A DNA stretch of 64,000 nucleotides. Origin: Chryseobacterium edaphi. GTDB lineage: Bacteria; Bacteroidota; Bacteroidia; Flavobacteriales; Weeksellaceae. The notes beneath the pieces were generated by a model. It searched no databases and was not told where the DNA came from. It worked only from the letters and a program-made list of their open reading frames with translations. Within the stretch, counting starts at the first letter, position 1. The number at the start of each line of letters is the position of its first letter. The position numbers and the translations under genes are program-made. Shown in pieces: positions 1-64,000 of the stretch. The stretch spans positions 1,302,001-1,366,000 of the forward strand of contig NZ_JAOTEM010000001.1 of the NCBI RefSeq assembly GCF_025628985.1, read 5' to 3'.

Positions 1-2486
1 TTAGGAATCGTTTCGTAGCTCACATTTCTGCCTGAAGCCTGCATTCCGTCGATAATTAATCCGTTGATTTCTTCTTCAGTTCTTCCACGAAGATGCTTTT
101 CGTTACGAATAATGATATGATCAAACATTCTTCCTGCGATCTTTCCGCATAATCTGATATCTTCATCTCTACGGTCTCCAACTCCTGAAATAATACCGAT
201 TTTCTTTGTAGATTCTACATTTTTAAGATAATCTTCAATCGCTTCGTATCCTGCAGGATTGTGGGCAAAATCTATTAAAACCTTAAAGTTTTTAAATTTA
301 AAGATATTCAGTCTTCCTGGCGTAAGTTGAGCACTTGGAATAAATGTTCTCAGAGAATTTGAAATATCTTCGATTCCAAAACCTTGAAGATAACACGCCA
401 AACTTGCCGCCAAAACATTATCTATCATGAATTTTGCCTTTCCTTCCATTGTTATCGGGAAGTCTTTGGCTTTTCCGATTCTGATTTTCCAGTCGCCCTT
501 TTTGATCGTCACGTAACCTTCTTCATAAACACATGTGATACGTCCTTCTTTTGCGAATTTCTTGATGTGTTCGTTATTTTCATCTAAACTGAAGATTGCA
601 ACGTTACTTGGCAAATCATTGATGATTCTCATTGAATACTCATCCTGTGCATTCAAAACACTCCATCCGTTTTTCTTTACGCTGTCGAGCACTACTCTTT
701 TAACTTTCGTCAAATCTTTCAGGCTGTGAATATCATTTAAACCTAAATGATCTTCTTTAATATTGGTTAAAACTCCAATATCACATTGAGAAAATCCCAA
801 ACCGGAACGAAGGATTCCGCCTCTCGCAGTTTCCAGAACTGCAAATTCTACGGTAGGATCTTTTAGTATAAATTCAGCAGAAATAGGACCTGTAGTGTCA
901 CCTTTTGTCAGCATTGTATTTTGTATGTAAATACCGTCTGAAGTAGTAAAACCAACTCTGTATCCGTTATTTTTAACGATGTGAGAAATCAGTCTCGTTG
1001 TTGTTGTTTTACCGTTAGTTCCCGTTACTGCAATGATTGGAATGGTAAACTGTTTTCCTTGAGGATACAACATATCTACAACCGGTGCAGCAACGTTTCT
1101 CGGAAGACCTTCACTTGGAGCCAAGTGCATTCTGAAACCTGGAGCAGCATTCACTTCAATGATCGCTCCACCACTTTCTTTTAAAGGCTGAGTGAGGTTT
1201 TCTGCCATAATATCAATTCCGCAAACATCTAAACCGATGATTTTTGAAATTCTTTCTGCCATTGTGATGTTTTCGGGGTGCACCATATCGGTAACATCAA
1301 TCGAAGTACCACCTGTTGACAAATTTGCCGTCGATTTTAAATAAACAACTTCTCCTTTTTGAGGAACTGATGACAATGTGTAATGAAGCTTATCCAGCAA
1401 TTCTGTAGTGTCTTTATCAATACTAATTTCGGTAAGCACATTTTCATGACCGTAACCTCTTCTCGGATCCTCATTTTCTTTATCAATTAATTGCTGAAGA
1501 TTCATTTCACCATCACCAACAACGTGTGCAGGAACTCTTCTTGCAGCGGCAACCATCTTATTATTAATCACCAAAACACGGAAATCATAACCTGTAATGT
1601 ATTTTTCAACAATTACTTTGTTTGAATATTTCTGAGCGTGTTCCAAACCAATTTTGGCAACTTCCCAATCGTTAACATTGATAGATGAACCTTTTCCATG
1701 ATTTCCGTCTAGTGGTTTAATCACGATGGGGTATCCAATTTTTTCAATAACGCTTTGAAGCTGCTCTTCATTTGTAATCAAGTCACCAGTAGGAACCGGA
1801 ATTGCAGCATCATGCAGCATTCTTTTCGTGAGTTCTTTATTACAGGCAATATCTACAGCAATAGAACTTGTATTTCCTGTAATTGTAGCCTGAAATCTTT
1901 GTTGATTAACACCGTAACCTAACTGCACTAAAGAGTTGCTTCCCAATCTGATCCAAGGAATTTTTCTTGAAACCGCTTCTTCTACAATACTTCCTGTTGA
2001 CGGACCTAAACGTACACGTTCTCTGATTTCTCTCAATCTTTGAATACAGGCATTGATATCATACTCATCGCCGTTTATCAAAGCATGGGCTATTTCTACA
2101 GCTTGTTCGGCTGCGTAGATTCCTGTATTTTCTTCAATATAATCAAATACGACATTGTAAATACCCGGAGATTTTGTTTCACGCGTTCTGCCAAAACCAC
2201 ATTCCATTCCTGCAAGTGTCTGAATTTCCAAAGCGATATGCTCTATAACGTGTCCCATCCAGGTTCCAGTTTCTACACGGTGAAAAAAACCACCATGAGT
2301 ACCTTCGGAACATCTGTGAGTGATCAGTGAAGGAATTAGTTTTTCTATTCTTTCACGGAAGCCTTCAATTTTATTGGTAGGAAAATTCTCCATCTCTTCA
2401 AGATCCAAACGCATCTGTATCAACTTCTTTCTTCTAATACTCCAAATATTAGGACCCCTCAAAGCTTGTATCTTCTCAATTTTCAT
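1..2486 (-). CDS. cphA: Cyanophycin synthetase CphA (C-terminus cut by window edge)
   Basis: Polymerises aspartate and arginine into the storage polymer multi-L-arginyl-poly-L-aspartate, using ATP for both additions. The protein starts MKIEKIQALRGPNIWS, a typical CphA opening, and reads without a stop to the window edge (about 828 residues). CphA is usually about 870-900 residues, so some 45-60 C-terminal residues are missing. An ATP-grasp region occupies the middle, and a Mur-ligase-like domain follows with the P-loop VTGTNGKTTT near residues 486-495. The start ATG (2484-2486) lies 45 nt after a TATCTTTG promoter element. It is divergent from cphB, which degrades the same polymer, and this supports the call strongly. 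No internal damage is seen in the part present. Confidence 0.95.
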   Translation of the reverse strand, partial: MKIEKIQALRGPNIWSIRRKKLIQMRLDLEEMENFPTNKIEGFRERIEKLIPSLITHRCSEGTHGGFFHRVETGTWMGHVIEHIALEIQTLAGMECGFGRTRETKSPGIYNVVFDYIEENTGIYAAEQAVEIAHALINGDEYDINACIQRLREIRERVRLGPSTGSIVEEAVSRKIPWIRLGSNSLVQLGYGVNQQRFQATITGNTSSIAVDIACNKELTKRMLHDAAIPVPTGDLITNEEQLQSVIEKIGYPIVIKPLDGNHGKGSSINVNDWEVAKIGLEHAQKYSNKVIVEKYITGYDFRVLVINNKMVAAARRVPAHVVGDGEMNLQQLIDKENEDPRRGYGHENVLTEISIDKDTTELLDKLHYTLSSVPQKGEVVYLKSTANLSTGGTSIDVTDMVHPENITMAERISKIIGLDVCGIDIMAENLTQPLKESGGAIIEVNAAPGFRMHLAPSEGLPRNVAAPVVDMLYPQGKQFTIPIIAVTGTNGKTTTTRLISHIVKNNGYRVGFTTSDGIYIQNTMLTKGDTTGPISAEFILKDPTVEFAVLETARGGILRSGLGFSQCDIGVLTNIKEDHLGLNDIHSLKDLTKVKRVVLDSVKKNGWSVLNAQDEYSMRIINDLPSNVAIFSLDENNEHIKKFAKEGRITCVYEEGYVTIKKGDWKIRIGKAKDFPITMEGKAKFMIDNVLAASLACYLQGFGIEDISNSLRTFIPSAQLTPGRLNIFKFKNFKVLIDFAHNPAGYEAIEDYLKNVESTKKIGIISGVGDRRDEDIRLCGKIAGRMFDHIIIRNEKHLRGRTEEEINGLIIDGMQASGRNVSYETIP

Positions 2487-2530
2487 AGTTTAGTGACGAA
2501 ATTTATATTAATAAAATTTTCTTTTAAAAT

Positions 2531-2538
2531 CAAAGATA
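2531..2538 (-). promoter_or_regulatory. Promoter -7 element of cphA
   Basis: The minus strand reads TATCTTTG, a match to the Bacteroidetes -7 consensus TAnnTTTG, about 45 nt upstream of the cphA ATG. I see no clear -33 TTG at the expected 19-nt spacing, so only the -7 half is supported. Confidence 0.6.
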
Positions 2539-2669
2539 ATGTAAAACCTTAAAAAAAACCACAGACTCGTTAAAGATTTATTAAAAAACTTTAAAATTTG
2601 TAATCAATTTAAAATCAAATCAAATGCATTAAAACTCCTTTGAAATTTTCTTAACAATTAATAATTTTC

Positions 2670-2677
2670 TAACTTTG
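2670..2677 (+). promoter_or_regulatory. Promoter -7 element of cphB, abutting the start codon
   Basis: TAACTTTG matches TAnnTTTG. Nineteen bases upstream is TTTTC, one base off the -33 TTTTG. Transcription would start about 4-7 nt downstream, at or next to the ATG at 2684, so the mRNA would be leaderless or nearly so. The element also contains the TTG at 2675, which rules that triplet out as the start codon. Confidence 0.6.
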
Positions 2678-2683
2678 CCAGCT

Positions 2684-3568
2684 ATGAAACCTGTTGGAAA
2701 ATTAATTATTATCGGGGGAGCTGTTAATAAAGGCAGTTTTTCAGAAACCGATTACGATCAAAACATTGAAAAAAATCTTAACTTTTTTGAAAGAGGAATT
2801 CTACGAAAGATCATTACAGAGTCAAAAAACAAAGAAAACTCAATCATTGAAGTAATCACAACTGCATCACAAATCCCTCAAATTGTAGGCGCAGAATACA
2901 AAAAAGCTTTTGAATTTTTAGGAGCAAAAAATGTAAACATTCTTGATATTCACAATCGTGAAGAAGCAAATTCTGACGCCATCGTTGCAAGAGCAAACGC
3001 AGCAGATGTTGTCATGTTTACCGGTGGAGATCAGCTGAGATTAACATCTATTCTTGGTGGAACAAGATTTCACGATACCATTTTGCTTAAATATCAGGAG
3101 CAGGATTTCATCTACTCCGGAACTTCTGCGGGTGCTGCTGCAGCTTCTGAAAATATGATTTATCAGGGAAGCAGCTCCGAAGCACTTTTAAAGGGAGAAA
3201 TAAAAACTACACAAGGATTAGGCTTGATCGATAATGTAATCGTTGATACACATTTTGTACAAAGGGGCAGAATTGGTCGACTTTTTCAGGCTGTTGTTAA
3301 TAATCCGAGAACACTAGGAATTGGTCTGGGTGAAGACACCGGACTTTTCATTCATAATGACACGATGACTGCGGTAGGTTCCGGATTGGTGATTATTGTT
3401 GACGGAAGATTTATAAAAGACACGAATCTTACTAATATTAATTTGGGCGAACCAATTTCCATTGATAATCTGACCGTTCACGTAATGTCTATGAATGACC
3501 ATTACGATTTAACGACGAGAAAACTCACGATAGAAAATTCTCAGTTTAATCCTATACCTCAAACATAA
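2684..3568 (+). CDS. cphB: Cyanophycinase CphB
   Basis: A serine exopeptidase of the S51 family that cuts cyanophycin to beta-Asp-Arg dipeptides. The nucleophile motif GTSAGAAAAS puts the catalytic serine at about residue 148 from this ATG. The N-terminus has KLIIIGGAVNKG, and a TGGDQLRLTSILGGT segment precedes the nucleophile, both typical of cyanophycinases. Length (294 aa) is normal for the family, and no signal peptide is seen, so it should be cytoplasmic. I chose ATG 2684 rather than TTG 2675 because the TTG lies inside the apparent -7 element. It is divergent from cphA and followed after 56 nt by an isoaspartyl peptidase gene, with a terminator hairpin between them. Confidence 0.95.
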   Translation: MKPVGKLIIIGGAVNKGSFSETDYDQNIEKNLNFFERGILRKIITESKNKENSIIEVITTASQIPQIVGAEYKKAFEFLGAKNVNILDIHNREEANSDAIVARANAADVVMFTGGDQLRLTSILGGTRFHDTILLKYQEQDFIYSGTSAGAAAASENMIYQGSSSEALLKGEIKTTQGLGLIDNVIVDTHFVQRGRIGRLFQAVVNNPRTLGIGLGEDTGLFIHNDTMTAVGSGLVIIVDGRFIKDTNLTNINLGEPISIDNLTVHVMSMNDHYDLTTRKLTIENSQFNPIPQT

Positions 3569-3573
3569 AGTAT

Positions 3574-3600
3574 AAAGTGAAGATTTCTTCACTTTTTTTA
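3574..3600 (+). terminator. Rho-independent terminator after cphB
   Basis: Perfect 10-bp stem AAAGTGAAGA / TCTTCACTTT with a 2-nt gap, followed directly by a T run. It sits 5 nt after the cphB stop and before the next gene on the same strand, so the peptidase gene may depend on read-through or on its own weak promoter. Confidence 0.75.
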
Positions 3601-3624
3601 TATATTTAAAAGCAAATTAACTCT

Positions 3625-4467
3625 ATGAAAATCATAATACACGGCGGTTTTTTTTCTGAAGGCGATCAGAGCCATGATGTGAAAATTGCCAAACAGAATT
3701 CTTTAAAGGAAATTGCTAAAAAAGCTTACGAATATTTAGAATTGCATTCAGCATTTGATACAGTTGCCTATGCAGTTTCACTTTTGGAAGACGATGAGTT
3801 GTATAACGCAGGAATAGGTTCACAAATTCAAAGTGACGGAATTATCCGTATGAGTGCTGCAATTATGGATGGAGAAACTCAGAAAATGAGCGGTGTCATC
3901 AATATTCAGGATGTGAAGAATCCGATTTTTGTAGCTAAAGATTTAATGAAAGAAGATGACAGAGTTTTGGGCGGAAGTGGCGCAAAAAACTATGCCTCGG
4001 AACATGGTTTTGAAAATTTCTCAACTGAAATTCCTCAAAGAAGAAAAGAATATGAAGCTAAATTAAAAACTGGCGGGAAAGGAACAGTTGGCTGTGTTGC
4101 TATTGACAAAAATGGAAAATTGGCTGTTGCAACTTCAACAGGAGGAAAAGGTTTTGAAATTCCTGGAAGAATTTCAGATTCTGCGACCGTTGCCGGAAAT
4201 TATGCCAATGAATTCTGTGCAGTAAGTTGTACCGGAGTTGGTGAAGACATTGTAAGCAATGCAACCTCAACTAAGATTGTCACAAGAGTTACAGACGGAA
4301 TGAATCTTAAACAAGCTTTTGATAAAACCTTTGCAGAGCTAAAAACAATCGACGGTTTTGCGGGTGCAATAGCTATCGATAAAGACGGAAATATTCATCA
4401 TCAGGATTCCTATCCTACCATGGTATTTGCAAGTTTTGATGGTGAAAATTTTGAAATCTTTAATTAA
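3625..4467 (+). CDS. iaaA: Isoaspartyl peptidase / L-asparaginase (Ntn hydrolase)
   Basis: Belongs to the plant-type asparaginase family (peptidase T2), which hydrolyses beta-aspartyl dipeptides after cleaving itself in front of a catalytic threonine. The activation motif GGKGTVGCVAID gives Thr154 as the new N-terminus of the beta subunit. HGGF at the N-terminus, YNAGIGSQ near residues 60-67 and the TGVGEDIV and GFAGAIAID segments fit the family. Length is 280 aa, a little short of the E. coli enzyme, and there is no signal peptide. Its place after cyanophycinase suggests the physiological substrate is beta-Asp-Arg from cyanophycin. That role is inferred from context; general isoaspartyl-dipeptide repair or asparaginase activity is the alternative. 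Confidence 0.92.
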   Translation: MKIIIHGGFFSEGDQSHDVKIAKQNSLKEIAKKAYEYLELHSAFDTVAYAVSLLEDDELYNAGIGSQIQSDGIIRMSAAIMDGETQKMSGVINIQDVKNPIFVAKDLMKEDDRVLGGSGAKNYASEHGFENFSTEIPQRRKEYEAKLKTGGKGTVGCVAIDKNGKLAVATSTGGKGFEIPGRISDSATVAGNYANEFCAVSCTGVGEDIVSNATSTKIVTRVTDGMNLKQAFDKTFAELKTIDGFAGAIAIDKDGNIHHQDSYPTMVFASFDGENFEIFN

Positions 4468-4501
4468 ATTTTAACATTTATTTATCAATCCCATTTATTT
4501 T

Positions 4502-4518
4502 TTGGCACGTATTTTACA
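4502..4518 (+). promoter_or_regulatory. Sigma-54-like promoter upstream of the YtxH-like gene
   Basis: TTGGCACGTATTTTACA matches the sigma-54 consensus TTGGCACGNNNNTTGCA at all but one position, with the GG-N10 spacing kept and the -12 GC changed to AC. It would place transcription start near 4530, about 35 nt before the ATG at 4565. The -12 GC is normally nearly invariant, so this is tentative. No TAnnTTTG element is seen in this gap. Confidence 0.35.
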
Positions 4519-4564
4519 TACTAAGTTATATAACAATTTAATATAACTTTTAAAATCAGAAATC

Positions 4565-4807
4565 ATGGGAAATAAGACAAATGGATTATTAGCATTACTA
4601 GGAATTGGAGCTCTTGCATATTGGAAATACAAAAAATCTACTCCGGAAGAGCAACAAGCAGTAAAAGACAAAATCAACAGCGCAAAGGATAACCTAAATA
4701 AATGGGGGAACGATTTGAAATCTAAAGCAAATGATGTAGCTTCGCAGGCTCAAAATAAATTTGACGAAGCAAAATCTAAAGTCGAAGATACAGCTTCAAA
4801 TATCTAA
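4565..4807 (+). CDS. Small YtxH-like membrane-anchored protein
   Basis: 80 aa. A short N-terminal hydrophobic stretch (GLLALLGIGALAYW, residues 7-20) is followed by lysines and then a highly charged, alanine/lysine-rich amphipathic tail (KDKINSAKDNL, KAKSNDVASQAQNKFDEAKSK-like composition). This is the layout of YtxH/LEA-like stress proteins, which anchor in the membrane and expose a helical tail. Function is unknown. It stands alone, with a possible sigma-54-type promoter upstream and a strong terminator downstream, which is consistent with an independently induced stress gene. The coding call is firm (clear start and single-gene unit); the family call is moderate. Confidence 0.8.
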   Translation: MGNKTNGLLALLGIGALAYWKYKKSTPEEQQAVKDKINSAKDNLNKWGNDLKSKANDVASQAQNKFDEAKSKVEDTASNI

Positions 4808-4850
4808 TTTTAGATAACATATTTTAATATTATTTACATTCATATACAAG

Positions 4851-4883
4851 AGAAAGTCATCAATTACGATGACTTTCTTTTTG
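4851..4883 (+). terminator. Terminator of the YtxH-like gene, overlapping the convergent gene's stop codon
   Basis: An 11-bp stem AGAAAGTCATC / GATGACTTTCT followed by TTTTTG. The TAA stop of the convergent methyltransferase gene (4864-4866) lies in the 6-nt loop, so one arm of the hairpin encodes that protein's C-terminal residues. Confidence 0.75.
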
Positions 4884-5661
4884 CTTTTATAGCGTATACC
4901 AGTGGTATTTTATTTTCGAATTTATTGATTCTCCATTTTCCTTTTTCGAATTCTTCAACTTGTTTAAAACAAGGATACGGAGACCAATCAAACTCCTGAA
5001 ATCTTTCTATTTCTAAGTTTTTATTGATTAAATTTTGCAGAACATCAGATAAAGGATGATTCCACGAAATATAATCCTGAACAATTGCGGCAGAAGCATC
5101 TGCATAAGTTCCTTCTGAAGTTTCTATAATTGGTTTTTCATTAAAATAATTGTAAGCAACTCCATTAAAATCATCATCGTACATCCAAACTACCGGATGA
5201 AATTCTGCCATGATAAATTCTCCATCAGGTTTTAAAAAATGACTGACAACATTTGCCCATTTATCTAAATCTGGTAACCAGCCAATTGTTCCGTAACTTG
5301 TAAAAACAATATCAAATTTTTGGTCTAAAACATTGGGTAGATCGTAAACATCTGAACAAACAAATTGAGTATCTGTTCCGCATTTCCCAGCTAAATCTTT
5401 CGCAGCCTGAATTGCTTTATCAGACAAATCAATTCCCACCACTTTAGCTCCTAATCTAGACATTGAAATAGAATCCTGACCAAAATGACATTGCAGATGC
5501 AAAATACTTTTACCTCTTATATCACTTAAAAGCTCAAGTTCGATAGAATTGAGAGAGGTTCTTCCTTTAAGAAATTCATCAACAAAGTAGAAATCTGATT
5601 CAAGATGAGGTTCTACTCTAGCGTTCCAGGAGTTTTTGTTGATTTCTAAATAATTTTTCAT
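4864..5661 (-). CDS. Class I SAM-dependent methyltransferase
   Basis: 265 aa. The Rossmann SAM-binding motif I is ILHLQCHFGQDSISMSRLGA (about residues 53-72), followed by VVGIDLSDKAI (motif II acidic residue) and VCSDVYDLP. The glycine-poor motif I, HLQCHFG, is typical of a UbiE/COQ5-like subgroup common in bacteria. The substrate cannot be told from sequence. The start codon overlaps the stop of the upstream leucine-rich-repeat gene by 4 nt (ATGA), so the two are translationally coupled and probably transcribed with hisS. The end of the gene forms part of a shared terminator with the convergent YtxH-like gene. Confidence 0.88.
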   Translation of the reverse strand: MKNYLEINKNSWNARVEPHLESDFYFVDEFLKGRTSLNSIELELLSDIRGKSILHLQCHFGQDSISMSRLGAKVVGIDLSDKAIQAAKDLAGKCGTDTQFVCSDVYDLPNVLDQKFDIVFTSYGTIGWLPDLDKWANVVSHFLKPDGEFIMAEFHPVVWMYDDDFNGVAYNYFNEKPIIETSEGTYADASAAIVQDYISWNHPLSDVLQNLINKNLEIERFQEFDWSPYPCFKQVEEFEKGKWRINKFENKIPLVYAIKAKRKSS

Positions 5662-6725
5662 GGCATTTCCTGAGTAATAAATTTCGCAGTAGGTAAAAGA
5701 AATTGTGCATGCGAGACTTCTTGAGCTGAAATATTATTCCCTGATATATACATCACTTTCAGTTTTTTCATTTTTTCCAAACCTGGGGGGAAAGAAGTAA
5801 TTTTATTGTTACGAATATCCAAAACTTCAAGATTTTCCAGGTTATAAATTTCACTCAAGCATTCATTTGTGAGCTGGTTTTTATCAATAAAAAGACCGGT
5901 AAGACCTGTCATTCCACCGATTCCGGCAGGGATTGTATTGATTTGGTTTTTATAAATATCGAGTCGCTTCAAACTTGCAACTTTATATAAAGCATTGGGA
6001 AAAACTTTAAAACTATTACTATCCAGATGCAATGTCTTTAATTTCTGCAATTTAGAAAATCCATTTGGTAACGTTTCCAAGACATTACTCGAAAACCAAC
6101 CATCATTAAGATTTTTCAAAAAACCAACCTCTTCTGGCAATGCAGACATCAAATTACTGCTAAGTGACAAGGTTTCCAAATTTTCCAGATTTTTGATAGT
6201 CGAAGGAATATTTCTACCTGATTTTCCCTCTACATTTTTTAAGCTTCTGATATCTAAGCCTCTTGACATTGCAAGTTTTTTTAACATTTTCAGTCTTCCT
6301 ATATCTTCGGGAAATTCAAAGTAGCTGAACTGTGCATATTCCAAATCCTCCAATTCCTTCAGATTAAAAATCACAGGAGATATTCTTGTGGTAAGCATAT
6401 TATGCAGTGCAAGCTTTTTCAAGTGATTCAATGACGCAAACTCCTTCGGAAAATCAGTAATTTTATGACCTCCTGTCAGCATAAAAAATTCAAGATTTTT
6501 AAATCTGGAAATTTCCTTAGGAATGTTTTTCAATTGGTCAGATTCACTTATGGTAAGTGATTTGATATTCCATTTAAAAATATGTTCCGGAAAAGAAGTA
6601 ATTTCTGTAAGCACAACGCGATCACTCTCTTTACTTAGATCTTGTTTTGGAATGTCTGGCATTACTTCATATTGTGCCTGCATAAATACAGACAAAAAAA
6701 GTGAGAAGAATATAATTTTTTTCAT
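5658..6725 (-). CDS. Exported leucine-rich-repeat protein
   Basis: 355 aa. An N-terminal signal peptide (KKIIFFSLFLSVFMQAQ, cleavage likely after AQ near residue 18) is followed by about ten leucine-rich repeats of 22-25 residues. Examples are LENLETLSLSSNLMSALPEEV and LKKLDIYKNQINTIPAGI-type units, which carry the LxxLxLxxNxLxxLPxxI pattern. Such proteins act as protein-binding solenoids in the envelope; the partner is unknown. There is no type IX sorting domain at the C-terminus. The gene begins 4 nt after the hisS stop and overlaps the following methyltransferase by 4 nt, so the three form an operon. The functional link to histidyl-tRNA synthetase is not evident and may be only positional. 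Confidence 0.88.
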   Translation of the reverse strand: MKKIIFFSLFLSVFMQAQYEVMPDIPKQDLSKESDRVVLTEITSFPEHIFKWNIKSLTISESDQLKNIPKEISRFKNLEFFMLTGGHKITDFPKEFASLNHLKKLALHNMLTTRISPVIFNLKELEDLEYAQFSYFEFPEDIGRLKMLKKLAMSRGLDIRSLKNVEGKSGRNIPSTIKNLENLETLSLSSNLMSALPEEVGFLKNLNDGWFSSNVLETLPNGFSKLQKLKTLHLDSNSFKVFPNALYKVASLKRLDIYKNQINTIPAGIGGMTGLTGLFIDKNQLTNECLSEIYNLENLEVLDIRNNKITSFPPGLEKMKKLKVMYISGNNISAQEVSHAQFLLPTAKFITQEMP

Positions 6726-6729
6726 GATT

Positions 6730-8100
6730 CTAAAATTTCATAAACTCTTCCAAAGAAACCGTTTTCTGCTCTCCAGCTTCAAGATTTTTAAAAGTAACTG
6801 TTCCGTTTTTAATTTCCTCTTCACCTAAGAAAATCAGGTTTTTAATTCCTTTCTTTTCTGCATAATTAAATTGCTTATTAATTTTTGAACTTTCAGGATA
6901 CAATTCTGCAGAAATTCCTTTATCTCTTAATTGGATGATCAATTTCAAAGCTTCAAGGGTTTCTTCACCACCAAAGTTAGCAAACAGATATTCTACGTTT
7001 GAAGTAGGATCTTCAGGGAAAAGATTCAATTCTTCCATTACGAGATAAATTCTGTCTAAACCGAAAGAAATCCCGATTCCCGGAACATTTTTCACTCCGA
7101 AAACTTCAGTCAGATTATCATATCTTCCGCCGCCGCCGATAGATCCCATTTGTGCTTCATCAGCTTTCACTTCGAAAATCGCTCCGGTATAATAATCTAA
7201 TCCACGAGCCAAAGTAATATCAAAAACCAGATTCTGAATATCAACGCCTAAATTCACAGACTGAGTCAGAACAAATTCCAATTCTTCAACACCTTTTAGT
7301 CCGGTTTCGTTTCCTGCAAATTTTTCTTTTAGCTGAAGAAGGTTTTCCAAGGCATCATTTGATTGAGTGAATAAAAAATCCAGTTTATCAATCGAATCCT
7401 GAGAAATATTTCTCTCTAAAAGTTCTTTCACTACCCCATCCTTCCCGATTTTGTCTAATTTGTCTAAAGCAACGGTGAACTCAATCAATTTATCCGTAAT
7501 TCCTGCATATTCTGCCAAACCTGAAAGGATTTTTCGGTTGTTGATGTGAATGGTTACGGAGACTTTTAATTCAGCAAAAGATTTTAAATACAATTGTACC
7601 AAATCAACTTCCTGCCAAAGACTTTCACTTCCTACAACATCGGCATCACACTGATAAAATTCTCTGAATCTTCCTTTTTGTGGACGATCGGCTCTCCAAA
7701 CTGGCTGAATCTGGTAACGTTTGTAAGGGAAAGTCAATTTTCCATGATTCATGGCTACAAATCTTGCGAAAGGAACTGTTAAATCATAACGAAGAGCTTT
7801 ATCAGTAAGACTTTCTGAGCTGAAAGGTTTATCTAAAGCTTTCTGAAAATCATTCTGCATCTGAACTTTCTTATCATCTTTAGCTTCGTTAATGCTTGAA
7901 TTCAATATTTTAAAAATCAAACGATCTCCTTCTTCACCATACTTCCCTGTCAAAGTAGAAAGATTTTCAAAACTTGGAGTTTCCAAAGGTTGAAATCCAA
8001 ATAATTCGAAATTCTTCTGTAATATATTGATGATGTATTTTCTTCTTGAAACTTCCAGTGATGTAAAATCTCTCGTTCCTTTTGCTAAGCTTGGCTTCAT
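6730..8100 (-). CDS. hisS: Histidyl-tRNA synthetase
   Basis: Class II aminoacyl-tRNA synthetase that charges tRNA-His. 456 aa, normal for the Bacteroidetes form. The N-terminal [14 protein letters not shown] corresponds to the KGTRD/motif 1 region. Motif 2 is near [13 protein letters not shown], the histidine-specific signature is [15 protein letters not shown] (about residues 305-319), and motif 3 is GGGGRYDNL...[10 protein letters not shown]. The C-terminal anticodon-binding domain is present. It is the first gene of the hisS / leucine-rich repeat / methyltransferase operon and has a TATTTTTG promoter element about 42 nt before the ATG. Confidence 0.97.
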
Positions 8101-8141
8101 ATCTTATGAGTAATAAATAATAGGTAATGAGTAATTACCTG

Positions 8142-8149
8142 CAAAAATA
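8142..8149 (-). promoter_or_regulatory. Promoter -7 element of the hisS operon
   Basis: The minus strand reads TATTTTTG (TAnnTTTG). The leader between it and the ATG contains GGTAAT / ATTACC arms with a 5-nt loop (8122-8138) and two GAGTAAT copies. I find no T-box-like structure. Confidence 0.5.
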
Positions 8150-8241
8150 AGGAATTGAAAAGACTTTTAAATGAATAAAAAGCCGGAGATTTTACTCGCC
8201 GACCTTTCATTTAATCATTTGTGTTTTAAGTTTTGAAATTT

Positions 8242-8703
8242 TCAGACACTTTCCAGGATTTCAAGAATCTCCTCACCATAGTTTTCAATTTTATGCTTTC
8301 CGAATCCTTTGATGTCAAGCAGTTCTTCAATTTTTGCAGGTTTATATTTTGCTACAGAAATGAGCTCTTTGTTAGTGGCAATAAAATATGATGGAAGATT
8401 CTGCTCTCTGGCTTTTTCAGAACGCCAAAGTTTTAAAGCATCCAAAATTTCGATCTCATCGGGATTCAGCGTTTCATCTTCTGCAGAATATTTTGCCGTT
8501 TTTGAATCTTTCACCACATTTTTGTTGACTATAGTTTTATATTCATTAAAATACAAAACAACAGACCAGAAACTTTCATCATGTACAAAAGCGGTTTCCA
8601 CTTTGATGATCTCGTGATTGTTTAGAAAATCATCAATCATCTTTTGATCCTGAAGCAGAAATTCATCTGCAATTCTCACTTTTAAAACTTTGATATTCAT
8701 CAT
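8242..8703 (-). CDS. HRDC-domain protein
   Basis: 153 aa. The C-terminal ~75 residues form an HRDC domain: ALKLWRSEKAREQNLPSYFIATNKELISVA, then LLDIKGFGKHKIENYGEEIL. This is the helicase-and-RNase-D accessory nucleic-acid binding domain, here without a helicase or nuclease domain. The N-terminal half (FVHDESFWSVVLYFNEYK) is a separate small domain often seen in flavobacterial stand-alone HRDC proteins. It lies 22 nt downstream of ssb on the same strand, so a role in DNA metabolism alongside SSB is plausible but inferred. Two adjacent ATGs (8703 and 8700) are both possible starts. Confidence 0.85.
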   Translation of the reverse strand: MMNIKVLKVRIADEFLLQDQKMIDDFLNNHEIIKVETAFVHDESFWSVVLYFNEYKTIVNKNVVKDSKTAKYSAEDETLNPDEIEILDALKLWRSEKAREQNLPSYFIATNKELISVAKYKPAKIEELLDIKGFGKHKIENYGEEILEILESV

Positions 8704-8725
8704 TTGTGATTTTAGAATTCGACAT

Positions 8726-9058
8726 TTATTTTCCGCTTAAAAGTAAAAGTTCATCAACTCTTATTTCTGTAATATATCTTTTCACGCCGTCTTTATCGTC
8801 ATACGATCTGTATGTAATTTTTCCTTCAATGGCAATTTCTTTTCCTTTCGGAACATACTTCTGAAAGATCTCGGCAGTTTTTCCAAACGCAACGAGACTG
8901 TGCCATTGTGTTTCTTCGACTTTTTCACCTTTTGCATTGGTGTAATGGTCATTTGTTGCCAACGACACAGTCGCTCTGAGAGTTCCGTTGTCGAAAGACA
9001 TCATTTCAACTTCTTTTCCTGTGTGACCAATCAAGGTAACTTTGTTTCTTAGTGACAT
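8726..9058 (-). CDS. ssb: Single-stranded DNA-binding protein
   Basis: 110 aa OB-fold protein: SLRNKVTLIGHTGKEVEM at the N-terminus, TQWHSLVAFGKTAEIFQKYVPKGKEIAIEGKI in the centre and RYITEIRVDELLLL near the end, all typical SSB signatures. It lacks the long glycine-rich linker and the acidic C-terminal tip (DDDIPF type) of housekeeping SSB, ending instead at LLLLSGK. It is therefore a short paralogue, or a class that does not recruit partners through an acidic tail. Flavobacteria commonly carry such a short SSB beside a full-length one; the full-length gene is not in this window. It is probably cotranscribed with the HRDC gene. Confidence 0.92.
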   Translation of the reverse strand: MSLRNKVTLIGHTGKEVEMMSFDNGTLRATVSLATNDHYTNAKGEKVEETQWHSLVAFGKTAEIFQKYVPKGKEIAIEGKITYRSYDDKDGVKRYITEIRVDELLLLSGK

Positions 9059-9190
9059 AACTTTTATTTTTTTTAATTAATTATTCAGATAAGAGACGTT
9101 CACTGTTTTCTCAAATCTCTGTTGCAAAGATTCATAAGGTTTGAAAATTTATTCGGTAGAAAATTATTTGAATTCGCTTGTAGTCGTTTG

Positions 9191-9208
9191 AAAACGGCTG
9201 TCCGTTTT
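9191..9208. promoter_or_regulatory. Small inverted repeat upstream of ssb and the divergent gene
   Basis: AAAACGG / CCGTTTT with a CTGT loop, in the 248-bp gap between divergent ssb and the 9307 gene. Arms are 7 bp without a downstream T run, so an operator or a short RNA hairpin is likelier than a terminator. Confidence 0.4.
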
Positions 9209-9245
9209 AACTATATAAATTTTAATCTTGGTAGAATTTATTTAT

Positions 9246-9253
9246 TATATTTG
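9246..9253 (+). promoter_or_regulatory. Promoter -7 element upstream of the 9307 gene
   Basis: TATATTTG (TAnnTTTG) 53 nt before the ATG. The nearest upstream TTG is at 15-nt spacing, shorter than the usual 19-20. Confidence 0.5.
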
Positions 9254-9306
9254 GATTCATTTACATTTTAAGTTTACAAGTTCTAAAACAATATTTAAAT
9301 TTTCAA

Positions 9307-9948
9307 ATGAAAAGTAAAAATTTATTTTTTATATTTTTAGCATTGCTTCCTGCAATTTTATTACTTACATTTTTCTTTATCAGTAAATCTCATGAAAATG
9401 ATATTGTAATGTACAATCCATATTTAAAAGATATGATTGTCAAAATTGATAATAAACAATATATAATTAAACCTAAGAAAGAATATAATTTAGTTCTTGA
9501 GCGTGGAAATCATAAAGTTTATTCATATTGTGATAAAGTTTTAGTGAATTCAAGGATTCAAGTTAATGATAATATTATTGAAAAAGGCGGTTTTTTAAAT
9601 CTTTCAAATCAACCTGTTTATCTTTGGACATCCGTTTACGGTAATCTTACAGATCAGGAAATTGCAAAAGAGATATTGCACGATGATTCAATTGAAATTA
9701 GCAATCCCTATGAAAATATGCAGATTGATACAATTTTGGTTGATTCATATAAAATAGTAGGTCCCATCAAGACATTTTCACCAAAAGATCTTTTAATCGA
9801 AAAGCAATGGTACTACTCAATAACTAAACCTTTTCAAAATGAAATAGATAATACAAATGGACAAAGTATAAATGTTAAAAAAGAAATTTCAAAGCTTTTT
9901 TCTAAAGATGAGTTAGTCAATTATTGGATCGAGTTAGTGAATGAATGA
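9307..9948 (+). CDS. Uncharacterised membrane-anchored protein
   Basis: 213 aa, not recognised. An N-terminal hydrophobic segment (LFFIFLALLPAILLLTFFFI, residues 6-25) looks like a single transmembrane anchor or an uncleaved signal. The rest is polar and likely extracytoplasmic, with a short beta-rich section IVKIDNKQYIIKPKKEYNLVLERGNHKVYSYC that may be a small Ig-like or PEGA-like domain. It stands alone on the plus strand between two minus-strand operons, with its own promoter element. I can assign no function. AT content is high even for this window. Confidence 0.75.
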   Translation: MKSKNLFFIFLALLPAILLLTFFFISKSHENDIVMYNPYLKDMIVKIDNKQYIIKPKKEYNLVLERGNHKVYSYCDKVLVNSRIQVNDNIIEKGGFLNLSNQPVYLWTSVYGNLTDQEIAKEILHDDSIEISNPYENMQIDTILVDSYKIVGPIKTFSPKDLLIEKQWYYSITKPFQNEIDNTNGQSINVKKEISKLFSKDELVNYWIELVNE

Positions 9949-9963
9949 GATGCACAAAATTGA

Positions 9964-10983
9964 CTAAGTTCCAACAAACTCCCTCCTAAAGTTAGAATGC
10001 TGCGTCGCTGTAAAATAATCACAAAAAATGTGATAAACTTCAGAATCTGTATGAGTTGCCCGAAGTCCCAACTGAAAATAAATTTCCAAAATCTCATGCG
10101 ATAATTTTTCTACCAAACTGGTTGCAAAACTGTGAATCACAGATTGTTTTTCAGAATTTACTAATTCAAAATCATTCAGTAAATCTTCAATTTCATCAGC
10201 ATATTGAAACACTTTCTCCATCTGCTGTTCTATATTTTCATTAAATGAATTCAGATCAAGTTGTGGTCGAATTTTAATCGCTTCCTCCGAAAAATGAGAC
10301 GCCATTCCAAGATAATTGACCAGCAAAGTTAAATCTGCAAAAATTCTGAATGGAATTTTGTCTAAAACATCTTCTGTGAAAAATTCATCGTAAATAAAAC
10401 TGTAATCTTCCGAAACTTTTACATGATCAACTTTAAAAGAATACGTTCCGGTTGCTTTCATCCCCATCGATTTCCAATTGGGAATAACTTCTACATGATC
10501 TTTAGAAATAACAAAAGAACGTATAATTTCAGAACCGGATTCATCGATCAAAGGAATCCCATTTTCAGTTAATTTTGCATTTAACGTAAAATGGCTTAAA
10601 TGTGGCGCTCCCGTAGCAAAATGCCAAAGGCCGTCGATCATGAAAGTTCCGTCAGCTTGTTTTTCTGCTGTTCCTCCAATCATTCCGCTTCCACCGAAAC
10701 AGGTTTTTTGGTTTGAGAATAATTCTTTTGCAATATTTGGTTTTAAATTTCTTGAGAAAAAATTTGCTCCCGAACATAATGTTAACATCCAGCCTAAACT
10801 TCCGTCGATTTTTGACCAATCATGTAAAACAGACAAACCTTCTCGTAAGCGAAATCCCAATCCGCCATAGATTTTAGGAACCCAAATCTGAAGCAATCTT
10901 TCATGATGAATTTGATTCATGATTAACGCAGAAACTTCAGAAGCTCCCAACATTTCTTTTCTGATTTTTTCAGGCGTAAGCAT
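9964..10983 (-). CDS. Acyl-CoA-dehydrogenase-like flavin enzyme, in the TPP-riboswitch operon
   Basis: 339 aa. The layout is that of the acyl-CoA dehydrogenase / class D flavin monooxygenase (DszC-HpaB-like) superfamily. The N-terminal helical part has WVPKIYGGLGFRLREGLSVLHDWSKIDGSLGW-type sequence, with GWMLTLCSGAN. The middle beta domain contains GGSGMIGGTAEKQADGTFMIDGLWHFATGA and WKSMGMKATGTYSF. The C-terminal helices end in a short REFVGT tail. I see no clear acyl-CoA dehydrogenase catalytic glutamate and do not assign a substrate. The start overlaps the end of the pnuC-like gene by 14 nt, so it is in the same thiamine-controlled transcript. A role in thiamine or precursor metabolism is therefore possible, but this is inference. 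Confidence 0.8.
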   Translation of the reverse strand: MLTPEKIRKEMLGASEVSALIMNQIHHERLLQIWVPKIYGGLGFRLREGLSVLHDWSKIDGSLGWMLTLCSGANFFSRNLKPNIAKELFSNQKTCFGGSGMIGGTAEKQADGTFMIDGLWHFATGAPHLSHFTLNAKLTENGIPLIDESGSEIIRSFVISKDHVEVIPNWKSMGMKATGTYSFKVDHVKVSEDYSFIYDEFFTEDVLDKIPFRIFADLTLLVNYLGMASHFSEEAIKIRPQLDLNSFNENIEQQMEKVFQYADEIEDLLNDFELVNSEKQSVIHSFATSLVEKLSHEILEIYFQLGLRATHTDSEVYHIFCDYFTATQHSNFRREFVGT

Positions 10984-11563
10984 TCTCTTTTTTATTAATT
11001 ATTTTCCTCCACTCCAAATATCCTGAGATTGCGACGATAAACAAGAAAGCCGTCAAAACTGCATACAAATAGAGATCTTTGTGAATCAATAACGGAATCG
11101 CAATGATATTGCTAACATTCAATAAAATCCAGTTTTCAATTTTTCTGCGCGCCATCAACCACATTCCTGCCCATGCAAACGCGCTGACCAAAGAATCCCA
11201 AATCGGAACATCAGAATCGGTAAAATGCGTCAGAAAAAACCAAAAAAGACTGAAAGTTCCAGTGACAATTCCCGCAGTTATTAATTTTTCCTGCTTTGTA
11301 GTTTCGGAAATCGCAGTTTCGGATTTTCGCTTGCCAAATTTCCAGTAAAGCCATCCGTAAATGCTCATGATTAAATAGTAGAGATTCAGCGTAAACTCTG
11401 CGTAAAGTTTCGAAGTAATCATTACATAAAGCGTGAGTGAAACTCCTGCAATTCCAAACAGATAATTGTTTGAGTTGTTTTTTCGGGCTAATAAAACCTG
11501 AAAAATTGAAAAGAAGACACCCAACCATTCAGGCCAAGTTGTCTGTTGTAAAATTTCCTGCAT
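10970..11563 (-). CDS. pnuT: PnuC-family vitamin transporter, probably thiamine (PnuT)
   Basis: About 197 aa, with about seven hydrophobic segments and the PnuC signature NNYLFGIAGVSLTLYVMI and YYLIMSIYGWLYWKFGKR. Near the C-terminus is YAVLTAFLFIVAISGYLEWRK, which matches the YxxLxxxGYxxW pattern of the family. PnuC proteins facilitate diffusion of vitamins such as nicotinamide riboside. The copy behind a TPP riboswitch in Bacteroidetes is known as PnuT and takes up thiamine, and the strong TPP riboswitch about 45 nt upstream supports that substrate. ATG 11563 is preferred over TTG 11566. The next gene overlaps it by 14 nt. Confidence 0.9.
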   Translation of the reverse strand: MQEILQQTTWPEWLGVFFSIFQVLLARKNNSNNYLFGIAGVSLTLYVMITSKLYAEFTLNLYYLIMSIYGWLYWKFGKRKSETAISETTKQEKLITAGIVTGTFSLFWFFLTHFTDSDVPIWDSLVSAFAWAGMWLMARRKIENWILLNVSNIIAIPLLIHKDLYLYAVLTAFLFIVAISGYLEWRKIINKKENAYA

Positions 11564-11608
11564 CAAATTAACTTTTATAAAATTAAATGATGAGATGATA
11601 AAATCAAA

Positions 11609-11692
11609 TTCCCTACGCCGGTATTATCCGGATCAGGTGTGGAAGATTCCTGGGTATCATCTCAGCCGCAATCGTGCAGCACCCCATTGATG
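11609..11692 (-). ncRNA. TPP riboswitch (THI element)
   Basis: The minus strand contains the conserved thi-box pieces in order: GGGGTGC, then GGCTGAGATGATACCC, then ACCTGATCCGGATAATACCGGCGTAGGGA. These are the P2/P3 sensor arm (CUGAGA) and the P4/P5 pyrophosphate arm (ACCUGAUC...GAUAAUACC...GUAGGGA) of the TPP aptamer. It lies 45 nt upstream of the pnuC-like ATG. After the aptamer the minus strand continues into TTTGATTTTATCATCTCATCA, where TGATGAGATGATA is complementary to aptamer sequence. This could form the expression switch, probably by sequestering the aptamer rather than by a long U-tract terminator. Confidence 0.95.
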
Positions 11693-11700
11693 CCGCAAAA

Positions 11701-12119
11701 GTGGAACTTTTTTCTGAGAATAAAAAATTAAACTGAAAAGTTTTTTTATCCACAAAAGAGATAAAATATTTTATTTTTCAGATTTCAAAGAGAATATAAA
11801 AAATTCCTGTTAAAATTTTAAAATCATTAGTCACTCTTATAATCTTTTTATTCAAAAATAAGTGGAACGGCTTTGTATATCTTTATTTCAGGTTTTTTTT
11901 TACTATCTTATATCCTTACGGTTTTTTTTAACGCTAAGAAAAACAAGGCTTTTACAATAAATGCTCTTTTTAAGATAGACAATGGCATTTCATTTAACAA
12001 AGAAATACAAAGTACTTAATGATTGATCGCTTGTGAATTATTTCTTTTGTCTCATTTGCGGTAAAACAACAACCGTTTTCAAATGGATATTTTGTATATT
12101 TAAATTTTAATACCAAACT
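11701..12119. other. Non-coding gap with a degenerate intergenic repeat
   Basis: A 419-bp AT-rich gap between the divergent riboswitch operon and the HPP-family gene. It holds no credible ORF. The middle (11920-12060) contains AACGCTAAGAAAAACAAGGC and AACAAAGAAATACAAAG, which resemble decayed copies of the AACGCAAAG-type repeat seen again at 18768-18862. No clear TAnnTTTG element is seen in front of the HPP gene. Confidence 0.5.
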
Positions 12120-12716
12120 GTGAAGAAGACGCTACGAAGAACTTACCGTGTATCAAAATATGTGATTTATAAAGAAACGCTTGTCGACTATAAAGAACAT
12201 TTCTGGTCTTTTCTCGGAGCTTTTTTCGGAATTGGAATCATTGCTTTTTTGCAGTCCCACTATTTACTCGAACAAGAAAATGTATTTCTTATCGGATCAT
12301 TCGGCGCATCAAGTGTTTTGATTTACGGCGCTATTCAGAGTCCTTTGGCTCAACCTAGAAATCTCGTTGGCGGTCATGTACTTTCAGCCTTGGTTGGAGT
12401 CACTATCTATCAGATTGTTCCTGATATTTTATGGCTTTCCGCACCTTTGGCGGTTGCACTTTCAATTGTATTAATGCAATGCACAAAAACACTTCATCCT
12501 CCCGGTGGCGCGACGGCTTTGATTGCAGTAACATCAACCGGAAAAATTCCTGAATTGGGATATTGGTATGTGTTGTCTCCTGTTTTGTCGGGATGCGTTA
12601 TTTTACTTTTGGTAGCTTTATTTTTTAATAATATCACAAAAAACAGAAGTTATCCTACAAACAGTAAATGGAAAAAGCTTCTTCATAAAAAACACAAGCA
12701 CAATTTGAAAAATTAA
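12120..12716 (+). CDS. HPP-family integral membrane protein
   Basis: 198 aa with four to five transmembrane segments between residues 30 and 175, and the family-defining HPPGGATALIAV motif (about residues 125-136). The glycine-rich IGSFGASSVLIYGA and QPRNLVGGHVLSALVG segments are also diagnostic. Plant and cyanobacterial members have been linked to nitrite transport; the bacterial role is not established. The cytoplasmic tail is basic (KKLLHKKHKH). The start is GTG 12120, giving MKKTLRRTYRVSKYV; no upstream ATG fits. The next gene begins 5 nt later and is probably cotranscribed. Confidence 0.9.
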   Translation: MKKTLRRTYRVSKYVIYKETLVDYKEHFWSFLGAFFGIGIIAFLQSHYLLEQENVFLIGSFGASSVLIYGAIQSPLAQPRNLVGGHVLSALVGVTIYQIVPDILWLSAPLAVALSIVLMQCTKTLHPPGGATALIAVTSTGKIPELGYWYVLSPVLSGCVILLLVALFFNNITKNRSYPTNSKWKKLLHKKHKHNLKN

Positions 12717-12721
12717 TTATT

Positions 12722-13060
12722 ATGAACTGTCTTGAATGCGGCGAAAAAATCATTGGAAGATCAGATAAAAAATTCTGCAATGACGCGTGTAGAAATGCTT
12801 ATAACAATAAACAAAATAAAGATTCTAGCAATCTGATGCGGAACGTAAATAATAAACTCCGCAGAAATTACCGTATCTTGAGCGATACAAATACTGAAGG
12901 AAAAACCAAAATCGCCAAATCTAAATTGAGTGGCTTAGGATTTGATTTTAATTATTTCACACAAATAAAAGTTTATAAAAACGGTTCAGAATATAAATTT
13001 GTTTATGATCAAGGCTATAAAATTTTAGATGAAGATTATATTTTGATTGTTAAGAATTAA
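12722..13060 (+). CDS. Zinc-ribbon protein, function unknown
   Basis: 112 aa. The N-terminal CLECGEKIIGRSDKKFCNDACRNAYNNK contains a CxxC...CxxxC zinc ribbon of the DUF2116 type (Cys3, Cys6, Cys19, Cys23). The remainder is basic and beta-prone: VNNKLRRNYRIL, FDFNYFTQIKVYKNGSEYKFVYDQGYKILDED. It resembles small cytosolic DNA- or RNA-associated proteins found widely in Flavobacteriia, but no activity is established. It starts 5 nt after the HPP gene, suggesting a shared transcript, and is followed by a long inverted repeat. Confidence 0.8.
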   Translation: MNCLECGEKIIGRSDKKFCNDACRNAYNNKQNKDSSNLMRNVNNKLRRNYRILSDTNTEGKTKIAKSKLSGLGFDFNYFTQIKVYKNGSEYKFVYDQGYKILDEDYILIVKN

Positions 13061-13078
13061 ATGGAATGTGATGAAAAA

Positions 13079-13129
13079 TTTTTAGATAATTTTTTATCCC
13101 ACCTTAAAGGAAGGACAATTATCTAAAAA
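13079..13129. repeat. 13-bp inverted repeat in the gap before the epimerase gene
   Basis: TTTTTAGATAATT (13079-13091) and AATTATCTAAAAA (13117-13129) are perfect reverse complements with a 25-nt interior. The interior carries CCTT...AAGG, so it could extend the fold. Both strands end in a T or A tract, so this could be a bidirectional terminator or a stable RNA element. Confidence 0.65.
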
Positions 13130-13157
13130 TTAATTAAATAAAAAGCAAAATCAATAC

Positions 13158-14066
13158 ATGAAAGAAGTCGTAGTAATAACAGGAGCAAGCGGAGCCGTCG
13201 CAAAAGTTTTAGCCAAAAAACTTGAAAACGAATATACAGTTCGCTTTCTGACACGAACTAAAAAACATGAAAATGATTTTGAGTGGAATATCGAAAATAA
13301 AACCATTGATGAAAAAGCTTTCGAAAATGTAAGTCACATCATCCATCTTGCCGGAGCTAATATTTCGGAAAAACGTTGGAGTAACGAAAGAAAAAAAGAA
13401 ATTATTTCAAGCCGTGTTGATTCTGCAAAACTGATTTTAGAAACTCTACAAAAGAAAAATATAAAATTAAAATCGTTCATTTCAGCTTCTGCCGTTGGAA
13501 TTTACGGAGCGATTACTTCCGAAAAAATATTTAAAGAAGATGACGAAAAAGGAAATGATTTTCTAAGTGAAGTTGTGATTCTTTGGGAAAAAGCAGCGGA
13601 TGAATTTCAAGAAAAAGGTGTTGCCGAAAGAGTGGTAAAAGTACGAATAGCCATCGTTCTTTCTGAAAATGAAGGTGCATTGAAAAAAATGTCAGTTCCC
13701 GTAAAATTCGGGATCGGATCACCAGTAGGAACCGGAAGACAGTATATCCCGTGGATTCATATTGATGATCTTTCTTCTGTATTTGAATTTGCGCTAAAAA
13801 ACGAAAATATAAATGGAGCTTACAACGCTTCTGCTCCTCAACATACCGACAATGAAAATTTCACGAAAGAGATTGCAGAAGTTTTAAACAAACCTATGTT
13901 TATACCCAATATTCCTGGATTTGTGATGAAGATGATCTTTGGCGAGTTGTCGGTGGTATTGCTTGAAGGTTCCAGAACTTCTTCGGAAAAACTTCAAAAT
14001 GAAGGATTTCAATTTAAATTTACTGAATTAAAACCTGCATTAAAAAATCTTTTAACTAAAAATTAA
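13158..14066 (+). CDS. TIGR01777-family NAD(P)-dependent epimerase/reductase
   Basis: 302 aa extended short-chain dehydrogenase. The N-terminal dinucleotide-binding motif GASGAVAKVLAKKL (GxxGxxxxxL type, with A in place of the third G) is followed by HIIHLAGANISEKRWSNERKKEIISSRVDS. That segment is the hallmark of the TIGR01777 (YfcH / SulA-like) family. SASAVGIYG contains the serine and tyrosine region of the active site. The C-terminal DUF1731-like part is VLNKPMFIPNIPGFVMKMIFGELSVVLLEGSR. The substrate is not known for this family. It is followed after 33 nt by the Nudix gene and may be cotranscribed with it. Confidence 0.92.
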   Translation: MKEVVVITGASGAVAKVLAKKLENEYTVRFLTRTKKHENDFEWNIENKTIDEKAFENVSHIIHLAGANISEKRWSNERKKEIISSRVDSAKLILETLQKKNIKLKSFISASAVGIYGAITSEKIFKEDDEKGNDFLSEVVILWEKAADEFQEKGVAERVVKVRIAIVLSENEGALKKMSVPVKFGIGSPVGTGRQYIPWIHIDDLSSVFEFALKNENINGAYNASAPQHTDNENFTKEIAEVLNKPMFIPNIPGFVMKMIFGELSVVLLEGSRTSSEKLQNEGFQFKFTELKPALKNLLTKN

Positions 14067-14099
14067 TTAACAAATTATCTTATCAAGATTGTAAAATCT

Positions 14100-14681
14100 A
14101 TGCAAAATACAAACGTACATATCGAAAAAACCGAAATCTTGTCAGATAATTGGTATACTTTAAAAAAGATCACATTTAATATTAAAAAGAAAGACGGAAC
14201 TGTTGAAACTCAAAGCAGAGAAGCTTATGACAGAGGAAATGGTGCTGTCATTTTACTTTATAATACGATTTCAAAAACAGTTATTCTTACAAAACAATTT
14301 CGAATGCCGACTTACATCAACGGAAATTCCACAGGAATGCTGATTGAAGCATGTGCTGGTTTGCTGGATGACGATAATCCCGAAGAATGCATCAAAAGGG
14401 AGACCGAAGAAGAAACCGGCTACAAAATATCAAAAGTTGAGAAAATTTTTGAAGCATATATGTCACCGGGATCCGTCACAGAAATTCTGCATTTTTTCAT
14501 TGCCGAATATTCAAGTGAAATGAAAATCACAAATGGTGGCGGACTTCAAGATGAAGGTGAAGACATTGAGGTTCTCGAAATTGGTTTTGAAAAAGCTCTC
14601 GGCATGATTGATTCGGGAGAAATAAAAGATGCAAAAACCATTATGCTGATTCAGCATTTACGCATTAAAAATAAGTTGTAA
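14100..14681 (+). CDS. nudK: Nudix hydrolase, NudK / ADP-ribose pyrophosphatase-like
   Basis: 193 aa. The Nudix box runs [24 protein letters not shown] (about residues 86-110) and has the full GX5EX7REUXEEXGU pattern, with the EE pair that binds Mg2+. The upstream segment [28 protein letters not shown] and the downstream [18 protein letters not shown] are typical of the GDP-mannose / ADP-ribose pyrophosphatase subfamily. It probably cleaves nucleoside-diphosphate sugars; the exact substrate is not fixed by sequence. Confidence 0.88.
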
Positions 14682-14701
14682 ATATTTATAAAATTGAAAT
14701 T

Positions 14702-15274
14702 ATGAAACTGCAATTTTCTGCAATACTTTGTTTTTTATTTTCTGTGTTGGTATTCGGACAGAAAAAAGAAGTATTAAGCTCAAAAGATCAACATGCCGTT
14801 GAGCATTTTAAAAAAGAATATAAAAAGAAAAATTATAAAAAGTTTGAAGGTAAAATTAATACAAAAGATAACCAGATTCTTTTTGATGACAAAGTAACTT
14901 ACTTTGAAAAAACTGATAAATTGACTGTTTCAATTTTACAGCAAGGCTTGGTTTATCCTCAACTTCTGACAGATTATCAGATGCAGAAATTTCTTGATGA
15001 AACTACAGATAAAACTCAAAAGAGATTTTTGAAACTGCAAAAAGATCCGAAAGCTGGCTTTGATGTGAATAATATTTTGGTGAAAACTTCTGAGCTTCCT
15101 TTTTTAAACGTAAATGAAAAAGTAAAAAGATTCAGACTGATTACCAAAAACAGAAATCTGCCGAATTCAATTATTTACCTTTTAGAATTGACGAATTCAA
15201 AAGCCGTTAAAAATATGAGTATTGATGAGTTTGTAAAAGATGCGAAACTTACATACCTTAATCAGGAAAACTAA
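14702..15274 (+). CDS. Exported protein of unknown function
   Basis: 190 aa with a clear signal peptide (KLQFSAILCFLFSVLVFGQ, cleavage after GQ near residue 20). The mature part is lysine-rich and mixed alpha/beta (EHFKKEYKKKNYKKFEG, YPQLLTDYQMQKFL). I do not recognise a family. It follows the Nudix gene by 20 nt and precedes a broken gene by 11 nt, so it may end a short operon. There is no C-terminal type IX sorting domain, so periplasmic or membrane-associated localisation is likely. Confidence 0.78.
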   Translation: MKLQFSAILCFLFSVLVFGQKKEVLSSKDQHAVEHFKKEYKKKNYKKFEGKINTKDNQILFDDKVTYFEKTDKLTVSILQQGLVYPQLLTDYQMQKFLDETTDKTQKRFLKLQKDPKAGFDVNNILVKTSELPFLNVNEKVKRFRLITKNRNLPNSIIYLLELTNSKAVKNMSIDEFVKDAKLTYLNQEN

Positions 15275-15285
15275 ATTTTAGATCA

Positions 15286-16023
15286 ATGTACAATCCGGTC
15301 CGGAGAAACAGAAACATAGGAACCGAAAATCAAGGATTTGGTCAAAATAACAGACTTCAGATTTCAACACCATATGGAACTTTAAAATCGTTTTACGAAA
15401 GAATCGAAAAGTATCAAAAAGAAGTAAGAATTATTAATGACCATGAGTTTCTATTCATTGAAGAAGAAACCCGAGAGAATTGTCATCACACCTGTACATT
15501 CGATGATTTAGAAAGTATTATTAAGCAAATTCCAAAAGAGGATTATGGAGATTTAAAATTTATAATTCTAAGACAACCTAAGCGAAAAGAAGAAATACTT
15601 TCACCGGTTTAGGGAAGACTTATATATAGTTTTGAATTTGAAGATGAATATTTTCCCGCAATTATTCTAGATGCAGTTGAGATAAATAAAAAATTGATCT
15701 GGACAAAAAAACAAACTGTTAATCAACAAAAAGAATTTGCCCGTCTAAAAGAAGATGGACATATTTTCATTGAAGATAAAAGAAAATTTTGCTCAAGAAT
15801 AAAAATTGAATCTTCGAGATATACTCAACTTTACAGAACTTTATTGCATGAATTCGGACATTATGTTCATTACCTGGAAGTTGTCGAAAGATCTGGTAAC
15901 GAAGATGAAAATTACGAAGAAAAAGAGAGACGAGAAGATTATTATTTTAAATTGCCTAAGAGTGAAAAGGAAAGATTTGCAAATAAATATGCAGATCATT
16001 GGAGAAAGATAATCATTCCTTAA
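15286..16023 (+). pseudogene. HExxH protein interrupted by an in-frame amber stop
   Basis: Two ORFs, 15286-15609 and 15613-16023, are in the same frame and separated only by a TAG at 15610-15612. Translating through gives one 245-residue protein with continuous coding character: ...KEEILSPV * GRLIYSFEFEDEYFPAII... The second half contains LLHEFGHYVHYLEVVE (about residues 190-205), an HExxH zinc-metallopeptidase-like motif with an acidic stretch after it. A CAG-to-TAG change would explain the interruption. I see no signal peptide and no named family. It could be a recent nonsense mutation, a sequencing error or programmed read-through. The N-terminal half alone (108 aa) would lack the zinc site. 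Confidence 0.7.
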
Positions 16024-16035
16024 AATACTTAATTG

Positions 16036-16260
16036 ATGGATTTTTCACCCAGCAATTAAAAAATTGCTTATCAAATTTATATTGGAACAGATCATACTTT
16101 GTGTGGACAGGATGGTAAATAACAGTCAGATATAGCGAAATATATTTCAGAAACTTTTATAACAAGTTCATTAGTAACAGGAAGAAAAAACTTATTAACT
16201 TAAAAAGAAAGTTACGATAATCTTAAGGCGAATATAAAATATATTACTTGTATTAAAAGA
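16036..16260 (+). pseudogene. Decayed small gene with three in-frame stops
   Basis: One frame reads protein-like sequence through TAA codons at 16057, 16120 and 16201. The segments are KIAYQIYIGTDHTLCGQDGK, QSDIAKYISETFITSSLVTG and KESYDNLKANIKYITCIK. The single cysteines and the YITCIK ending resemble small flavobacterial proteins with a YCG...TCKKC layout, but that resemblance is from memory. Together with the broken gene before it, this looks like a patch of decaying genes. The call is uncertain because the stretch is short and AT-rich. Confidence 0.4.
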
Positions 16261-16327
16261 AAAACTAATTTTTTGCCTCCAAACAAATTAATAATCAAAA
16301 ACTTACGGTTTTTTCAATTAAAAAGCC

Positions 16328-16335
16328 TAATTTTG
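16328..16335 (+). promoter_or_regulatory. Promoter -7 element of the J-KTSC gene
   Basis: TAATTTTG matches TAnnTTTG and lies 75 nt before ATG 16410. An 11-codon ORF (16361-16396, ATG...TGA) sits in the intervening leader. Confidence 0.5.
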
Positions 16336-16409
16336 CATCCCGTAAAAAGGATCATCCATTATGAAATCTCAATTGCATATGGCCTTTGAAAATTGATAAA
16401 TATCTTCAT

Positions 16410-16856
16410 ATGAAAAGAATAGGCGAACACAGAAAACTTCTTGGAGTAGACAATACTGCTACGTTAAAGGATTTAAAAACGATTTACAGGAATACGATGA
16501 AAGATACGCATCCTGATAAATTTATCAATGATGAAGAAGGGAAACTGGCTGCTGAAGAAAAAAGCAAATCAATCATTGAAGCCTATCATTTTCTGGTAAG
16601 CATCAACCCTGAAACTCAGGAAAAATATAAAGAAGAATATACTGAAACGATCACAAAATCTAATATTCAGGATTTCTATCTTGAAAAATCGATCTTGAAA
16701 GTTCAGCATCTGAATGGAAAAATGTTCGAATATATCGGAGTTCCAAGAAATACCTACATTAAAATGGTGAATGCAGATTCTCCAAGCCGTTTTGCAAGAA
16801 GACATATCTACGGAAATTTTATCTTTAGAAAGTCTGGTGAAGTGATGGCTGATTAA
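16410..16856 (+). CDS. J-domain plus KTSC-domain protein
   Basis: About 148 aa from this ATG (MKRIGEHRKLLG). The N-terminal half is a DnaJ-like domain: HRKLLGVDNTATLKDLKTIYRNTMKDTHPDKF includes the HPD tripeptide that stimulates Hsp70 ATPase. The C-terminal half, KMFEYIGVPRNTYIKMVNADSPSRFARRHIYGNFIFRK, is a KTSC domain, named after the KTSC sequence of lysyl-tRNA synthetase-associated proteins. This fusion is seen in Flavobacteriia; its biological role is not known. A TTG at 16386 would add eight residues, but it overlaps the short upstream ORF and is less likely. No DnaK or GrpE gene is nearby. Confidence 0.85.
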   Translation: MKRIGEHRKLLGVDNTATLKDLKTIYRNTMKDTHPDKFINDEEGKLAAEEKSKSIIEAYHFLVSINPETQEKYKEEYTETITKSNIQDFYLEKSILKVQHLNGKMFEYIGVPRNTYIKMVNADSPSRFARRHIYGNFIFRKSGEVMAD

Positions 16857-16900
16857 TTTTCTTTTGAAAATAAAAGTTGCTGTAACAACAGTTAAAATAT

Positions 16901-16928
16901 AAAACCGTATTCTCTGAATGCGGTTTTT
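16901..16928 (+). terminator. Terminator of the J-KTSC gene
   Basis: AAAACCGTATTC / GAATGCGGTTTT, a 12-bp stem with one T-G wobble and a 4-nt loop, followed by a T run. It lies 45 nt after the stop and before the convergent AraC gene. Confidence 0.75.
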
Positions 16929-17025
16929 TTATTTGGCAGTTTTCAAATTCTCAATATGTTCTGCTTCAAAAACCCACTTGAACTGACGTGGTTTTTCCGA
17001 TAGAGTTTGTAAATACAAAATCATG

Positions 17026-17898
17026 TCAATCCAATAAGTAATTAAATTCTTTTCTGTACTGCGACGGACTTTTTCCGGTATATTCTTTGAACGTTTTATT
17101 AAAGTAACTGAAATTATTAAATCCCGATTCAAAACATACATCGGTAATGCTTAAAGGCTGTTCAGCAAGAAGTTTAAGGGAATGGGTAATTCGATATTCG
17201 TTCACAAACTGGGTGAAAGTTTTATTCGTAATTTTCTTAAAATAACGGCAAAACGAAGGCACTTTCATGCTCGCCAAATCAGAAATTTCTTCCAGAGTGA
17301 TCTGATCTTTAAAATGATCTTTCACATAATTGAAAATATGATTGATTCTCTCGTTATCTTCTACCTGAGTTTGCAAGTAATATTTTCCTGCATTTAAAAT
17401 CCTGTATTCGTTTGTAGAAGCCAATTCTTCCAGAATTTTAATAAATTTCATCAGTTTTTCAAGTGAAGATGCTTCGTGCATTTCGGTAATTTTTAAACCA
17501 ACATCTCTTTTAATATTTTCTGAGAAAACAATTCCTGCTTTTGCTTTTTCCAGTAAGTTAGCAATCTTCTGCATTTCGGGTAAATTCCAAATCTCTTCGC
17601 CTAAAAAATCAGGTTTGAACTGGATGACCATTTCGTAATCGTTGTTGGTATTTTCATTGGTCATTCCACAATGAGGAAGGTTGGTTCCCATTAAAACAAG
17701 ATCTCCATCTGAAAAGTAAGAGATATTACTTCCGATTTGTCTTTTACCGGAACCTCCACAGACGAAAATTAACTCAATTTCAGGATGATAATGCCAAACA
17801 TGAGACTTAATGTTTTCATTTTTCAAAAACTTTAAACTCGTGAAACTGCTTCCCAGATTGGGTTTTACAGCTTCGAAGGCGGGATGCGAATGTTTCAT
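17026..17898 (-). CDS. AraC-family transcriptional regulator with cupin sensor domain
   Basis: About 290 aa. The N-terminal part is a cupin fold: HVWHYHPEIELIFVCGGSGKRQIG, SDGDLVLMGTNLPHCG. The C-terminal ~100 residues are the AraC double helix-turn-helix, with ITLEEISDLASMKVPSFCRYFKKITNKTFTQFVNEYRITHSLKLL as first HTH and ITDVCFESGFNNFSYFNKTFKEYTGKSPSQYRKEF as the diagnostic second. I chose ATG 17898 (MKHSHPAF). It follows a TAATTTTG promoter element at 17920-17927 by about 21 nt. The ligand is unknown, and the divergent secreted-protein gene (18051) is a possible target. Confidence 0.92.
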   Translation of the reverse strand: MKHSHPAFEAVKPNLGSSFTSLKFLKNENIKSHVWHYHPEIELIFVCGGSGKRQIGSNISYFSDGDLVLMGTNLPHCGMTNENTNNDYEMVIQFKPDFLGEEIWNLPEMQKIANLLEKAKAGIVFSENIKRDVGLKITEMHEASSLEKLMKFIKILEELASTNEYRILNAGKYYLQTQVEDNERINHIFNYVKDHFKDQITLEEISDLASMKVPSFCRYFKKITNKTFTQFVNEYRITHSLKLLAEQPLSITDVCFESGFNNFSYFNKTFKEYTGKSPSQYRKEFNYLLD

Positions 17899-17919
17899 AT
17901 CAATAATGTTATTTGTATG

Positions 17920-17927
17920 CAAAATTA
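17920..17927 (-). promoter_or_regulatory. Promoter -7 element of the AraC gene
   Basis: The minus strand reads TAATTTTG (TAnnTTTG) about 21 nt upstream of the chosen ATG, supporting the shorter start. Confidence 0.5.
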
Positions 17928-18014
17928 ACAAATACTATTTAAATAATTAATCTTAGGGTTAAAATAGCACATATATAAGAAAATTGTGCAGTAGAACCGC
18001 GTTGAGGTTTGATC

Positions 18015-18022
18015 TAAATTTG
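18015..18022 (+). promoter_or_regulatory. Promoter -7 element of the 18051 secreted-protein gene
   Basis: TAAATTTG (TAnnTTTG) 28 nt before the ATG. No -33 TTG is at the standard spacing, which would fit a promoter that needs an activator such as the divergent AraC protein. Confidence 0.5.
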
Positions 18023-18050
18023 CAGTATTAACAAGTGAAAAATTAATAGT

Positions 18051-18647
18051 ATGAAAAAAGTATTTAAATCAGTTTTAATGATCGGTTTCTTATCAATCTC
18101 TATGAGTGCAATGAGTAAAGAAAAGGACTTTTCTCTTTCATTTGGAAAAAACGAAGCAGAAACCGTAACCTTTGAAGTATCAAACGCAAAAAATGTTTCT
18201 GTAACGATTTATAGTGATGTTGATGGTGAGTTGCTTTCTGAAGAATTAAATTCAGATAAGAACGTTGCAAAATCTTACAATTTTAAAGATCTTGATTCAG
18301 GAATTTATTACTTGATCGTAGAATCTGAAAGTAAAATTGAGAAATATAAAATAAATGTAAACTCTGACAAAAAAGTTCTTATTGAAGAGAAACCTTTGGC
18401 AGAAATCATAAAACCTGAATTTTCTGTAAATGGAAATAAAGCAAAATTGCATTTCTCGGGGTTGAAAAATTCAGTGAAAATTACAGTATCAGATTTTTCA
18501 AATACTGTTTATTACAATTCGACAAAATCTGCAACTGATGGTGAGTTGGATTTGACTTTCGACTTAAATCCAAATACAGCCGACAACTACATTATTACTG
18601 TAGAGCAAGGCGGTAAAGTTTTTAATAAAGTGATCAATTTGAGATAA
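18051..18647 (+). CDS. Secreted two-domain beta protein, function unknown
   Basis: 198 aa. The signal peptide is KKVFKSVLMIGFLSISMSAMS (cleavage near residue 22). The mature part looks like two beta-sandwich domains. The first is KDFSLSFGKNEAETVTFEVSNAKNVSVTIYS...GIYYLIVESESKIEKYKINVN; the second is PEFSVNGNKAKLHFSGLKNSVKITVSDFSNTVYY...NYIITVEQGGKVFNKVINLR. The repeated pattern of ...YxLxVE.gxKxxxKxxN ends resembles type IX sorting-like folds but has no canonical sorting signature. It is divergent from the AraC regulator, with 152 nt between them. The gene is common in Chryseobacterium relatives as a hypothetical protein, and no function is known to me. Confidence 0.78.
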   Translation: MKKVFKSVLMIGFLSISMSAMSKEKDFSLSFGKNEAETVTFEVSNAKNVSVTIYSDVDGELLSEELNSDKNVAKSYNFKDLDSGIYYLIVESESKIEKYKINVNSDKKVLIEEKPLAEIIKPEFSVNGNKAKLHFSGLKNSVKITVSDFSNTVYYNSTKSATDGELDLTFDLNPNTADNYIITVEQGGKVFNKVINLR

Positions 18648-18767
18648 TCAATTATTTCAATTTTGTAAAAGAATATTATATAGTTTGTTTTAGAGTTAGG
18701 TTTTGCTGAGTTTTCAGGAAAATCTGACTTTTTTTGTTGTGCTGATATTATTGTGTTGGTTTTTTAA

Positions 18768-18862
18768 CGCAAAGTTCGCAGAGATTTTTTTTTAATATCA
18801 ACTGCTTTATTTTAAGTTCGCAAAGGCGTTTCACTTAGCTAAGAACGCAAAGTTTTTTTAAT
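18768..18862. repeat. AACGCAAAG-type intergenic repeats
   Basis: The segment has AACGCAAAGTTCGCAGAG, TTCGCAAAGGCG and AACGCAAAG copies, with TTTTTTAATATCA twice (around 18792 and 18852). Similar GCAAAG-rich intergenic repeats are common in flavobacterial genomes (family knowledge, not checked here). A decayed relative is at 11920-12060. Nothing in it looks coding. Confidence 0.5.
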
Positions 18863-18893
18863 ATCACCTTTAATTATTTAAACCAATCTTCCC

Positions 18894-19360
18894 AGGTTAT
18901 TTACGGAACAGATTAGGTTATTTACACATCTGTTGGGGTTTCGGATCTATTGATTGAGGTTGATCGACAGGAAATTTGAGGTTGCGAAATCATCCGTCTA
19001 TGTTTTTTACATGTCTTTTGGGGTTAAAGATATATCCGAAATGGTTCTTGAGCAATCGGTTGGGGTTGATAACTTATCGGGCGTAATCGTCAACGTATAC
19101 TTTAGGGTCTGCAGCCTCGACGTTGGGGTTGTGGAAAGTATGATTTAAGGTTCATTATCCCGTCAGATTAGTATAGAACGTATCTGGATTACTTCAGAAC
19201 GGGTTGGCTGAGGTTGATAACCTATCGACATGGGTCGACAACTGATAATTTTGGGTTGGGAACGTCAAAATTGAGGTTAGGTAACGTATCTTCTGTGGTT
19301 CATGACATCATCGAATTAATGTATAACGTATTTGGATCACTTCAAAACGTGTCCGGTTAA
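18894..19360. repeat. Array of ~22 degenerate 21-bp units with a ~148-bp higher-order repeat
   Basis: Units begin with a GGTT-like core at 18894, 18915, 18936, 18957, 18979, 19000, 19021, 19042, 19063, 19084, 19105, 19126, 19148, 19170, 19191, 19211, 19232, 19253, 19274, 19296, 19319 and 19339. Most steps are exactly 21 bp, with a few of 20, 22 or 23. A rough consensus is RGGTTGNNAACNTATCNNNTT. Units at 19063-19210 and 19211-19360 match each other position by position at a shift of 148-149 bp (seven units), e.g. GGTTGATAACTTATCG against GGTTGATAACCTATCG. The array lies between the secreted-protein gene and the RND-operon terminator. I see no real gene in it: a 65-codon ORF covers part, but the steps of 20-23 break the frame over the whole array. 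Confidence 0.75.
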
Positions 19361-19411
19361 TTCAATTAAAATATTTGAATTATTTTAAACACTTTTTTCA
19401 TGATTTAAAAT

Positions 19412-19440
19412 AAAAAAGCGCATCATTTTTGATGCGCTTT
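19412..19440 (-). terminator. Terminator of the tetR-RND operon
   Basis: AAAGCGCATCA / TGATGCGCTTT, an 11-bp perfect stem with a TTTT loop, followed on the minus strand by a T run. It lies 22 nt beyond the pump gene's stop codon. Confidence 0.85.
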
Positions 19441-19462
19441 CAGGTTAATTAAGGTTGTTATA

Positions 19463-22400
19463 TTAATCTACGTGTTTTGGCGTGTAACCATCTTCACTTA
19501 GCTCTTTTTCTTCATATTCTGCTTTCATTTCAGCGTCATAATCTACCGGTTCACCTTTGCCCATTCTTCTTAATAATGAATCGAATAGTGAATAAACCAC
19601 CGGTACGATAATCAAAGTAAGGAATAGTGATGAGGTCAAACCACCGATAATTACCCAAGCCAAACCGTTGTTCATCTCCGCTCCTGCTCCTTTTGCAATC
19701 GCAATCGGGATCATACCGAAGATCATCGCAATCGTCGTCATTAAGATCGGACGGAGACGGGCATGGTTAGCCTGAATCAAAGCGTCGTGCGTATTTGCTC
19801 CGGCTGCTTTTCTCATATTGGCGAAATCGACAATCATAATCGCATTTTTCGCTACCAAACCAATCAACATGATCATCCCTAACATCGTAAAGATGTTCAG
19901 TGAATTTCCGGTGATGGCCAAAATAACCATTACCCCGATCAATGCCAATGGAATTGAGAACAATACCACAAACGGATATACGAATGAGTCATACAGTGAA
20001 ACCATTACCAGATAAACCAATACAATAGCCGCCAATAATGCGATTCCTAAAGTACCGAAACCTTCAGTCTGGTTTTCCATATCACCACTCCAAATATACG
20101 TTACACCAGCTGGCTTTGTTTTTTCGTTATCCATAAACTGAGCAGACCATTCGTTGGCAACATCCCCTACCGGACGACCTACAACTTTAGATTTTACTTT
20201 TACGGAAGGCGCTTTATCTCTACGCTCAAGCAAACTTGGTCCGGAACCCATTTTCACATCTGCAAACTGACTTAGTCTGATCTGTTCACCATCAGGATTT
20301 GTAAACATCAGATTTCTTACATCATCAATTGACTGTCTGTTGGCATCACCAAAACGGATGTTGATATCATATTCATATTCTCCGGCTCTGAATTTCCCAT
20401 CTGTATTTCCACTAAATGCAGTCTGCATCGTTTGTCCTACACTTGAAAGATTTAAACCTAAAGAAGCCATTTTATCTCTGTCGATATTTACCTGAACTTC
20501 CGGGTTTCCTGAGTCGGTTGATAACTCAGCATCTACAGATCCCGGAACTTTTTTAAGTAAAGCTAAAATTCTGTTTGCTTCCTTATTTGCCGTGGCATTA
20601 TCCTGAGCTGTTACCACCATTTCGATCGGTGCATTATCTGCTCCCATTAATCCGATTGGTGCTGTTTTAAATTCAACTCCTGTGAATTTTTCTTCTAAAG
20701 CTCTCTTGATTTTCGCTGATTTGATGTCTGTGCTTTCGTTACGATCAGCTTTATCAACTAAGATTACCTGAATTTCAGATTGATATAAAGTTGCCTGAGC
20801 TCCACCAAAACCTGATGACTGCTGACCAACTGTAGTGATCATGTCTACAACATCTTTATCATTTCTCAGATATTTTTCAACTGCAAGAGTCACTTGATTG
20901 GTTTTTTCTACAGAAGCATCTTTTGGTAATTCCATCTGAACAAGGAACTGACCTCTGTCCATTTTCGGGAAAAATTCTCCACCAATAAATCCGAATGCTA
21001 CCAACATAAATGATGAAATCAAAATAATAAAAGTCACTACAACCACCATTATTCTTCTCAATCCAGATTTTAGAGCCCATTCCAGAATTCCTGAAATCCA
21101 GTGAGTGAATTTCTCCAATTGCTTTTCAAACCAAAGGATAAATTTCTCGAAAGGATTTTTTCCTGTCAAATGAACTAATTTACCAAATCTTGAAGATAAC
21201 CATGGGATAATGGTAAATGAAGCCAATAATGAGAACATGGTCGCAATAACTACCGTGACACAGAACTGCGCAAGGATATCAGAAACCAATCCTGAACTCA
21301 TTGCAATCGGTAAGAATACCACCACGATTACCATCGTAATCGCTGTTACTGTAAACCCGATTTCTGAAGCTCCATCGTAAGCCGCACGAATTCTGCTTTT
21401 TCCCATCTCCATGTGACGGTAAACGTTCTCCAAAACCACAATCGCATCATCCACAAGAATACCCACAACCAATGAAAGTCCTAATAAACTCATCAAGTTT
21501 AGGGTATATCCCATCAAATACATTCCAATCACCGTTGCAATCAACGAAACTGGAATTGAGACCATTACAATGAATGCGTTTCTGATGTTATGAAGGAATA
21601 GCAACATTACTACTGCCACCAAGATAATCGCAAGGAACAAATCGAAAATTACGTGATCTGCAGCTTCCAAAGTAAAGTCTGTAGAGTCATCTACAATACT
21701 CACTTTTACATCCTGAGCTTTATAGTTGGTCTGAACCTGGGCGATAGTTTTCTGTACCAATTCTGAAACCGATACTGCATTTGCATCAGACTGTTTCTTC
21801 ACCTGCATCAAAATCGTAGGATTCTGGTTGAATCTCGCTACTTTCTCGATATCTTTCTGTGTATCAAAAACCGTTGCAATATCTGACAAACGAACCTGTG
21901 CTCCGTCTTTATTAGAAATCACAAGATTGTTCATTTCCTGTACATTTCTATATTTACCGGAAAGTCTGATCGTAGATCTTGAAGTTCTTGTCTTCAAAGC
22001 TCCCGTCGGGAAATCTAAGTTGGACGAAAGAATTGCCTGCTGAATATCTCCGATCGCAAGACCGTAACCCTGCATTTTCTTTTCATCTAAACTTACCTGA
22101 ATTTCTCTTTCCTGTCCACCAACAAGGTCAACCTGAGCCACACCGTTTACACGGGAGAAAATCGGCTCTATTTTTTTATCTAAAAGATCATAAAGCTCTT
22201 TATTATTCAGTTTATTACTGGTAATACTCAAAGTCATGATCGGTAAATCATCTAGTGAGAACTTCTGTAATGATGGCGGATCTGCATCCTCAGGAAGGTC
22301 TGCCAAAATAGCATTTACCTTTCTCTGTGCATCATTCAAAGCATAGTTTACATCGGCACCAGTGTTCAACTGAACCATAATAACCGATAAACTTTCGTAT

Positions 22401-22651
22401 GAAGATGATTCTACTTTTTTTACGTTTTCCAAAGAACCTACAGCATCTTCGATCTTTCGGGTCACCGAAGTTTCCACCTCAGAAGGCGAAGCTCCCGGAT
22501 ATACCGTAGAAATCGTTACCATGTTGGTTTCAAATTTCGGAATCAACTCGTACCCCATCATGGAGTAACTTAACAAACCTCCCAGCGTAAGAATCGTAAA
22601 CAATACGATAACGAGGGACGGTCTTTTAATGGATATTTCTGCTAACTTCAT
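19463..22651 (-). CDS. RND efflux pump, hydrophobe/amphiphile (AcrB-type) family
   Basis: 1062 aa inner-membrane proton-driven exporter. Twelve transmembrane segments are arranged as one N-terminal, a block of five, one, and a block of five. The proton-relay aspartates are in VGILVDDAIVVLENVYRHME and the matching lysine in GLVAKNAIMIVDF. The porter-domain sequences GASPSEVETSVTRKIEDAV and KMDRGQFLVQMELPKDASVEKTNQV are typical. The substrate cannot be told; HAE1 pumps export drugs, bile salts and dyes. It is the last gene of tetR - outer-membrane channel - fusion protein - pump, starting 7 nt after the fusion-protein gene. Length and motifs are intact. Confidence 0.96.
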   Translation of the reverse strand: MKLAEISIKRPSLVIVLFTILTLGGLLSYSMMGYELIPKFETNMVTISTVYPGASPSEVETSVTRKIEDAVGSLENVKKVESSSYESLSVIMVQLNTGADVNYALNDAQRKVNAILADLPEDADPPSLQKFSLDDLPIMTLSITSNKLNNKELYDLLDKKIEPIFSRVNGVAQVDLVGGQEREIQVSLDEKKMQGYGLAIGDIQQAILSSNLDFPTGALKTRTSRSTIRLSGKYRNVQEMNNLVISNKDGAQVRLSDIATVFDTQKDIEKVARFNQNPTILMQVKKQSDANAVSVSELVQKTIAQVQTNYKAQDVKVSIVDDSTDFTLEAADHVIFDLFLAIILVAVVMLLFLHNIRNAFIVMVSIPVSLIATVIGMYLMGYTLNLMSLLGLSLVVGILVDDAIVVLENVYRHMEMGKSRIRAAYDGASEIGFTVTAITMVIVVVFLPIAMSSGLVSDILAQFCVTVVIATMFSLLASFTIIPWLSSRFGKLVHLTGKNPFEKFILWFEKQLEKFTHWISGILEWALKSGLRRIMVVVVTFIILISSFMLVAFGFIGGEFFPKMDRGQFLVQMELPKDASVEKTNQVTLAVEKYLRNDKDVVDMITTVGQQSSGFGGAQATLYQSEIQVILVDKADRNESTDIKSAKIKRALEEKFTGVEFKTAPIGLMGADNAPIEMVVTAQDNATANKEANRILALLKKVPGSVDAELSTDSGNPEVQVNIDRDKMASLGLNLSSVGQTMQTAFSGNTDGKFRAGEYEYDINIRFGDANRQSIDDVRNLMFTNPDGEQIRLSQFADVKMGSGPSLLERRDKAPSVKVKSKVVGRPVGDVANEWSAQFMDNEKTKPAGVTYIWSGDMENQTEGFGTLGIALLAAIVLVYLVMVSLYDSFVYPFVVLFSIPLALIGVMVILAITGNSLNIFTMLGMIMLIGLVAKNAIMIVDFANMRKAAGANTHDALIQANHARLRPILMTTIAMIFGMIPIAIAKGAGAEMNNGLAWVIIGGLTSSLFLTLIIVPVVYSLFDSLLRRMGKGEPVDYDAEMKAEYEEKELSEDGYTPKHVD

Positions 22652-22658
22652 TCTTCTG

Positions 22659-23720
22659 TTACTTTACGATATTGATTTTTGAACCGTTATCAAGGTTGAT
22701 CTGTCCGCTGGTAATTACTTGCTCACCACCATTCAATCCACTGATGATCTGTACTTTATCACCATATACTTTTCCGGTTTTTACGTTAATCATTTTAGCA
22801 GTTCCGTTCTGAACAATGAAAATTTGTCCTGAGCTTACCCCATTTGCAAAAGCTTCAGCAGGCACAGTCAGCATATTCTGCGTTTCAGCACCATTATTTG
22901 TTTTAAATAAAGCTGTTGCATACATACCCGCTTTAAGGTTTCCTCTGTTTTGAACTTCAATTTCTACAGGGAAATTAAGAGAAGCATCACTTTTTGGAGC
23001 GATAAATGTAATTCTTCCGCTGAAAGATTCTTCAGGCAAAACATTAACATTAATTGAAACTTCCTGACCCAACTGAATTCTTCCAATCTGGCTTTCGTCA
23101 ACCAAAACTGACAATTTCAAACTGTTGATATTAACGATTTCAAATAAAGCTGTTCCCGGTGCAACCACCATTCCCGGCTCCACCATTTTCTTGTTGATGG
23201 TGCCGCTGATCCCTGCTCTGATGCTTGTATCATTGATTTTAACACCTTGAGCACGAACGGCAGCCTGCATGTTTTTCAACTGTAATCTTGAGTTATCCAA
23301 CTGTTGTTTTGTAACACCTCCAGTTTTAAAAGCATTTTCATAACGCTGGTTGTCTGCAATGGCATTCTGCAAATTATTCTGAGCTTGGGTAACGTCTACT
23401 TCAATTGCGTCTCTTTTGATAGTTGCTAAAACCTGACCTGCTCCTACTCTAGAACCTTCTTTCACGAAAACACTGACAATACGTCCTGCGATTTCTGAAG
23501 ACTGATTTGATTCCTGTTTGGGGATAAAAGTTCCGTTAGCTGAATAATCTGTGTCAATATTTTCTCTTGAAACAGTAATCACATTCACGTTGATTTTGTC
23601 AACCTGCTTTGCTACTTCTTTTACTTCAGTTTCCTGCTTCTTTTTGTTGTCTGCAATTTTCCAAGCCGCTAAACCTACAAGAACTGCAGCTACGATGATA
23701 TATATTAAAGTTTTTTTCAT
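22659..23720 (-). CDS. RND periplasmic adaptor (membrane fusion protein)
   Basis: 353 aa. An N-terminal membrane anchor or signal (TLIYIIVAAVLVGLAAWKIA, residues 4-23) is followed by the barrel-sandwich half-motifs IAGRIVSVFVKEGSRVGAGQVLATI and GISGTINKKMVEPGMVVAPGTALFEI. An alpha-helical hairpin (QAQNNLQNAIADNQRYENAF) lies between them, and the beta-barrel and membrane-proximal domains make up the C-terminal part. No lipobox cysteine is seen, so it is anchored by the N-terminal helix. It joins the pump to the outer-membrane channel. The upstream channel gene ends 65 nt before it on the same strand. Confidence 0.95.
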   Translation of the reverse strand: MKKTLIYIIVAAVLVGLAAWKIADNKKKQETEVKEVAKQVDKINVNVITVSRENIDTDYSANGTFIPKQESNQSSEIAGRIVSVFVKEGSRVGAGQVLATIKRDAIEVDVTQAQNNLQNAIADNQRYENAFKTGGVTKQQLDNSRLQLKNMQAAVRAQGVKINDTSIRAGISGTINKKMVEPGMVVAPGTALFEIVNINSLKLSVLVDESQIGRIQLGQEVSINVNVLPEESFSGRITFIAPKSDASLNFPVEIEVQNRGNLKAGMYATALFKTNNGAETQNMLTVPAEAFANGVSSGQIFIVQNGTAKMINVKTGKVYGDKVQIISGLNGGEQVITSGQINLDNGSKINIVK

Positions 23721-23785
23721 TTTAATAATGATTATTTTTAATGTAAATAGAATCCTTTTAAATAAAAGATTTCCACTATAGTTTA

Positions 23786-25138
23786 TTATGGGTTTTGTAA
23801 TGTATTAAGTTCTCCTTTAGCTTTAATTAATTTAATCTCAGCTTGCTTATAGTCTAATAATGCAGTGGTATAATTTTGTTTTGCATCAGTCAAAGCATTT
23901 TCAGAATCTAAAACTTCAGTCAACGTTGCCAAACCATACTGATAGTTTGCCTGAGTATCTTTCTGAACTTTTTCAGCCAGCGTTACGTTATTTTTCATGC
24001 TTTCAATATTGATCAAAGAATTTTCAATATTGGTAATTGAATTTTTATAGTCTAAACTTAAAGTCAACTGTGTATTTTGAATATCCTGATCGATATCTAA
24101 AATATCAATTTCAGCCTGCTGGATTTTAGATTTTGTAGCACCACCAGTAAAAATCGGAATATTGATATTTAAACCAATTGCTGAATAATCACTCCAAAGA
24201 ACTCCGTTATTCAATCCGTTGGTTAAAGGAAATTTTCCACCCTGACCGGCCCACCCGTAGTTTGCCTGAAGACCAACTGTAGGGTAAAGATAAGCTTCAG
24301 TCGCTTTCTTATTAAATTGTAAAAGCTCTCTGTTTTTCTGTAAAACTTTCACTTCTGTTCTTGTATCTAAATCTACAGTTCCGGCAACCAATTCAGGTTT
24401 TGGCTCAATAGTTTTTTCCTCAAGCTCGATATCCGTTTCAATAGGAATTCCCATGTAAAACTTCAATGAATTTTTTGAAAGCTCAACGGCATTCACCAAT
24501 TGTTGTCTGTTGGCACTGATATTCGTTAGCTGAACGTTAGTTCTGTCTAAATCAATACCTTTTGCCAAACCGTTTTCTACCAAACTTTTGATTACATTTC
24601 TCACCTTTTCGGTATTGGTGTAACTTACATTTAAAGTTTTAAGATTTTCTTCCTGTACAAAAACCTGATAATAGGCAGTTGCTACATTTTCAATAATCTG
24701 CTCGTTGGAAAGCTGAGCATTCAAAACGTAAAATTCTCTGGTTGATTTTGCAGCTTTAAGACCAGTAAAAACTCTTTGATCAAAAATCGCCTGATTTAAA
24801 GTGACCACGGCACTGGATGTCCATGGCTGACCCAATTTAGCACGAATTCTTTCTCCTCCAAATTCCAAAAGTGATTCCTGAATCACCGGGTTGTACGTTA
24901 ATCCTGCAGTTGCACTGATTTGTGGCAACGCACCGGCTCTCGCCTCAGCGATCTTATATTCGGCCTTTTTGATTTGCAAAGCCGCTTTTTTGGCTTCTGC
25001 TTTATTTTGCAATGCCTGTTTAATGGCTTCCTGCAGCGAAACTTGTTGCTGTGCGTAGGCAGATGTAGAGCCGAAAATCATAAATGCTGCAGCTATCCCA
25101 ATTTTTAGCTTTTTTGCAGTTATACGTTTTCTATTCAT
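23786..25138 (-). CDS. TolC-type outer-membrane channel
   Basis: 450 aa. The signal peptide includes KLKIGIAAAFMIFGSTSAYAQQ (cleavage after YA near residue 29). Two outer-membrane efflux repeats follow, each beginning with a helix of the type VSLQEAIKQALQNKAEAKKAALQIKKAEYKIAEARAGALPQ, and a second repeat around VTLAEKVQKDTQANYQYGLATLTEVLDSENALTDAKQNY. A conserved proline follows the first helix (ALPQISATAGL). It provides the outer-membrane exit duct for the RND pump encoded downstream. No lipobox is seen. Confidence 0.95.
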   Translation of the reverse strand: MNRKRITAKKLKIGIAAAFMIFGSTSAYAQQQVSLQEAIKQALQNKAEAKKAALQIKKAEYKIAEARAGALPQISATAGLTYNPVIQESLLEFGGERIRAKLGQPWTSSAVVTLNQAIFDQRVFTGLKAAKSTREFYVLNAQLSNEQIIENVATAYYQVFVQEENLKTLNVSYTNTEKVRNVIKSLVENGLAKGIDLDRTNVQLTNISANRQQLVNAVELSKNSLKFYMGIPIETDIELEEKTIEPKPELVAGTVDLDTRTEVKVLQKNRELLQFNKKATEAYLYPTVGLQANYGWAGQGGKFPLTNGLNNGVLWSDYSAIGLNINIPIFTGGATKSKIQQAEIDILDIDQDIQNTQLTLSLDYKNSITNIENSLINIESMKNNVTLAEKVQKDTQANYQYGLATLTEVLDSENALTDAKQNYTTALLDYKQAEIKLIKAKGELNTLQNP

Positions 25139-25233
25139 AATTTTATACTTCGTTTATTTTTTGTAGTTGCTTTCCTGAGGTAGTTTATCCCTAAAGGACG
25201 ATTCAGTTTTATAATTACTTTAACAGTTTTTAA

Positions 25234-25827
25234 TTAATTTTTAAAAAGCATGTTAAGGATGATATCTTTTCGTTCTGAGATGATCTGGTCAAATTCTTTA
25301 TCCGTAATCATTAAATTTTCTAAAAACAGAGGACGAACCGCACTTGGGAACACTAAAAGCGAAACCATATTGAGAAGAAACTGTACCGGCGCCATTTTGA
25401 CGATATTCCCCAGCTGCATTTCTTTTTCGATGTCTTCGTACAGTTTTTTTAATTCATCTTCTTCCACATCTCTTTTGTGGCAACTTCCTTTATTGATTTG
25501 TGAAACGATATACGTCTCTAAATACGGATATTGAAGACTTGTCGATAAACTTCCGTCGATAAACTTTGCGATCTTTTCTTTAAATGGAAGATCAGAATTC
25601 ATAATAATTTCAGATTTCTCTTTTTCAACCCTGTGAGCTTCATCAAAAATAATCTGAATCAAATTGTCTCTTGAACGAAAATAATAATTGATCAGCGTTC
25701 GATTAACTCCCGCTTCGTCTGCAATTTCCTGTGTAGTTGCATTAAATTTTCCCTGAACAAAGAATAGATTCTTCGCAGTTTCTTTGATTAATTCCTGTGT
25801 TTGATCTTTTTTTTCTTGTTTTGACAT
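25234..25827 (-). CDS. TetR-family repressor of the RND operon
   Basis: 197 aa. The N-terminal DNA-binding helix-turn-helix is FNATTQEIADEAGVNRTLINYYFRSRDNLIQIIFDEA (residues about 28-64), with the YYF motif typical of TetR. The remaining helices form the ligand-binding and dimerisation domain. It is the first gene of the efflux operon, and a set of palindromes overlaps its own promoter. Autoregulation and control of the pump genes downstream are therefore very likely. The inducer is unknown but is probably a pump substrate. Confidence 0.94.
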   Translation of the reverse strand: MSKQEKKDQTQELIKETAKNLFFVQGKFNATTQEIADEAGVNRTLINYYFRSRDNLIQIIFDEAHRVEKEKSEIIMNSDLPFKEKIAKFIDGSLSTSLQYPYLETYIVSQINKGSCHKRDVEEDELKKLYEDIEKEMQLGNIVKMAPVQFLLNMVSLLVFPSAVRPLFLENLMITDKEFDQIISERKDIILNMLFKN

Positions 25828-25831
25828 TTTT

Positions 25832-25888
25832 GTTAAACAATTTTGTGCAAATATAGATCAAACAATTGTTTTGACAAAATTGTTAAAC
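25832..25888 (-). promoter_or_regulatory. Promoter and palindromic operators of the tetR-RND operon
   Basis: The minus strand has a -33 TTTTG (25879-25875), exactly 19 nt, then the -7 element TATATTTG (25855-25848), an excellent Bacteroidetes promoter. Between them lies the perfect 12-bp palindrome AAACAATTGTTT (25860-25871). Flanking it are GTTAAACAATTTTGT (25832-25846) and the near-inverse ACAAAATTGTTAAAC (25874-25888). Repressor binding would block both promoter elements and the start region. Confidence 0.8.
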
Positions 25889-25982
25889 AAAATAATTAAG
25901 AGAATTATTATGATATGAATCATATTTAATATGACTTTCACCTGTTCATGATTTATTAACTCTCAGTAGGGAATGATTTTAA

Positions 25983-25990
25983 TATATTTG
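25983..25990 (+). promoter_or_regulatory. Promoter -7 element of the large secreted-protein gene
   Basis: TATATTTG (TAnnTTTG) 18 nt before the ATG at 26008. Confidence 0.55.
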
Positions 25991-26007
25991 CGGAAAATTA
26001 ATAACCG

Positions 26008-29000
26008 ATGCGAAAAATTTTATTTCTGTTCTCTATTTTTTGTTGTGTCATTTTGTTTGGACAAAAGAAATTTCAAAAAGACAATCAATATCATTTCTAT
26101 GAAAATAAAGGTCAGATTGTTGATCAAAATGGTGAGGAAAATAAGGATGTTAAATACTTATTCCATTCTGCGGGATTAAATGTTCAGTTGCGTTCTAATG
26201 GGTTTTCTTATGATGTTTATGAAACAAAAAAAACTACAAATCCCAATTTCAATAAGAATAGAGAAAATCTTGCAGTTAACAAGAGAGATTTTAATACTGA
26301 AGAGTATATCTACGAAAACCTTTTTCACAGAATAGATATTGACCTGATTAACTCTAACAGGGATTCTAAAATAATTGCGGAGGGAAAGTCAGCTGATTAC
26401 GAAAATTACTATAATCTTTCGTATAAACCTGATGGAGTAACAAATGTTCATCGCTATCAAAAAATTGTATATAAAAATATTTACAATAATATCGATTTAA
26501 TATTCTTCAAACCTAAAGATAGTTTAAAACCAATAGAGTACAATTTCATTATTAATCCTGGAGGAAAAGTTTCTGATATTAAAATGAAATTTAATGGCGC
26601 TCCAACTTCTATTGAAAATGATAAGCTTTTGATGAAAGTACGTTTTGGAGATATGTATGAGAACATTCCCAACAGCTGGATTGGAGATCAAAATAAAAAG
26701 GAAATAAATGTTTTATTTAAAGATTTTGGAAATCAGATTTATGGATTTAATTCTCCAGTAGATTCTTCTGACAAAAAAATTGTAATCGATCCCGTTCCTA
26801 CAAGAATTTGGGGCAGTTATGTGGCCGGTTTTGGTGACGAATACATACGAGCAAAAACAGATTCACAAAGCACATTGTATATATTTGGCGGTACCACCAG
26901 TACCACAAATTTTGCAACTTCCGGAACTTATCAACAAAATGTAGTCGGCGGATATGATGCAGTTATCATGAAAGTTACCAAATTTGGTCAGAAAATCTGG
27001 GGTACTTATTATGGATTTAATCAGAATGACTTTTTCAATGATGTTGATTTTGATGAAAACTTTAATATTTATGCGGGTGGTAAAATTCAAAGAATGTCTG
27101 TGAATGACAATATGGTCGTTACAAAATTTAACAGTAACGGTGCCTTTATATTTCAAAAAGAATTTCTAACTAACTCAAACGATACTTTTTTTAGTATATC
27201 ATATAATCAAAATCATGTTTATTTTGCTGGTGACACATTTAGTTTTGATTTTCCGACAGTAAACGCCATGCAACCAGCCAAAGCATCTCCATCAGGTTTT
27301 ACAGACGGAATAATAGGATCTTTGGATGCAACAACAGCAAATGTCGATTGGTTAACTTATTTCGGGAAAGCTGACGGTTCAACTTCTATGTTTCAAATAT
27401 TTTCCTCTGTTAATGATTTAGAAATAATTGGCGCTACACAATCTTCCACATTACCAATGGTTAATGCCTTTCAACCACTAAAAGCAGGAATCACAGACGG
27501 TGTTTACTTAAGGCTTTCAAAAAGTGGAAATAATATTATTAGATCAAGTTATTATGGGAATGCCGGTCAAGATGTGATAAGAAAAGCCATTATTGTTAAT
27601 AATATCCTTATTCTTCCGGGAGAATATTCAACACCTGCATTTCCTTTAGGGCAAGCTGGAGTATGGAGAGTGAATTTATCAAACAATACAATTATTAAAA
27701 ATTATTTTAATTTACAAGATGATTATCAATTACTGGCTTATCCCGATACATTCGGAAATGTATTTTTTACAGGATTACACTCCAATGGTCAACCTGATGT
27801 TTCAACTCCCGGTGCCTATTTAGGTATGCCTGCAATGTACATTTCTACATTTTTAGTAAAATATAATCAAAATGATCTTAAAGAATGGGGAACCTATTAC
27901 ACAGGAAATGGTGCTACTCAGTTGGGAGAGGTAACGAAAGACAGCGAAGATGCTATATATCTGACAGGAATGTCGAGTGGAAATACAAGTGGAATTGCAA
28001 CCCCCGGAACATTCCAACAGCAAGGAGGCGGATCCGGAAATAATGATGCTTTTATAGCAAAATTCAGAGACTGCTCTTCAACCGGAATGGTCAATTCAAA
28101 TTCCCCCGTTTGTATTAATTCAAATATTCAATTAACTGCAACTGGCGGAACAACATATGCATGGACAGGACCAAACGGATTTACCTCAACTTTACAAAAT
28201 CCAACAATTTCGAATGCAATAGCAGCAAATGCAGGAACATATACTTGCCAAATTACAGGAAGCGGAGCTTGTGACGGGAGCTTTACAGTAAATGTTGTTG
28301 TAGGAGATAATACTCCTCCGGTTCCAACATTAGCATCTCTTTCGGATGTCACAGGAAACTGTAACACTACAATTTCTATTTTCCCAACTGCAACAGACAA
28401 CTGTGCAGGAACAATCACAGCGACAACGACAGATCCACTTTCATACTCTACACCAGGAACACATGTTATTCACTGGACTTATAATGACGGTAACGGAAAT
28501 ATTTCTACGCAAAATCAGAATGTGATCATTTCAGCGACCCCTTTACCAACAACAGCAAATGCTACTCAGACATTCTGTGCCACATATCAACCAAAGATGT
28601 CAGATCTTCAGATCACAGGTCAAAATATTAAATGGTATGATACAACAAATAGTATTTTACCCATAACTACTCCATTTGTAAATGGGCAGACTTATTTTGC
28701 ATCACAAACAATTAATGGATGCGAAAGTGCTAAAATCTCAATTCAGGTGATTGTTAACAACACAACAAAACCGACTGCAGCTGCAATACAAGATTTCTGC
28801 GCATCTGCAAATCCTAAATTATCGAATTTGGTAGTCAACGGAACAGCTTTGATTTATTATGATTCAGCAGGAAACATTTTACCTCTTACGACTCCGCTTG
28901 TTCACGGACAAACCTATTTTGTTACACAAACGATCAACAATTGTGAATCGGAAAAACTGGGAATACTGGTTACACTTTCACAAAATAATGTGCCTGCAAA

Positions 29001-29925
29001 TAATTACAGAGAAACTTTTTGTAATGTTACGACAGGAAATACGATGGTTGTAAATTTGACAATCTACCAATCAAATATTATTGCAAATCCTAACAACTAT
29101 ATTTTCACATACACTAATCAGCTTGGAAATCCGATTGCAAATCCTTCAAATTATACTTTAAATATTGGCACAAATATTATCAATGTAAAAGTTGCAACCG
29201 CAGACGGTTGTTTTATTAATGTAATTTTGGAATTGCATCTAAATCCAAAACCTGTTATTACCCTTCCCGAAGATTTCGATTTTTGTAGAGGAAAAATAGT
29301 AACATTGGATGCCGGAGCTGGTTTTGTAAGTTATTTATGGAGTACAGGTGCGACCACTCAGACTATTACCGTTTCGACTCCGGGTACATATTGGGTGAAA
29401 GTCACCAATAGTTTCGGATGTGAAAATACAGATAGTATACAATTAACTTATTCAGTTTTGGGTGAAATTGTTTCGGTAAATATCTCAAACAATTCTGCAA
29501 CGGTAATCATGTCTACACCAGGAAACTATGAATATTCTTTAGACAATCAAAACTGGCAGAATTCTAATGTTTTTTCGAATTTGACTTTGGGCGAATATAA
29601 AGTTTATGTCAGAACAAAATCCGGCTGTATTATCGGAGAGAAAAATTTCTCAATATTCAACATTCCAAATATGATTACGCCGAATGGTGACGGAACCAAT
29701 GACAAATGGCGAATTGCTGGACTCGAAAATTATTCAGGAACAGAGATTCTTGTTTACGACCGAAAAGGTTTAATTGTATTTAAACAAACAATCACTAAAA
29801 AGCCATTTGAGTGGGACGGAAAATACAATTCAAACCCTCTCGCTACCGGAAATTATTGGTACACCATAAAAGTTTCAGACGGAAGAGTTTATAACGGCTG
29901 GCTTTTAATTAAGAACAGAAATTAA
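26008..29925 (+). CDS. Very large secreted protein with type B (gliding-motility) sorting domain
   Basis: 1305 aa. The signal peptide is KILFLFSIFCCVILFGQ (residues 2-19). A DUF7948-like N-terminal domain (FYENKGQIVDQNGEENKDVKYLFHSAG) leads into beta-propeller/SBBP-type repeats such as IWGTYYGFNQNDFFNDVDFDENFNIYAGG. Ig-like and HYR-type domains follow after about residue 690. Two tandem modules of about 70 residues then share an FCA...PKxSxLxxxG...LPxTTPxVxGQTYF pattern (about 855-990). The end, MITPNGDGTNDKWRI ... YDRKGLIVFK ... YWYTIKVSDGRVYNGWLLIKN, is a CHU_C type B sorting signal for the type IX system. It is therefore exported and probably cell-surface attached, perhaps as an adhesin. 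The exact role is unknown. Confidence 0.92.
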   Translation: MRKILFLFSIFCCVILFGQKKFQKDNQYHFYENKGQIVDQNGEENKDVKYLFHSAGLNVQLRSNGFSYDVYETKKTTNPNFNKNRENLAVNKRDFNTEEYIYENLFHRIDIDLINSNRDSKIIAEGKSADYENYYNLSYKPDGVTNVHRYQKIVYKNIYNNIDLIFFKPKDSLKPIEYNFIINPGGKVSDIKMKFNGAPTSIENDKLLMKVRFGDMYENIPNSWIGDQNKKEINVLFKDFGNQIYGFNSPVDSSDKKIVIDPVPTRIWGSYVAGFGDEYIRAKTDSQSTLYIFGGTTSTTNFATSGTYQQNVVGGYDAVIMKVTKFGQKIWGTYYGFNQNDFFNDVDFDENFNIYAGGKIQRMSVNDNMVVTKFNSNGAFIFQKEFLTNSNDTFFSISYNQNHVYFAGDTFSFDFPTVNAMQPAKASPSGFTDGIIGSLDATTANVDWLTYFGKADGSTSMFQIFSSVNDLEIIGATQSSTLPMVNAFQPLKAGITDGVYLRLSKSGNNIIRSSYYGNAGQDVIRKAIIVNNILILPGEYSTPAFPLGQAGVWRVNLSNNTIIKNYFNLQDDYQLLAYPDTFGNVFFTGLHSNGQPDVSTPGAYLGMPAMYISTFLVKYNQNDLKEWGTYYTGNGATQLGEVTKDSEDAIYLTGMSSGNTSGIATPGTFQQQGGGSGNNDAFIAKFRDCSSTGMVNSNSPVCINSNIQLTATGGTTYAWTGPNGFTSTLQNPTISNAIAANAGTYTCQITGSGACDGSFTVNVVVGDNTPPVPTLASLSDVTGNCNTTISIFPTATDNCAGTITATTTDPLSYSTPGTHVIHWTYNDGNGNISTQNQNVIISATPLPTTANATQTFCATYQPKMSDLQITGQNIKWYDTTNSILPITTPFVNGQTYFASQTINGCESAKISIQVIVNNTTKPTAAAIQDFCASANPKLSNLVVNGTALIYYDSAGNILPLTTPLVHGQTYFVTQTINNCESEKLGILVTLSQNNVPANNYRETFCNVTTGNTMVVNLTIYQSNIIANPNNYIFTYTNQLGNPIANPSNYTLNIGTNIINVKVATADGCFINVILELHLNPKPVITLPEDFDFCRGKIVTLDAGAGFVSYLWSTGATTQTITVSTPGTYWVKVTNSFGCENTDSIQLTYSVLGEIVSVNISNNSATVIMSTPGNYEYSLDNQNWQNSNVFSNLTLGEYKVYVRTKSGCIIGEKNFSIFNIPNMITPNGDGTNDKWRIAGLENYSGTEILVYDRKGLIVFKQTITKKPFEWDGKYNSNPLATGNYWYTIKVSDGRVYNGWLLIKNRN

Positions 29926-29931
29926 CAAACA

Positions 29932-29967
29932 AAAAAGAGCAGAAATTAAATTTCTGCTCTTTTTTTA
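29932..29967. terminator. Bidirectional terminator between convergent genes
   Basis: A long stem AAAAAGAGCAGAAATT / AAATTTCTGCTCTTTTT with T runs on both strands, between the large secreted-protein gene and the CvfB-like gene. Confidence 0.8.
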
Positions 29968-29988
29968 TTATTTTTAAAATAATTTCAT

Positions 29989-30813
29989 CTACAATAACTT
30001 GATTTTATCATCTACAAGATCAATGATTTTATCTTTGTACAGACCTCCGATTGCTTTCTTAAAATTCTTTTTACTCATTTGCAGTTCAGCTTTGATGTCT
30101 TCCGGAGAAGACTTGTCTGATAAATAAAGAAGTCCGAAATTCTCGTCTAATTTGGTAAGGATTTTCTGTCTGAATTCATCTATATTTTCAAAACCTTCAG
30201 GCTGAAGAGAAACATCTATTTTCCCGTCTTCACGAATTGTTTTGATATAACCTTCTTCTTCGGACAGCGGATACAGTTTTTTGTAAACATCAGATGTGTA
30301 GACCAATCCTATATATTTTTTGTTGATAACAACATTCCATCCAAGTTCGCTCTCATTCATCATGATCAACTCTACTTTGTCACCTTTCTGGAAAGGAAGA
30401 TCTTCGTATTGAGGATTTCTTTTGAATTTTGTAGTTCCGGTGATCAGTTCGAGTTCGTCATCAATGTACAAATTAACAAGATATCTTTTGCCTTCAATGA
30501 TTTTTGTCTTCTGCTGTTTGTACGGAATAAAAAGGTCTTTGATGATACCCCAATCCATAAAAGCACCACTTGGAAGACTTTGTACACAACTCATAACGGC
30601 AAATTCGCCCACTTCTGCTAAAGGAGTTTCGGTTGTAGCTTTCAGTTTGTGATCATCCTGGTAAACAAAAACTTCAATCTCATCGCCAATTTCTTTCTCT
30701 CCACGAATGAAAACTTTAGACATAAAAGCGGTTTCGCCAGTCTCTGATTCAAGCATCCATCCCGAATTATTTTTTTCTGAAATTTTGAGCGTCTGAGTTT
30801 TTCCTATTTCCAT
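29989..30813 (-). CDS. cvfB: S1-domain RNA-binding protein, CvfB-like
   Basis: About 274 aa from ATG 30813 (MEIGKTQTLKISEKN). It has several S1-like OB modules: WMLESETGETAFMSKVFI, GAFMDWGIIKDLFIPYKQQK (near residue 85-105) and GWNVVINKKYIGLVYTSDVYKKL. A winged-helix C-terminus carries SPEDIKAELQMSKKNFKKAIGGLYKDKII. This order is that of the CvfB / YitL family, which binds RNA and in firmicutes modulates virulence and processing of RNA. The TTG at 30834 cannot be the start because it lies inside a TACCTTTG promoter element. No partner genes are nearby; its only neighbours are the two large secreted proteins. Confidence 0.88.
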   Translation of the reverse strand: MEIGKTQTLKISEKNNSGWMLESETGETAFMSKVFIRGEKEIGDEIEVFVYQDDHKLKATTETPLAEVGEFAVMSCVQSLPSGAFMDWGIIKDLFIPYKQQKTKIIEGKRYLVNLYIDDELELITGTTKFKRNPQYEDLPFQKGDKVELIMMNESELGWNVVINKKYIGLVYTSDVYKKLYPLSEEEGYIKTIREDGKIDVSLQPEGFENIDEFRQKILTKLDENFGLLYLSDKSSPEDIKAELQMSKKNFKKAIGGLYKDKIIDLVDDKIKLL

Positions 30814-30831
30814 TGATGATAATTTAATTGG

Positions 30832-30839
30832 CAAAGGTA
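30832..30839 (-). promoter_or_regulatory. Promoter -7 element of the CvfB-like gene
   Basis: The minus strand reads TACCTTTG (TAnnTTTG), about 19 nt upstream of ATG 30813. It overlaps TTG 30834 and so decides the start. Confidence 0.6.
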
Positions 30840-30976
30840 AGGAATATGTTGGAGAGTTTCAGAGTTGGCAGGTTTGAGTTTGATATTTAGTTTGAAAATT
30901 GGTTTAAATTTGGGATCTAGTGATATCCTAGTTTTTTTTAAATGAATAACCATCTTCTGTAAAGCTCAAATTGATA

Positions 30977-31004
30977 AAAAAAAGAGAGACAAAAGCCTCT
31001 CTTT
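30977..31004 (-). terminator. Terminator downstream of the secreted metalloprotease gene
   Basis: AAAGAGAG / CTCTCTTT, an 8-bp stem with an 8-nt loop. On the minus strand it follows the gene by 40 nt and is followed by a T run. Confidence 0.65.
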
Positions 31005-31044
31005 ATATTTAATAATGTTTGAAAAATTTGATTTAAAATCTTTC

Positions 31045-33273
31045 TTATTCTTTAATCCATTTAACCGTTTTATCGATTGTTTTAGATTTAATATTAACCA
31101 AATATTCTCCTTTTACCAAATTACTCAGATTATAAGTAGCAACTTTATCACCATTTGTAGTGTTGTTTTGTTTTCTGAATATTAGTTTTCCACTTAAATC
31201 GTAAACAGTGACATCATGAGTATCATTCTGTTTAGTAAATTTAATATTTAAAATTCCTTTACTCGGATTAGGATATACTACAAACGCATCATCATCCTGA
31301 TTAAGCTCATTAACCGCCAATATCTGATTAATCGTAAAGTTAGATGGATTGATATGATAAAAAACATTTCCCACACTTGCAACCATAATTCTTGCCTGAG
31401 AGGAGCTTACATTCGGAACTGTAATAACTTCTGAACCATCATTTGCAGTAGATGCCAAAATTGTAATCGGATATGTAAAACCACCATCTGTGGAAAGCAG
31501 AATGCTTACATTAGCACAGCTCACAGGAGCCGCTGTCGTATTGGCAACATTCCAGGTGACAGTTTGTGTGCTGTTTCCATTCCATGATACAGCTGTAGCC
31601 GGAGCAGTTACTCTGAAAGGCCCTGAATTGCCATCAACGGTAATCGCCACATCGTCATTTGCGACCCCTCCACAACCTGGATTATTATCTCTAACCGTTA
31701 ATCTGAATTCTAATGATCTTGCATAATTTGGCCAAAACTCACCTTTTGTAACAGTATTACTCAATACATCCGCAATTTTTGGAAAATATCTAAAAGGAAC
31801 AGTCGTCGGAAGATAGGATCTGAATAAAGGTGCATTTCCTGTAGGAACGTTCCAGTTTCCGGATGGTCCCACATCATTTTGTTCCCAAGAATATGTAAGT
31901 CCTGTATTTTGTGCATCTGTTGCAGATCCTGTCAATTTAAAAGGTGTGTTTACGGGAATAATGTAGTCACCTCCTGCATTGACAACAGGAGCTGTATTTG
32001 CAACTGGAGTTGTAACCTGACATGTTTTTGCTAAAACTGTGGAAGTTATAGACTGAAAAGATTTTGTATGAAAAGTAGCAATACTATTATTAGCCAGATT
32101 ATTTGTAGTTCCGCAAATGCCTGCATATGCCATAATTGTGATTCCACTTCCCGGCTCTACAGCATTAGCCGCAGATCTATTTCCACTACAACTGCCTGTG
32201 ATAGAATTAAAAGTATGTGGTCCTCCAAACTGGTGTCCAACTTCATGTGCTACATAATCAATATCGTAAGGATCACCGACAGGATTGGATGAGCCTGTAA
32301 TTCCACTTCCCTTCTGTGAAGTAGTACAAATTACTCCTAATCCCGCTAAACCACCGCCGCCGGTACTGAATGTGTGTCCAATATCGTAATTTGCTGAACC
32401 TATGATAGCATCTATATTTGCTTGGCTTTCATCAATCAAGGTATAAGCATCATTATTTCCATTAAATGGATCAGTAGTAGGATTTGTGAAAACAATACTT
32501 GCTTCATTTGCCACAAGTACAAGTCTTACAGCTACTTCTTGTTCATAAACACCATTCAGACGGTTTACACTGGTAACGATAGCAGATAAAGTTTGGGCAA
32601 CGGTAGGAGAAGGTAAGCCAGTTGCTGCAATAGCATATTCTCCTGTACAGGCAACCGCTAGTCTGAAAATCCTGATCTGATTACCTACACTTGGAGTTAC
32701 CGTTTTTTGCTCGTTTTTTTTTATTGATTCTACATCATCTTTAAGTCCGCAACTTCTTACATGAGTATCTATTAAATCAGCTTTTTTGTATACAATGTAA
32801 TTGTTGATATCATTTTTAGAATAAGGATCAATATACAGATCTCCGGTTACTACAGATTTTATCTGAGCGTGAAATCCTAATTCTGTAAAATCTAATTTTA
32901 CAGTAGCATAAATATCGTCAATACCTTGTCCTGTAAAAGTTACTATGTTTGGGAATTTTGCAGCTAATTCCTGCTCCATTACAGAGGATTTCCAGATTTT
33001 GAATCTGGACTTGGTTCCATCTGGCATAGGTAGTATAATAATGCTCGCATTATTTTTTAGATCACTGTCTTTTAATTCCGGAACAGAATTAAAATAACTC
33101 TTAATACTCCCTACATTTAATTGATAAGTAAGGAATTTTTCTGGTTGTACGGTTCTGCTTTTTGCTTCGACCTTTATACTTCTTTCGTTGATAGGAGTGA
33201 AAAAATCCTGTGATTTCGCAAAGGAAATGCTTAGAATAAACACTGCTAAATAGAGTAAACGTGTAATTTTCAT
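31045..33273 (-). CDS. Secreted reprolysin-like zinc metalloprotease with type A sorting domain
   Basis: About 742 aa from ATG 33273. The signal peptide is KITRLLYLAVFILSISFAKSQ (residues 2-22). A propeptide-like region is followed by a catalytic domain of the M12B/reprolysin type, with the zinc signature HEVGHQFGGPHTF near residue 340 (HExxHxxGxxH). The downstream VEPGSGITIMAYAGICG supplies the Met-turn. PKD/Ig-like beta domains follow. The final ~75 residues, YPNPSKGILNIKF ... VYDLSGKLIFRK ... LVKGEYLVNIKSK, are a type A (Por secretion) sorting domain. It is thus a protein exported by the type IX system. An alternative longer start would add an implausible hydrophilic leader. Confidence 0.93.
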   Translation of the reverse strand: MKITRLLYLAVFILSISFAKSQDFFTPINERSIKVEAKSRTVQPEKFLTYQLNVGSIKSYFNSVPELKDSDLKNNASIIILPMPDGTKSRFKIWKSSVMEQELAAKFPNIVTFTGQGIDDIYATVKLDFTELGFHAQIKSVVTGDLYIDPYSKNDINNYIVYKKADLIDTHVRSCGLKDDVESIKKNEQKTVTPSVGNQIRIFRLAVACTGEYAIAATGLPSPTVAQTLSAIVTSVNRLNGVYEQEVAVRLVLVANEASIVFTNPTTDPFNGNNDAYTLIDESQANIDAIIGSANYDIGHTFSTGGGGLAGLGVICTTSQKGSGITGSSNPVGDPYDIDYVAHEVGHQFGGPHTFNSITGSCSGNRSAANAVEPGSGITIMAYAGICGTTNNLANNSIATFHTKSFQSITSTVLAKTCQVTTPVANTAPVVNAGGDYIIPVNTPFKLTGSATDAQNTGLTYSWEQNDVGPSGNWNVPTGNAPLFRSYLPTTVPFRYFPKIADVLSNTVTKGEFWPNYARSLEFRLTVRDNNPGCGGVANDDVAITVDGNSGPFRVTAPATAVSWNGNSTQTVTWNVANTTAAPVSCANVSILLSTDGGFTYPITILASTANDGSEVITVPNVSSSQARIMVASVGNVFYHINPSNFTINQILAVNELNQDDDAFVVYPNPSKGILNIKFTKQNDTHDVTVYDLSGKLIFRKQNNTTNGDKVATYNLSNLVKGEYLVNIKSKTIDKTVKWIKE

Positions 33274-33312
33274 AACATGTAGATTTGATTTAATCAAAAA
33301 TACCACTTATTT

Positions 33313-33353
33313 CATAAAAAATAATGCAGAAACTCAAAGAATTTCTGCATTAT
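33313..33353 (-). terminator. Terminator downstream of lpdA
   Basis: ATAATGCAGAAA (33321-33332) / TTTCTGCATTAT (33342-33353), a 12-bp perfect stem with a 9-nt loop, followed on the minus strand by a T run. Confidence 0.75.
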
Positions 33354-33400
33354 TATGAAATGTCGTAAATAGGAAGTTTGTCTTCCCTGAAATTAATTTT

Positions 33401-34804
33401 TTACATATGGATAGGTCTCTTACATGTCGCATCAAGAGCAGCCTCTTTCACAGCTTCAGCGTATGTCGGGTGAGCATGAGAACTTCTTGCGATATCTTCT
33501 GCACTTGCACGGAATTCCATTGCGATTACACCTTCAGCAACCAAATCTGCAGCTCTTGCTCCGATCATGTGGAAACCAAGAACTTCATCAGTCTTTTCGT
33601 CAGCGATAATTTTCACTAAACCATCAGTGTCACCACTTGCGCGGCTTCTTCCTAAAGCTCTCATTGGGAAAGAACCAACTTTATAAGCCACTCCCTCTTC
33701 TTTCAATTGCTCTTCAGTTTTACCAACTCCTGCAACTTCAGGCCATGTATAAACTACACCAGGAATTAGGTTATAGTTGATATGAGGTTTTTGACCAGCT
33801 AAAGTTTCAGCAACAAAAGTTCCTTCTTCTTCAGCTTTGTGAGCCAACATTGCCCCTTTGATTACATCACCGATTGCATAAATATTCGCAACATTAGTCT
33901 GTAAATGGTCGTTTGTTTTCACTCTTCCTCTTTCATCAAGTTCAACACCTGCTTTCTCCAATCCAAGACCGTCTGTGTAAGGTTTTCTACCCACAGAAAC
34001 AAGACAATAATCTCCTTCTACAGAGACCTCCTCTCCTTTTTTATCTTTTGCAGTAACTTTTACAGTATCTCCATTTCTTTCAACCGCAGAAACTGCTGTA
34101 GAAAGCATGAATTTCATTCCTTGTTTTTTAAGAACTTTAGTTAATTCTTTACTTAAAGCTCCATCCATTGTAGGGATGATTTTGTCCATAAATTCGACCA
34201 CAGTTACCTGAGCTCCAAGTCTTAAGTAAACTGAACCTAGTTCAAGACCGATAACTCCGCCACCGATAACAACCAAATGCTTAGGAATTTCCTTTAAGTT
34301 TAAAGCTTCCGTAGAAGTGATCACTCTTTCTTTATCTAAAGTGATGAAAGGCAAAGATGAAGGTTTAGAACCAGTTGCAATAATGATATATTTAGAATCG
34401 ATCGTTTCTGTAGAACCGTCGTTTTTAGTCACTTTAACCTGAGTAGCAGATTCAAAACTTCCAAGACCTTCAAAAACAGTAATTTTATTTTTATCCATCA
34501 GGAAATTAATTCCTTTTGTAGTCTGCTCTACAACTTCATTTTTTCTCGCAATCATTCTTGCGATATCCGCTTTGGGCTCATTAATGATAATTCCGTGGTT
34601 TTCGAAATTGTGTTTTGCGTTTTCGAAATGCTCAGAGCTGTCCAAAAGCGCTTTTGAAGGAATACATCCAACGTTAAGACAAGTTCCGCCTAAAGTTGAA
34701 TATTTTTCAATAATTGCGGTTTTGAAACCTAATTGCGCAGCGCGAATTGCAGCTACATAACCTCCAGGACCAGAACCTATTACGGTAACATCGAATTGAC
34801 TCAT
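33401..34804 (-). CDS. lpdA: Dihydrolipoyl dehydrogenase
   Basis: 467 aa FAD-dependent E3 subunit that reoxidises dihydrolipoamide in the pyruvate and 2-oxoglutarate dehydrogenase complexes or the glycine-cleavage system. The FAD motif is VIGSGPGGYVAAIRAAQLG (residues 8-26), and the redox disulfide lies in GGTCLNVGCIPSKALL (Cys42, Cys47). The NAD motif is VVIGGGVIGLELGSVYLRLG, and the C-terminal active-site histidine region is HAHPTYAEAVKEA. There are no E1 or E2 genes next to it, so it probably serves several complexes. A TAAATTTG promoter element lies upstream. Confidence 0.97.
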   Translation of the reverse strand: MSQFDVTVIGSGPGGYVAAIRAAQLGFKTAIIEKYSTLGGTCLNVGCIPSKALLDSSEHFENAKHNFENHGIIINEPKADIARMIARKNEVVEQTTKGINFLMDKNKITVFEGLGSFESATQVKVTKNDGSTETIDSKYIIIATGSKPSSLPFITLDKERVITSTEALNLKEIPKHLVVIGGGVIGLELGSVYLRLGAQVTVVEFMDKIIPTMDGALSKELTKVLKKQGMKFMLSTAVSAVERNGDTVKVTAKDKKGEEVSVEGDYCLVSVGRKPYTDGLGLEKAGVELDERGRVKTNDHLQTNVANIYAIGDVIKGAMLAHKAEEEGTFVAETLAGQKPHINYNLIPGVVYTWPEVAGVGKTEEQLKEEGVAYKVGSFPMRALGRSRASGDTDGLVKIIADEKTDEVLGFHMIGARAADLVAEGVIAMEFRASAEDIARSSHAHPTYAEAVKEAALDATCKRPIHM

Positions 34805-34846
34805 TTTATATTATAATTTATTTTATTATCTGATGATTTATCATTA

Positions 34847-34854
34847 CAAATTTA
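34847..34854 (-). promoter_or_regulatory. Promoter -7 element of lpdA
   Basis: The minus strand reads TAAATTTG (TAnnTTTG), about 43 nt upstream of the ATG. Confidence 0.55.
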
Positions 34855-34941
34855 CTGATTAATTTAGAAGGAACAAAGTGAGTTTTGTCAAGTTTTTTTT
34901 GAGTTGGAAGATGGAAGTTGGGTGATGGAAGTTTAAACATT

Positions 34942-35510
34942 TTACTTCTTTTTTGCTTTAAGAATTTTATTATATAAATTAAATTTATCATTTATCTTCC
35001 ACTCATCATAAATTTGTACAAGTTCATACAATTCTTCAATTGTCATATCCTTAGAATCTTTTTTTAAGATTTCTGAAAGTCTTTTGTTTTGTAATTTCTC
35101 TTTTCTTATTTGCTTCCTACAACTTAAACAATGGACAGGAACCGATTCTTTACGAAATTTTAAGCCTTCATACCAAAATTTCTTTTCTTCTTTAGTAAAA
35201 GTAAATTCTTTCCTACATTTCTTACATTTTATACTAGAATCATAGTACGCAAGATAAAAATAGTAGGAATGGTTTTGTTGTAAAGGATTTGAAATTAAAG
35301 ATTTTTTATCTTCTACACATTTGTCACAAGTCCAAACAAAATCAGAACCTATTAAAAAATCATATATATATCATCATCTAGTTTAAATTCTTTAATAAAA
35401 TCTGTATTTCGTAATATTGACAAGCAAATTGAAACATCCAACTTATCTTTTAAAACACCACAACATTTACACTTAGTAAACATATCTGTTCTATTGCGCT
35501 TATTTTTCAT
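34942..35510 (-). pseudogene. Zinc-ribbon protein with a 2-bp frameshift in an AT repeat
   Basis: On the minus strand an ORF begins at ATG 35510 (MKNKRNRTDMFTKCKCCGVL) and runs about 50 codons. It hits TAA just after an (AT)5 tract (35362-35371). Removing one AT dinucleotide puts the reading frame into a second open segment that runs to the TAA at 34942-34944. That joins ...KLDDDIY to DFLIGSDFVWTCDKC. The second part contains IKCKKCRKEFTFTKEEKKFWYEGLKF and VHCLSCRKQIR, the shape of a probable zinc-ribbon (zf-trcl) domain with paired CxxC motifs. It could be a true frameshift, a sequencing error at the dinucleotide repeat, or a phase-variable gene. With (AT)4 the protein would be about 188 aa. 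Confidence 0.75.
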
Positions 35511-35562
35511 TTGCCTTAATTTGCAATTTCAAAAATGCTAAGTTTGGTCATGATGTAATTTC

Positions 35563-35910
35563 CTAAACAAAATTCAACTTTCCTTCTCCGAATGCTTCTT
35601 TATTTCCGAAAAATTCGCCTCCACAAATGTACCAGTCAAGATTCTCCAAGTGCTTAATCGCATCCTCCGGTTTTATTCCTGCAACATCTTTTTTGGCAAT
35701 AATTCCTTTGAACCATCTTGCGGATTGTGGAGAATTTTGAAATAAGATATCATATTTGAGCCAGATTCTCTGACAAAGTCTGCATTGAATTACGCTTACT
35801 TCAGCATTTCTGTTTTCAGTAAGATCTGTACCTACGTTTGAAGTTCTGTATTCAGATTCAATTAGGTCGTGTTTTTCGCAGGCACAACCCAATTTCGGAA
35901 GTTTTTTCAT
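35563..35910 (-). CDS. Small conserved protein with cysteine pairs, unknown function
   Basis: 115 aa, cytoplasmic. It starts MKKLPKLGCACEKHDLIE and later has VIQCRLCQRIWLKYD. The CAC and CRLC cysteines, together with EKH nearby, suggest a zinc site. I do not recognise the family. It shares its strand with the glycosyltransferase gene upstream, 58 nt away, but there is no evidence of a link. The sequence is conserved-looking, has a plain ATG and has no competing frame. Confidence 0.65.
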   Translation of the reverse strand: MKKLPKLGCACEKHDLIESEYRTSNVGTDLTENRNAEVSVIQCRLCQRIWLKYDILFQNSPQSARWFKGIIAKKDVAGIKPEDAIKHLENLDWYICGGEFFGNKEAFGEGKLNFV

Positions 35911-35968
35911 GGATGGATAATTGATTTTGATAAATTGAATTGCAAATTTAAAGAATTATAAAGACTAA

Positions 35969-37054
35969 TTATCTATTCATCAATGCCAGCAAAACCTTTT
36001 CATAGTTATCTAAAATTATATCTTTGGAAAATCTTGATTTAATTGAATTAATAATCCATTCTTTATCATAATTCTGCTGTAAAATAGATCTTATTTTTTG
36101 TGCAAAATCCTCATGATTGTCAATATTACCAATTTCTCCGTTGATGTCGTTTTGGATAATTTCATTGATTCCGCCCGGACAATTATTTGCCAAAGAATAA
36201 GTTCCACACGCTCCGGCCTCCAACAAAACATTCGGAAAACCTTCATATCTTGATGAAAGGATAAATAAATCTGCAAATTTCAAAAACTCGTACGGATTTT
36301 CCTGTCTCCCATGAAAAACGACATTCTTTAAACCTAAAAAATCTTTCATCTGATGAAGAATTTCACGGTCTTTCCCATCACCCAAAATATGAAGAATAAT
36401 TTTCTCATTTTTTAATCTTGAAAATACTTTCAACAAATTATCAAAACCTTTTCTGGCAGACAAATTCCCAATGGCGACAACATTTTTATAATTGTATTTA
36501 AAGCTTTCTGGTTTTTGAGAAAACAACAGTTTTTCATTGATAAAATCAAAGTCAACAGGATTATTTATTTTAATAACCTTTGAACGGTTGATTTTAAAAT
36601 TATTAATCAGATCATTCATCATGTCATCACTTTGCGCGATGATTTGCTGATAATTATTATAAAAATTATAGAAAAATTTAATCTCTTTTTTGGTCACGTG
36701 TTCCGAAACGACATTGGTTTCTCTGGCAATGAACTTTACCTTAGGAAAAAGTTTGATAAATAAAGATAGATATGCATTAACCTCACCAAATCCGGAAAAA
36801 ACTATATCAGGTTTTCTGCGGTAAATTTCTTTCAAAATCGGTTTTAAAGAATGTCTGATTCTTTCGGTATCAATATCAATAATTTCCACGTCACTTTTAA
36901 GAAAATCAAGATAACCACCTTGTTTGCGCAATAGCAAAATCTTTGGCTCAAACTTATCTCTGGAAAGATGGTTTGCGATGGTGGTAACGATTCTTTCTGC
37001 ACCTCCGGTTTCGAGATCCGGCAGAATAAATATGACAGAAATTTTCTTTTTCAT
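35969..37054 (-). CDS. Glycosyltransferase family 4-type (GT-B fold)
   Basis: 361 aa. The N-terminal VIFILPDLETGGAERIVTTIANHL contains the GGAE donor/acceptor loop typical of GT4 enzymes. The central FSGFGEVNAYLS and ETNVVSEHVTKKE segments precede a C-terminal Rossmann domain, VVAIGNLSARKGFDNLLKVF ... ILGDGKDREILHQ ... VFHGRQENPYEFLKFADLFILSSRYEGFPNVLLEAGACG. The EX7E-type motif lies in SRYEGFPNVLLEA. It likely transfers a sugar to a lipid or polysaccharide acceptor in envelope biogenesis. No other glycosyltransferase is nearby, so its pathway is open. Confidence 0.93.
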   Translation of the reverse strand: MKKKISVIFILPDLETGGAERIVTTIANHLSRDKFEPKILLLRKQGGYLDFLKSDVEIIDIDTERIRHSLKPILKEIYRRKPDIVFSGFGEVNAYLSLFIKLFPKVKFIARETNVVSEHVTKKEIKFFYNFYNNYQQIIAQSDDMMNDLINNFKINRSKVIKINNPVDFDFINEKLLFSQKPESFKYNYKNVVAIGNLSARKGFDNLLKVFSRLKNEKIILHILGDGKDREILHQMKDFLGLKNVVFHGRQENPYEFLKFADLFILSSRYEGFPNVLLEAGACGTYSLANNCPGGINEIIQNDINGEIGNIDNHEDFAQKIRSILQQNYDKEWIINSIKSRFSKDIILDNYEKVLLALMNR

Positions 37055-37118
37055 CTTAAAGATCTCGTTTGAAAAATTCTTTTAAAAGTTATTTTTTTTA
37101 TTGATTAATAGTATTATC

Positions 37119-37442
37119 CTAAATGAGATAAGGAAAATCCTGAGAATGATTGTTCAATATATGATTGATTAAAAATTTGTCGTCTCTTTGATCGAAAAAA
37201 ACATACCAAAAAGTATGACTGTTTGCTTTATATCTTAAAAACTTTTTGCCAAACTTTTGAAAAGGTTGTGGTGTATTTCTACTAATTGGTTTTGAAATTT
37301 TATTACCTATGAAATCATAAATCTTTTCAATATACTCTACCGCATAATCTTCAAAACCAAAATATTTTCTACTATACAGAATATCCACAAGATCATTGAT
37401 TTTATTTTCAAACTCTTGCTTATATACAATTATTATTTCCAA
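37119..37442 (-). CDS. RelE/ParE-superfamily toxin-like protein
   Basis: 107 aa. The compact fold pattern is that of RelE/ParE: VYKQEFENKINDLVDILY, AVEYIEKIYDFI, then LRYKANSHTFWYVFFDQRDDKFLINHILNNHSQDF, ending in the beta-strand/loop usual for the family. The start overlaps the end of the preceding 81-residue gene by 10 nt, as in antitoxin-toxin operons. RelE homologues cut mRNA on the ribosome and ParE homologues inhibit gyrase; which applies here is not clear. The neighbouring recQ gene (18 nt before the antitoxin) may simply be cotranscribed. Confidence 0.7.
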   Translation of the reverse strand: MEIIIVYKQEFENKINDLVDILYSRKYFGFEDYAVEYIEKIYDFIGNKISKPISRNTPQPFQKFGKKFLRYKANSHTFWYVFFDQRDDKFLINHILNNHSQDFPYLI

Positions 37443-37678
37443 GGTAGATTTCTGACGTGTTCTATTGTTCTTCTTCTCATTTCTGTATGAGAAATTCCCT
37501 TAGCAAATCTTGCATCAAAATCATCTTCAACAACGTATTGTGGCTGTTGTTCCGCCACTTTTCCGTCTGAAGTCATTCTGCTCTTGATTTTCATCAGTTC
37601 GGCAATGTCTTCAAGCTCTTCCATATCTTTAATCCATTGAATGAGCTCTTTCTTTGCTTCAGTAATTGGATTTTCCAT
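37433..37678 (-). CDS. Putative antitoxin partner
   Basis: 81 aa, highly acidic and helical: MENPITEAKKELIQWIKDMEELEDIAELMKIKSRM and then a DNA- or toxin-binding-like tail, RFAKGISHTEMRRRTIEHVRNLPWK. No classical ribbon-helix-helix or Xre motif is obvious. Its overlap with the following RelE/ParE-like gene is the main support for the antitoxin call, so that label is inference. It lies 17 nt downstream of recQ on the same strand. Confidence 0.6.
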   Translation of the reverse strand: MENPITEAKKELIQWIKDMEELEDIAELMKIKSRMTSDGKVAEQQPQYVVEDDFDARFAKGISHTEMRRRTIEHVRNLPWK

Positions 37679-37695
37679 TTCAATATTCTTTATAA

Positions 37696-39900
37696 TTAAT
37701 TGGCAACGTCACTGATAAATTTAATCCTTAACATTCTAACTTCATCATCAGAAAGTTCATCTCCAAACTCATCCAGCAAAACTTTCATGCTGTCGCTTTC
37801 AGATTCTGTCATAAATTCCATGAATTCATCTACAATATCTTCATCAAAATTTTCTTCAATATAATAATCGATATTCAGTTTTGTCCCCTGATAAACAATA
37901 CGTTCCATTTCTTTCAACAAATCATTCATTGAAAGATTTTTAGCTCTTGCAATGTCTTCAAGGTCAATTTTTTTATCAGTGCTTTGAATAATGAAAACTT
38001 TATGGCTCGATTTATTGGCTACATTTTTCAGAACCATATCCTGAGTACGCTCAATATTGTTGTCTTCAACATATTTAGAAATAAAATCAGCGAATTCTTT
38101 ACCGTATTTTTTGGCTTTTCCTTCACCAACTCCATAAATTTTCGCAATTTCTTCAAGCGTAATCGGATATTGAACGGTCATATCTTCCAAACTCGGATCC
38201 ATGAAAACCGTATAAGGTGGAATTCCATGTTTCTTAGCAACTTTTTTTCTAAGTTCTTTCAACAATCCGAATAAATTCTGGTCTAAACCTCCTGCTGCCT
38301 GCATTTGTACCTGATCGCTGTCTGCTTTGGTTTGTGAAAGATCAAATTCACGATCTTCAGCAATCGAGAATGATTCTTTAAATTTTCCATCAATCACTTG
38401 ATGTCCCTTTGGTGATATTTTTAGAACACCATAGGTTTCAATATCTTTTTGTAAAAAATTCTGTACTGTTGCCTGTCTCAAAATTGTTTTCCAGTAATTG
38501 TCTTTTTCATTTTTTCCAAAACCGAAAAATGAAGTCTGCTCAAGCTTATAAGATTTGGTAACCGCATTTTCTTTTCCCACAATAACAGAAATCAAATCCT
38601 TAGATTTGAATTTTTCATTGGTTTCCTTGATGAGTTCCAAAACTTTTTCTAAATCTTTTGTGGCATCTTTTAATTTTGGAGGGTTTGATGCGTTGTCACA
38701 CATATTGGCTCCTTCACCTTTTACAGGATCGAATGTTTCACCAAAATAATACAATATATATTGTCTTCGGCTCATGGAAGTTTCGGCGTAACCTACCACT
38801 TCATTTAAAAGCTGCAAACCGATTTCTCTTTCGGAGACAGGCTTTTGAGCCAAGAATTTTTCTAATTTTTCAATATCTTTAGGATCGTAGAATGCCAAAC
38901 AGTGACCTTCTCCTCCATCTCGTCCTGCACGACCGGTTTCCTGATAATAACTTTCAAGAGATTTTGGGAAATCATAGTGAATCACAAAACGAACATCCGG
39001 TTTGTCAATTCCCATTCCAAAAGCGATCGTAGCAACAATTACGTCGGCTTCCTCCATCAGAAATTTATCCTGATTGGTGACTCTTACTTTTTGATCTAAA
39101 CCTGCATGATAAGGAAGCGCGTTGATTCCGTTAACCTGCAAAAGCTGAGCAAATTCTTCAACTTTTCTCCGGCTTAAACAATAAACAATTCCTGATTTAC
39201 CTTTATGCTTATTGATAAATTTTACAATCTCTTTATCTACATTCACTTTCGGTCGAACTTCATAATATAAATTAGCTCTGTTAAAGCTTTCTTTAAAAAC
39301 TAAAGCATCCGTCATTCCCAAAGTTTTCTGAATATCATCCTGAACTTTTGGTGTAGCAGTCGCAGTAAGAGCAATCACAGGAACATCAGCAATTTTATCG
39401 ATTATTGATTTTAAATTTCTATATTCGGGTCTGAAATCATGTCCCCATTCTGAGATACAGTGAGCCTCATCAATGGCAACAAATGAAATTTTCACATCTC
39501 TGAAAAATTCAAGATAATCTTCTTTAATCAAAGATTCTGGAGCTACGTAGAGAAGTTTTGTTTTTCCACTTTTTATATCATCAAAAACCTGTTTGGTCTG
39601 AGTTTTGTTAAGAGAAGAATTAAGAACATGGGCTACTCCATTTTCAGAAGACAATCCGTTTACGGCGTCTACCTGATTTTTCATTAAAGCAATCAATGGA
39701 GAAACTACAATAGCAGTTCCTTCAGAAATAAGGGCGGGTAGTTGATAACACAAAGATTTACCACCTCCGGTCGGCATCAAAACAAAAATATCTTTGCCCT
39801 GTAACAGTTCTTCAATAATAAGTTCCTGCTGACCTTTGAAAGTAGAAAATCCGAAGTATTTCTTTAACTCGCCTGATAAATTGGCTTTTTTTGCGCTCAT
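37696..39900 (-). CDS. recQ: RecQ-family DNA helicase
   Basis: 734 aa ATP-dependent 3'-5' DNA helicase. Walker A is [17 protein letters not shown] (Lys48), the DEAH motif is [18 protein letters not shown] (about residues 143-160), and motif VI is [11 protein letters not shown]. The RQC region reads [32 protein letters not shown]. Only one of the four zinc cysteines of E. coli RecQ remains, a pattern I associate with the flavobacterial type. The HRDC domain follows ([21 protein letters not shown]). The acidic C-terminal extension (EFMTESESD...) is longer than in E. coli. It is divergent from the kdsD-like gene, and a TAACTTTG promoter element is in the gap. Confidence 0.96.
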
Positions 39901-39932
39901 CTAAATTTGTATTGCTAAATTTGCATCTAACC

Positions 39933-39940
39933 CAAAGTTA
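39933..39940 (-). promoter_or_regulatory. Promoter -7 element of recQ
   Basis: The minus strand reads TAACTTTG (TAnnTTTG) about 33 nt upstream of the recQ ATG. Confidence 0.55.
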
Positions 39941-40058
39941 TAACTTTTTTACTGAAAATAAAAGTAAACAAGTTTATAAAAAATAAAACCTGCGTTAAAG
40001 ATTCTTAAATATCGCAGTTTTACTTTGGAATAGTTTAGACAGAAATCATATCGGAAAA

Positions 40059-41018
40059 ATGGACACATCAAACATTATTTCAATCGCCAAGAGCACATTA
40101 GCTATAGAAATCGCCGAATTAGAAAAATTGAAAAACAGAATAGATGAAGACTTTGTAAAAGCAGTTGAAATCATACATTCTGCAAAAGGAAAATTGATCG
40201 TTGTAGGAATCGGAAAATCTGCTCATGTCGGAAATAAAATCGTTGCAACATTAAATTCTACAGGAACTCCATCACAGTTTTTACATGCTTCAGAAGCTAT
40301 TCATGGTGATTTGGGAGTAATTCAGAAGCAGGATGTCGTTTTATGTATCTCAAACTCCGGAAATTCTCCTGAAATCATCAATCTTGTGACTTATCTTAAA
40401 GATTACTCTTCCGCATTGATAGGAATGACCGGAAACAGAAAAAGCAAACTTGCAGAATATTCGGATGTAATTTTAAACACTCATGTAGATTTAGAAGCCT
40501 GCCCGAATAAATTGGCTCCCACAAGTTCAACGACTTTACAAATGGCTTTAGGTGATGCTTTAGCGATTTCTTTGATGGAATTAAATGATTTTAAGGAAAA
40601 TGATTTTGCTAAATTTCATCCGGGTGGAAGTTTGGGTAAAAACTTAACAGCAAGAGTTGAACAATTTGTTTCTTCTCAAAAACCTCAGGTTACAGAAGAA
40701 TCTTCAATCAGAGACGTGATTATCTCAATCAGCGCTTCAAGTCATGGAATTACGGTTGTAACCAACGAAGAGAAAATCATTGGTGTCATTACAGATGGAG
40801 ATTTACGAAGAATGTTACTGAATGGCGACGATATTTCTAAAGTTTTGGCTAAAAATATTATGTCCGGAAATCCTAAAACCATCGAAAAAGATTTTTTAGC
40901 AAAGGAAGCCATGAAAGTTTTAAAAGACAACAATATAGGACAGCTGATCGTTACACACAACGGACAGTATTTTGGGATTATTGATATTCATAAGCTTTTG
41001 GACGAAGGAATTAATTAG
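40059..41018 (+). CDS. kdsD: D-arabinose-5-phosphate isomerase, KdsD/KpsF type
   Basis: 319 aa. An N-terminal SIS (sugar isomerase) domain has KLIVVGIGKSAHVGNKIVATLNSTGTPSQFLHASEAIHGDLG (residues about 44-88) and ISNSGNSPE, the phosphosugar-binding serines. FHPGGSLGKNL closes the isomerase domain. Two CBS domains follow (about residues 205-319), e.g. IGVITDGDLRRML. The enzyme makes arabinose-5-phosphate, the first step of Kdo synthesis for lipopolysaccharide. It is followed by tatC after 144 nt, and the two may have separate promoters. Confidence 0.93.
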   Translation: MDTSNIISIAKSTLAIEIAELEKLKNRIDEDFVKAVEIIHSAKGKLIVVGIGKSAHVGNKIVATLNSTGTPSQFLHASEAIHGDLGVIQKQDVVLCISNSGNSPEIINLVTYLKDYSSALIGMTGNRKSKLAEYSDVILNTHVDLEACPNKLAPTSSTTLQMALGDALAISLMELNDFKENDFAKFHPGGSLGKNLTARVEQFVSSQKPQVTEESSIRDVIISISASSHGITVVTNEEKIIGVITDGDLRRMLLNGDDISKVLAKNIMSGNPKTIEKDFLAKEAMKVLKDNNIGQLIVTHNGQYFGIIDIHKLLDEGIN

Positions 41019-41134
41019 ATAAAAAGCTGAGATTGAGATTAAGGTTGAGATTTAATTTTAGTGAAAAAATTGCAAAACATTGATTAAAACACTGAATCTC
41101 AAATTTCAATCATCCAACTCCCCACTTTTTTTCA

Positions 41135-41142
41135 TAAATTTG
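41135..41142 (+). promoter_or_regulatory. Promoter -7 element of tatC
   Basis: TAAATTTG (TAnnTTTG), 20 nt before the GTG start. Confidence 0.5.
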
Positions 41143-41162
41143 AAAACATTAAAAAAAATTCT

Positions 41163-41993
41163 GTGAGTGAAGGTAAAGAAATGTCCTTTTTCGGACATAT
41201 TGGTGAACTTAGGGGTCATCTTATTCGTTCAATTATTGTTATCATTATCGCTGCTGTAGTCGTTGGATTCAATATCAATTGGATTATGGATCACGTCTTT
41301 TTCGGGCCGACCAGAAATGATTTTCCTACTTTTAAAGTTGTCAATCATTTTTCGAGAATGATTTTGGGCGAAGACAGTATTGAGCTTCCCAAAGAATTTC
41401 CGGTACGTGTACAAAGGCTGTATCAGCAGTTTAATGTGATGATGGCTGTCTCCATATTCGGAGGTTTGGTGATTGGTTTTCCTTATATCGTTTGGGAATT
41501 ATGGCGATTTATCAGTCCGGCTTTGCATCCCAACGAAAGAAAAAATTCACTATTTATCATCAATTCCGTGTGGATTTTGTTTATGATGGGCGTTTTATGT
41601 GGTTACTTTTTGATTTTACCTTTTGCTGTCAATTTTGGAGTTATCTTTAAAATTTCAGATATAATTATTCCGCTTTACGATTTGAGTGATTATACCACTC
41701 TTTTCTTGCAGGTTGTGATGGGAATGGGCGTAGTTTTTCTATTTCCGGTTCTTATTTATTTTCTGACGAGCATTGGAATTCTGAATCCTGCTTTCATGAA
41801 AAAATACAGAAGACACGCAATCGTTTTGATTATGGTTGTCGCTGCAATTATAACTCCGGCAGATGTTTTAAGTATGATGATGGCAGCTTTACCACTATTA
41901 TTCCTTTATGAATTCAGTATTTTGATGTGTGCTTATACTTATAAAAAAGTACAGAAAAGAGAAGCAAAACTTCCTGCTGTAAGAGAAAACTGA
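41163..41993 (+). CDS. tatC: Sec-independent translocase subunit TatC
   Basis: 276 aa integral membrane protein, the signal-peptide receptor of the twin-arginine pathway. Six transmembrane helices are visible, starting SFFGHIGELRGHLIRSIIVIIIAAVVVGF, which holds the HIGELRGHL motif of TatC. The conserved FISPALHPNERK and the periplasmic loop FFGPTRNDFPTFKVVN are present; the first periplasmic loop is longer than in E. coli, as is common in Bacteroidetes. No tatA or tatB is next to it here. The start is GTG 41163 (MSEGKEMSFF); an internal ATG at 41181 is the alternative. It follows a TAAATTTG promoter element and has its own terminator. Confidence 0.94.
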   Translation: MSEGKEMSFFGHIGELRGHLIRSIIVIIIAAVVVGFNINWIMDHVFFGPTRNDFPTFKVVNHFSRMILGEDSIELPKEFPVRVQRLYQQFNVMMAVSIFGGLVIGFPYIVWELWRFISPALHPNERKNSLFIINSVWILFMMGVLCGYFLILPFAVNFGVIFKISDIIIPLYDLSDYTTLFLQVVMGMGVVFLFPVLIYFLTSIGILNPAFMKKYRRHAIVLIMVVAAIITPADVLSMMMAALPLLFLYEFSILMCAYTYKKVQKREAKLPAVREN

Positions 41994-42017
41994 AGCAATT
42001 AAATGCAATTATAAATT

Positions 42018-42057
42018 AAATAGTTTATTGGAATAAAATCTGATAAACTATTTTTTT
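42018..42057 (+). terminator. Terminator of tatC
   Basis: AAATAGTTTAT (42018-42028) / ATAAACTATTT (42043-42053), an 11-bp perfect stem with a 14-nt loop, followed by a T run. Confidence 0.65.
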
Positions 42058-42101
42058 AAAATTAAACTTTCAATAATTACTGAAAGTTCAAAATATTTAA
42101 T

Positions 42102-42109
42102 TATATTTG
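42102..42109 (+). promoter_or_regulatory. Promoter -7 element of the four-gene 42135-44405 operon
   Basis: TATATTTG (TAnnTTTG), 25 nt before the ATG at 42135. Confidence 0.55.
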
Positions 42110-42134
42110 TTTAGAAATAAAAACATCAATCAAG

Positions 42135-42509
42135 ATGAATAAAATATTTAACTATTTCATTGCAGCAGTCTGGCTTATCAATGGCCTGTTTTGTAAAGTT
42201 CTAAACTTAGTTCCGAGACATCAGGAAATTGTTTCTAGAATTTTGAGTGACGATCATTCAAGGATTTTGACGATTCTTATCGGAATTTCAGAAATAATCA
42301 TGGCTGTCTGGATTTTATCAGGATTTAAAACAAAACTGAATGCAATTACTCAAATCGCTATTATCGCATCAATGAATATTCTCGAATTCATTTTAGTTCC
42401 CGATTTATTACTTTGGGGACATTACAATTCGTTGTTTGCATTTTTGTTTATTGTGCTGATTTATTTCAATGAATTTTATTTAAAACAAAAAATCACAAAA
42501 ATATCATGA
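42135..42509 (+). CDS. DoxX-like membrane protein
   Basis: 124 aa with four transmembrane segments: IFNYFIAAVWLINGLFCKVL, ILTILIGISEIIMAVWILSG, AITQIAIIASMNILEFILV and LFAFLFIVLIYFNEFYL. The segment order, with the NGL..KV motif after the first helix, matches the DoxX-like (DoxX_3) family. These proteins are often found beside oxidoreductases or methyltransferases, but no clear activity is known. It is the first of four tightly packed genes. Its stop overlaps the ATG of the next gene by 4 nt (ATGA), so translation is coupled. Confidence 0.82.
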   Translation: MNKIFNYFIAAVWLINGLFCKVLNLVPRHQEIVSRILSDDHSRILTILIGISEIIMAVWILSGFKTKLNAITQIAIIASMNILEFILVPDLLLWGHYNSLFAFLFIVLIYFNEFYLKQKITKIS

Positions 42510-43240
42510 AATTTCTAAAAAATCATCCGTTTGCTGTAGAAGCATTTTTTGAAAGTTCTATTGTTTTCACATTTGCAATTCCAAAAGAAGAATTGCAGCA
42601 TCTCATTCCGGAATGTCTCGAATTGGATACTTTTCAGGATAAATGGGCTTTTGTAGCCGCGGCTATGGTTCAGACAAAAGATTTAAGACCAAAAGGTTTT
42701 CCGAAATTTCTGGGAAACGATTTTTTCTTGATTGGCTATCGTGTTTTTGTACGATATACTAACAATGCTGGAAAAAGACTGCGAGGTTTATACATTTTAA
42801 AATCTGAAACCGATAAAAAGAAAATGGAATTCATGGGAAATATTTTCACCCATTACAATTATACAACGACTGATATTTATCAAACTGAAACAGAATATAC
42901 TAAAGAAATTCAGTCAATTCAGTCAAAATTTAATGTAAAATTGAGTCAAAATGAAGAAAATATTAGTCTTCCAGAAAATTCACCCTTTGCAGACTGGAAA
43001 GAAGCCAGAAGATTTGCAGGACCTTTACCGTTCACATTTACTTATAATGGAAAAACGAAAGAAGTTCTGATCATTGAAGGTGTAAGACAAAACTGGGCTC
43101 CAGAACCTGTAAAAGTTTTGGTTTATCATTTTGATTTTTTGGATCAATTAAAATTGAAAAATCCCATTTTGGCCAATGCTTTTGTCATTAAAAACATTCC
43201 GTATTACTGGAAAAAAGGAAAAATAGAATCATGGAAATAA
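42506..43240 (+). CDS. DUF2071-type (acetoacetate-decarboxylase-like fold) protein
   Basis: 244 aa. The VEAFFESSIVFTFAIPKEELQHLIPECLELDTF opening and VFVRYTNNAGKRLRGLYILKSETDKKKMEFMGNIFTHYNY, together with PLPFTFTYNGKTKEVLIIEGVRQNW, follow the DUF2071 / COG2071 pattern. That family is related to the acetoacetate decarboxylase fold. The catalytic lysine, if any, is not obvious. It is a cytoplasmic protein in an operon with membrane proteins and a methyltransferase, overlapping the downstream gene by 10 nt. Confidence 0.75.
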   Translation: MKFLKNHPFAVEAFFESSIVFTFAIPKEELQHLIPECLELDTFQDKWAFVAAAMVQTKDLRPKGFPKFLGNDFFLIGYRVFVRYTNNAGKRLRGLYILKSETDKKKMEFMGNIFTHYNYTTTDIYQTETEYTKEIQSIQSKFNVKLSQNEENISLPENSPFADWKEARRFAGPLPFTFTYNGKTKEVLIIEGVRQNWAPEPVKVLVYHFDFLDQLKLKNPILANAFVIKNIPYYWKKGKIESWK

Positions 43241-43983
43241 ACAGAAGAAAATTTCAAGGTGTTTTGAATATTTTAAGCTTCAACCGACATTTTTATTTTT
43301 TTGGAATCGGGATTTTAGCTTTGATTATCATCAGTTACAAATTATTTGAATGGTCAGATATTTTATTTTGGATTATCATCATTTCGTTTCTGTACGGATT
43401 GATTATGCCTTTGATTGTCTCAGCTTATGTTTATGATTTCTCAGGATATTATAATTTTGACTGGCTTCAAAAATGTTCAATTGATCATTCTAACATTAAA
43501 CAAGTTATCAATATCAATGCGGGTTTTGACGAGACAAGTTTTATCATTAAAAACAATTTCCCCAATGCAGATCTGAAGGTTTTTGATTTTTATGATTCAG
43601 AACGACATACCGAACCTGCAATCATAAGAGCAAGAAAAGTGAGTTTGGTTTATCCCAATACACAACAAATTAAATCAGATTCAATTGAAATGAATGATGA
43701 TTCTGTTGATCTTATTTTTCTTCTTTCGGCGGTTCATGAGATCAGATCAAATAACGAAAAAATTCAATTTTTAAAAGAATGTCACCGGGTTTGTAAACCA
43801 AATGGAAAAGTAATAATGGTTGAACATTTACGTGATTTTCCAAATTTTCTGGCTTTCTCGGTAGGTTTTACTCATTTTTTTCCAAAAAAAATCTGGAGAA
43901 ATGCTTTTGAAAATTCCGGTTTCAAAACTTTTGAAGAAATTAAGTTTACTCCATTTATGTCTATTTTTATTTGTACACCTTAA
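43231..43983 (+). CDS. Membrane-anchored SAM-dependent methyltransferase
   Basis: 250 aa. The N-terminal part has two hydrophobic segments (FYFFGIGILALIIISYKLF and ILFWIIIISFLYGLIMPLIVSAYVY, residues about 20-70). The rest is a class I methyltransferase: the motif region is VININAGFDETSF, DLKVFDFYDSERHTEPAI and DSIEMNDDSVDLIFLLSAVHEI. The HR-rich ERHTEP and VCKPNGKVIMVEHL sequences are typical of lipid- or quinone-type methyltransferases. Its anchor suggests a membrane substrate, but this is inferred. It overlaps its upstream neighbour by 10 nt. Confidence 0.82.
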   Translation: MEINRRKFQGVLNILSFNRHFYFFGIGILALIIISYKLFEWSDILFWIIIISFLYGLIMPLIVSAYVYDFSGYYNFDWLQKCSIDHSNIKQVININAGFDETSFIIKNNFPNADLKVFDFYDSERHTEPAIIRARKVSLVYPNTQQIKSDSIEMNDDSVDLIFLLSAVHEIRSNNEKIQFLKECHRVCKPNGKVIMVEHLRDFPNFLAFSVGFTHFFPKKIWRNAFENSGFKTFEEIKFTPFMSIFICTP

Positions 43984-43994
43984 AACTTTTGACA

Positions 43995-44405
43995 ATGCAT
44001 ACTCATTTAATTATTATCGGAATTATCTTCACTGTTTTAGCATTGATTCATATTATTTTTCCTAAATATTTTGAATGGGAAAAAGAATTCAGATCATTGA
44101 GTCTGATCAACCGTCAAATAATGAAAGTTCATACCATTTTCATTGCTTTCACCGTCTTTTTGATGGGTCTATTACTTCTCACGTCTTCATCAGAATTAAT
44201 GGAAACTAATCTCGGTGAAAAAATCATCTTGGGATTGGCAATTTTCTGGACTTTCCGACTCGTCATTCAGTTTTTTGGCTATTCATCAAAACTATGGAAA
44301 GGCAAATTATTCGAAACGACTGTGCATATTATCTTTTCCCTGCTTTGGATCTACATAAGTTTTGTGTTATGGAGCATATATTTCAGTCCTGATGCACATT
44401 ATTGA
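43995..44405 (+). CDS. Four-helix membrane protein, unknown function
   Basis: 136 aa from ATG 43995 (MHTHLIIIGIIF). Four transmembrane helices can be seen: HLIIIGIIFTVLALIHIIF, VHTIFIAFTVFLMGLLLLT, KIILGLAIFWTFRLVIQFFG and TVHIIFSLLWIYISFVLW. The family is not recognised. The TTG at 43971 would extend it into the previous gene, so the ATG 12 nt after that gene's stop is preferred. It is probably the last gene of the operon starting at 42135. Confidence 0.75.
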   Translation: MHTHLIIIGIIFTVLALIHIIFPKYFEWEKEFRSLSLINRQIMKVHTIFIAFTVFLMGLLLLTSSSELMETNLGEKIILGLAIFWTFRLVIQFFGYSSKLWKGKLFETTVHIIFSLLWIYISFVLWSIYFSPDAHY

Positions 44406-44417
44406 GATTAAATTTTA

Positions 44418-44425
44418 TATTTTTG
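44418..44425 (+). promoter_or_regulatory. Promoter -7 element of the M1 peptidase gene
   Basis: TATTTTTG (TAnnTTTG), 22 nt before the ATG at 44448. Confidence 0.5.
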
Positions 44426-44447
44426 AAAACATCAAATTTCACATCAT

Positions 44448-46079
44448 ATGAAAAAGATTTCATACTCTATTTTATTGGCTTCAGGATTGACTTTCGGACA
44501 ATTTTTTGAGCAAAATAAAACCTTCACAAAACAGGATACTTTAAAAGGCTCAAATACCAAATTCCGTAATTTTTGGGATGTTAAGAAATATGAATTGTCT
44601 GTTGAACCTAACTTCGAGCAAAGAAGCATAAAAGGAAACAATAAAATTAGTTTTGAAATTGTAAAAGATGTGACAAATCCTGTCTTTCAAATCGATCTTC
44701 AAAAACCGATGAAGGCCGATAAAATCGAATGCAGTTTCCCTACTAAAAATGATTTTAAAAGAGACGGCGATTTTATATTCATTACAGCCAACAATAGTTT
44801 CAAAAAAGGGGAAAAATATACGATTGATATCACATATTCAGGAAATCCTGTTATTGCAAAAAACGCACCTTGGGACGGAGGTTGGGTTTTTACAAAAGAC
44901 GACAAAGGAAATCCATGGATCAGTGTTGCAGATGAAGGAATTGGTGCTTCGATCTGGCTTCCTACAAAAGATATCTGGAGCGACGAGCCTGAAAACGGAA
45001 TCGTTATGAAAATTGTGACTCCATCAGATTTGGTAGGGATCGGAAATGGTAAGTTGATCAACAAAAAAACAGAAAACGGTAAAAATATTTTCACCTGGGA
45101 AGTTAAAAATCCTATCAACGCATACTCTATCATTCCGAATATCGGAAAATATGTCAATTTTAAAGATTCTTACAGCGGCGAAAAGGGAAAACTAGATCTC
45201 GATTATTGGGTGATCGATTATAATTTAGAGAAAGCAAAAAAACAGTTTCAACAGGTAAAACCCATGTTAAAAGCCTTTGAATATTGGTTCGGACCTTATC
45301 CTTTCTATGAAGATTCTTACAAATTGGTTGATTCACCGTATTTGGGAATGGAACATCAGAGCAATATTGCCTACGGAAATCAATATGTGAACGGATATTT
45401 GGGAAATGATCTTTCTGGAACTGGGATTGGTTTAAACTGGGATTACATCATCATCCATGAAAGTGGTCACGAATGGTTTGCCAACAATATTACGGCAAAA
45501 GATCAGGCAGATATGTGGATTCATGAGAGTTTCACGATGTATTCTGAAGTACTTTTTACGGAAGATTATATGGATAAAAAATCTGCGGATATTTACGCTC
45601 AGGGAATTCAGAATAATATTGCTAATGATATTCCGATCATCGGAAAATATGGGGTGAGAAATGAAGGAAGCGGCGACATGTATCCTAAAGGAGCAAGCAT
45701 GCTTCACACGATGCGACAGGTGATCAATAACGATGAGAAATTCAGGCAGATTTTGAGAGGTTTAAATAAAGATTTTTATCATCAAACCGTTACAACCGAA
45801 CAGATTGAAAAGTACATTTCTGAAAAGTCGGGAATTGATTTTTCGAGTATTTTCAATCAATATTTAAGAACAACAAAAGTTCCGGTTTTGGAATATTCAC
45901 AAAATGGAACAGAACTGAAATATCGTTTTACAAATGTTGTTAAAAATCTAAATCTTCCTGTGAGATTTGGTGATCAGACGATTTCGCCTACTGAATCTTG
46001 GCAGAATATTACACTTAAAAGTAGCCAGCCGGTTGAGTTTAATAAGAATTATTATTTGAAGTATAAGAAGGTTAATTAA
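44448..46079 (+). CDS. M1-family zinc metallopeptidase (aminopeptidase N-like), exported
   Basis: 543 aa. The signal peptide is KKISYSILLASGLTFGQ (cleavage after GQ near residue 18). An N-terminal beta domain (EPNFEQRSIKGNNKISFEI) leads to the catalytic domain. The zinc motif is HESGHEWFANN (residues 337-341 plus the glutamate in WIHESFTMYSE about 20 residues on), and the GxMEN-type substrate anchor is LGMEHQSNIAYGN (MEHQ here). It removes N-terminal amino acids from peptides, probably in the periplasm or at the surface. A gene for an unknown protein and an M61 peptidase follow on the same strand. Confidence 0.93.
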   Translation: MKKISYSILLASGLTFGQFFEQNKTFTKQDTLKGSNTKFRNFWDVKKYELSVEPNFEQRSIKGNNKISFEIVKDVTNPVFQIDLQKPMKADKIECSFPTKNDFKRDGDFIFITANNSFKKGEKYTIDITYSGNPVIAKNAPWDGGWVFTKDDKGNPWISVADEGIGASIWLPTKDIWSDEPENGIVMKIVTPSDLVGIGNGKLINKKTENGKNIFTWEVKNPINAYSIIPNIGKYVNFKDSYSGEKGKLDLDYWVIDYNLEKAKKQFQQVKPMLKAFEYWFGPYPFYEDSYKLVDSPYLGMEHQSNIAYGNQYVNGYLGNDLSGTGIGLNWDYIIIHESGHEWFANNITAKDQADMWIHESFTMYSEVLFTEDYMDKKSADIYAQGIQNNIANDIPIIGKYGVRNEGSGDMYPKGASMLHTMRQVINNDEKFRQILRGLNKDFYHQTVTTEQIEKYISEKSGIDFSSIFNQYLRTTKVPVLEYSQNGTELKYRFTNVVKNLNLPVRFGDQTISPTESWQNITLKSSQPVEFNKNYYLKYKKVN

Positions 46080-46087
46080 TATATTAG

Positions 46088-46699
46088 ATGAGTTTATCTT
46101 TTTTTTATTTAGCAGGGTGGATTAATAATTATTCGGGAGGTTTCAATTCTGCAACCGGGAATTTCAGAACTGTGAGTTTCTTAAATTATGATTGGAAAAT
46201 AGATGAACAAAAACTTCACAGTTTTGATGTTCTCTTAAAGCATTCAATCAAAATTCTGAAAGAATCTAAACTTGAGAATGATTTAATAATTAATTATTTT
46301 GAAGAAAAAAAAGGTGCCTCTTTACAATCTGTAAACCTTGTAAATTCATTGATAGATTTTTTCTTTAACATAGGAACTCCTATCATTAATGATCAGTTTA
46401 ATTTTTCTACTTCAATTTTCAGTGCTATTGATTCAAATGATAAAAATTCTCTTCCATTTTTGGAACGAATAAATTTTCTATTGGGAGTTTTACATAGCAA
46501 CTCAGAGGAAAATATTTTTAATTTTCACAATGATTATCCAAAATGCCTTTTAACCCATTCTGTACTGAAGTCATTAGCAGAGGAAGATGATAAAATTTTC
46601 ATGGAGTCGTATTTTAAAACTCCACATACTGATAGAATTATTATTGACCAAAAAAGTCCTCTATTTAAATACATAAATAAAATGACAAAAAAGTTTTAA
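46088..46699 (+). CDS. Uncharacterised protein between two peptidase genes
   Basis: 203 aa, starting MSLSFFYLAGWINNYSGGFNSATG. It has no signal peptide and no clear motif; the central region (DVLLKHSIKILKESKLENDLIINYFEEKKGASLQSVNLVNSLIDFFFNI) is helical. I do not recognise a family. It begins 8 nt after the M1 peptidase stop and may be cotranscribed, but nothing else connects it to peptidase function. Base composition is more AT-rich than that of the peptidases. Confidence 0.65.
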   Translation: MSLSFFYLAGWINNYSGGFNSATGNFRTVSFLNYDWKIDEQKLHSFDVLLKHSIKILKESKLENDLIINYFEEKKGASLQSVNLVNSLIDFFFNIGTPIINDQFNFSTSIFSAIDSNDKNSLPFLERINFLLGVLHSNSEENIFNFHNDYPKCLLTHSVLKSLAEEDDKIFMESYFKTPHTDRIIIDQKSPLFKYINKMTKKF

Positions 46700-46752
46700 T
46701 TTATGTAACAAATTCAATTTTCCATCAACTACTTATCTATAAAATAAACCTA

Positions 46753-48609
46753 ATGAAAAAAACAGCACTTAGCTTAGGAATTCTTGCAGCAGCTTTCGTT
46801 AATGCACAGTCAATCAAAACAAATATCGATTTGGTCAACGTAAAAGACGACAAAGTTGCCGTAACGATGGAATTTCCGAAAATGAAATCCGGAGATGTGA
46901 AATTTCATTTTCCTAAAACCGTTCCGGGAACATATTCTGTGGATGATTACGGAAGATTTATCGAAGGAATTAAATTTTTAGATAATAAAGGAAAAGAATT
47001 GACTTTCACAAAAGTTGGAGACAATACTTACACGCTGAAAAACGCACAGGCTTTAACGAAAGTTACGTATTTTGTGAATGACAGTTTTGATGAAGAAGGT
47101 GATGCAACAAAGCATAAAGCTGTATTCTCACCATCAGGAACCGATATTGAGCAAGGGAAAATTTATATGGTCAATACTCACGGATTTGTTGGGTACATAG
47201 ATAATATGCAGGATGTTCCCTATCAATTGATTATTCAGAAACCTGCTGATTTTTATGGAACAACCGCTTTGGTTGATCAGGACAAATCTGAAGCAACCGA
47301 TACTTTCACTTTGGCAAATTATGCTAAACTGACAGATTCTCCTTTGATGTATTCAAAACCTGATTTTATCACGTTCAACGCGGGTGGAATGGACTTGGTT
47401 TTGGGAGTTTACTCACCGACAGGAAAATATAAAGCGGCAGATTTTAAAGAAAACCTTGAAAAAATGGTTGTAGCTCAAAAGAAATTTTTGGGAGACATGA
47501 ATACCAATAAAAAATATGCGATCATGCTTTATCTTGCGGGAACAGAAGGTCCGCAAATAAAAGGTTTTGGAGCATTGGAACATCATGAGTCGACAAGTGT
47601 TGTTTTACACGAAATGATGCCTAAAGAAGCAATTGATGAAGCCATTGTAGACGTAGTTTCTCACGAGTTCTTTCACACCGTGAATCCTTTAAAAACACAT
47701 TCTGAAGAAATTCATTATTTTGATTATGCAGACCCGAAAATGTCTCAGCATCTTTGGATGTATGAAGGCGGAACTGAATATTTTGCCAACTTATTCCAGA
47801 TCCAGGAAGGTTTGATCACGAAAGATCAGTTTCTTCAAAGAATAAGTGATAAAATTAAAAATTCAAAAAGCTACAACGACACTATGCCGTTTACGGTAAT
47901 GAGTAAAAATATTTTGCTTGACGAATATAAAGATCAATACAGAAATGTCTACGAAAAAGGGACGCTTTTGACGATGTGTCTTGATATTGAATTAAGAAAA
48001 TTATCTAATGGTGAAATGGGTTACCGTGATATGATCAGAAAACTGTCTCAAAGATTTGGTGAAAATAAACCATTCAAAGATGATAAACTGATTGACGAAT
48101 TGGTAACGGTTACAGGTTATCCTCAAATAAAAGATTTCTACAATAAATATATTGCAGGAAGTCAGCCGACTCCTTATGCCGAATATTTGTCACAAGTTGG
48201 CGTAGAAATCAATAAGCAGGAAACTCCGCCAATCTTCTGGTTTGTAAAAGATCCAAATCAGACAGGTTACAATGAAAAAAACAATACTTTTATTTTTGAT
48301 GAAAGTTCTGCTTTATCTCCTTTTGCAAAAAGTATCGGATTTAAAATTACTGACGAAATTGTAGCTTTGGATGGCAAAACAATTGATATTAAAAACGTAC
48401 AGGAATTTATTAATTATTCTAAAACGATTAAAGACGGACAAAATGTTACCGTTACTGTTCTCAGAAAAAACGGTGATAAATCTGATAAGATCGAGCTTAA
48501 AGGAAAAGCTGTTTTAGATAAAATGACAATGGAAACATTACAATTTAAAGCAAATCCGACAGCGGCTGAAAAGAAACTTCAAGACCAATGGTTAACCGGT
48601 AAAAAATAA
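46753..48609 (+). CDS. M61-family glycyl aminopeptidase with PDZ domain, exported
   Basis: 618 aa. The signal peptide is KKTALSLGILAAAFVNAQ (residues 2-19). The zinc site is HEFFHTVNPLKTHSEEIHYFDY (HEFFH at residues 304-308), with MYEGGTEYFANLF supplying the third ligand. The C-terminal 110 residues hold a PDZ domain (ALSPFAKSIGFKITDEIVALDGKTIDIKNVQEFINYSKTIKDGQNVTVTVLR). M61 enzymes release N-terminal glycine from peptides. It ends in a perfect bidirectional hairpin shared with the convergent GLPGLI gene. Confidence 0.93.
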   Translation: MKKTALSLGILAAAFVNAQSIKTNIDLVNVKDDKVAVTMEFPKMKSGDVKFHFPKTVPGTYSVDDYGRFIEGIKFLDNKGKELTFTKVGDNTYTLKNAQALTKVTYFVNDSFDEEGDATKHKAVFSPSGTDIEQGKIYMVNTHGFVGYIDNMQDVPYQLIIQKPADFYGTTALVDQDKSEATDTFTLANYAKLTDSPLMYSKPDFITFNAGGMDLVLGVYSPTGKYKAADFKENLEKMVVAQKKFLGDMNTNKKYAIMLYLAGTEGPQIKGFGALEHHESTSVVLHEMMPKEAIDEAIVDVVSHEFFHTVNPLKTHSEEIHYFDYADPKMSQHLWMYEGGTEYFANLFQIQEGLITKDQFLQRISDKIKNSKSYNDTMPFTVMSKNILLDEYKDQYRNVYEKGTLLTMCLDIELRKLSNGEMGYRDMIRKLSQRFGENKPFKDDKLIDELVTVTGYPQIKDFYNKYIAGSQPTPYAEYLSQVGVEINKQETPPIFWFVKDPNQTGYNEKNNTFIFDESSALSPFAKSIGFKITDEIVALDGKTIDIKNVQEFINYSKTIKDGQNVTVTVLRKNGDKSDKIELKGKAVLDKMTMETLQFKANPTAAEKKLQDQWLTGKK

Positions 48610-48616
48610 ACAAACA

Positions 48617-48650
48617 AAATGCGAGGAAAATTTTCCTCGCATTTTTTATT
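48617..48650. terminator. Bidirectional terminator between convergent operons
   Basis: AAATGCGAGGAAAA / TTTTCCTCGCATTT, a perfect 28-nt palindrome with T runs on both strands. Confidence 0.8.
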
Positions 48651-48667
48651 ATAAAATTTCTCAAATC

Positions 48668-49564
48668 TTATTTGTATAAATCCGGCTCGATAGGATTATT
48701 ATTCTTCTTAAATCCTTCTTTCGCCTTCTTCTCCATTTCTCTGAAAACCTGATTCGGATCTGAAATTTCTTTTCCGTTTGCTGAAGTTGTTTTGAAAACC
48801 ACTCTGTTTGTTTCGGTATTCTTCATCATCATTTCCCGCATATTTTTGGTCGGATCGTTGACGTATGATTTCCAGGCTTTTTTGAATTGGCTTTTATTGA
48901 TTTCAATATCTTTCCCACCCATTCCGTAGATCTGAACTCCTTGCGGAAGTTCTGTCTCTTTTTCAGCAGCTATTGCAATTGTTTTATTTCCAACCAAAGT
49001 CATCGAATGCGAACCTGTTTTATCTTCAATTTTTACAATTAAACCCGGAAGTCCATAAAATTTATATGGTCCGTCCTGAAATGGAAGATCGGTAGAAAAC
49101 CAAGCCGTCCACTCTCTTCCTCCAAATTTTGTTGTGGCTTTTTGAGCATTGTACTCCCCTATTTTCTGTTTATCGGGAAGAATTTTCCATTCTGGTTTCT
49201 GATCTTCTTCGATTTTATAATTGTCGCTGGAAATTCTTGTAAAAAGATACGTTTTGAAATCAGGATATTGTTTCGTCACTTTATAAGAAACCTGTCCCGG
49301 CTTTTCTCTCCTGCTGATATTGATATTGTTCGGGCTGAGTTTCAATTGTTTCTCAAGATCAGCTTTTGATGTAGAATCTGCTACAAATTTATCCTGGCTG
49401 TAATAGCTTGATCCGTTTTTGTCAATGTCCAAAAGCATCATTTCTTTTTTCACATCTGCCTTATCGGTAGAGTCTGAAATGAATTTATACTCATAAAAAA
49501 AACGGTTTTGTGCTGAAACTGAACAGCAAATTCCTAATAGTAATCCAAAATATAATTTTTTCAT
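48668..49564 (-). CDS. GLPGLI-family exported protein, second copy
   Basis: 298 aa. The signal peptide is KKLYFGLLLGICCSVSAQ (residues 2-19). The family motif is in DGPYKFYGLPGLIVKIEDKTGSH (near residue 170), and the mature N-terminus reads RFFYEYKFISDSTDKADVKKEMMLLDI. It is clearly paralogous to the gene upstream (49566), with the same order of motifs. GLPGLI proteins are exported proteins of Bacteroidetes with unknown function. It is the last gene of the blaI operon, and a bidirectional terminator follows. Confidence 0.9.
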   Translation of the reverse strand: MKKLYFGLLLGICCSVSAQNRFFYEYKFISDSTDKADVKKEMMLLDIDKNGSSYYSQDKFVADSTSKADLEKQLKLSPNNINISRREKPGQVSYKVTKQYPDFKTYLFTRISSDNYKIEEDQKPEWKILPDKQKIGEYNAQKATTKFGGREWTAWFSTDLPFQDGPYKFYGLPGLIVKIEDKTGSHSMTLVGNKTIAIAAEKETELPQGVQIYGMGGKDIEINKSQFKKAWKSYVNDPTKNMREMMMKNTETNRVVFKTTSANGKEISDPNQVFREMEKKAKEGFKKNNNPIEPDLYK

Positions 49565-49565
49565 T

Positions 49566-50393
49566 TTATTTAACGGTATTGAGTTCTATCTTGTTGTTAT
49601 TTTTTTTCAAAGCGGCTTTGAATCGTTCTTCCTGATCTTTCATATGACTATTTTGACCATCTTTCATAATCATGGTAACTCCGCCCATTTGCATCTGCTT
49701 CAGGCCTTTGGTTGGATCATTTTCATAGTCTTTAACCAACTTGCTATATTGTTTTGCATTGATAGAAATTTCTTTCGTTCCAAAAACATCTTCCGGTATG
49801 GCAGTAATATTTTTCACACCCTGCAAATTAAAAAGATGAGACTTTGTCTGATCTTCCAATTTTACAATCAAACCGGGAAGTCCATGAAATTTGTAAGGTC
49901 CGTCCTGAATCGGAATATCGGTTGTAAACCATGCAATCCAATGTCTTCCGCCGAAATCAGATTCTGCTTTTTGTGTCATCCATTCACCGATTTTTTGCTT
50001 TTCTGAACTTATTTTCCAGTCGATTGGTCTTTCGTCCGACACTTTATATAAGTCTGAAAGAATTCTGCTATGCAAAAACACTTCGTACTTAGGATATTTT
50101 TTTGAAATACTGTATTGTACCAATCCTTTTCGCATATCAGATTTAATATTGATTGCACCCGTTGTAGCCAGCTGTTTTTCCAGATCAACTTTCATTATAG
50201 AATCTGAATTGTAAACCGTATAACTGTAAAATTTTGATCCTGATTCAGTCACATCCAAGTTCATCAATTCGGTTTTTACATCTGAAATATTGGTTGAATC
50301 CGGGATGAATTTATACTCATAAGAAAATCTTTTGTTTTGCGCATTTGTAATTATTCCGAGAACTAGCAAACTGAAAGCAGCAATTAATTTCAT
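49566..50393 (-). CDS. GLPGLI-family exported protein, first copy
   Basis: 275 aa. The signal peptide is KLIAAFSLLVLGIITNAQ (residues 2-19), and the motif is in DGPYKFHGLPGLIVKLEDQTKSH. It matches the following gene in YEYKFIPDST / YEYKFISDST, WKI.../WKILPDKQKIGE and GGRHWIAWFTTDIP / GGREWTAWFSTDLP, so the pair arose by duplication. It lies 9 nt after the BlaR1-like gene on the same strand. The role of GLPGLI proteins beside BlaI/BlaR is not established; they may be effectors of the regulon. Confidence 0.9.
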   Translation of the reverse strand: MKLIAAFSLLVLGIITNAQNKRFSYEYKFIPDSTNISDVKTELMNLDVTESGSKFYSYTVYNSDSIMKVDLEKQLATTGAINIKSDMRKGLVQYSISKKYPKYEVFLHSRILSDLYKVSDERPIDWKISSEKQKIGEWMTQKAESDFGGRHWIAWFTTDIPIQDGPYKFHGLPGLIVKLEDQTKSHLFNLQGVKNITAIPEDVFGTKEISINAKQYSKLVKDYENDPTKGLKQMQMGGVTMIMKDGQNSHMKDQEERFKAALKKNNNKIELNTVK

Positions 50394-50402
50394 TTTTAAA
50401 AT

Positions 50403-52286
50403 TTATTTTGTGGAAAATTCTACTTTATCCAATCTCGAAAAACCTTTATCTCCGTAAGGAATTCTGTACATTTTTACAATTTTGAAAGGAGCTTTTGCTA
50501 CTTTGATGTCTTTATTAAAAACTTCATCTTCAAAACTCTTCATATATTTTTTGAGCTCGTCTTTTGTAAATTCTTTTCCGTCAATAAAAAATTGACCATC
50601 TCTGAGAGGCATCATCATTACGGTTGATTTTACAGGATCTTTTCTATCATCCCTTGTTATTGATTGATCTTCATTTTTAACGTAAGAAACAACTGCATCA
50701 TATTTAAAAATAATCATATTTTCTTTTCTGGCTTCAAACTCTTTTTCTGATTTGGCTCGAAGTTTTTCTGCATCAGCTCGCAGCTCTCTAATTTCGTTTT
50801 GAGTTAAAGGATTTTTATCATAATCTCTTCCTTTTTTGAAGTTTAAGCTCTCATTTTTCATCAAATCTGCCGCTTCCTGTGCTGACTTTCTGGCTTTTGC
50901 TGCTTCCAAAACCGATTGTCTCAGATTTTCTCTTTCTTCATCAGAAGTCACCATTCTGGTCATATACAAAAACATATCGTTACCCAAATTATTTTCCTTT
51001 ATCAATTTGTTTCTAACAGAACTTGATTGTTTGTCGCTATTTTTTTCTGCACTGTAAATCATTAAATTGACGTCATCGGATTTACGAACTGAATGACTAA
51101 AGATAAAATTGGGCGTTTCTTTATTTTTTTCTAAAAAATCTAAATATTCAGATTTATTTACTTTTTTACCTTCCACCAAAAAAATATCACTTTCTTTAGC
51201 TTCAGCTAAAAATTTTTCAAGAGGGTTTGCTTCACTTTTTGAAATCTTCAAGTTCGAAATAGTCGCATTTGAAATTTCAGAATTTATCGGTCTGATCGTA
51301 TCGTGCAATGAAACTTCAGAAGTATTTAAAGTATCTGAAATAATAAATTTCTCCTCTGACTTAGTAGTTTTAGCCTCCGAATAATTGAATATTTTTTCAG
51401 CTTCATTGTTGACTTTTTCTACTTCTTTATTTTTTGCATTCACCATGTAAGCAAAAGCAACGGTGAATAAAACCGGCAACGCAGAAATTCTACGCACATA
51501 TCCGAATTTTGTTTTGGGTTTTTGTATCATTTTGAGTCTTTTTTTTAGGTTTGAACTCAGAAACGGACTGGTCACCGACAATTGATTTCCGGAGAAATGA
51601 CTTGCCAAAAGCATTTGTGCAAACACTTTTGTATCAGATTGTCTGACCGCTTTTTTATCCGCTAAATATTCATGAATTAAATTGATTTCTTTTTTAATTA
51701 AATAAAAAATTGGATTGAACCAGAAAACAGCGGTGACGATTTCAATAAAAATTTTATCATATGAATGTTTCTGCTCGATATGAACCATCTCATGTTTCAA
51801 AATCTGCTTTCCGATGTCTGAATTGATGATAATCGTATTCTTCCAAAACAGATTTTTAAAATAAGAAAACGGAGCCTCTGAAAGATTCGTCTGGTAAAAA
51901 TTGATCCCTTCAATCTTTTCTTTTTTAAATTGAGTTTTGAACTTTTGTATTTTTAAAATTCCAAAAGAAAGTTTGATTAAAAGTATAAAGGCAACTCCAA
52001 TAATTGCAATATTGATATATTTCAGATAATTAATTCCATCATTTGTGCCTTTAGAAACTTTAACACTCTGAAATTTCGCAAAAACTTCATACACTTTCTC
52101 ACTAAATTCTATTGTAAAATATTCAATTTTGAGCAGAGGTAAAACTATGGAAACTGCAACCGTAAACAGAAGATAAAACCTGTTGTAATGATGAAAAGTT
52201 TTATCTTTTAAAAATGATTGATAATAAAGAAACATCACAGCGGAGCAAAGAACAACTTTTCCGAAATAAAAAATGAGAGTTTCCAT
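50403..52286 (-). CDS. BlaR1-type M56 sensor peptidase, second copy
   Basis: 627 aa. The first ~280 residues are the BlaR1 core: transmembrane helices, then the zinc motif HEMVHIEQKH (HEMVH at 165-169) with HEYLADKKAV supplying the third ligand region. Another transmembrane segment follows (ISALPVLFTVAFAYMVN). The rest is an extracytoplasmic charged/helical region, unlike the penicillin-binding sensor of BlaR1, and ends in a beta-rich tail. It probably senses an envelope signal and cleaves or inactivates BlaI. It is paralogous to the gene upstream, with very high identity in the membrane and peptidase part and almost none after it. GLPGLI genes follow directly. Confidence 0.9.
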   Translation of the reverse strand: METLIFYFGKVVLCSAVMFLYYQSFLKDKTFHHYNRFYLLFTVAVSIVLPLLKIEYFTIEFSEKVYEVFAKFQSVKVSKGTNDGINYLKYINIAIIGVAFILLIKLSFGILKIQKFKTQFKKEKIEGINFYQTNLSEAPFSYFKNLFWKNTIIINSDIGKQILKHEMVHIEQKHSYDKIFIEIVTAVFWFNPIFYLIKKEINLIHEYLADKKAVRQSDTKVFAQMLLASHFSGNQLSVTSPFLSSNLKKRLKMIQKPKTKFGYVRRISALPVLFTVAFAYMVNAKNKEVEKVNNEAEKIFNYSEAKTTKSEEKFIISDTLNTSEVSLHDTIRPINSEISNATISNLKISKSEANPLEKFLAEAKESDIFLVEGKKVNKSEYLDFLEKNKETPNFIFSHSVRKSDDVNLMIYSAEKNSDKQSSSVRNKLIKENNLGNDMFLYMTRMVTSDEERENLRQSVLEAAKARKSAQEAADLMKNESLNFKKGRDYDKNPLTQNEIRELRADAEKLRAKSEKEFEARKENMIIFKYDAVVSYVKNEDQSITRDDRKDPVKSTVMMMPLRDGQFFIDGKEFTKDELKKYMKSFEDEVFNKDIKVAKAPFKIVKMYRIPYGDKGFSRLDKVEFSTK

Positions 52287-52333
52287 AGGTATTAGTTTTT
52301 GTGCGGTTTTGAATGTTGTTTATTTAATCTCTC

Positions 52334-54169
52334 TTACTTTTTAGTATTAATTGAAATTTCACCTACAGATTTTCCGTTAACCTTATTTTTGGTAACATTA
52401 ATTTCCCGGATATTATTAGAATCTAAGGCATCCATCTCTTCTTTTGACGATTCTTTTCCGTTGATAGTAATTTTCATATTATCTTCAAAAGCATCTTTGC
52501 CATTCACATAAAATTTTTTAATTCCAGAAGTAAGATTATCTTTGCCACTCGTAATTATTCTGGTGTTTTGTGTTTTAATTACCTTATTTCCTTCTGCCTT
52601 TTCAGAGTCGACATATTTTGAAATGACAGAATAATCAGCATTTGGTTTTGCATGAGCATCCACTGAGATAATCCATGGATTATTTTGAGCTTTTTCTCTT
52701 ACAATTTCTGCCTGCTTTTTGGAGATTTCAGCCTGTTTTTTTGACAGTTCAGCTTTTTGTTTAGCTAGTTTTTCAAGTTTTCTCTGATCTTTTTTAGATA
52801 AATTTGAAGGATTGATTTCAGTATATGTCGCTATACCAGAATAACTTTTACCCAGTGCAATGGGTGGGTTTGGAGCATTTGGTGAAGTAGGAAATGAAGG
52901 AGATTCAGGGAAATTATATCCCTTTTTTGTGTAAATTTTCACAGCGTTTCTATATTCGTCAGATTTAAAATACTCGTCAGCTTTCTTAACTTCATCCCTC
53001 ATTTTCTGTAAATACTCAGGGTTTTGAAAATCTTCCTGAATTGAAACTTTACTTATTTCTTCTGAAAGTCTGCTAATTTCTTCTACATTTTTTTCGAAAT
53101 CTTTGCTGTCAGGATTTAATGTTTTTAAAGCTTTTGATTTTTCCTTAATTTTTATGCTCAGATCAGCAATTTTTTGAGAACCTTCACTCTTGTTTGAAAT
53201 TTTTGGTGCGAAAATCTCTTCTCGTCTTTCAACTTTTTCGGGTCTTATCGTGTCATTTTTTATTTCAGAAACTGCTTTTTCAATTTCGATATTGGTTTTT
53301 GCAATTTCCTTATTTTTAGCATTTACCATGTAAGCAAAAGCAACGGTAAATAAAACCGGCAGTGCAAATATTCTTCGCGCATACCCGAATTTTGTTTGGG
53401 GTTTTTGTAACATTTTGAGTCTTTTTTTGAGGTTTGAACTTAGAAACGGACTTGTCGCAGGCAACTGTGTTCCGGAAAAGTGGCTTGCTAAAAGCATCTG
53501 CGCAAATGCTTTTGTGTCCGATTTTTTAACGGCTTTTTTATCAGCCAGATATTCGTGAATTAAGCTTATTTCTTTTTTGATGATATGAAAAAACGGATTG
53601 AACCAGAATACAGCAGTCATAACCTCAATAAAAATCTTGTCGTATGAATGTTTCTGCTCAATGTGTACCATTTCATGTTTTAATATCTGCTTTCCAATGT
53701 CTGAATTGATCACGATCGAATTCTTCCAAAACAGGTTTTTAAAATATGAAAATGGCGCTTCTGCAAGGTTGGTCTGATAGAAATTGACCCCTTCGAAAGT
53801 TTCTTTTTGAAACTGATTTTTAAACTGAGAGATTTTTAAAATTCCATAGATGAGTTTTCCTAAAAAATAGAAAGACACCAATCCCAAAGCTGAAAAAATA
53901 ATTCTAAAATAAGTGTTGTCATTGTCTGTTGTTTTATTTGTGTTTAAATTTTGTAACTTATTAAGAAGCAAATACAAATCGTTGCTCACCTCAATGGTAA
54001 AATCTTCTACTTTGATGAGCGGCAAAAAAATTGAGATCAACATTGCCGACAAAAGGTAAAATCTGTTGTAGTGATGAAACGTCTTGTCTTTTAAAGACAA
54101 CTGATAATACAAAAACATTACACCCGAACAGATGATTACTTTTCCGAAATATAAAATCAGTGCTTCCAT
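52334..54169 (-). CDS. BlaR1-type M56 sensor peptidase, first copy
   Basis: 611 aa. Four transmembrane segments and the M56 zinc motif (HEMVHIEQKH at residues 165-174) occupy the first ~280 residues. A KFGYARRIFALPVLFTVAFAYMVNAKNKE segment marks the second membrane crossing. The C-terminal half is coiled-coil-like (KLAKQKAELSKKQAEISKKQAEIVREKA) and then a beta-rich end (KFYVNGKDAFEDNMKITINGKESSKEEMD) that resembles a small receptor/plug-type domain. It has no penicillin-binding motif, so the signal is not a beta-lactam by sequence alone. It follows blaI by 1 nt and is followed by a paralogue after 47 nt. Confidence 0.9.
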   Translation of the reverse strand: MEALILYFGKVIICSGVMFLYYQLSLKDKTFHHYNRFYLLSAMLISIFLPLIKVEDFTIEVSNDLYLLLNKLQNLNTNKTTDNDNTYFRIIFSALGLVSFYFLGKLIYGILKISQFKNQFQKETFEGVNFYQTNLAEAPFSYFKNLFWKNSIVINSDIGKQILKHEMVHIEQKHSYDKIFIEVMTAVFWFNPFFHIIKKEISLIHEYLADKKAVKKSDTKAFAQMLLASHFSGTQLPATSPFLSSNLKKRLKMLQKPQTKFGYARRIFALPVLFTVAFAYMVNAKNKEIAKTNIEIEKAVSEIKNDTIRPEKVERREEIFAPKISNKSEGSQKIADLSIKIKEKSKALKTLNPDSKDFEKNVEEISRLSEEISKVSIQEDFQNPEYLQKMRDEVKKADEYFKSDEYRNAVKIYTKKGYNFPESPSFPTSPNAPNPPIALGKSYSGIATYTEINPSNLSKKDQRKLEKLAKQKAELSKKQAEISKKQAEIVREKAQNNPWIISVDAHAKPNADYSVISKYVDSEKAEGNKVIKTQNTRIITSGKDNLTSGIKKFYVNGKDAFEDNMKITINGKESSKEEMDALDSNNIREINVTKNKVNGKSVGEISINTKK

Positions 54170-54170
54170 A

Positions 54171-54536
54171 TTAGTCTTTATTTTTGAGTTCGTTTAAAAG
54201 CATTTCAAGATCTTCAACGGTCATTTCATTTTTTTCAACCAAAAAAGAAACAGCACTTTTGTAAGAACCTTTAAAATAATTTTTCACAAGACTTTTCATC
54301 GTCTTTCCCGAATACTGCTCTTTAGAAACTAAAGGAAAATATTCGTGCTGTCTTCCGTAAACATGATAATCCACAAATTCTTTATCCTTCAAAACCTTCA
54401 GAATCGTAGAAACGGTGTTGGTATGCGGTTTTGGCTCCGGGAAAAGATCAAGAACATCTTTCAGAAAACCCTTTTCGATTTTCCATAAATACTGCATTAC
54501 CTGTTCTTCTGCTTTTGTTAAGTTCTGAATTTTCAT
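54171..54536 (-). CDS. blaI: BlaI/MecI-family repressor
   Basis: 121 aa. The winged helix is KAEEQVMQYLWKIEKGFLKDVLDLFPEPKPHTNTVSTILKVLKDKEFVDYHVYGRQHEYFPLVSKEQY, a classic BlaI pattern. The C-terminal dimerisation helices follow (MKSLVKNYFKGSYKSAVSFLVEKNEMTVEDLEMLLNELK). In staphylococci BlaI is cleaved in response to BlaR1 signalling. Here it heads the operon with two M56 sensors and is followed by the first sensor gene after 1 nt. The promoter region upstream carries operator-like dyads. Confidence 0.93.
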   Translation of the reverse strand: MKIQNLTKAEEQVMQYLWKIEKGFLKDVLDLFPEPKPHTNTVSTILKVLKDKEFVDYHVYGRQHEYFPLVSKEQYSGKTMKSLVKNYFKGSYKSAVSFLVEKNEMTVEDLEMLLNELKNKD

Positions 54537-54579
54537 AAATTATCTTTTAAAGTTCTAAATTACAGCAATTTTAAATATC

Positions 54580-54640
54580 ACTAGTAAATTAGTTATACAA
54601 ATGTAGAAATTAAATTGATTCAAACAACTAATTTTTTAGT
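54580..54640 (-). promoter_or_regulatory. blaI promoter with three dyad operators
   Basis: TACATTTGTA (minus strand 54605-54596) is a palindrome of the BlaI/MecI TACA-N2-TGTA form and contains the -7 element TACATTTG. Two ACTA-N6-TAGT dyads flank it: ACTAGTAAATTAGT (54580-54593) and ACTAATTTTTTAGT (54627-54640), 47 bp apart. Transcription would begin near 54592, within the inner dyad. The rest of the 326-bp gap to the divergent gene at 54863 shows nothing further. Confidence 0.65.
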
Positions 54641-54862
54641 GATAAAGAAAACAGTAACTTAATCCACTGATAATCAGGGCAATATTTTTTATTAAAATAT
54701 GTTAAATTTTTAACAAAGCTTATTTTATGTGTGAACATTTACCATTAATCAACTTGATAATAAAGCAAATTCTTAAAACTTGTTAATTTTTATTAAATAA
54801 AATTAAAATCTACTTGCTTAAACTGAGAAAATATATTTATTTTAGTGCTTTAAAAATTTCTC

Positions 54863-55432
54863 ATGAAAAGATATAATCTACTTACTGTTTTATTATTACT
54901 TATTTTTAGCATGACATCGGCTCAGGTGTCCTCAGTTTTCGGTTCTGTAACCGAAGCAAAATCAAAAATCGAAGCTACGGTTCCTGTTGTAGTAGAACAT
55001 TTAAAAAAGATCAGTGAAAAACAAGGAAACACCACTGTTTTAGATAACGGAAAGGCTGCTTTGAAGAACGAATATGATAAAGTTTCTCAGGAATTTGATC
55101 TTTACAAAGGAAATATGGCAAGCTGTATTTTAGGAAAATCTAAGCAAACCAAAAAATGTATGAACTACCATACTCAATATTTCAGAAACACTTTAGGGAT
55201 TTACGAAAATTACATCAACTATGTAACTAAGAAAAACGGATATTTGGGTGTTGCAGATGAAAGCATTAAATTAGATTTCAAACCAACAGAAATTTCCACA
55301 AAAATCGATAAAGATTTTTCCGGAGCTGTAGGTGCGGTAAAAAAGATGAAGGGAAACAACAAGTCAACTTACTTTGAGCAATTAAAGTCTGATGATTTTA
55401 AACTTCAGAATTTTGATACTTTGGTTAACTAA
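54863..55432 (+). CDS. Secreted alpha-helical protein, unknown function
   Basis: 189 aa. The signal peptide is KRYNLLTVLLLLIFSMTSAQ (residues 2-20). The mature part is helical and lysine-rich: VTEAKSKIEATVPVVVEHLKKISEKQGNT, with two cysteines in CILGKSKQTKKCMNYH that may form a disulfide. I do not recognise the family. It is divergent from the blaI operon across a 326-bp gap containing the operators, so BlaI could affect it, but this is a guess. Its terminator is the hairpin at 55441. Confidence 0.78.
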   Translation: MKRYNLLTVLLLLIFSMTSAQVSSVFGSVTEAKSKIEATVPVVVEHLKKISEKQGNTTVLDNGKAALKNEYDKVSQEFDLYKGNMASCILGKSKQTKKCMNYHTQYFRNTLGIYENYINYVTKKNGYLGVADESIKLDFKPTEISTKIDKDFSGAVGAVKKMKGNNKSTYFEQLKSDDFKLQNFDTLVN

Positions 55433-55440
55433 ATAAAAAA

Positions 55441-55470
55441 TCCCGCTTTTACGAAGCGGGATTTTTTTTA
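55441..55470. terminator. Bidirectional terminator
   Basis: TCCCGCTT / AAGCGGGA with a TTACG loop, followed by T runs on both strands, between the secreted protein gene and the convergent NTF2-like gene. Confidence 0.8.
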
Positions 55471-55496
55471 TCCTCTATAATAATTGCAAAACCAAG

Positions 55497-55895
55497 CTAG
55501 CTTACAATATATTCCGAAATTAAAGGTTGATCAGTGTCTTCGTCCCACGTTAGTTTCCAATCTTCTTTTACATTCATATCAATATCAGCTTGTTTCATTT
55601 TTGCAACATATCTAACGTCAAAAGCTATATCAAAATTGTTTTTGGAAGTCTCTGTTACTTTAATGTCAGAAACGTGATGAGTTGTATTTTGTAAAAGGTT
55701 ATTTTTAGATTCTGTAAACCAATTACTAAAACCTTCATGACCTGTAAACAAATCATTTCCGGGGAATTTCATTTTTACATCTTCTGAAAGATATTGCAGG
55801 AAATAGCTGTTTTCATCTAATTGGTCAAAATGTTCGAACCATTTTTCCATAAATGCTTTAATTTTTTTTTCATTTGTTTCTTGGGAATTTTCCAT
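55497..55895 (-). CDS. SnoaL/NTF2-like fold protein
   Basis: 132 aa. The pattern FMEKWFEHFDQLDENSYFLQYLSEDVKMKFPGNDLFTGHEGFSNWF, then HHVSDIKVTETSKNNFDIAFDVRYVAKMK, then EDWKLTWDEDTDQPLISEYIV fits an NTF2-like cone fold. The family contains isomerases, hydrolases and scaffold proteins, so no activity can be assigned. It stands alone on the minus strand between a terminator and the tRNA cluster. Confidence 0.75.
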   Translation of the reverse strand: MENSQETNEKKIKAFMEKWFEHFDQLDENSYFLQYLSEDVKMKFPGNDLFTGHEGFSNWFTESKNNLLQNTTHHVSDIKVTETSKNNFDIAFDVRYVAKMKQADIDMNVKEDWKLTWDEDTDQPLISEYIVS

Positions 55896-56076
55896 AAATT
55901 TTTTTGTTTAAAATTTCACTTTCTTAGTTTCCTTAATTGACATTTAATCTCATTTAAAATTAAAATCAACTAAAAATTTAATTTTCAAGTTTATTAAAAT
56001 TTTTAAGATTACACAAATTTTCTGCAAAGTCCCAAAGGTGTGATTGCTTTTTTATTAAATCATTTAATTTTTAACA

Positions 56077-56109
56077 CAAAAAAAGGAGAACTACTTTCGT
56101 AATTCTCCT
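56077..56109 (-). terminator. Terminator of the tRNA cluster
   Basis: The minus strand has AGGAGAA / TTCTCCT, a 7-bp stem with a 12-nt loop, followed by a T run. It lies just past the CCA end of the last tRNA. Confidence 0.75.
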
Positions 56110-56111
56110 GT

Positions 56112-56187
<76 letters not shown>

Positions 56188-56226
56188 GTGTATCTTTATA
56201 GTGCTTACCGAAAGCACTTAACTTAG

Positions 56227-56299
<73 letters not shown>

Positions 56300-56339
56300 G
56301 TGTATCTTTATAGTGCTTACCGAAAACACTTAAACTTAG

Positions 56340-56412
<73 letters not shown>

Positions 56413-56423
56413 ATATTGGATTG

Positions 56424-56453
56424 CAAATATACGAATATATTTTAAAATTGCAA
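56424..56453 (-). promoter_or_regulatory. Promoter of the initiator-tRNA cluster
   Basis: The minus strand has TTG (56453-56451), 19 nt, then TATATTTG (56431-56424), a full match to the Bacteroidetes promoter form. Transcription would begin near 56419, a few bases before the first tRNA. Confidence 0.8.
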
Positions 56454-56500
56454 GTTTTTCTAGTAATTAAAGCACTTCCCGAAAATAATTTAAATATTTG

Positions 56501-56508
56501 TATCTTTG
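56501..56508 (+). promoter_or_regulatory. Promoter -7 element of the Sua5 gene, abutting its start codon
   Basis: TATCTTTG (TAnnTTTG) ends 3 nt before ATG 56512, so transcription would start at or very near the A of the ATG (leaderless). The triplet TTG 56506 within the element cannot be the start. Confidence 0.6.
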
Positions 56509-56511
56509 TTT

Positions 56512-57123
56512 ATGGCAAAAATATTAAGAATTTATCCGGATAATCCTCAGGAAAACCTTATCAATGAGGTTATTAAAACCCTGAATAATGGCGGACTGAT
56601 TATTTATCCGTCTGACACTGTTTATGCATTAGGCTGCAATATTTTTGATATTAAGGCCATGGAAAAGCTCGCACAGATCAAAAAGCAGAAACTTGATAAG
56701 GCAAAATTCTCTATTATCTGTAACGATCTGAGTCATCTTTCAGATTTTACGAGACCTATTGACACTTCTGTCTTCAGATTTTTAAAGAGTCATCTTCCGG
56801 GTCCGTTCACTTTTATTCTTGAAGCTAACAAAAGTTTACCTTTAGCATATAAAAACCATAAAACAATCGGGATTCGTGTTCCTGATCATTCAATTCCGCA
56901 ACTGATTGTTGAAAAACTGGGACATCCTATTGCATCAACTTCAATCAAAGATGATGACGAGATTATTGAATATTCTACCGATCCTGAACTGATTGCTGAG
57001 AAATACGATCATCTTGTGGACATAGTAATTGATTCTGGGTATGGTGATAACATGGCTTCTACAATAGTTGATCTTACTTCAGGCGAACCGGAAATAATCA
57101 GACAGGGAAAAGGTGAAATTTAG
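56512..57123 (+). CDS. L-threonylcarbamoyladenylate synthase (Sua5/YciO/YrdC)
   Basis: About 203 aa. The YrdC fold is clear: NNGGLIIYPSDTVYALGCNIFDIKAMEKLAQIKKQKLDKAKFSIICNDLSHLSDFTRP, with KxR-type substrate residues, and FLPGPFTFILEA-like PGPFTFILEANKSLP, then HKTIGIRVPDHSIPQLIVEKLGHPIASTS. It makes threonylcarbamoyl-AMP, the precursor of t6A in ANN-reading tRNAs, which include tRNA-Met. YciO-type paralogues also exist, so the exact role is less sure. ATG 56512 is preferred because TTG 56506 lies in the promoter element. It is followed by a CPBP gene after 11 nt. Confidence 0.9.
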   Translation: MAKILRIYPDNPQENLINEVIKTLNNGGLIIYPSDTVYALGCNIFDIKAMEKLAQIKKQKLDKAKFSIICNDLSHLSDFTRPIDTSVFRFLKSHLPGPFTFILEANKSLPLAYKNHKTIGIRVPDHSIPQLIVEKLGHPIASTSIKDDDEIIEYSTDPELIAEKYDHLVDIVIDSGYGDNMASTIVDLTSGEPEIIRQGKGEI

Positions 57124-57134
57124 AAGCTTACATT

Positions 57135-57836
57135 ATGAGTCTTAATGGTAAATATGCTGTAGGCATCGTACTTACGTTTGTACTTCTTGTCTTAGCAATG
57201 CTCTATTCAATTCCTTTAATCAATCAGTTTTTTAATTTTAAAACCATTACTGCTGATCTGTTTTTTTACAACAGACTTTCACTTTGGTTGGTTTTGATCA
57301 TTGTACTGGCTTATAATTTCTTTATCGAAAACAGGTCATTCTTTGTTTGGGAAGACAAAAAATATTCTGCCGGTTTTTATCTGATAGCGGTTATTTGTCT
57401 CTATCTGATTTGTGCAGTTGGAGGAGCTTTTCTGAATGGAATTATCATGCTCATTACACATGAAAAAATCAGTGACAAACTGTTGCAGCTCAGTTCAATT
57501 TTTAAAAACAATTATTTTCTGATCATTTTCACCTGTCTTACAGCAGGAGTTATTGAAGAATTACTGATGCGAGCATACATTCAGCCAAGAGTAGAAAAAA
57601 TATACAACAGTCCTGTTTTGGGAGTTATCATTTCAGCATTGCTATTTGCAGTCCTCCATAGCACTTACGGGACGATTGGTCAAGTTATCGTACCTTTCTT
57701 TATCGGAATTGTATTTGCGATATTTTACAAATTATATTCAAACATCAAGATTCTGATCATTTGCCATTTTATGTTTGACTTTATTTCTTTAATGCTCATG
57801 AATCTGATTGATCTTAAACAATTATCTGTTTTTTAA
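57135..57836 (+). CDS. CPBP-family intramembrane metalloprotease
   Basis: 233 aa with about six transmembrane helices. The CPBP signature is CLTAGVIEELLMRAYIQPRVEK (the EExxxR motif) and ALLFAVLHSTYGTIGQVIVPFFIGIVFAIFY (the FxxxH motif), and a third motif is HFMFDF. The family (Abi/CaaX processing and bacteriocin-processing proteins) cleaves membrane-associated substrates; the substrate here is unknown. It is in a run of closely spaced genes (Sua5, CPBP, YaaA, PrmC), separated by 11, 3 and 0 nt, so they are probably one operon. Confidence 0.9.
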   Translation: MSLNGKYAVGIVLTFVLLVLAMLYSIPLINQFFNFKTITADLFFYNRLSLWLVLIIVLAYNFFIENRSFFVWEDKKYSAGFYLIAVICLYLICAVGGAFLNGIIMLITHEKISDKLLQLSSIFKNNYFLIIFTCLTAGVIEELLMRAYIQPRVEKIYNSPVLGVIISALLFAVLHSTYGTIGQVIVPFFIGIVFAIFYKLYSNIKILIICHFMFDFISLMLMNLIDLKQLSVF

Positions 57837-57839
57837 ACT

Positions 57840-58598
57840 ATGAAAATCATAACCTCTCCTGCAAAATTAATGAACACGGAAAACTCAACAGATCTGTTGA
57901 GAAGTACAACTCCAAAATTCATTGAAGAAGCAGAATTTATACATTTTTTTTTAAAGCCTAAATCTCCGAAATATCTTTCTGAACTGATGGAAATTTCGCC
58001 AAAACTGGCAGATGAAAACTGGGAAAGAAACCAAAAATGGAAAGCAAAACCAACTGTAAAAGAATCTGCTCCTGCAATGTTTGCCTTTACAGGAGAAGTT
58101 TACAGAGGATTAGATGCCAAAACTTTAGATAAAAAAGCAGTCGATTATTTACAGAAAAACTACAGAATGCTTTCCGGACTTTACGGTTTGCTAAAACCTT
58201 CAGATAAAGTGATGCTATATCGATTGGAAATGGGACGACCTTTTGAGTTCGATGAATACAAAAATCTATACAGTTTCTGGACAGAAAAAGTAACCGAACA
58301 GCTTAATTCTGAAATGAAAAAGAACGAACTACTTCTTTTTTTATGCAGCAATGAATACGGAAAAGTGATCGACCGAAAAAAACTGAATCACAAAGTCATT
58401 GATTTTGAATTTTACGAATTAAGAGAAGGAAAACTGAAAACCATTGTTGTTTACACAAAACATGCGAGAGGCTTGGTGGTGAGATTCTGTGCTGAAAACA
58501 ATGTAAAAACGTTGAACGATGTGAAAGCTTTCAACTATGAAGGTTATAGAATTGATGAAGAAAAATCGACAGATACTAAATTGGTTTTTACAAGATAA
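57840..58598 (+). CDS. yaaA: YaaA/DUF328 peroxide-stress-type protein
   Basis: 252 aa. It starts MKIITSPAKLMNTEN, the typical YaaA opening with SPAKxM(N/D). Further conserved segments are APAMFAFTGEVYRGLDA, YRMLSGLYGLLKPSD, LYRLEMGR and LLFLCSNEYGKVIDRKKLNHKVI. In E. coli YaaA lowers intracellular iron under hydrogen peroxide and binds DNA; the flavobacterial role is inferred. It ends directly against the prmC start. Confidence 0.93.
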   Translation: MKIITSPAKLMNTENSTDLLRSTTPKFIEEAEFIHFFLKPKSPKYLSELMEISPKLADENWERNQKWKAKPTVKESAPAMFAFTGEVYRGLDAKTLDKKAVDYLQKNYRMLSGLYGLLKPSDKVMLYRLEMGRPFEFDEYKNLYSFWTEKVTEQLNSEMKKNELLLFLCSNEYGKVIDRKKLNHKVIDFEFYELREGKLKTIVVYTKHARGLVVRFCAENNVKTLNDVKAFNYEGYRIDEEKSTDTKLVFTR

Positions 58599-59450
58599 AT
58601 GACAATTGCAGATTTTAAGAATAAATTTAAAACCGAGCTTTCAGAATTATATACAGATTCTGAAATAGATTTTCTTTATTCGGTTTTCATTGAAAAAATT
58701 TTAGATTTAAATCAAATTCAGCAAAGAATATTGTCAAATCAGGAGTTATCCCAAGACAATAAAAATCAGCTTGAAAACATTATTTCAGAATTAAAAACAG
58801 GAAAACCTTACCAACATATTTTAGGTGAAACGGAATTTTACGGAATGACTTTTTTTGTGAATGAAAATGTCTTAATTCCCCGTCCGGAAACTGAGGAATT
58901 GTTGGAATTAGCAATTCATAAAATTAAAAATTCACAGTTAAATCTTAAAAATCTAAAGATTTTAGATATTGGTACGGGAAGCGGAATCATTCCTTTGGTT
59001 TTAAAGAAACATTTTCCAAATTCAGAAATTTCGTCTATCGATTTTTCTGAAAAAGCTTTAGAGGTCGCAAAGAGAAATGCAGATTTTCATCAAGTAGAAA
59101 TCAAATTAATTCATGCAGATTATCTGAATTTCAATTTGAATGAAAACTATGATGTTATCATATCAAATCCACCTTACATCGGGATTGAAGAAGAAGTAGA
59201 AATTGAAGACTCTGTAAAGGGATTTGAACCTACAATGGCGCTTTTTTCACCCACTTCAGATGCTTTGATTTTTTATAAAAAGATTGCTGAAGACTCTGGA
59301 AAATATTTAAATAAAAACGGATTGTTGTTTTTAGAAATCAATCAGAAATTGGGTCAGGAAACTTTAGAATTGTATAGAAATAATTTTTCAAAATCAGAAT
59401 TAATCAAAGATTTATCTGAAAACGACCGCTTTATATTTGGTATTAAATAA
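58599..59450 (+). CDS. prmC: Release factor glutamine methyltransferase PrmC
   Basis: 283 aa. An N-terminal helical substrate-recognition domain is followed by a class I methyltransferase: ILDIGTGSGIIPLVLKKHFPN (motif I, about residues 121-141), and the catalytic NPPY at residues 190-193 in IISNPPYIGI. The PRPETEELLELAIHKI segment is the usual inter-domain signature. It methylates the glutamine of the GGQ motif of peptide release factors. The start abuts the yaaA stop exactly. The gene ends 36 nt before the convergent rhomboid gene's stop. Confidence 0.95.
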   Translation: MTIADFKNKFKTELSELYTDSEIDFLYSVFIEKILDLNQIQQRILSNQELSQDNKNQLENIISELKTGKPYQHILGETEFYGMTFFVNENVLIPRPETEELLELAIHKIKNSQLNLKNLKILDIGTGSGIIPLVLKKHFPNSEISSIDFSEKALEVAKRNADFHQVEIKLIHADYLNFNLNENYDVIISNPPYIGIEEEVEIEDSVKGFEPTMALFSPTSDALIFYKKIAEDSGKYLNKNGLLFLEINQKLGQETLELYRNNFSKSELIKDLSENDRFIFGIK

Positions 59451-59465
59451 ATTCAATCAATATTC

Positions 59466-59508
59466 ATAAAAAAAGAATCGGTTTGCTTAACCGATTCTTT
59501 TTTTTATG
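59466..59508. terminator. Terminator with the rhomboid stop codon in its loop
   Basis: AAAGAATCGGTT (59472-59483) / AACCGATTCTTT (59489-59500), a perfect 12-bp stem with a 5-nt loop and T runs on both strands; ATTCATA / TATGAAT flanks extend it. The minus-strand rhomboid TAA (59487-59489) straddles the loop and the second arm. Confidence 0.8.
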
Positions 59509-60140
59509 AATATTTCGTAAGATAGATATAGAAGAGGTAAAGCCATAATTCCTATAAATAAAGAATTTTCTAAAGCGGCTTCAGGCTGAGTTGCAATTGC
59601 GTAAACCAAGCCGAAAAATGCTCCACCTAAGTGTGCAGCGTGTCCTAAATTGTCCCATTGTTTTGGATTTAGCATCATGTAAACAGAGTATCCAAAGTAC
59701 AATAACCCAAAGACAAAACCAGGAATTGGAATTGGAATAAAAAATAGAAAAAGACTCATCTTAGGAGCCATTGCAATCGCAGCAAATAAAATTCCGGAAA
59801 CTCCTCCACTGGCTCCAATCGCAGAATACCAAGGCTGTTTTTGATAGATAAACAATGAAAAAATATTCCCTAAAAGTATAGATCCGATGTAAATAATTAT
59901 AAATCCTACAGCACCGAATCCTTCCAAAATGACAGGTCCGAAGAAATATAATGTCATCATATTAAAAAACAAATGCATCATATCTGCATGTAGAAAACCT
60001 GCAGAAAGCAATCTAATGTATTCTTTCCTGTTGAAAATTGCTGCTACATTAAATTTATATTTTTCAAAAATAACTTGATTATTAAAAGCTACAAAACTTA
60101 TAATAGCAGTTATCGCTATAATTAATACTAAAATACTCAT
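59487..60140 (-). CDS. Rhomboid-family intramembrane serine protease
   Basis: 217 aa, six transmembrane helices. The catalytic dyad is Ser111 in AIGASGGVSGILFA and His170 in NLGHAAHLGGAFFG. The helix-1/loop motif GFLHADMMHLFFNMMTLYFFG is also characteristic. It cleaves within or near transmembrane helices; the substrate is unknown. It is 12 nt downstream of the topoisomerase IV A gene on the same strand, so it may ride on that transcript. Confidence 0.94.
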   Translation of the reverse strand: MSILVLIIAITAIISFVAFNNQVIFEKYKFNVAAIFNRKEYIRLLSAGFLHADMMHLFFNMMTLYFFGPVILEGFGAVGFIIIYIGSILLGNIFSLFIYQKQPWYSAIGASGGVSGILFAAIAMAPKMSLFLFFIPIPIPGFVFGLLYFGYSVYMMLNPKQWDNLGHAAHLGGAFFGLVYAIATQPEAALENSLFIGIMALPLLYLSYEIFIKKRIG

Positions 60141-60152
60141 AATTTCTACTAC

Positions 60153-62735
60153 TTAATTTTCACTACTACCCCCTTCAAACAAATCACCAATTGTACCGCC
60201 ATCATCATCTTGAGATGGAATAAATTCAGGCTCTTCATAAACTTCCGGTTCTTCCTCTTCCTGCTCAGGAATGGTAATATTGATGGTTTTTACTTTAAAT
60301 TTTGTAAACTGGTTTCCAATTGCTTTTATTCCTTTAACACCGATAAATTCGTCAATGTTTACGGTTTCTGGTTCGCGTTCTTTTCCTTTGTCTTTTGCAA
60401 AAATAATTTCTGCAGTTGTTCCATTCGAAACCAAAATTCTTTCTATAAACGATTTTGGATGTTCAGAAGGCATAAAGGTTTGTGCATTGGTTGTATTTTC
60501 CAGCAAAAATCTTTTAATAAAATAAATATCTTTTTCGCCATCATAATAAATACAAGTAATTGGCTGCTGCGGTCGCCATTTTTCAAGAATGATATATTCG
60601 TCATCGAAACGGTTTCCGAGATCGAAACTGATCAGTTTTGCTTCACCCTGAGAATTGACCGTCAAAATTTTATCATCACCTTTGAAACTTCCCAGTAAAG
60701 TCCCTCTCACATCCGCATTTAAACGTCTTACCGTATCATCAAACCAGATTTTTCGAGGTGCTAAAGTCGAAACACCTTCTTCTTTTAAATCTACTTTTTT
60801 AACAGAATATTTGGTCACTAAATTTCCTTTAGAATCACGTCCTTTGATTCCTATTTCAGAAAAATCAATATCCATTTTATTTTTCCTGATTCTTGGATTT
60901 GGTTTTAATAGTACCGTCACCGTTTCTGCTTCACCGTTTGGGTTTGCAGAAAAATAAAGCGTTTCAGAACCTCTTGCATCAGAAGCTAAACGATAATCTG
61001 TATTTCTCGTCACACCGGTAACGGAAAAACGTTTCATGTAGTAAGGTCCCTGCATTCCTTCACGATAGATCATGTTGTAAACAGTTCGCTTATCGTTCTT
61101 CTTCCAAATCGCAACGTGCAGAATATCTTTTCCGATAAAAGTTTTAGCTTCCACTTTTACCACTTTCATACTTCCATCTTTTCGGAAAGTGATGATGTCG
61201 TCAATATCTGAACAATCAAATAAAAATTGGTCTTTTTTTAATGAAGTACCTACAAAACCTTCTTCAAAATTAGCGTAGAATTTTTCGTTAGCAACAGCAA
61301 CTTTCGATGCATCAATCGTATCAAATATTCTTAGTTCCGTTTTACGCTCCCTGCCTTTTCCGTATTTTTTCTGAATATTTAAATAATAATCAATAGCGTA
61401 AGTAATCAGGTTGGCCAAATGATGTCTTACCTGCTCGATTTTACCTTCAAGAGATAATATATTTTCTTTAAATTTATCTAAATCAAATCTCGAAATTCTT
61501 TTAATTCTGATTTCAGTCAGTCTAAGAATATCCTCTTCCGTAACTTCTCTTAAAAGATGGGCTGTATGAGGTTTTAAACCAATTGCAATTGTTTTTAAAA
61601 CATCTTCCCAGCTTTTTACCTCTTCAATATCGTGATAGATTCTATTCTCAATAAAAATTCTTTCCAGTGAAGAGAAATGCCAACTTTCCTGTAGTTCATT
61701 GAGTTCAATTTCCAACTCTTTTTTAAGCAATGAAACAGTGTGGTCAGTATTCATTCTTAAAATTTCTGAAACGTTCAGAAACATGGGTTTATCCCCAACA
61801 ATTACACAGGCATTCGGAGATATAGTTACCTGACAATCGGTAAACGCATATAAAGCGTCAATCGTTTTGTCGGGAGAAACTTCGTTGTGAAGATAGATCA
61901 GAATCTCAACTTTATCTGATGTGTTATCTTCAATTTTTTTGATTTTAATTTTTCCTTTTTCATTGGCTTTAATGATTGAATCAATCAAATCGCCTGTATT
62001 TTTTGAAAAAGGAAGCTCAGAAATCATCAGAGTATGCTTGTCGACCTGAGAAATTTTGGCTCTGGCTCTTACTTTACCGCCTCTGTGACCGTCGTTGTAT
62101 TCTGAAACGTCAAGAAAACCTGCCGTCAGAAAATCCGGGAAAAGCTCAAATTTTTTACCTTTTAAATAAGCAACCGAAGCGCTGATTAATTCATTAAAAT
62201 TATGAGGAAGAATTTTTGTAGAAAGTCCGACTCCGATTCCCTCAACACCTTGAGCCAAAAGTAAAGGAAATTTCACCGGTAAATCTACTGGCTCATTATT
62301 TCTGCCGTCATAAGATTTAGACCAGACAGTAGTTTTAGGATTGAAGACCACTTCTAGAGCAAAAGGAGTCAGTCTCGCTTCAATATATCTCGCCGCCGCA
62401 GCAGAATCTCCTGTGTAAATATTTCCCCAGTTTCCCTGCGTATCAATCAGCAATTCTCTTTGTCCGATTCCTACCATTGCATCGGTAATCGACGCGTCAC
62501 CGTGAGGATGATATTTCATCGTATTTCCGACGATATTGGCGACTTTGTTGTACCTTCCGTCTTCAAGCTCACGCATTGAATGCATAATTCTACGCTGAAC
62601 AGGCTTGAAACCATCATAAACAGACGGAATGGCTCTATCTAAAATTACATAAGATGCATAATCCAGAAACCAGTCTTTGTACAGTCCTGAAACTTTTTTT
62701 AAGCTTTCGCCTTCGTGAGAGTTTTCTTCTATCAT
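60153..62735 (-). CDS. parC: DNA topoisomerase IV / gyrase-type subunit A
   Basis: 860 aa. The breakage-reunion domain begins near VSGLYKDWFLDYASYVILDRAIPSVYDGFKPVQRRIMHSM, with KYHPHGDASITDAMVGIGQRE (the quinolone-determining region, Ser82) and the catalytic tyrosine Tyr117 in SAAAARYIEARLTPFA. The C-terminal half is the beta-pinwheel DNA-wrapping domain, ending in an acidic tail (EEEEPEVYEEPEFIPSQDDDGG). There is no GyrA-box (QRRGGKG) that I can see, which favours topoisomerase IV over gyrase. It follows the parE-like gene with a small gene between them. Its partner subunit is the last gene of the window. Confidence 0.93.
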   Translation of the reverse strand: MIEENSHEGESLKKVSGLYKDWFLDYASYVILDRAIPSVYDGFKPVQRRIMHSMRELEDGRYNKVANIVGNTMKYHPHGDASITDAMVGIGQRELLIDTQGNWGNIYTGDSAAAARYIEARLTPFALEVVFNPKTTVWSKSYDGRNNEPVDLPVKFPLLLAQGVEGIGVGLSTKILPHNFNELISASVAYLKGKKFELFPDFLTAGFLDVSEYNDGHRGGKVRARAKISQVDKHTLMISELPFSKNTGDLIDSIIKANEKGKIKIKKIEDNTSDKVEILIYLHNEVSPDKTIDALYAFTDCQVTISPNACVIVGDKPMFLNVSEILRMNTDHTVSLLKKELEIELNELQESWHFSSLERIFIENRIYHDIEEVKSWEDVLKTIAIGLKPHTAHLLREVTEEDILRLTEIRIKRISRFDLDKFKENILSLEGKIEQVRHHLANLITYAIDYYLNIQKKYGKGRERKTELRIFDTIDASKVAVANEKFYANFEEGFVGTSLKKDQFLFDCSDIDDIITFRKDGSMKVVKVEAKTFIGKDILHVAIWKKNDKRTVYNMIYREGMQGPYYMKRFSVTGVTRNTDYRLASDARGSETLYFSANPNGEAETVTVLLKPNPRIRKNKMDIDFSEIGIKGRDSKGNLVTKYSVKKVDLKEEGVSTLAPRKIWFDDTVRRLNADVRGTLLGSFKGDDKILTVNSQGEAKLISFDLGNRFDDEYIILEKWRPQQPITCIYYDGEKDIYFIKRFLLENTTNAQTFMPSEHPKSFIERILVSNGTTAEIIFAKDKGKEREPETVNIDEFIGVKGIKAIGNQFTKFKVKTINITIPEQEEEEPEVYEEPEFIPSQDDDGGTIGDLFEGGSSEN

Positions 62736-62742
62736 TATTTTC

Positions 62743-63219
62743 CTAATGTCTTCTTTCTTTGTTTGCTTTTATCACTTTATTGAGCGATAATTTTAAATCG
62801 TTGACTTCTTTTTGCGTTAAATATGAGATATCGTATTTCAAAATAGTGGAACCATTGTTTTTACTTGAAATGGTAATATATAATCTTCTTATAAACAACA
62901 AACTTACGCTTTCAAATTTCATCAGTTTGTATTTTGGAAATTCGTCACTCAAAGGCTTATTCAGAAACGGGACAATATTTCTGTTTTTTAAATGAAGTGC
63001 TTCACCATCGCTGTCATATTCAAAAATCTGCCTTCCGTTGATGTAGTATAGAACTAATAACAGAAGCGGAACGATAATCAAAAGATAGCTGACTCCTCCT
63101 AAAATCCGAAATTTATAATGCTCCATGATGAAGCCAATAATTCCTCCCAATAACATCAGCAATAATAATGTATTGATAAAATTATAGATAGGGGCTTTGG
63201 TACGGTTACTTAATCTCAT
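62743..63219 (-). CDS. Small membrane protein between parE and parC
   Basis: 158 aa. Two transmembrane segments (IYNFINTLLLLMLLGGIIGFIMEHY and FRILGGVSYLLIIVPLLLLVLYYING) are followed by a beta-rich cytoplasmic domain, IFEYDSDGEALHLKNRNIVPFLNKPLSDEFPKYKLMKFESVSLLFIRRLYITISSKNN. It resembles a PH-domain-like (bPH) membrane protein. It lies 15 nt after the parE stop and 7 nt before the parC start, within the topoisomerase operon. Its function is unknown to me. Confidence 0.8.
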   Translation of the reverse strand: MRLSNRTKAPIYNFINTLLLLMLLGGIIGFIMEHYKFRILGGVSYLLIIVPLLLLVLYYINGRQIFEYDSDGEALHLKNRNIVPFLNKPLSDEFPKYKLMKFESVSLLFIRRLYITISSKNNGSTILKYDISYLTQKEVNDLKLSLNKVIKANKERRH

Positions 63220-63234
63220 TTGTGTATATATGGT

Positions 63235-64000
63235 CTAAATTTCTTCTACTTCACTTATAATTTCTTTGTCACTTATATTGGAATCTTCAACTACCAGATT
63301 TTCAAGAATAAAAACCTGTCTGTCCGGTGTATTTTTACCCATATAAAACTCTAATAATTGTTCGATTGTCTGATCTTTACCGAGAACAACAGGTTCTAAA
63401 CGAATGTCTTTTCCGATGAAATTTTTAAATTCGTCAGGCGAAATTTCTCCCAATCCTTTAAATCGGGTAATTTCAGGATTTTTTCCTAATTCATTTAAAG
63501 CTTTCACTCTTTCAAGCTCAGAATAGCAATATCTGGTTTCCTTTTTATTTCTAACTCTAAATAATGGAGTTTGAAGGATGTACAAATGTCCGTTTTTGAT
63601 CACATCAGGGAAAAACTGAAGGAAAAATGTAATCATCAAAAGTCTGATGTGCATTCCGTCAACATCGGCATCGGTTGCGATAATGACCTGATTATATCTT
63701 AAGTCTTCAAGACTTTCTTCAATATTTAAAGCAGCCTGAAGAAGATTAAATTCCTCATTCTCATACACCACTTTTTTTGTTAAACCATAACAGTTCAACG
63801 GTTTTCCTTTTAACGAAAATACAGCCTGCGTTTCTACATCCCTTGATTTTGTGATGGATCCTGATGCAGAATCTCCTTCGGTAATAAATATCTGAGTTTC
63901 AGCTTTTCTTTCCGCTTTTTGATCGTTGTAATGCTGTCTGCAGTCACGAAGTTTTTTATTGTGAAGCGAAACTTTTTTCGCTCTTTCTCTTGCTAATTTC
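63235..64000 (-). CDS. parE: DNA topoisomerase IV subunit B (N-terminal part outside window)
   Basis: The 3' part of the gene, about 255 codons, running in from beyond the window end and stopping at TAG 63235-63237. The TOPRIM motif [14 protein letters not shown] (with the catalytic glutamate) and the later [17 protein letters not shown] (DxD acidic pair) are present, as are [13 protein letters not shown] and [23 protein letters not shown]. The ATPase (GHKL) domain lies outside the window. Its order with the parC-like gene on the same strand supports ParE rather than GyrB. Confidence 0.95.

Follow-up and report, generated by a model that had tools for sequence, protein, structure and literature searches.

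The window analysed here is a stretch of 64,000 nucleotides from Chryseobacterium edaphi, on the minus strand of which an aptamer, pnuT and a flavoenzyme gene follow one another in that order. The aptamer, a TPP riboswitch (THI element) at 11593–11695 identified by a match to RF00059, precedes pnuT (10970–11566; ORF and PF04973 match), a PnuC-family gene encoding a probable thiamine transporter of 198 amino acids. The flavoenzyme gene (9964–10983; ATG start, 339 amino acids) was assigned from its ORF and from profile and structure matches, which indicate a protein with the ACAD fold that resembles group-D monooxygenases. Two start codons are available to pnuT, a TTG at 11566 and an ATG immediately after it at 11563, of which the ATG is the more likely. 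The gene next downstream of the flavoenzyme in the window lies on the opposite strand, and no reductase gene adjoins the flavoenzyme in the window. A preliminary description of this DNA had proposed that a TPP riboswitch precedes the PnuC-family gene and that this gene overlaps the flavoenzyme gene by 14 nucleotides; the RF00059 match (E 1.4e-9) bears out the first proposal and the ORF coordinates the second, and the arrangement of aptamer, pnuT and flavoenzyme is confirmed.

In a 601-base search the aptamer aligns with the full length of the RF00059 model (positions 1–105) at 53.0 bits. Because this score is 1.3 bits short of the Rfam gathering score of 54.3, a scan of the whole window at that threshold is silent on the element. 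The aptamer is typical of those that precede such an operon in the family: RF00059 matches all 30 in the sample, comprising the window's own and those from 29 of the 29 family loci fetched, at E < 1e-3, and five score over gathering. The number of terminator-like sites on the stretch is at chance level and the sole one on the minus strand falls within pnuT, so control at the level of translation is likelier. We infer that TPP controls both pnuT and the flavoenzyme gene through the predicted aptamer. Evidence to the contrary comes from Bacteroides thetaiotaomicron, in which, according to PMC5613172, transcripts of pnuT and of the riboswitch-preceded transport operons show no significant change upon thiamine; translational control could explain such unresponsive transcripts.

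The pnuT product scores 165.8 bits against the Pfam NMN_transporter model (PF04973; cut-off 27.3) and 84.3 bits against the NCBIfam model for the nicotinamide riboside transporter PnuC (cut-off 42.45), and PDB entry 4qtn matches it at 49 bits. PnuT orthologues are well separated from other proteins in the 197 genomes of the family sample, scoring at least 177 bits where the next best match reaches 81. A second PnuC-family protein in the C. edaphi genome shares 31% identity with the pnuT product. The name attached to the NCBIfam model is a counterpoint to thiamine as the cargo, but the aptamer and the analogy with Bacteroides PnuT, which transports thiamine when expressed in Escherichia coli (PMC5613172), suggest that thiamine is what this transporter would carry.

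The flavoenzyme is less readily placed by existing models. Its matches to the Pfam acyl-CoA dehydrogenase domains (PF02770, PF02771) lie under the cut-offs for both the N-terminal (13.7 bits; cut-off 22.9) and the middle (15.8 bits; cut-off 33.3) domain. The HsaA equivalog NF045629 and the DszC equivalog NF043015 give 34.5 and 36 bits, without reaching their respective cut-offs of 450 and 850, and the NCBIfam HpaH model also matches weakly and far under its cut-off. A family profile built from 21 aligned members is more informative, scoring 150.7 bits for Rv3094c, 119.5 for HsaA, 111.3 for XiaF, 88.1 for HPAH C2 and 63.8 for DszC when compared with proteins of known structure. We take HsaA (PDB entries 3afe and 3aff) and Rv3094c (7f70, 7f72 and 7f74) to be group-D flavin monooxygenases. 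The residues Gln328-His329 near the C-terminus are invariant in 21 of the 21 aligned members, and His329 aligns with the C-terminal histidines of HsaA (His368) and Rv3094c, a residue which we take to be part of the flavin pocket in monooxygenases of the HsaA, HpaH and DszC types.

The AlphaFold model of the flavoenzyme (pLDDT 87.6, pTM 0.88) leads to a similar placement. Comparison with the HsaA-type and Rv3094c structures gives Z scores of 35.3–36.7 over 324–331 residues (r.m.s.d. 2.3–2.7), and the first 11 structure matches (Z 36.7–33.5) are HsaA-type enzymes, Rv3094c, XiaF, HPAH C2 and a putative Rhodococcus hydroxylase. The acyl-CoA dehydrogenases share the overall fold but fall below the HsaA-type group, with Z scores of 28–30; assignment as a true acyl-CoA dehydrogenase was rejected on the sub-threshold Pfam matches and the first rank of the monooxygenase structures. 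The dibenzothiophene monooxygenases DszC and TdsC belong to the same superfamily (Z of about 30). Foldseek likewise ranks HsaA, XiaF and Rv3094c first and places some acyl-CoA dehydrogenases ahead of DszC, so that a DszC label expresses superfamily likeness only. The earlier label of acyl-CoA dehydrogenase/DszC-like protein thus stands for the fold and superfamily but not for the nearest functional group, the flavoenzyme being closest to group-D flavin monooxygenases such as HsaA and Rv3094c. With these two it shares the fold, a near full-length profile match and the C-terminal histidine in register; it differs from them in its low sequence identity (14–18%), in having no adjoining reductase gene and in its thiamine context. 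By analogy, the flavoenzyme may carry out monooxygenase chemistry with reduced flavin and O2.

The preliminary description had suggested a survey of TPP riboswitches across related bacteria, and in such a survey the enzyme proves to be a conserved companion of the aptamer and pnuT. The family sample of 197 genomes yielded 34 enzyme matches, of which one (G160; 18.5 bits) was left out as too weak; 30 of the remaining 33 homologues have PnuC upstream and an RF00059 aptamer before PnuC. Named genomes were also scanned and yielded 33 loci from Chryseobacterium, Amniculibacterium, Algoriella and Myroides, with PnuC upstream in all 33 and an aptamer detected by a custom model in all 33, although the two linkage counts are not independent since several genomes are common to both sets. 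A tblastn search against plasmids returned 106 records, all under 60% identity, and a plasmid-borne gene was rejected as a candidate. In some Chryseobacterium loci pnuT and the enzyme gene are separated by 119–319 bases, and in five loci (L065, L071, L074, L076 and L078) the gaps of 152–319 bases look by eye like intergenic insertions, with parts that resemble inverted repeats, between otherwise overlapping genes.

The relationship between the two genes is not reciprocal. PnuT orthologues occur in 44 of the 197 family genomes: 30 with the enzyme adjacent, five from genus g23 without it and nine from genus g17. The enzyme is therefore not adjacent in 14 of the 44 and is wholly absent from 11 (the five g23 genomes and six of g17), which indicates that it is dispensable for uptake. 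Within genus g1 both genes are present in 16 of 50 genomes and neither in the other 34, a clean pattern that nevertheless represents few inheritance events because both genes move as one unit.

Outside the family the pairing persists at much greater divergence. In a phylum sample, 26 of 296 genomes match the enzyme: those of C. edaphi and G060, seven from families f17 and f18, three from family f22, nine more distant and five with weak matches. The seven f17/f18 loci encode enzymes of 29–35% identity with PnuC adjacent; PnuC does not adjoin any of the three f22 or nine more distant homologues. The enzyme is present in 60 of 121 genomes of family f17, where PnuC lies upstream in 52 of 59 loci by the automatic rule, in 53 of 59 when locus L241 is added by inspection (it had been missed owing to an over-extended ORF start) and in 54 of 60 with the inclusion of G230. 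The aptamer was found in 24 of the 36 linked f17 loci scanned; no match was seen in the other 12, with up to about 4 kb upstream covered. All 24 aptamers are on the correct strand, 21–116 nucleotides ahead of the aligned PnuC or TonB-receptor start. The end of a TonB-receptor gene lies upstream of PnuC in 16 of 59 f17 loci, and seven f17 loci show the full order aptamer, TonB receptor, PnuT, enzyme. A longer array is seen at L221 2835–10539 (G324), in which the strand that encodes the TonB receptor, PnuT and the enzyme carries, after them, genes of the phosphodiesterase/nucleotide pyrophosphatase and ThiE families and a 190-residue gene that looks TPK-like by eye but has no Pfam match.

A tree of 47 proteins groups the PnuT-linked members with those from g17 and f22 in a single branch (98/91); in this tree the PnuT label requires three changes compared with 12.3 in shuffles. 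The f22 members are nested within that branch, yet searches near the three f22 enzyme genes gave no aptamer; in f22 the function may have shifted, or thiamine control may have been lost. The f22 loci (L155, L157, L159 and L222) carry members of the enzyme family with neither an aptamer nor an adjoining PnuC. In one f22 genome (G336) the neighbours are PA0069-type radical SAM, GMC oxidoreductase-like and depolymerase-like esterase genes, and those of the other two appear similar by eye.

This distribution bears on whether the flavoenzyme might be a passenger, a generic enzyme that sits by chance in a conserved operon. The enzyme does diverge faster than PnuT, with about 60% identity between two Chryseobacterium groups for which PnuT retains about 80%, as such a reading would allow. 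Against it stand the retention of the pairing with PnuT over deep divergence, the presence of an aptamer of its own where the gene is separated (genus g17, below) and dN/dS values of 0.10–0.22 in ten pairs, which indicate purifying selection on the flavoenzyme gene. We therefore consider chance association extremely improbable.

Three g17 genomes (G071, G107 and G097) encode the enzyme, at 38–40% identity, apart from pnuT. In all three a TPP-like aptamer lies 80–85 nucleotides upstream of the enzyme gene (L136 4382–4498, L137 284–408 and L138 7363–7492), found with the custom model at E values of 5.6e-11 to 2.6e-10 in a search of 730 kb of operon-bearing loci alone, the extra rows of which are pieces beside the listed matches. 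RF00059 reports the G107 element only, and weakly (31.3 bits, E 0.031), and for G071 and G097 there is no Rfam match at E up to 0.1. The GGGGTGC / CTGAGAT / ATACCC side of these aptamers is intact, as is the GATAATGC loop. The ACCTGAT...CGTAGGGA arm, which in the canonical TPP aptamer holds the pyrophosphate, is by contrast altered alike in all three and accounts for the weak or absent Rfam matches; in the aptamers that precede pnuT in these genomes, the arm is close to canonical. Given single-sequence folding z-scores of −0.65, −2.67 and −2.20, folding energy by itself is not strong evidence for the g17 elements.

As one observation that would speak against its interpretation, the preliminary description had named beforehand the occurrence of the gene elsewhere, with no riboswitch and in an unrelated neighbourhood. 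The evidence on this point is divided. In g17, where the enzyme gene is separated from pnuT, it stands behind a TPP-like aptamer of its own, whereas the three f22 homologues and six f17 homologues have no adjacent PnuC and no aptamer (0 of 5 in the unlinked f17 loci scanned), and the nine more distant homologues also have no adjacent PnuC. The g17 arrangement would also suit an enzyme whose step lowers the demand for TPP and which has no thiamine-type substrate, sharing only the control signal with pnuT; a TPP aptamer is appropriate for such a gene, and in g17 it stands behind one away from pnuT. The coupling to the importer nonetheless persists across families at about 29–35% enzyme identity, suggesting a common small molecule, and the neighbours of the enzyme gene in the window include no metabolic gene that would support such a bypass, which we judge to be quite unlikely.

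The thiamine genes of the host genomes further restrict what the enzyme could do. Thiamine pyrophosphokinase (TPK; PF04263) is encoded in 195 of the 197 family genomes, and a role for the flavoenzyme as its replacement was rejected on this count. Among the matches listed, which cover 21 of the 30 linked genomes, TPK is on another contig (as it is in C. edaphi) or at least 130 kb from the operon. ThiC gave no match in 19 of the 30 linked genomes, including that of C. edaphi, and is present in the other 11. Among the 19 genomes without a ThiC match, five have ThiE, ThiD and TenA, and in three (G000, the C. edaphi genome, G133 and G154) a diverged ThiE-like protein is all that was found of these. 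In C. edaphi itself we found no ThiC, full-length ThiD or TenA. Partial ThiD-family matches in several genomes (29–34 bits, over the Pfam cut-off of 27, with about half of the model covered) are read as other kinases of the ThiD superfamily.

For a set of 11 of the 30 linked genomes, searches for ThiC, for TenA, for a full-length ThiD and for a ThiE above the family cut-off were all negative. Such hosts could scarcely join pyrimidine or thiazole pieces, so the useful product of the enzyme should be thiamine itself or lie outside precursor salvage, and it is unlikely that in those genomes the enzyme feeds such pieces into thiamine synthesis. The part of the preliminary description that envisaged a general role on free pyrimidine and thiazole pieces is accordingly the part that is less supported, and such a role is disfavoured by the absent thiamine-synthesis genes. 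An enzyme that frees or repairs the pyrimidine or thiazole portion of degraded thiamine for re-synthesis could serve the five linked genomes that have ThiE, ThiD and TenA but no ThiC, and the 11 that have ThiC. Set against the 11 genomes with negative searches and the gene content of C. edaphi, however, this explanation is in our view very unlikely.

In our opinion the evidence is best accommodated by a thiamine-salvage oxidoreductase that acts on an imported or damaged thiamine-level molecule and is a genuine and widespread member of the thiamine-salvage regulon of the Bacteroidota, a reading in which we place slightly less than even confidence. According to this scheme, low TPP would lead the aptamer to permit joint production of pnuT and the flavoenzyme. 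PnuT would import a thiamine-type compound downstream of a TonB receptor; the likely receptor gene of C. edaphi sits behind its own aptamer, and some f17 genomes carry the receptor gene within the operon itself. With the help of reduced flavin and O2, as for HsaA, Rv3094c and DszC, the flavoenzyme would then oxidize a thiamine-level molecule, for example a substituted or oxidized thiamine, to give thiamine, which a thiamine pyrophosphokinase encoded elsewhere would convert to TPP. As a guess, C2-substituted thiamines such as hydroxyethylthiamine would be chemically sensible candidate substrates.

The same import route might instead require protection, with the enzyme made whenever uptake rises and destroying toxic analogues of thiamine, such as bacimethrin, pyrithiamine or oxythiamine, that are taken in via PnuT. 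This would account for the coupling to the importer in hosts both with and without ThiC, and for the patchy presence of the enzyme among PnuT genomes. The best profile match, Rv3094c, also has a solved complex with 'ETH' according to the structure title, presumably the drug ethionamide, a sulfur-bearing heteroaromatic. Pyrithiamine pyrophosphate, however, shuts off the TPP aptamer, and a similar effect is to be expected from the pyrophosphates of such analogues in general, so that the defence would itself be shut down. The operon in the window also contains no resistance or export gene, its next downstream gene being on the other strand. We consider a defence of this type unlikely, if still credible.

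Returning to salvage as the preferred function, the g17 aptamers permit a more far-reaching proposal, which we offer tentatively and regard as possible but doubtful. The Bacteroidota may possess an undescribed O2-dependent route of B1 salvage, in which a flavin monooxygenase turns an environmental thiamine derivative imported by PnuT into thiamine, and the g17 aptamer, with its pyrimidine-sensing side intact and its pyrophosphate-sensing arm remodelled, might respond to a different thiamine-type ligand, perhaps the substrate.

For B. thetaiotaomicron, PMC5613172 lists OMthi, pnuT, tnr3 and thiSEGCHF-tenI as the genes under TPP control. The present system resembles the OMthi/pnuT/tnr3 system in its TPP aptamer, TonB receptor and PnuT, and differs from it in that the tnr3-type TPK of C. 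edaphi is on another contig and the flavoenzyme takes the place behind pnuT. The flavoenzyme is not among the genes so listed, in agreement with the expectation of the preliminary description that it is an unusual member of a TPP regulon; overall, that account holds as regards an unexpected but conserved companion of the aptamer and pnuT. Neither Leaf394 nor Leaf404 is mentioned in the main text of PMC9666465, which thus provides no phenotype for either. We found no published account of this flavoenzyme in the open-access PMC literature; within that literature the thiamine-salvage operon is known and its flavoenzyme is undescribed.

Thiamine auxotrophy shapes many microbial communities, yet little is known of the chemical forms in which bacteria can use B1. 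The pairing occurs in distantly related bacteria, some of them with no detected genes to synthesize or reassemble B1, and this suggests that a step in the use of scavenged B1 has yet to be described. A redox enzyme kept with an importer and a TPP aptamer over deep divergence points either to a usable form of B1 or to a hazard linked to it.

Two further TPP aptamers were noted in the C. edaphi genome. The first (70.7 bits) belongs to a second unusual operon, at L134 3134–5960 (G000:C6:141133–143959), which encodes a SAM methyltransferase, a HypE/ThiL-like protein (HypE 70.3 and ThiL 68.4 bits, both under the cut-off), the diverged ThiE-like protein and a Trm112-like protein. Gene order and the preceding aptamer motif are shared by G133, G154 and G082, all without a ThiC match, with 94–98% identity between the methyltransferases. 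The other (47.2 bits; L135 13165–13259, G000:C5) lies before a gene of 700 amino acids at 10950–13052, the weak matches of which to TonB-dependent receptor models make it a likely outer-membrane thiamine receptor.
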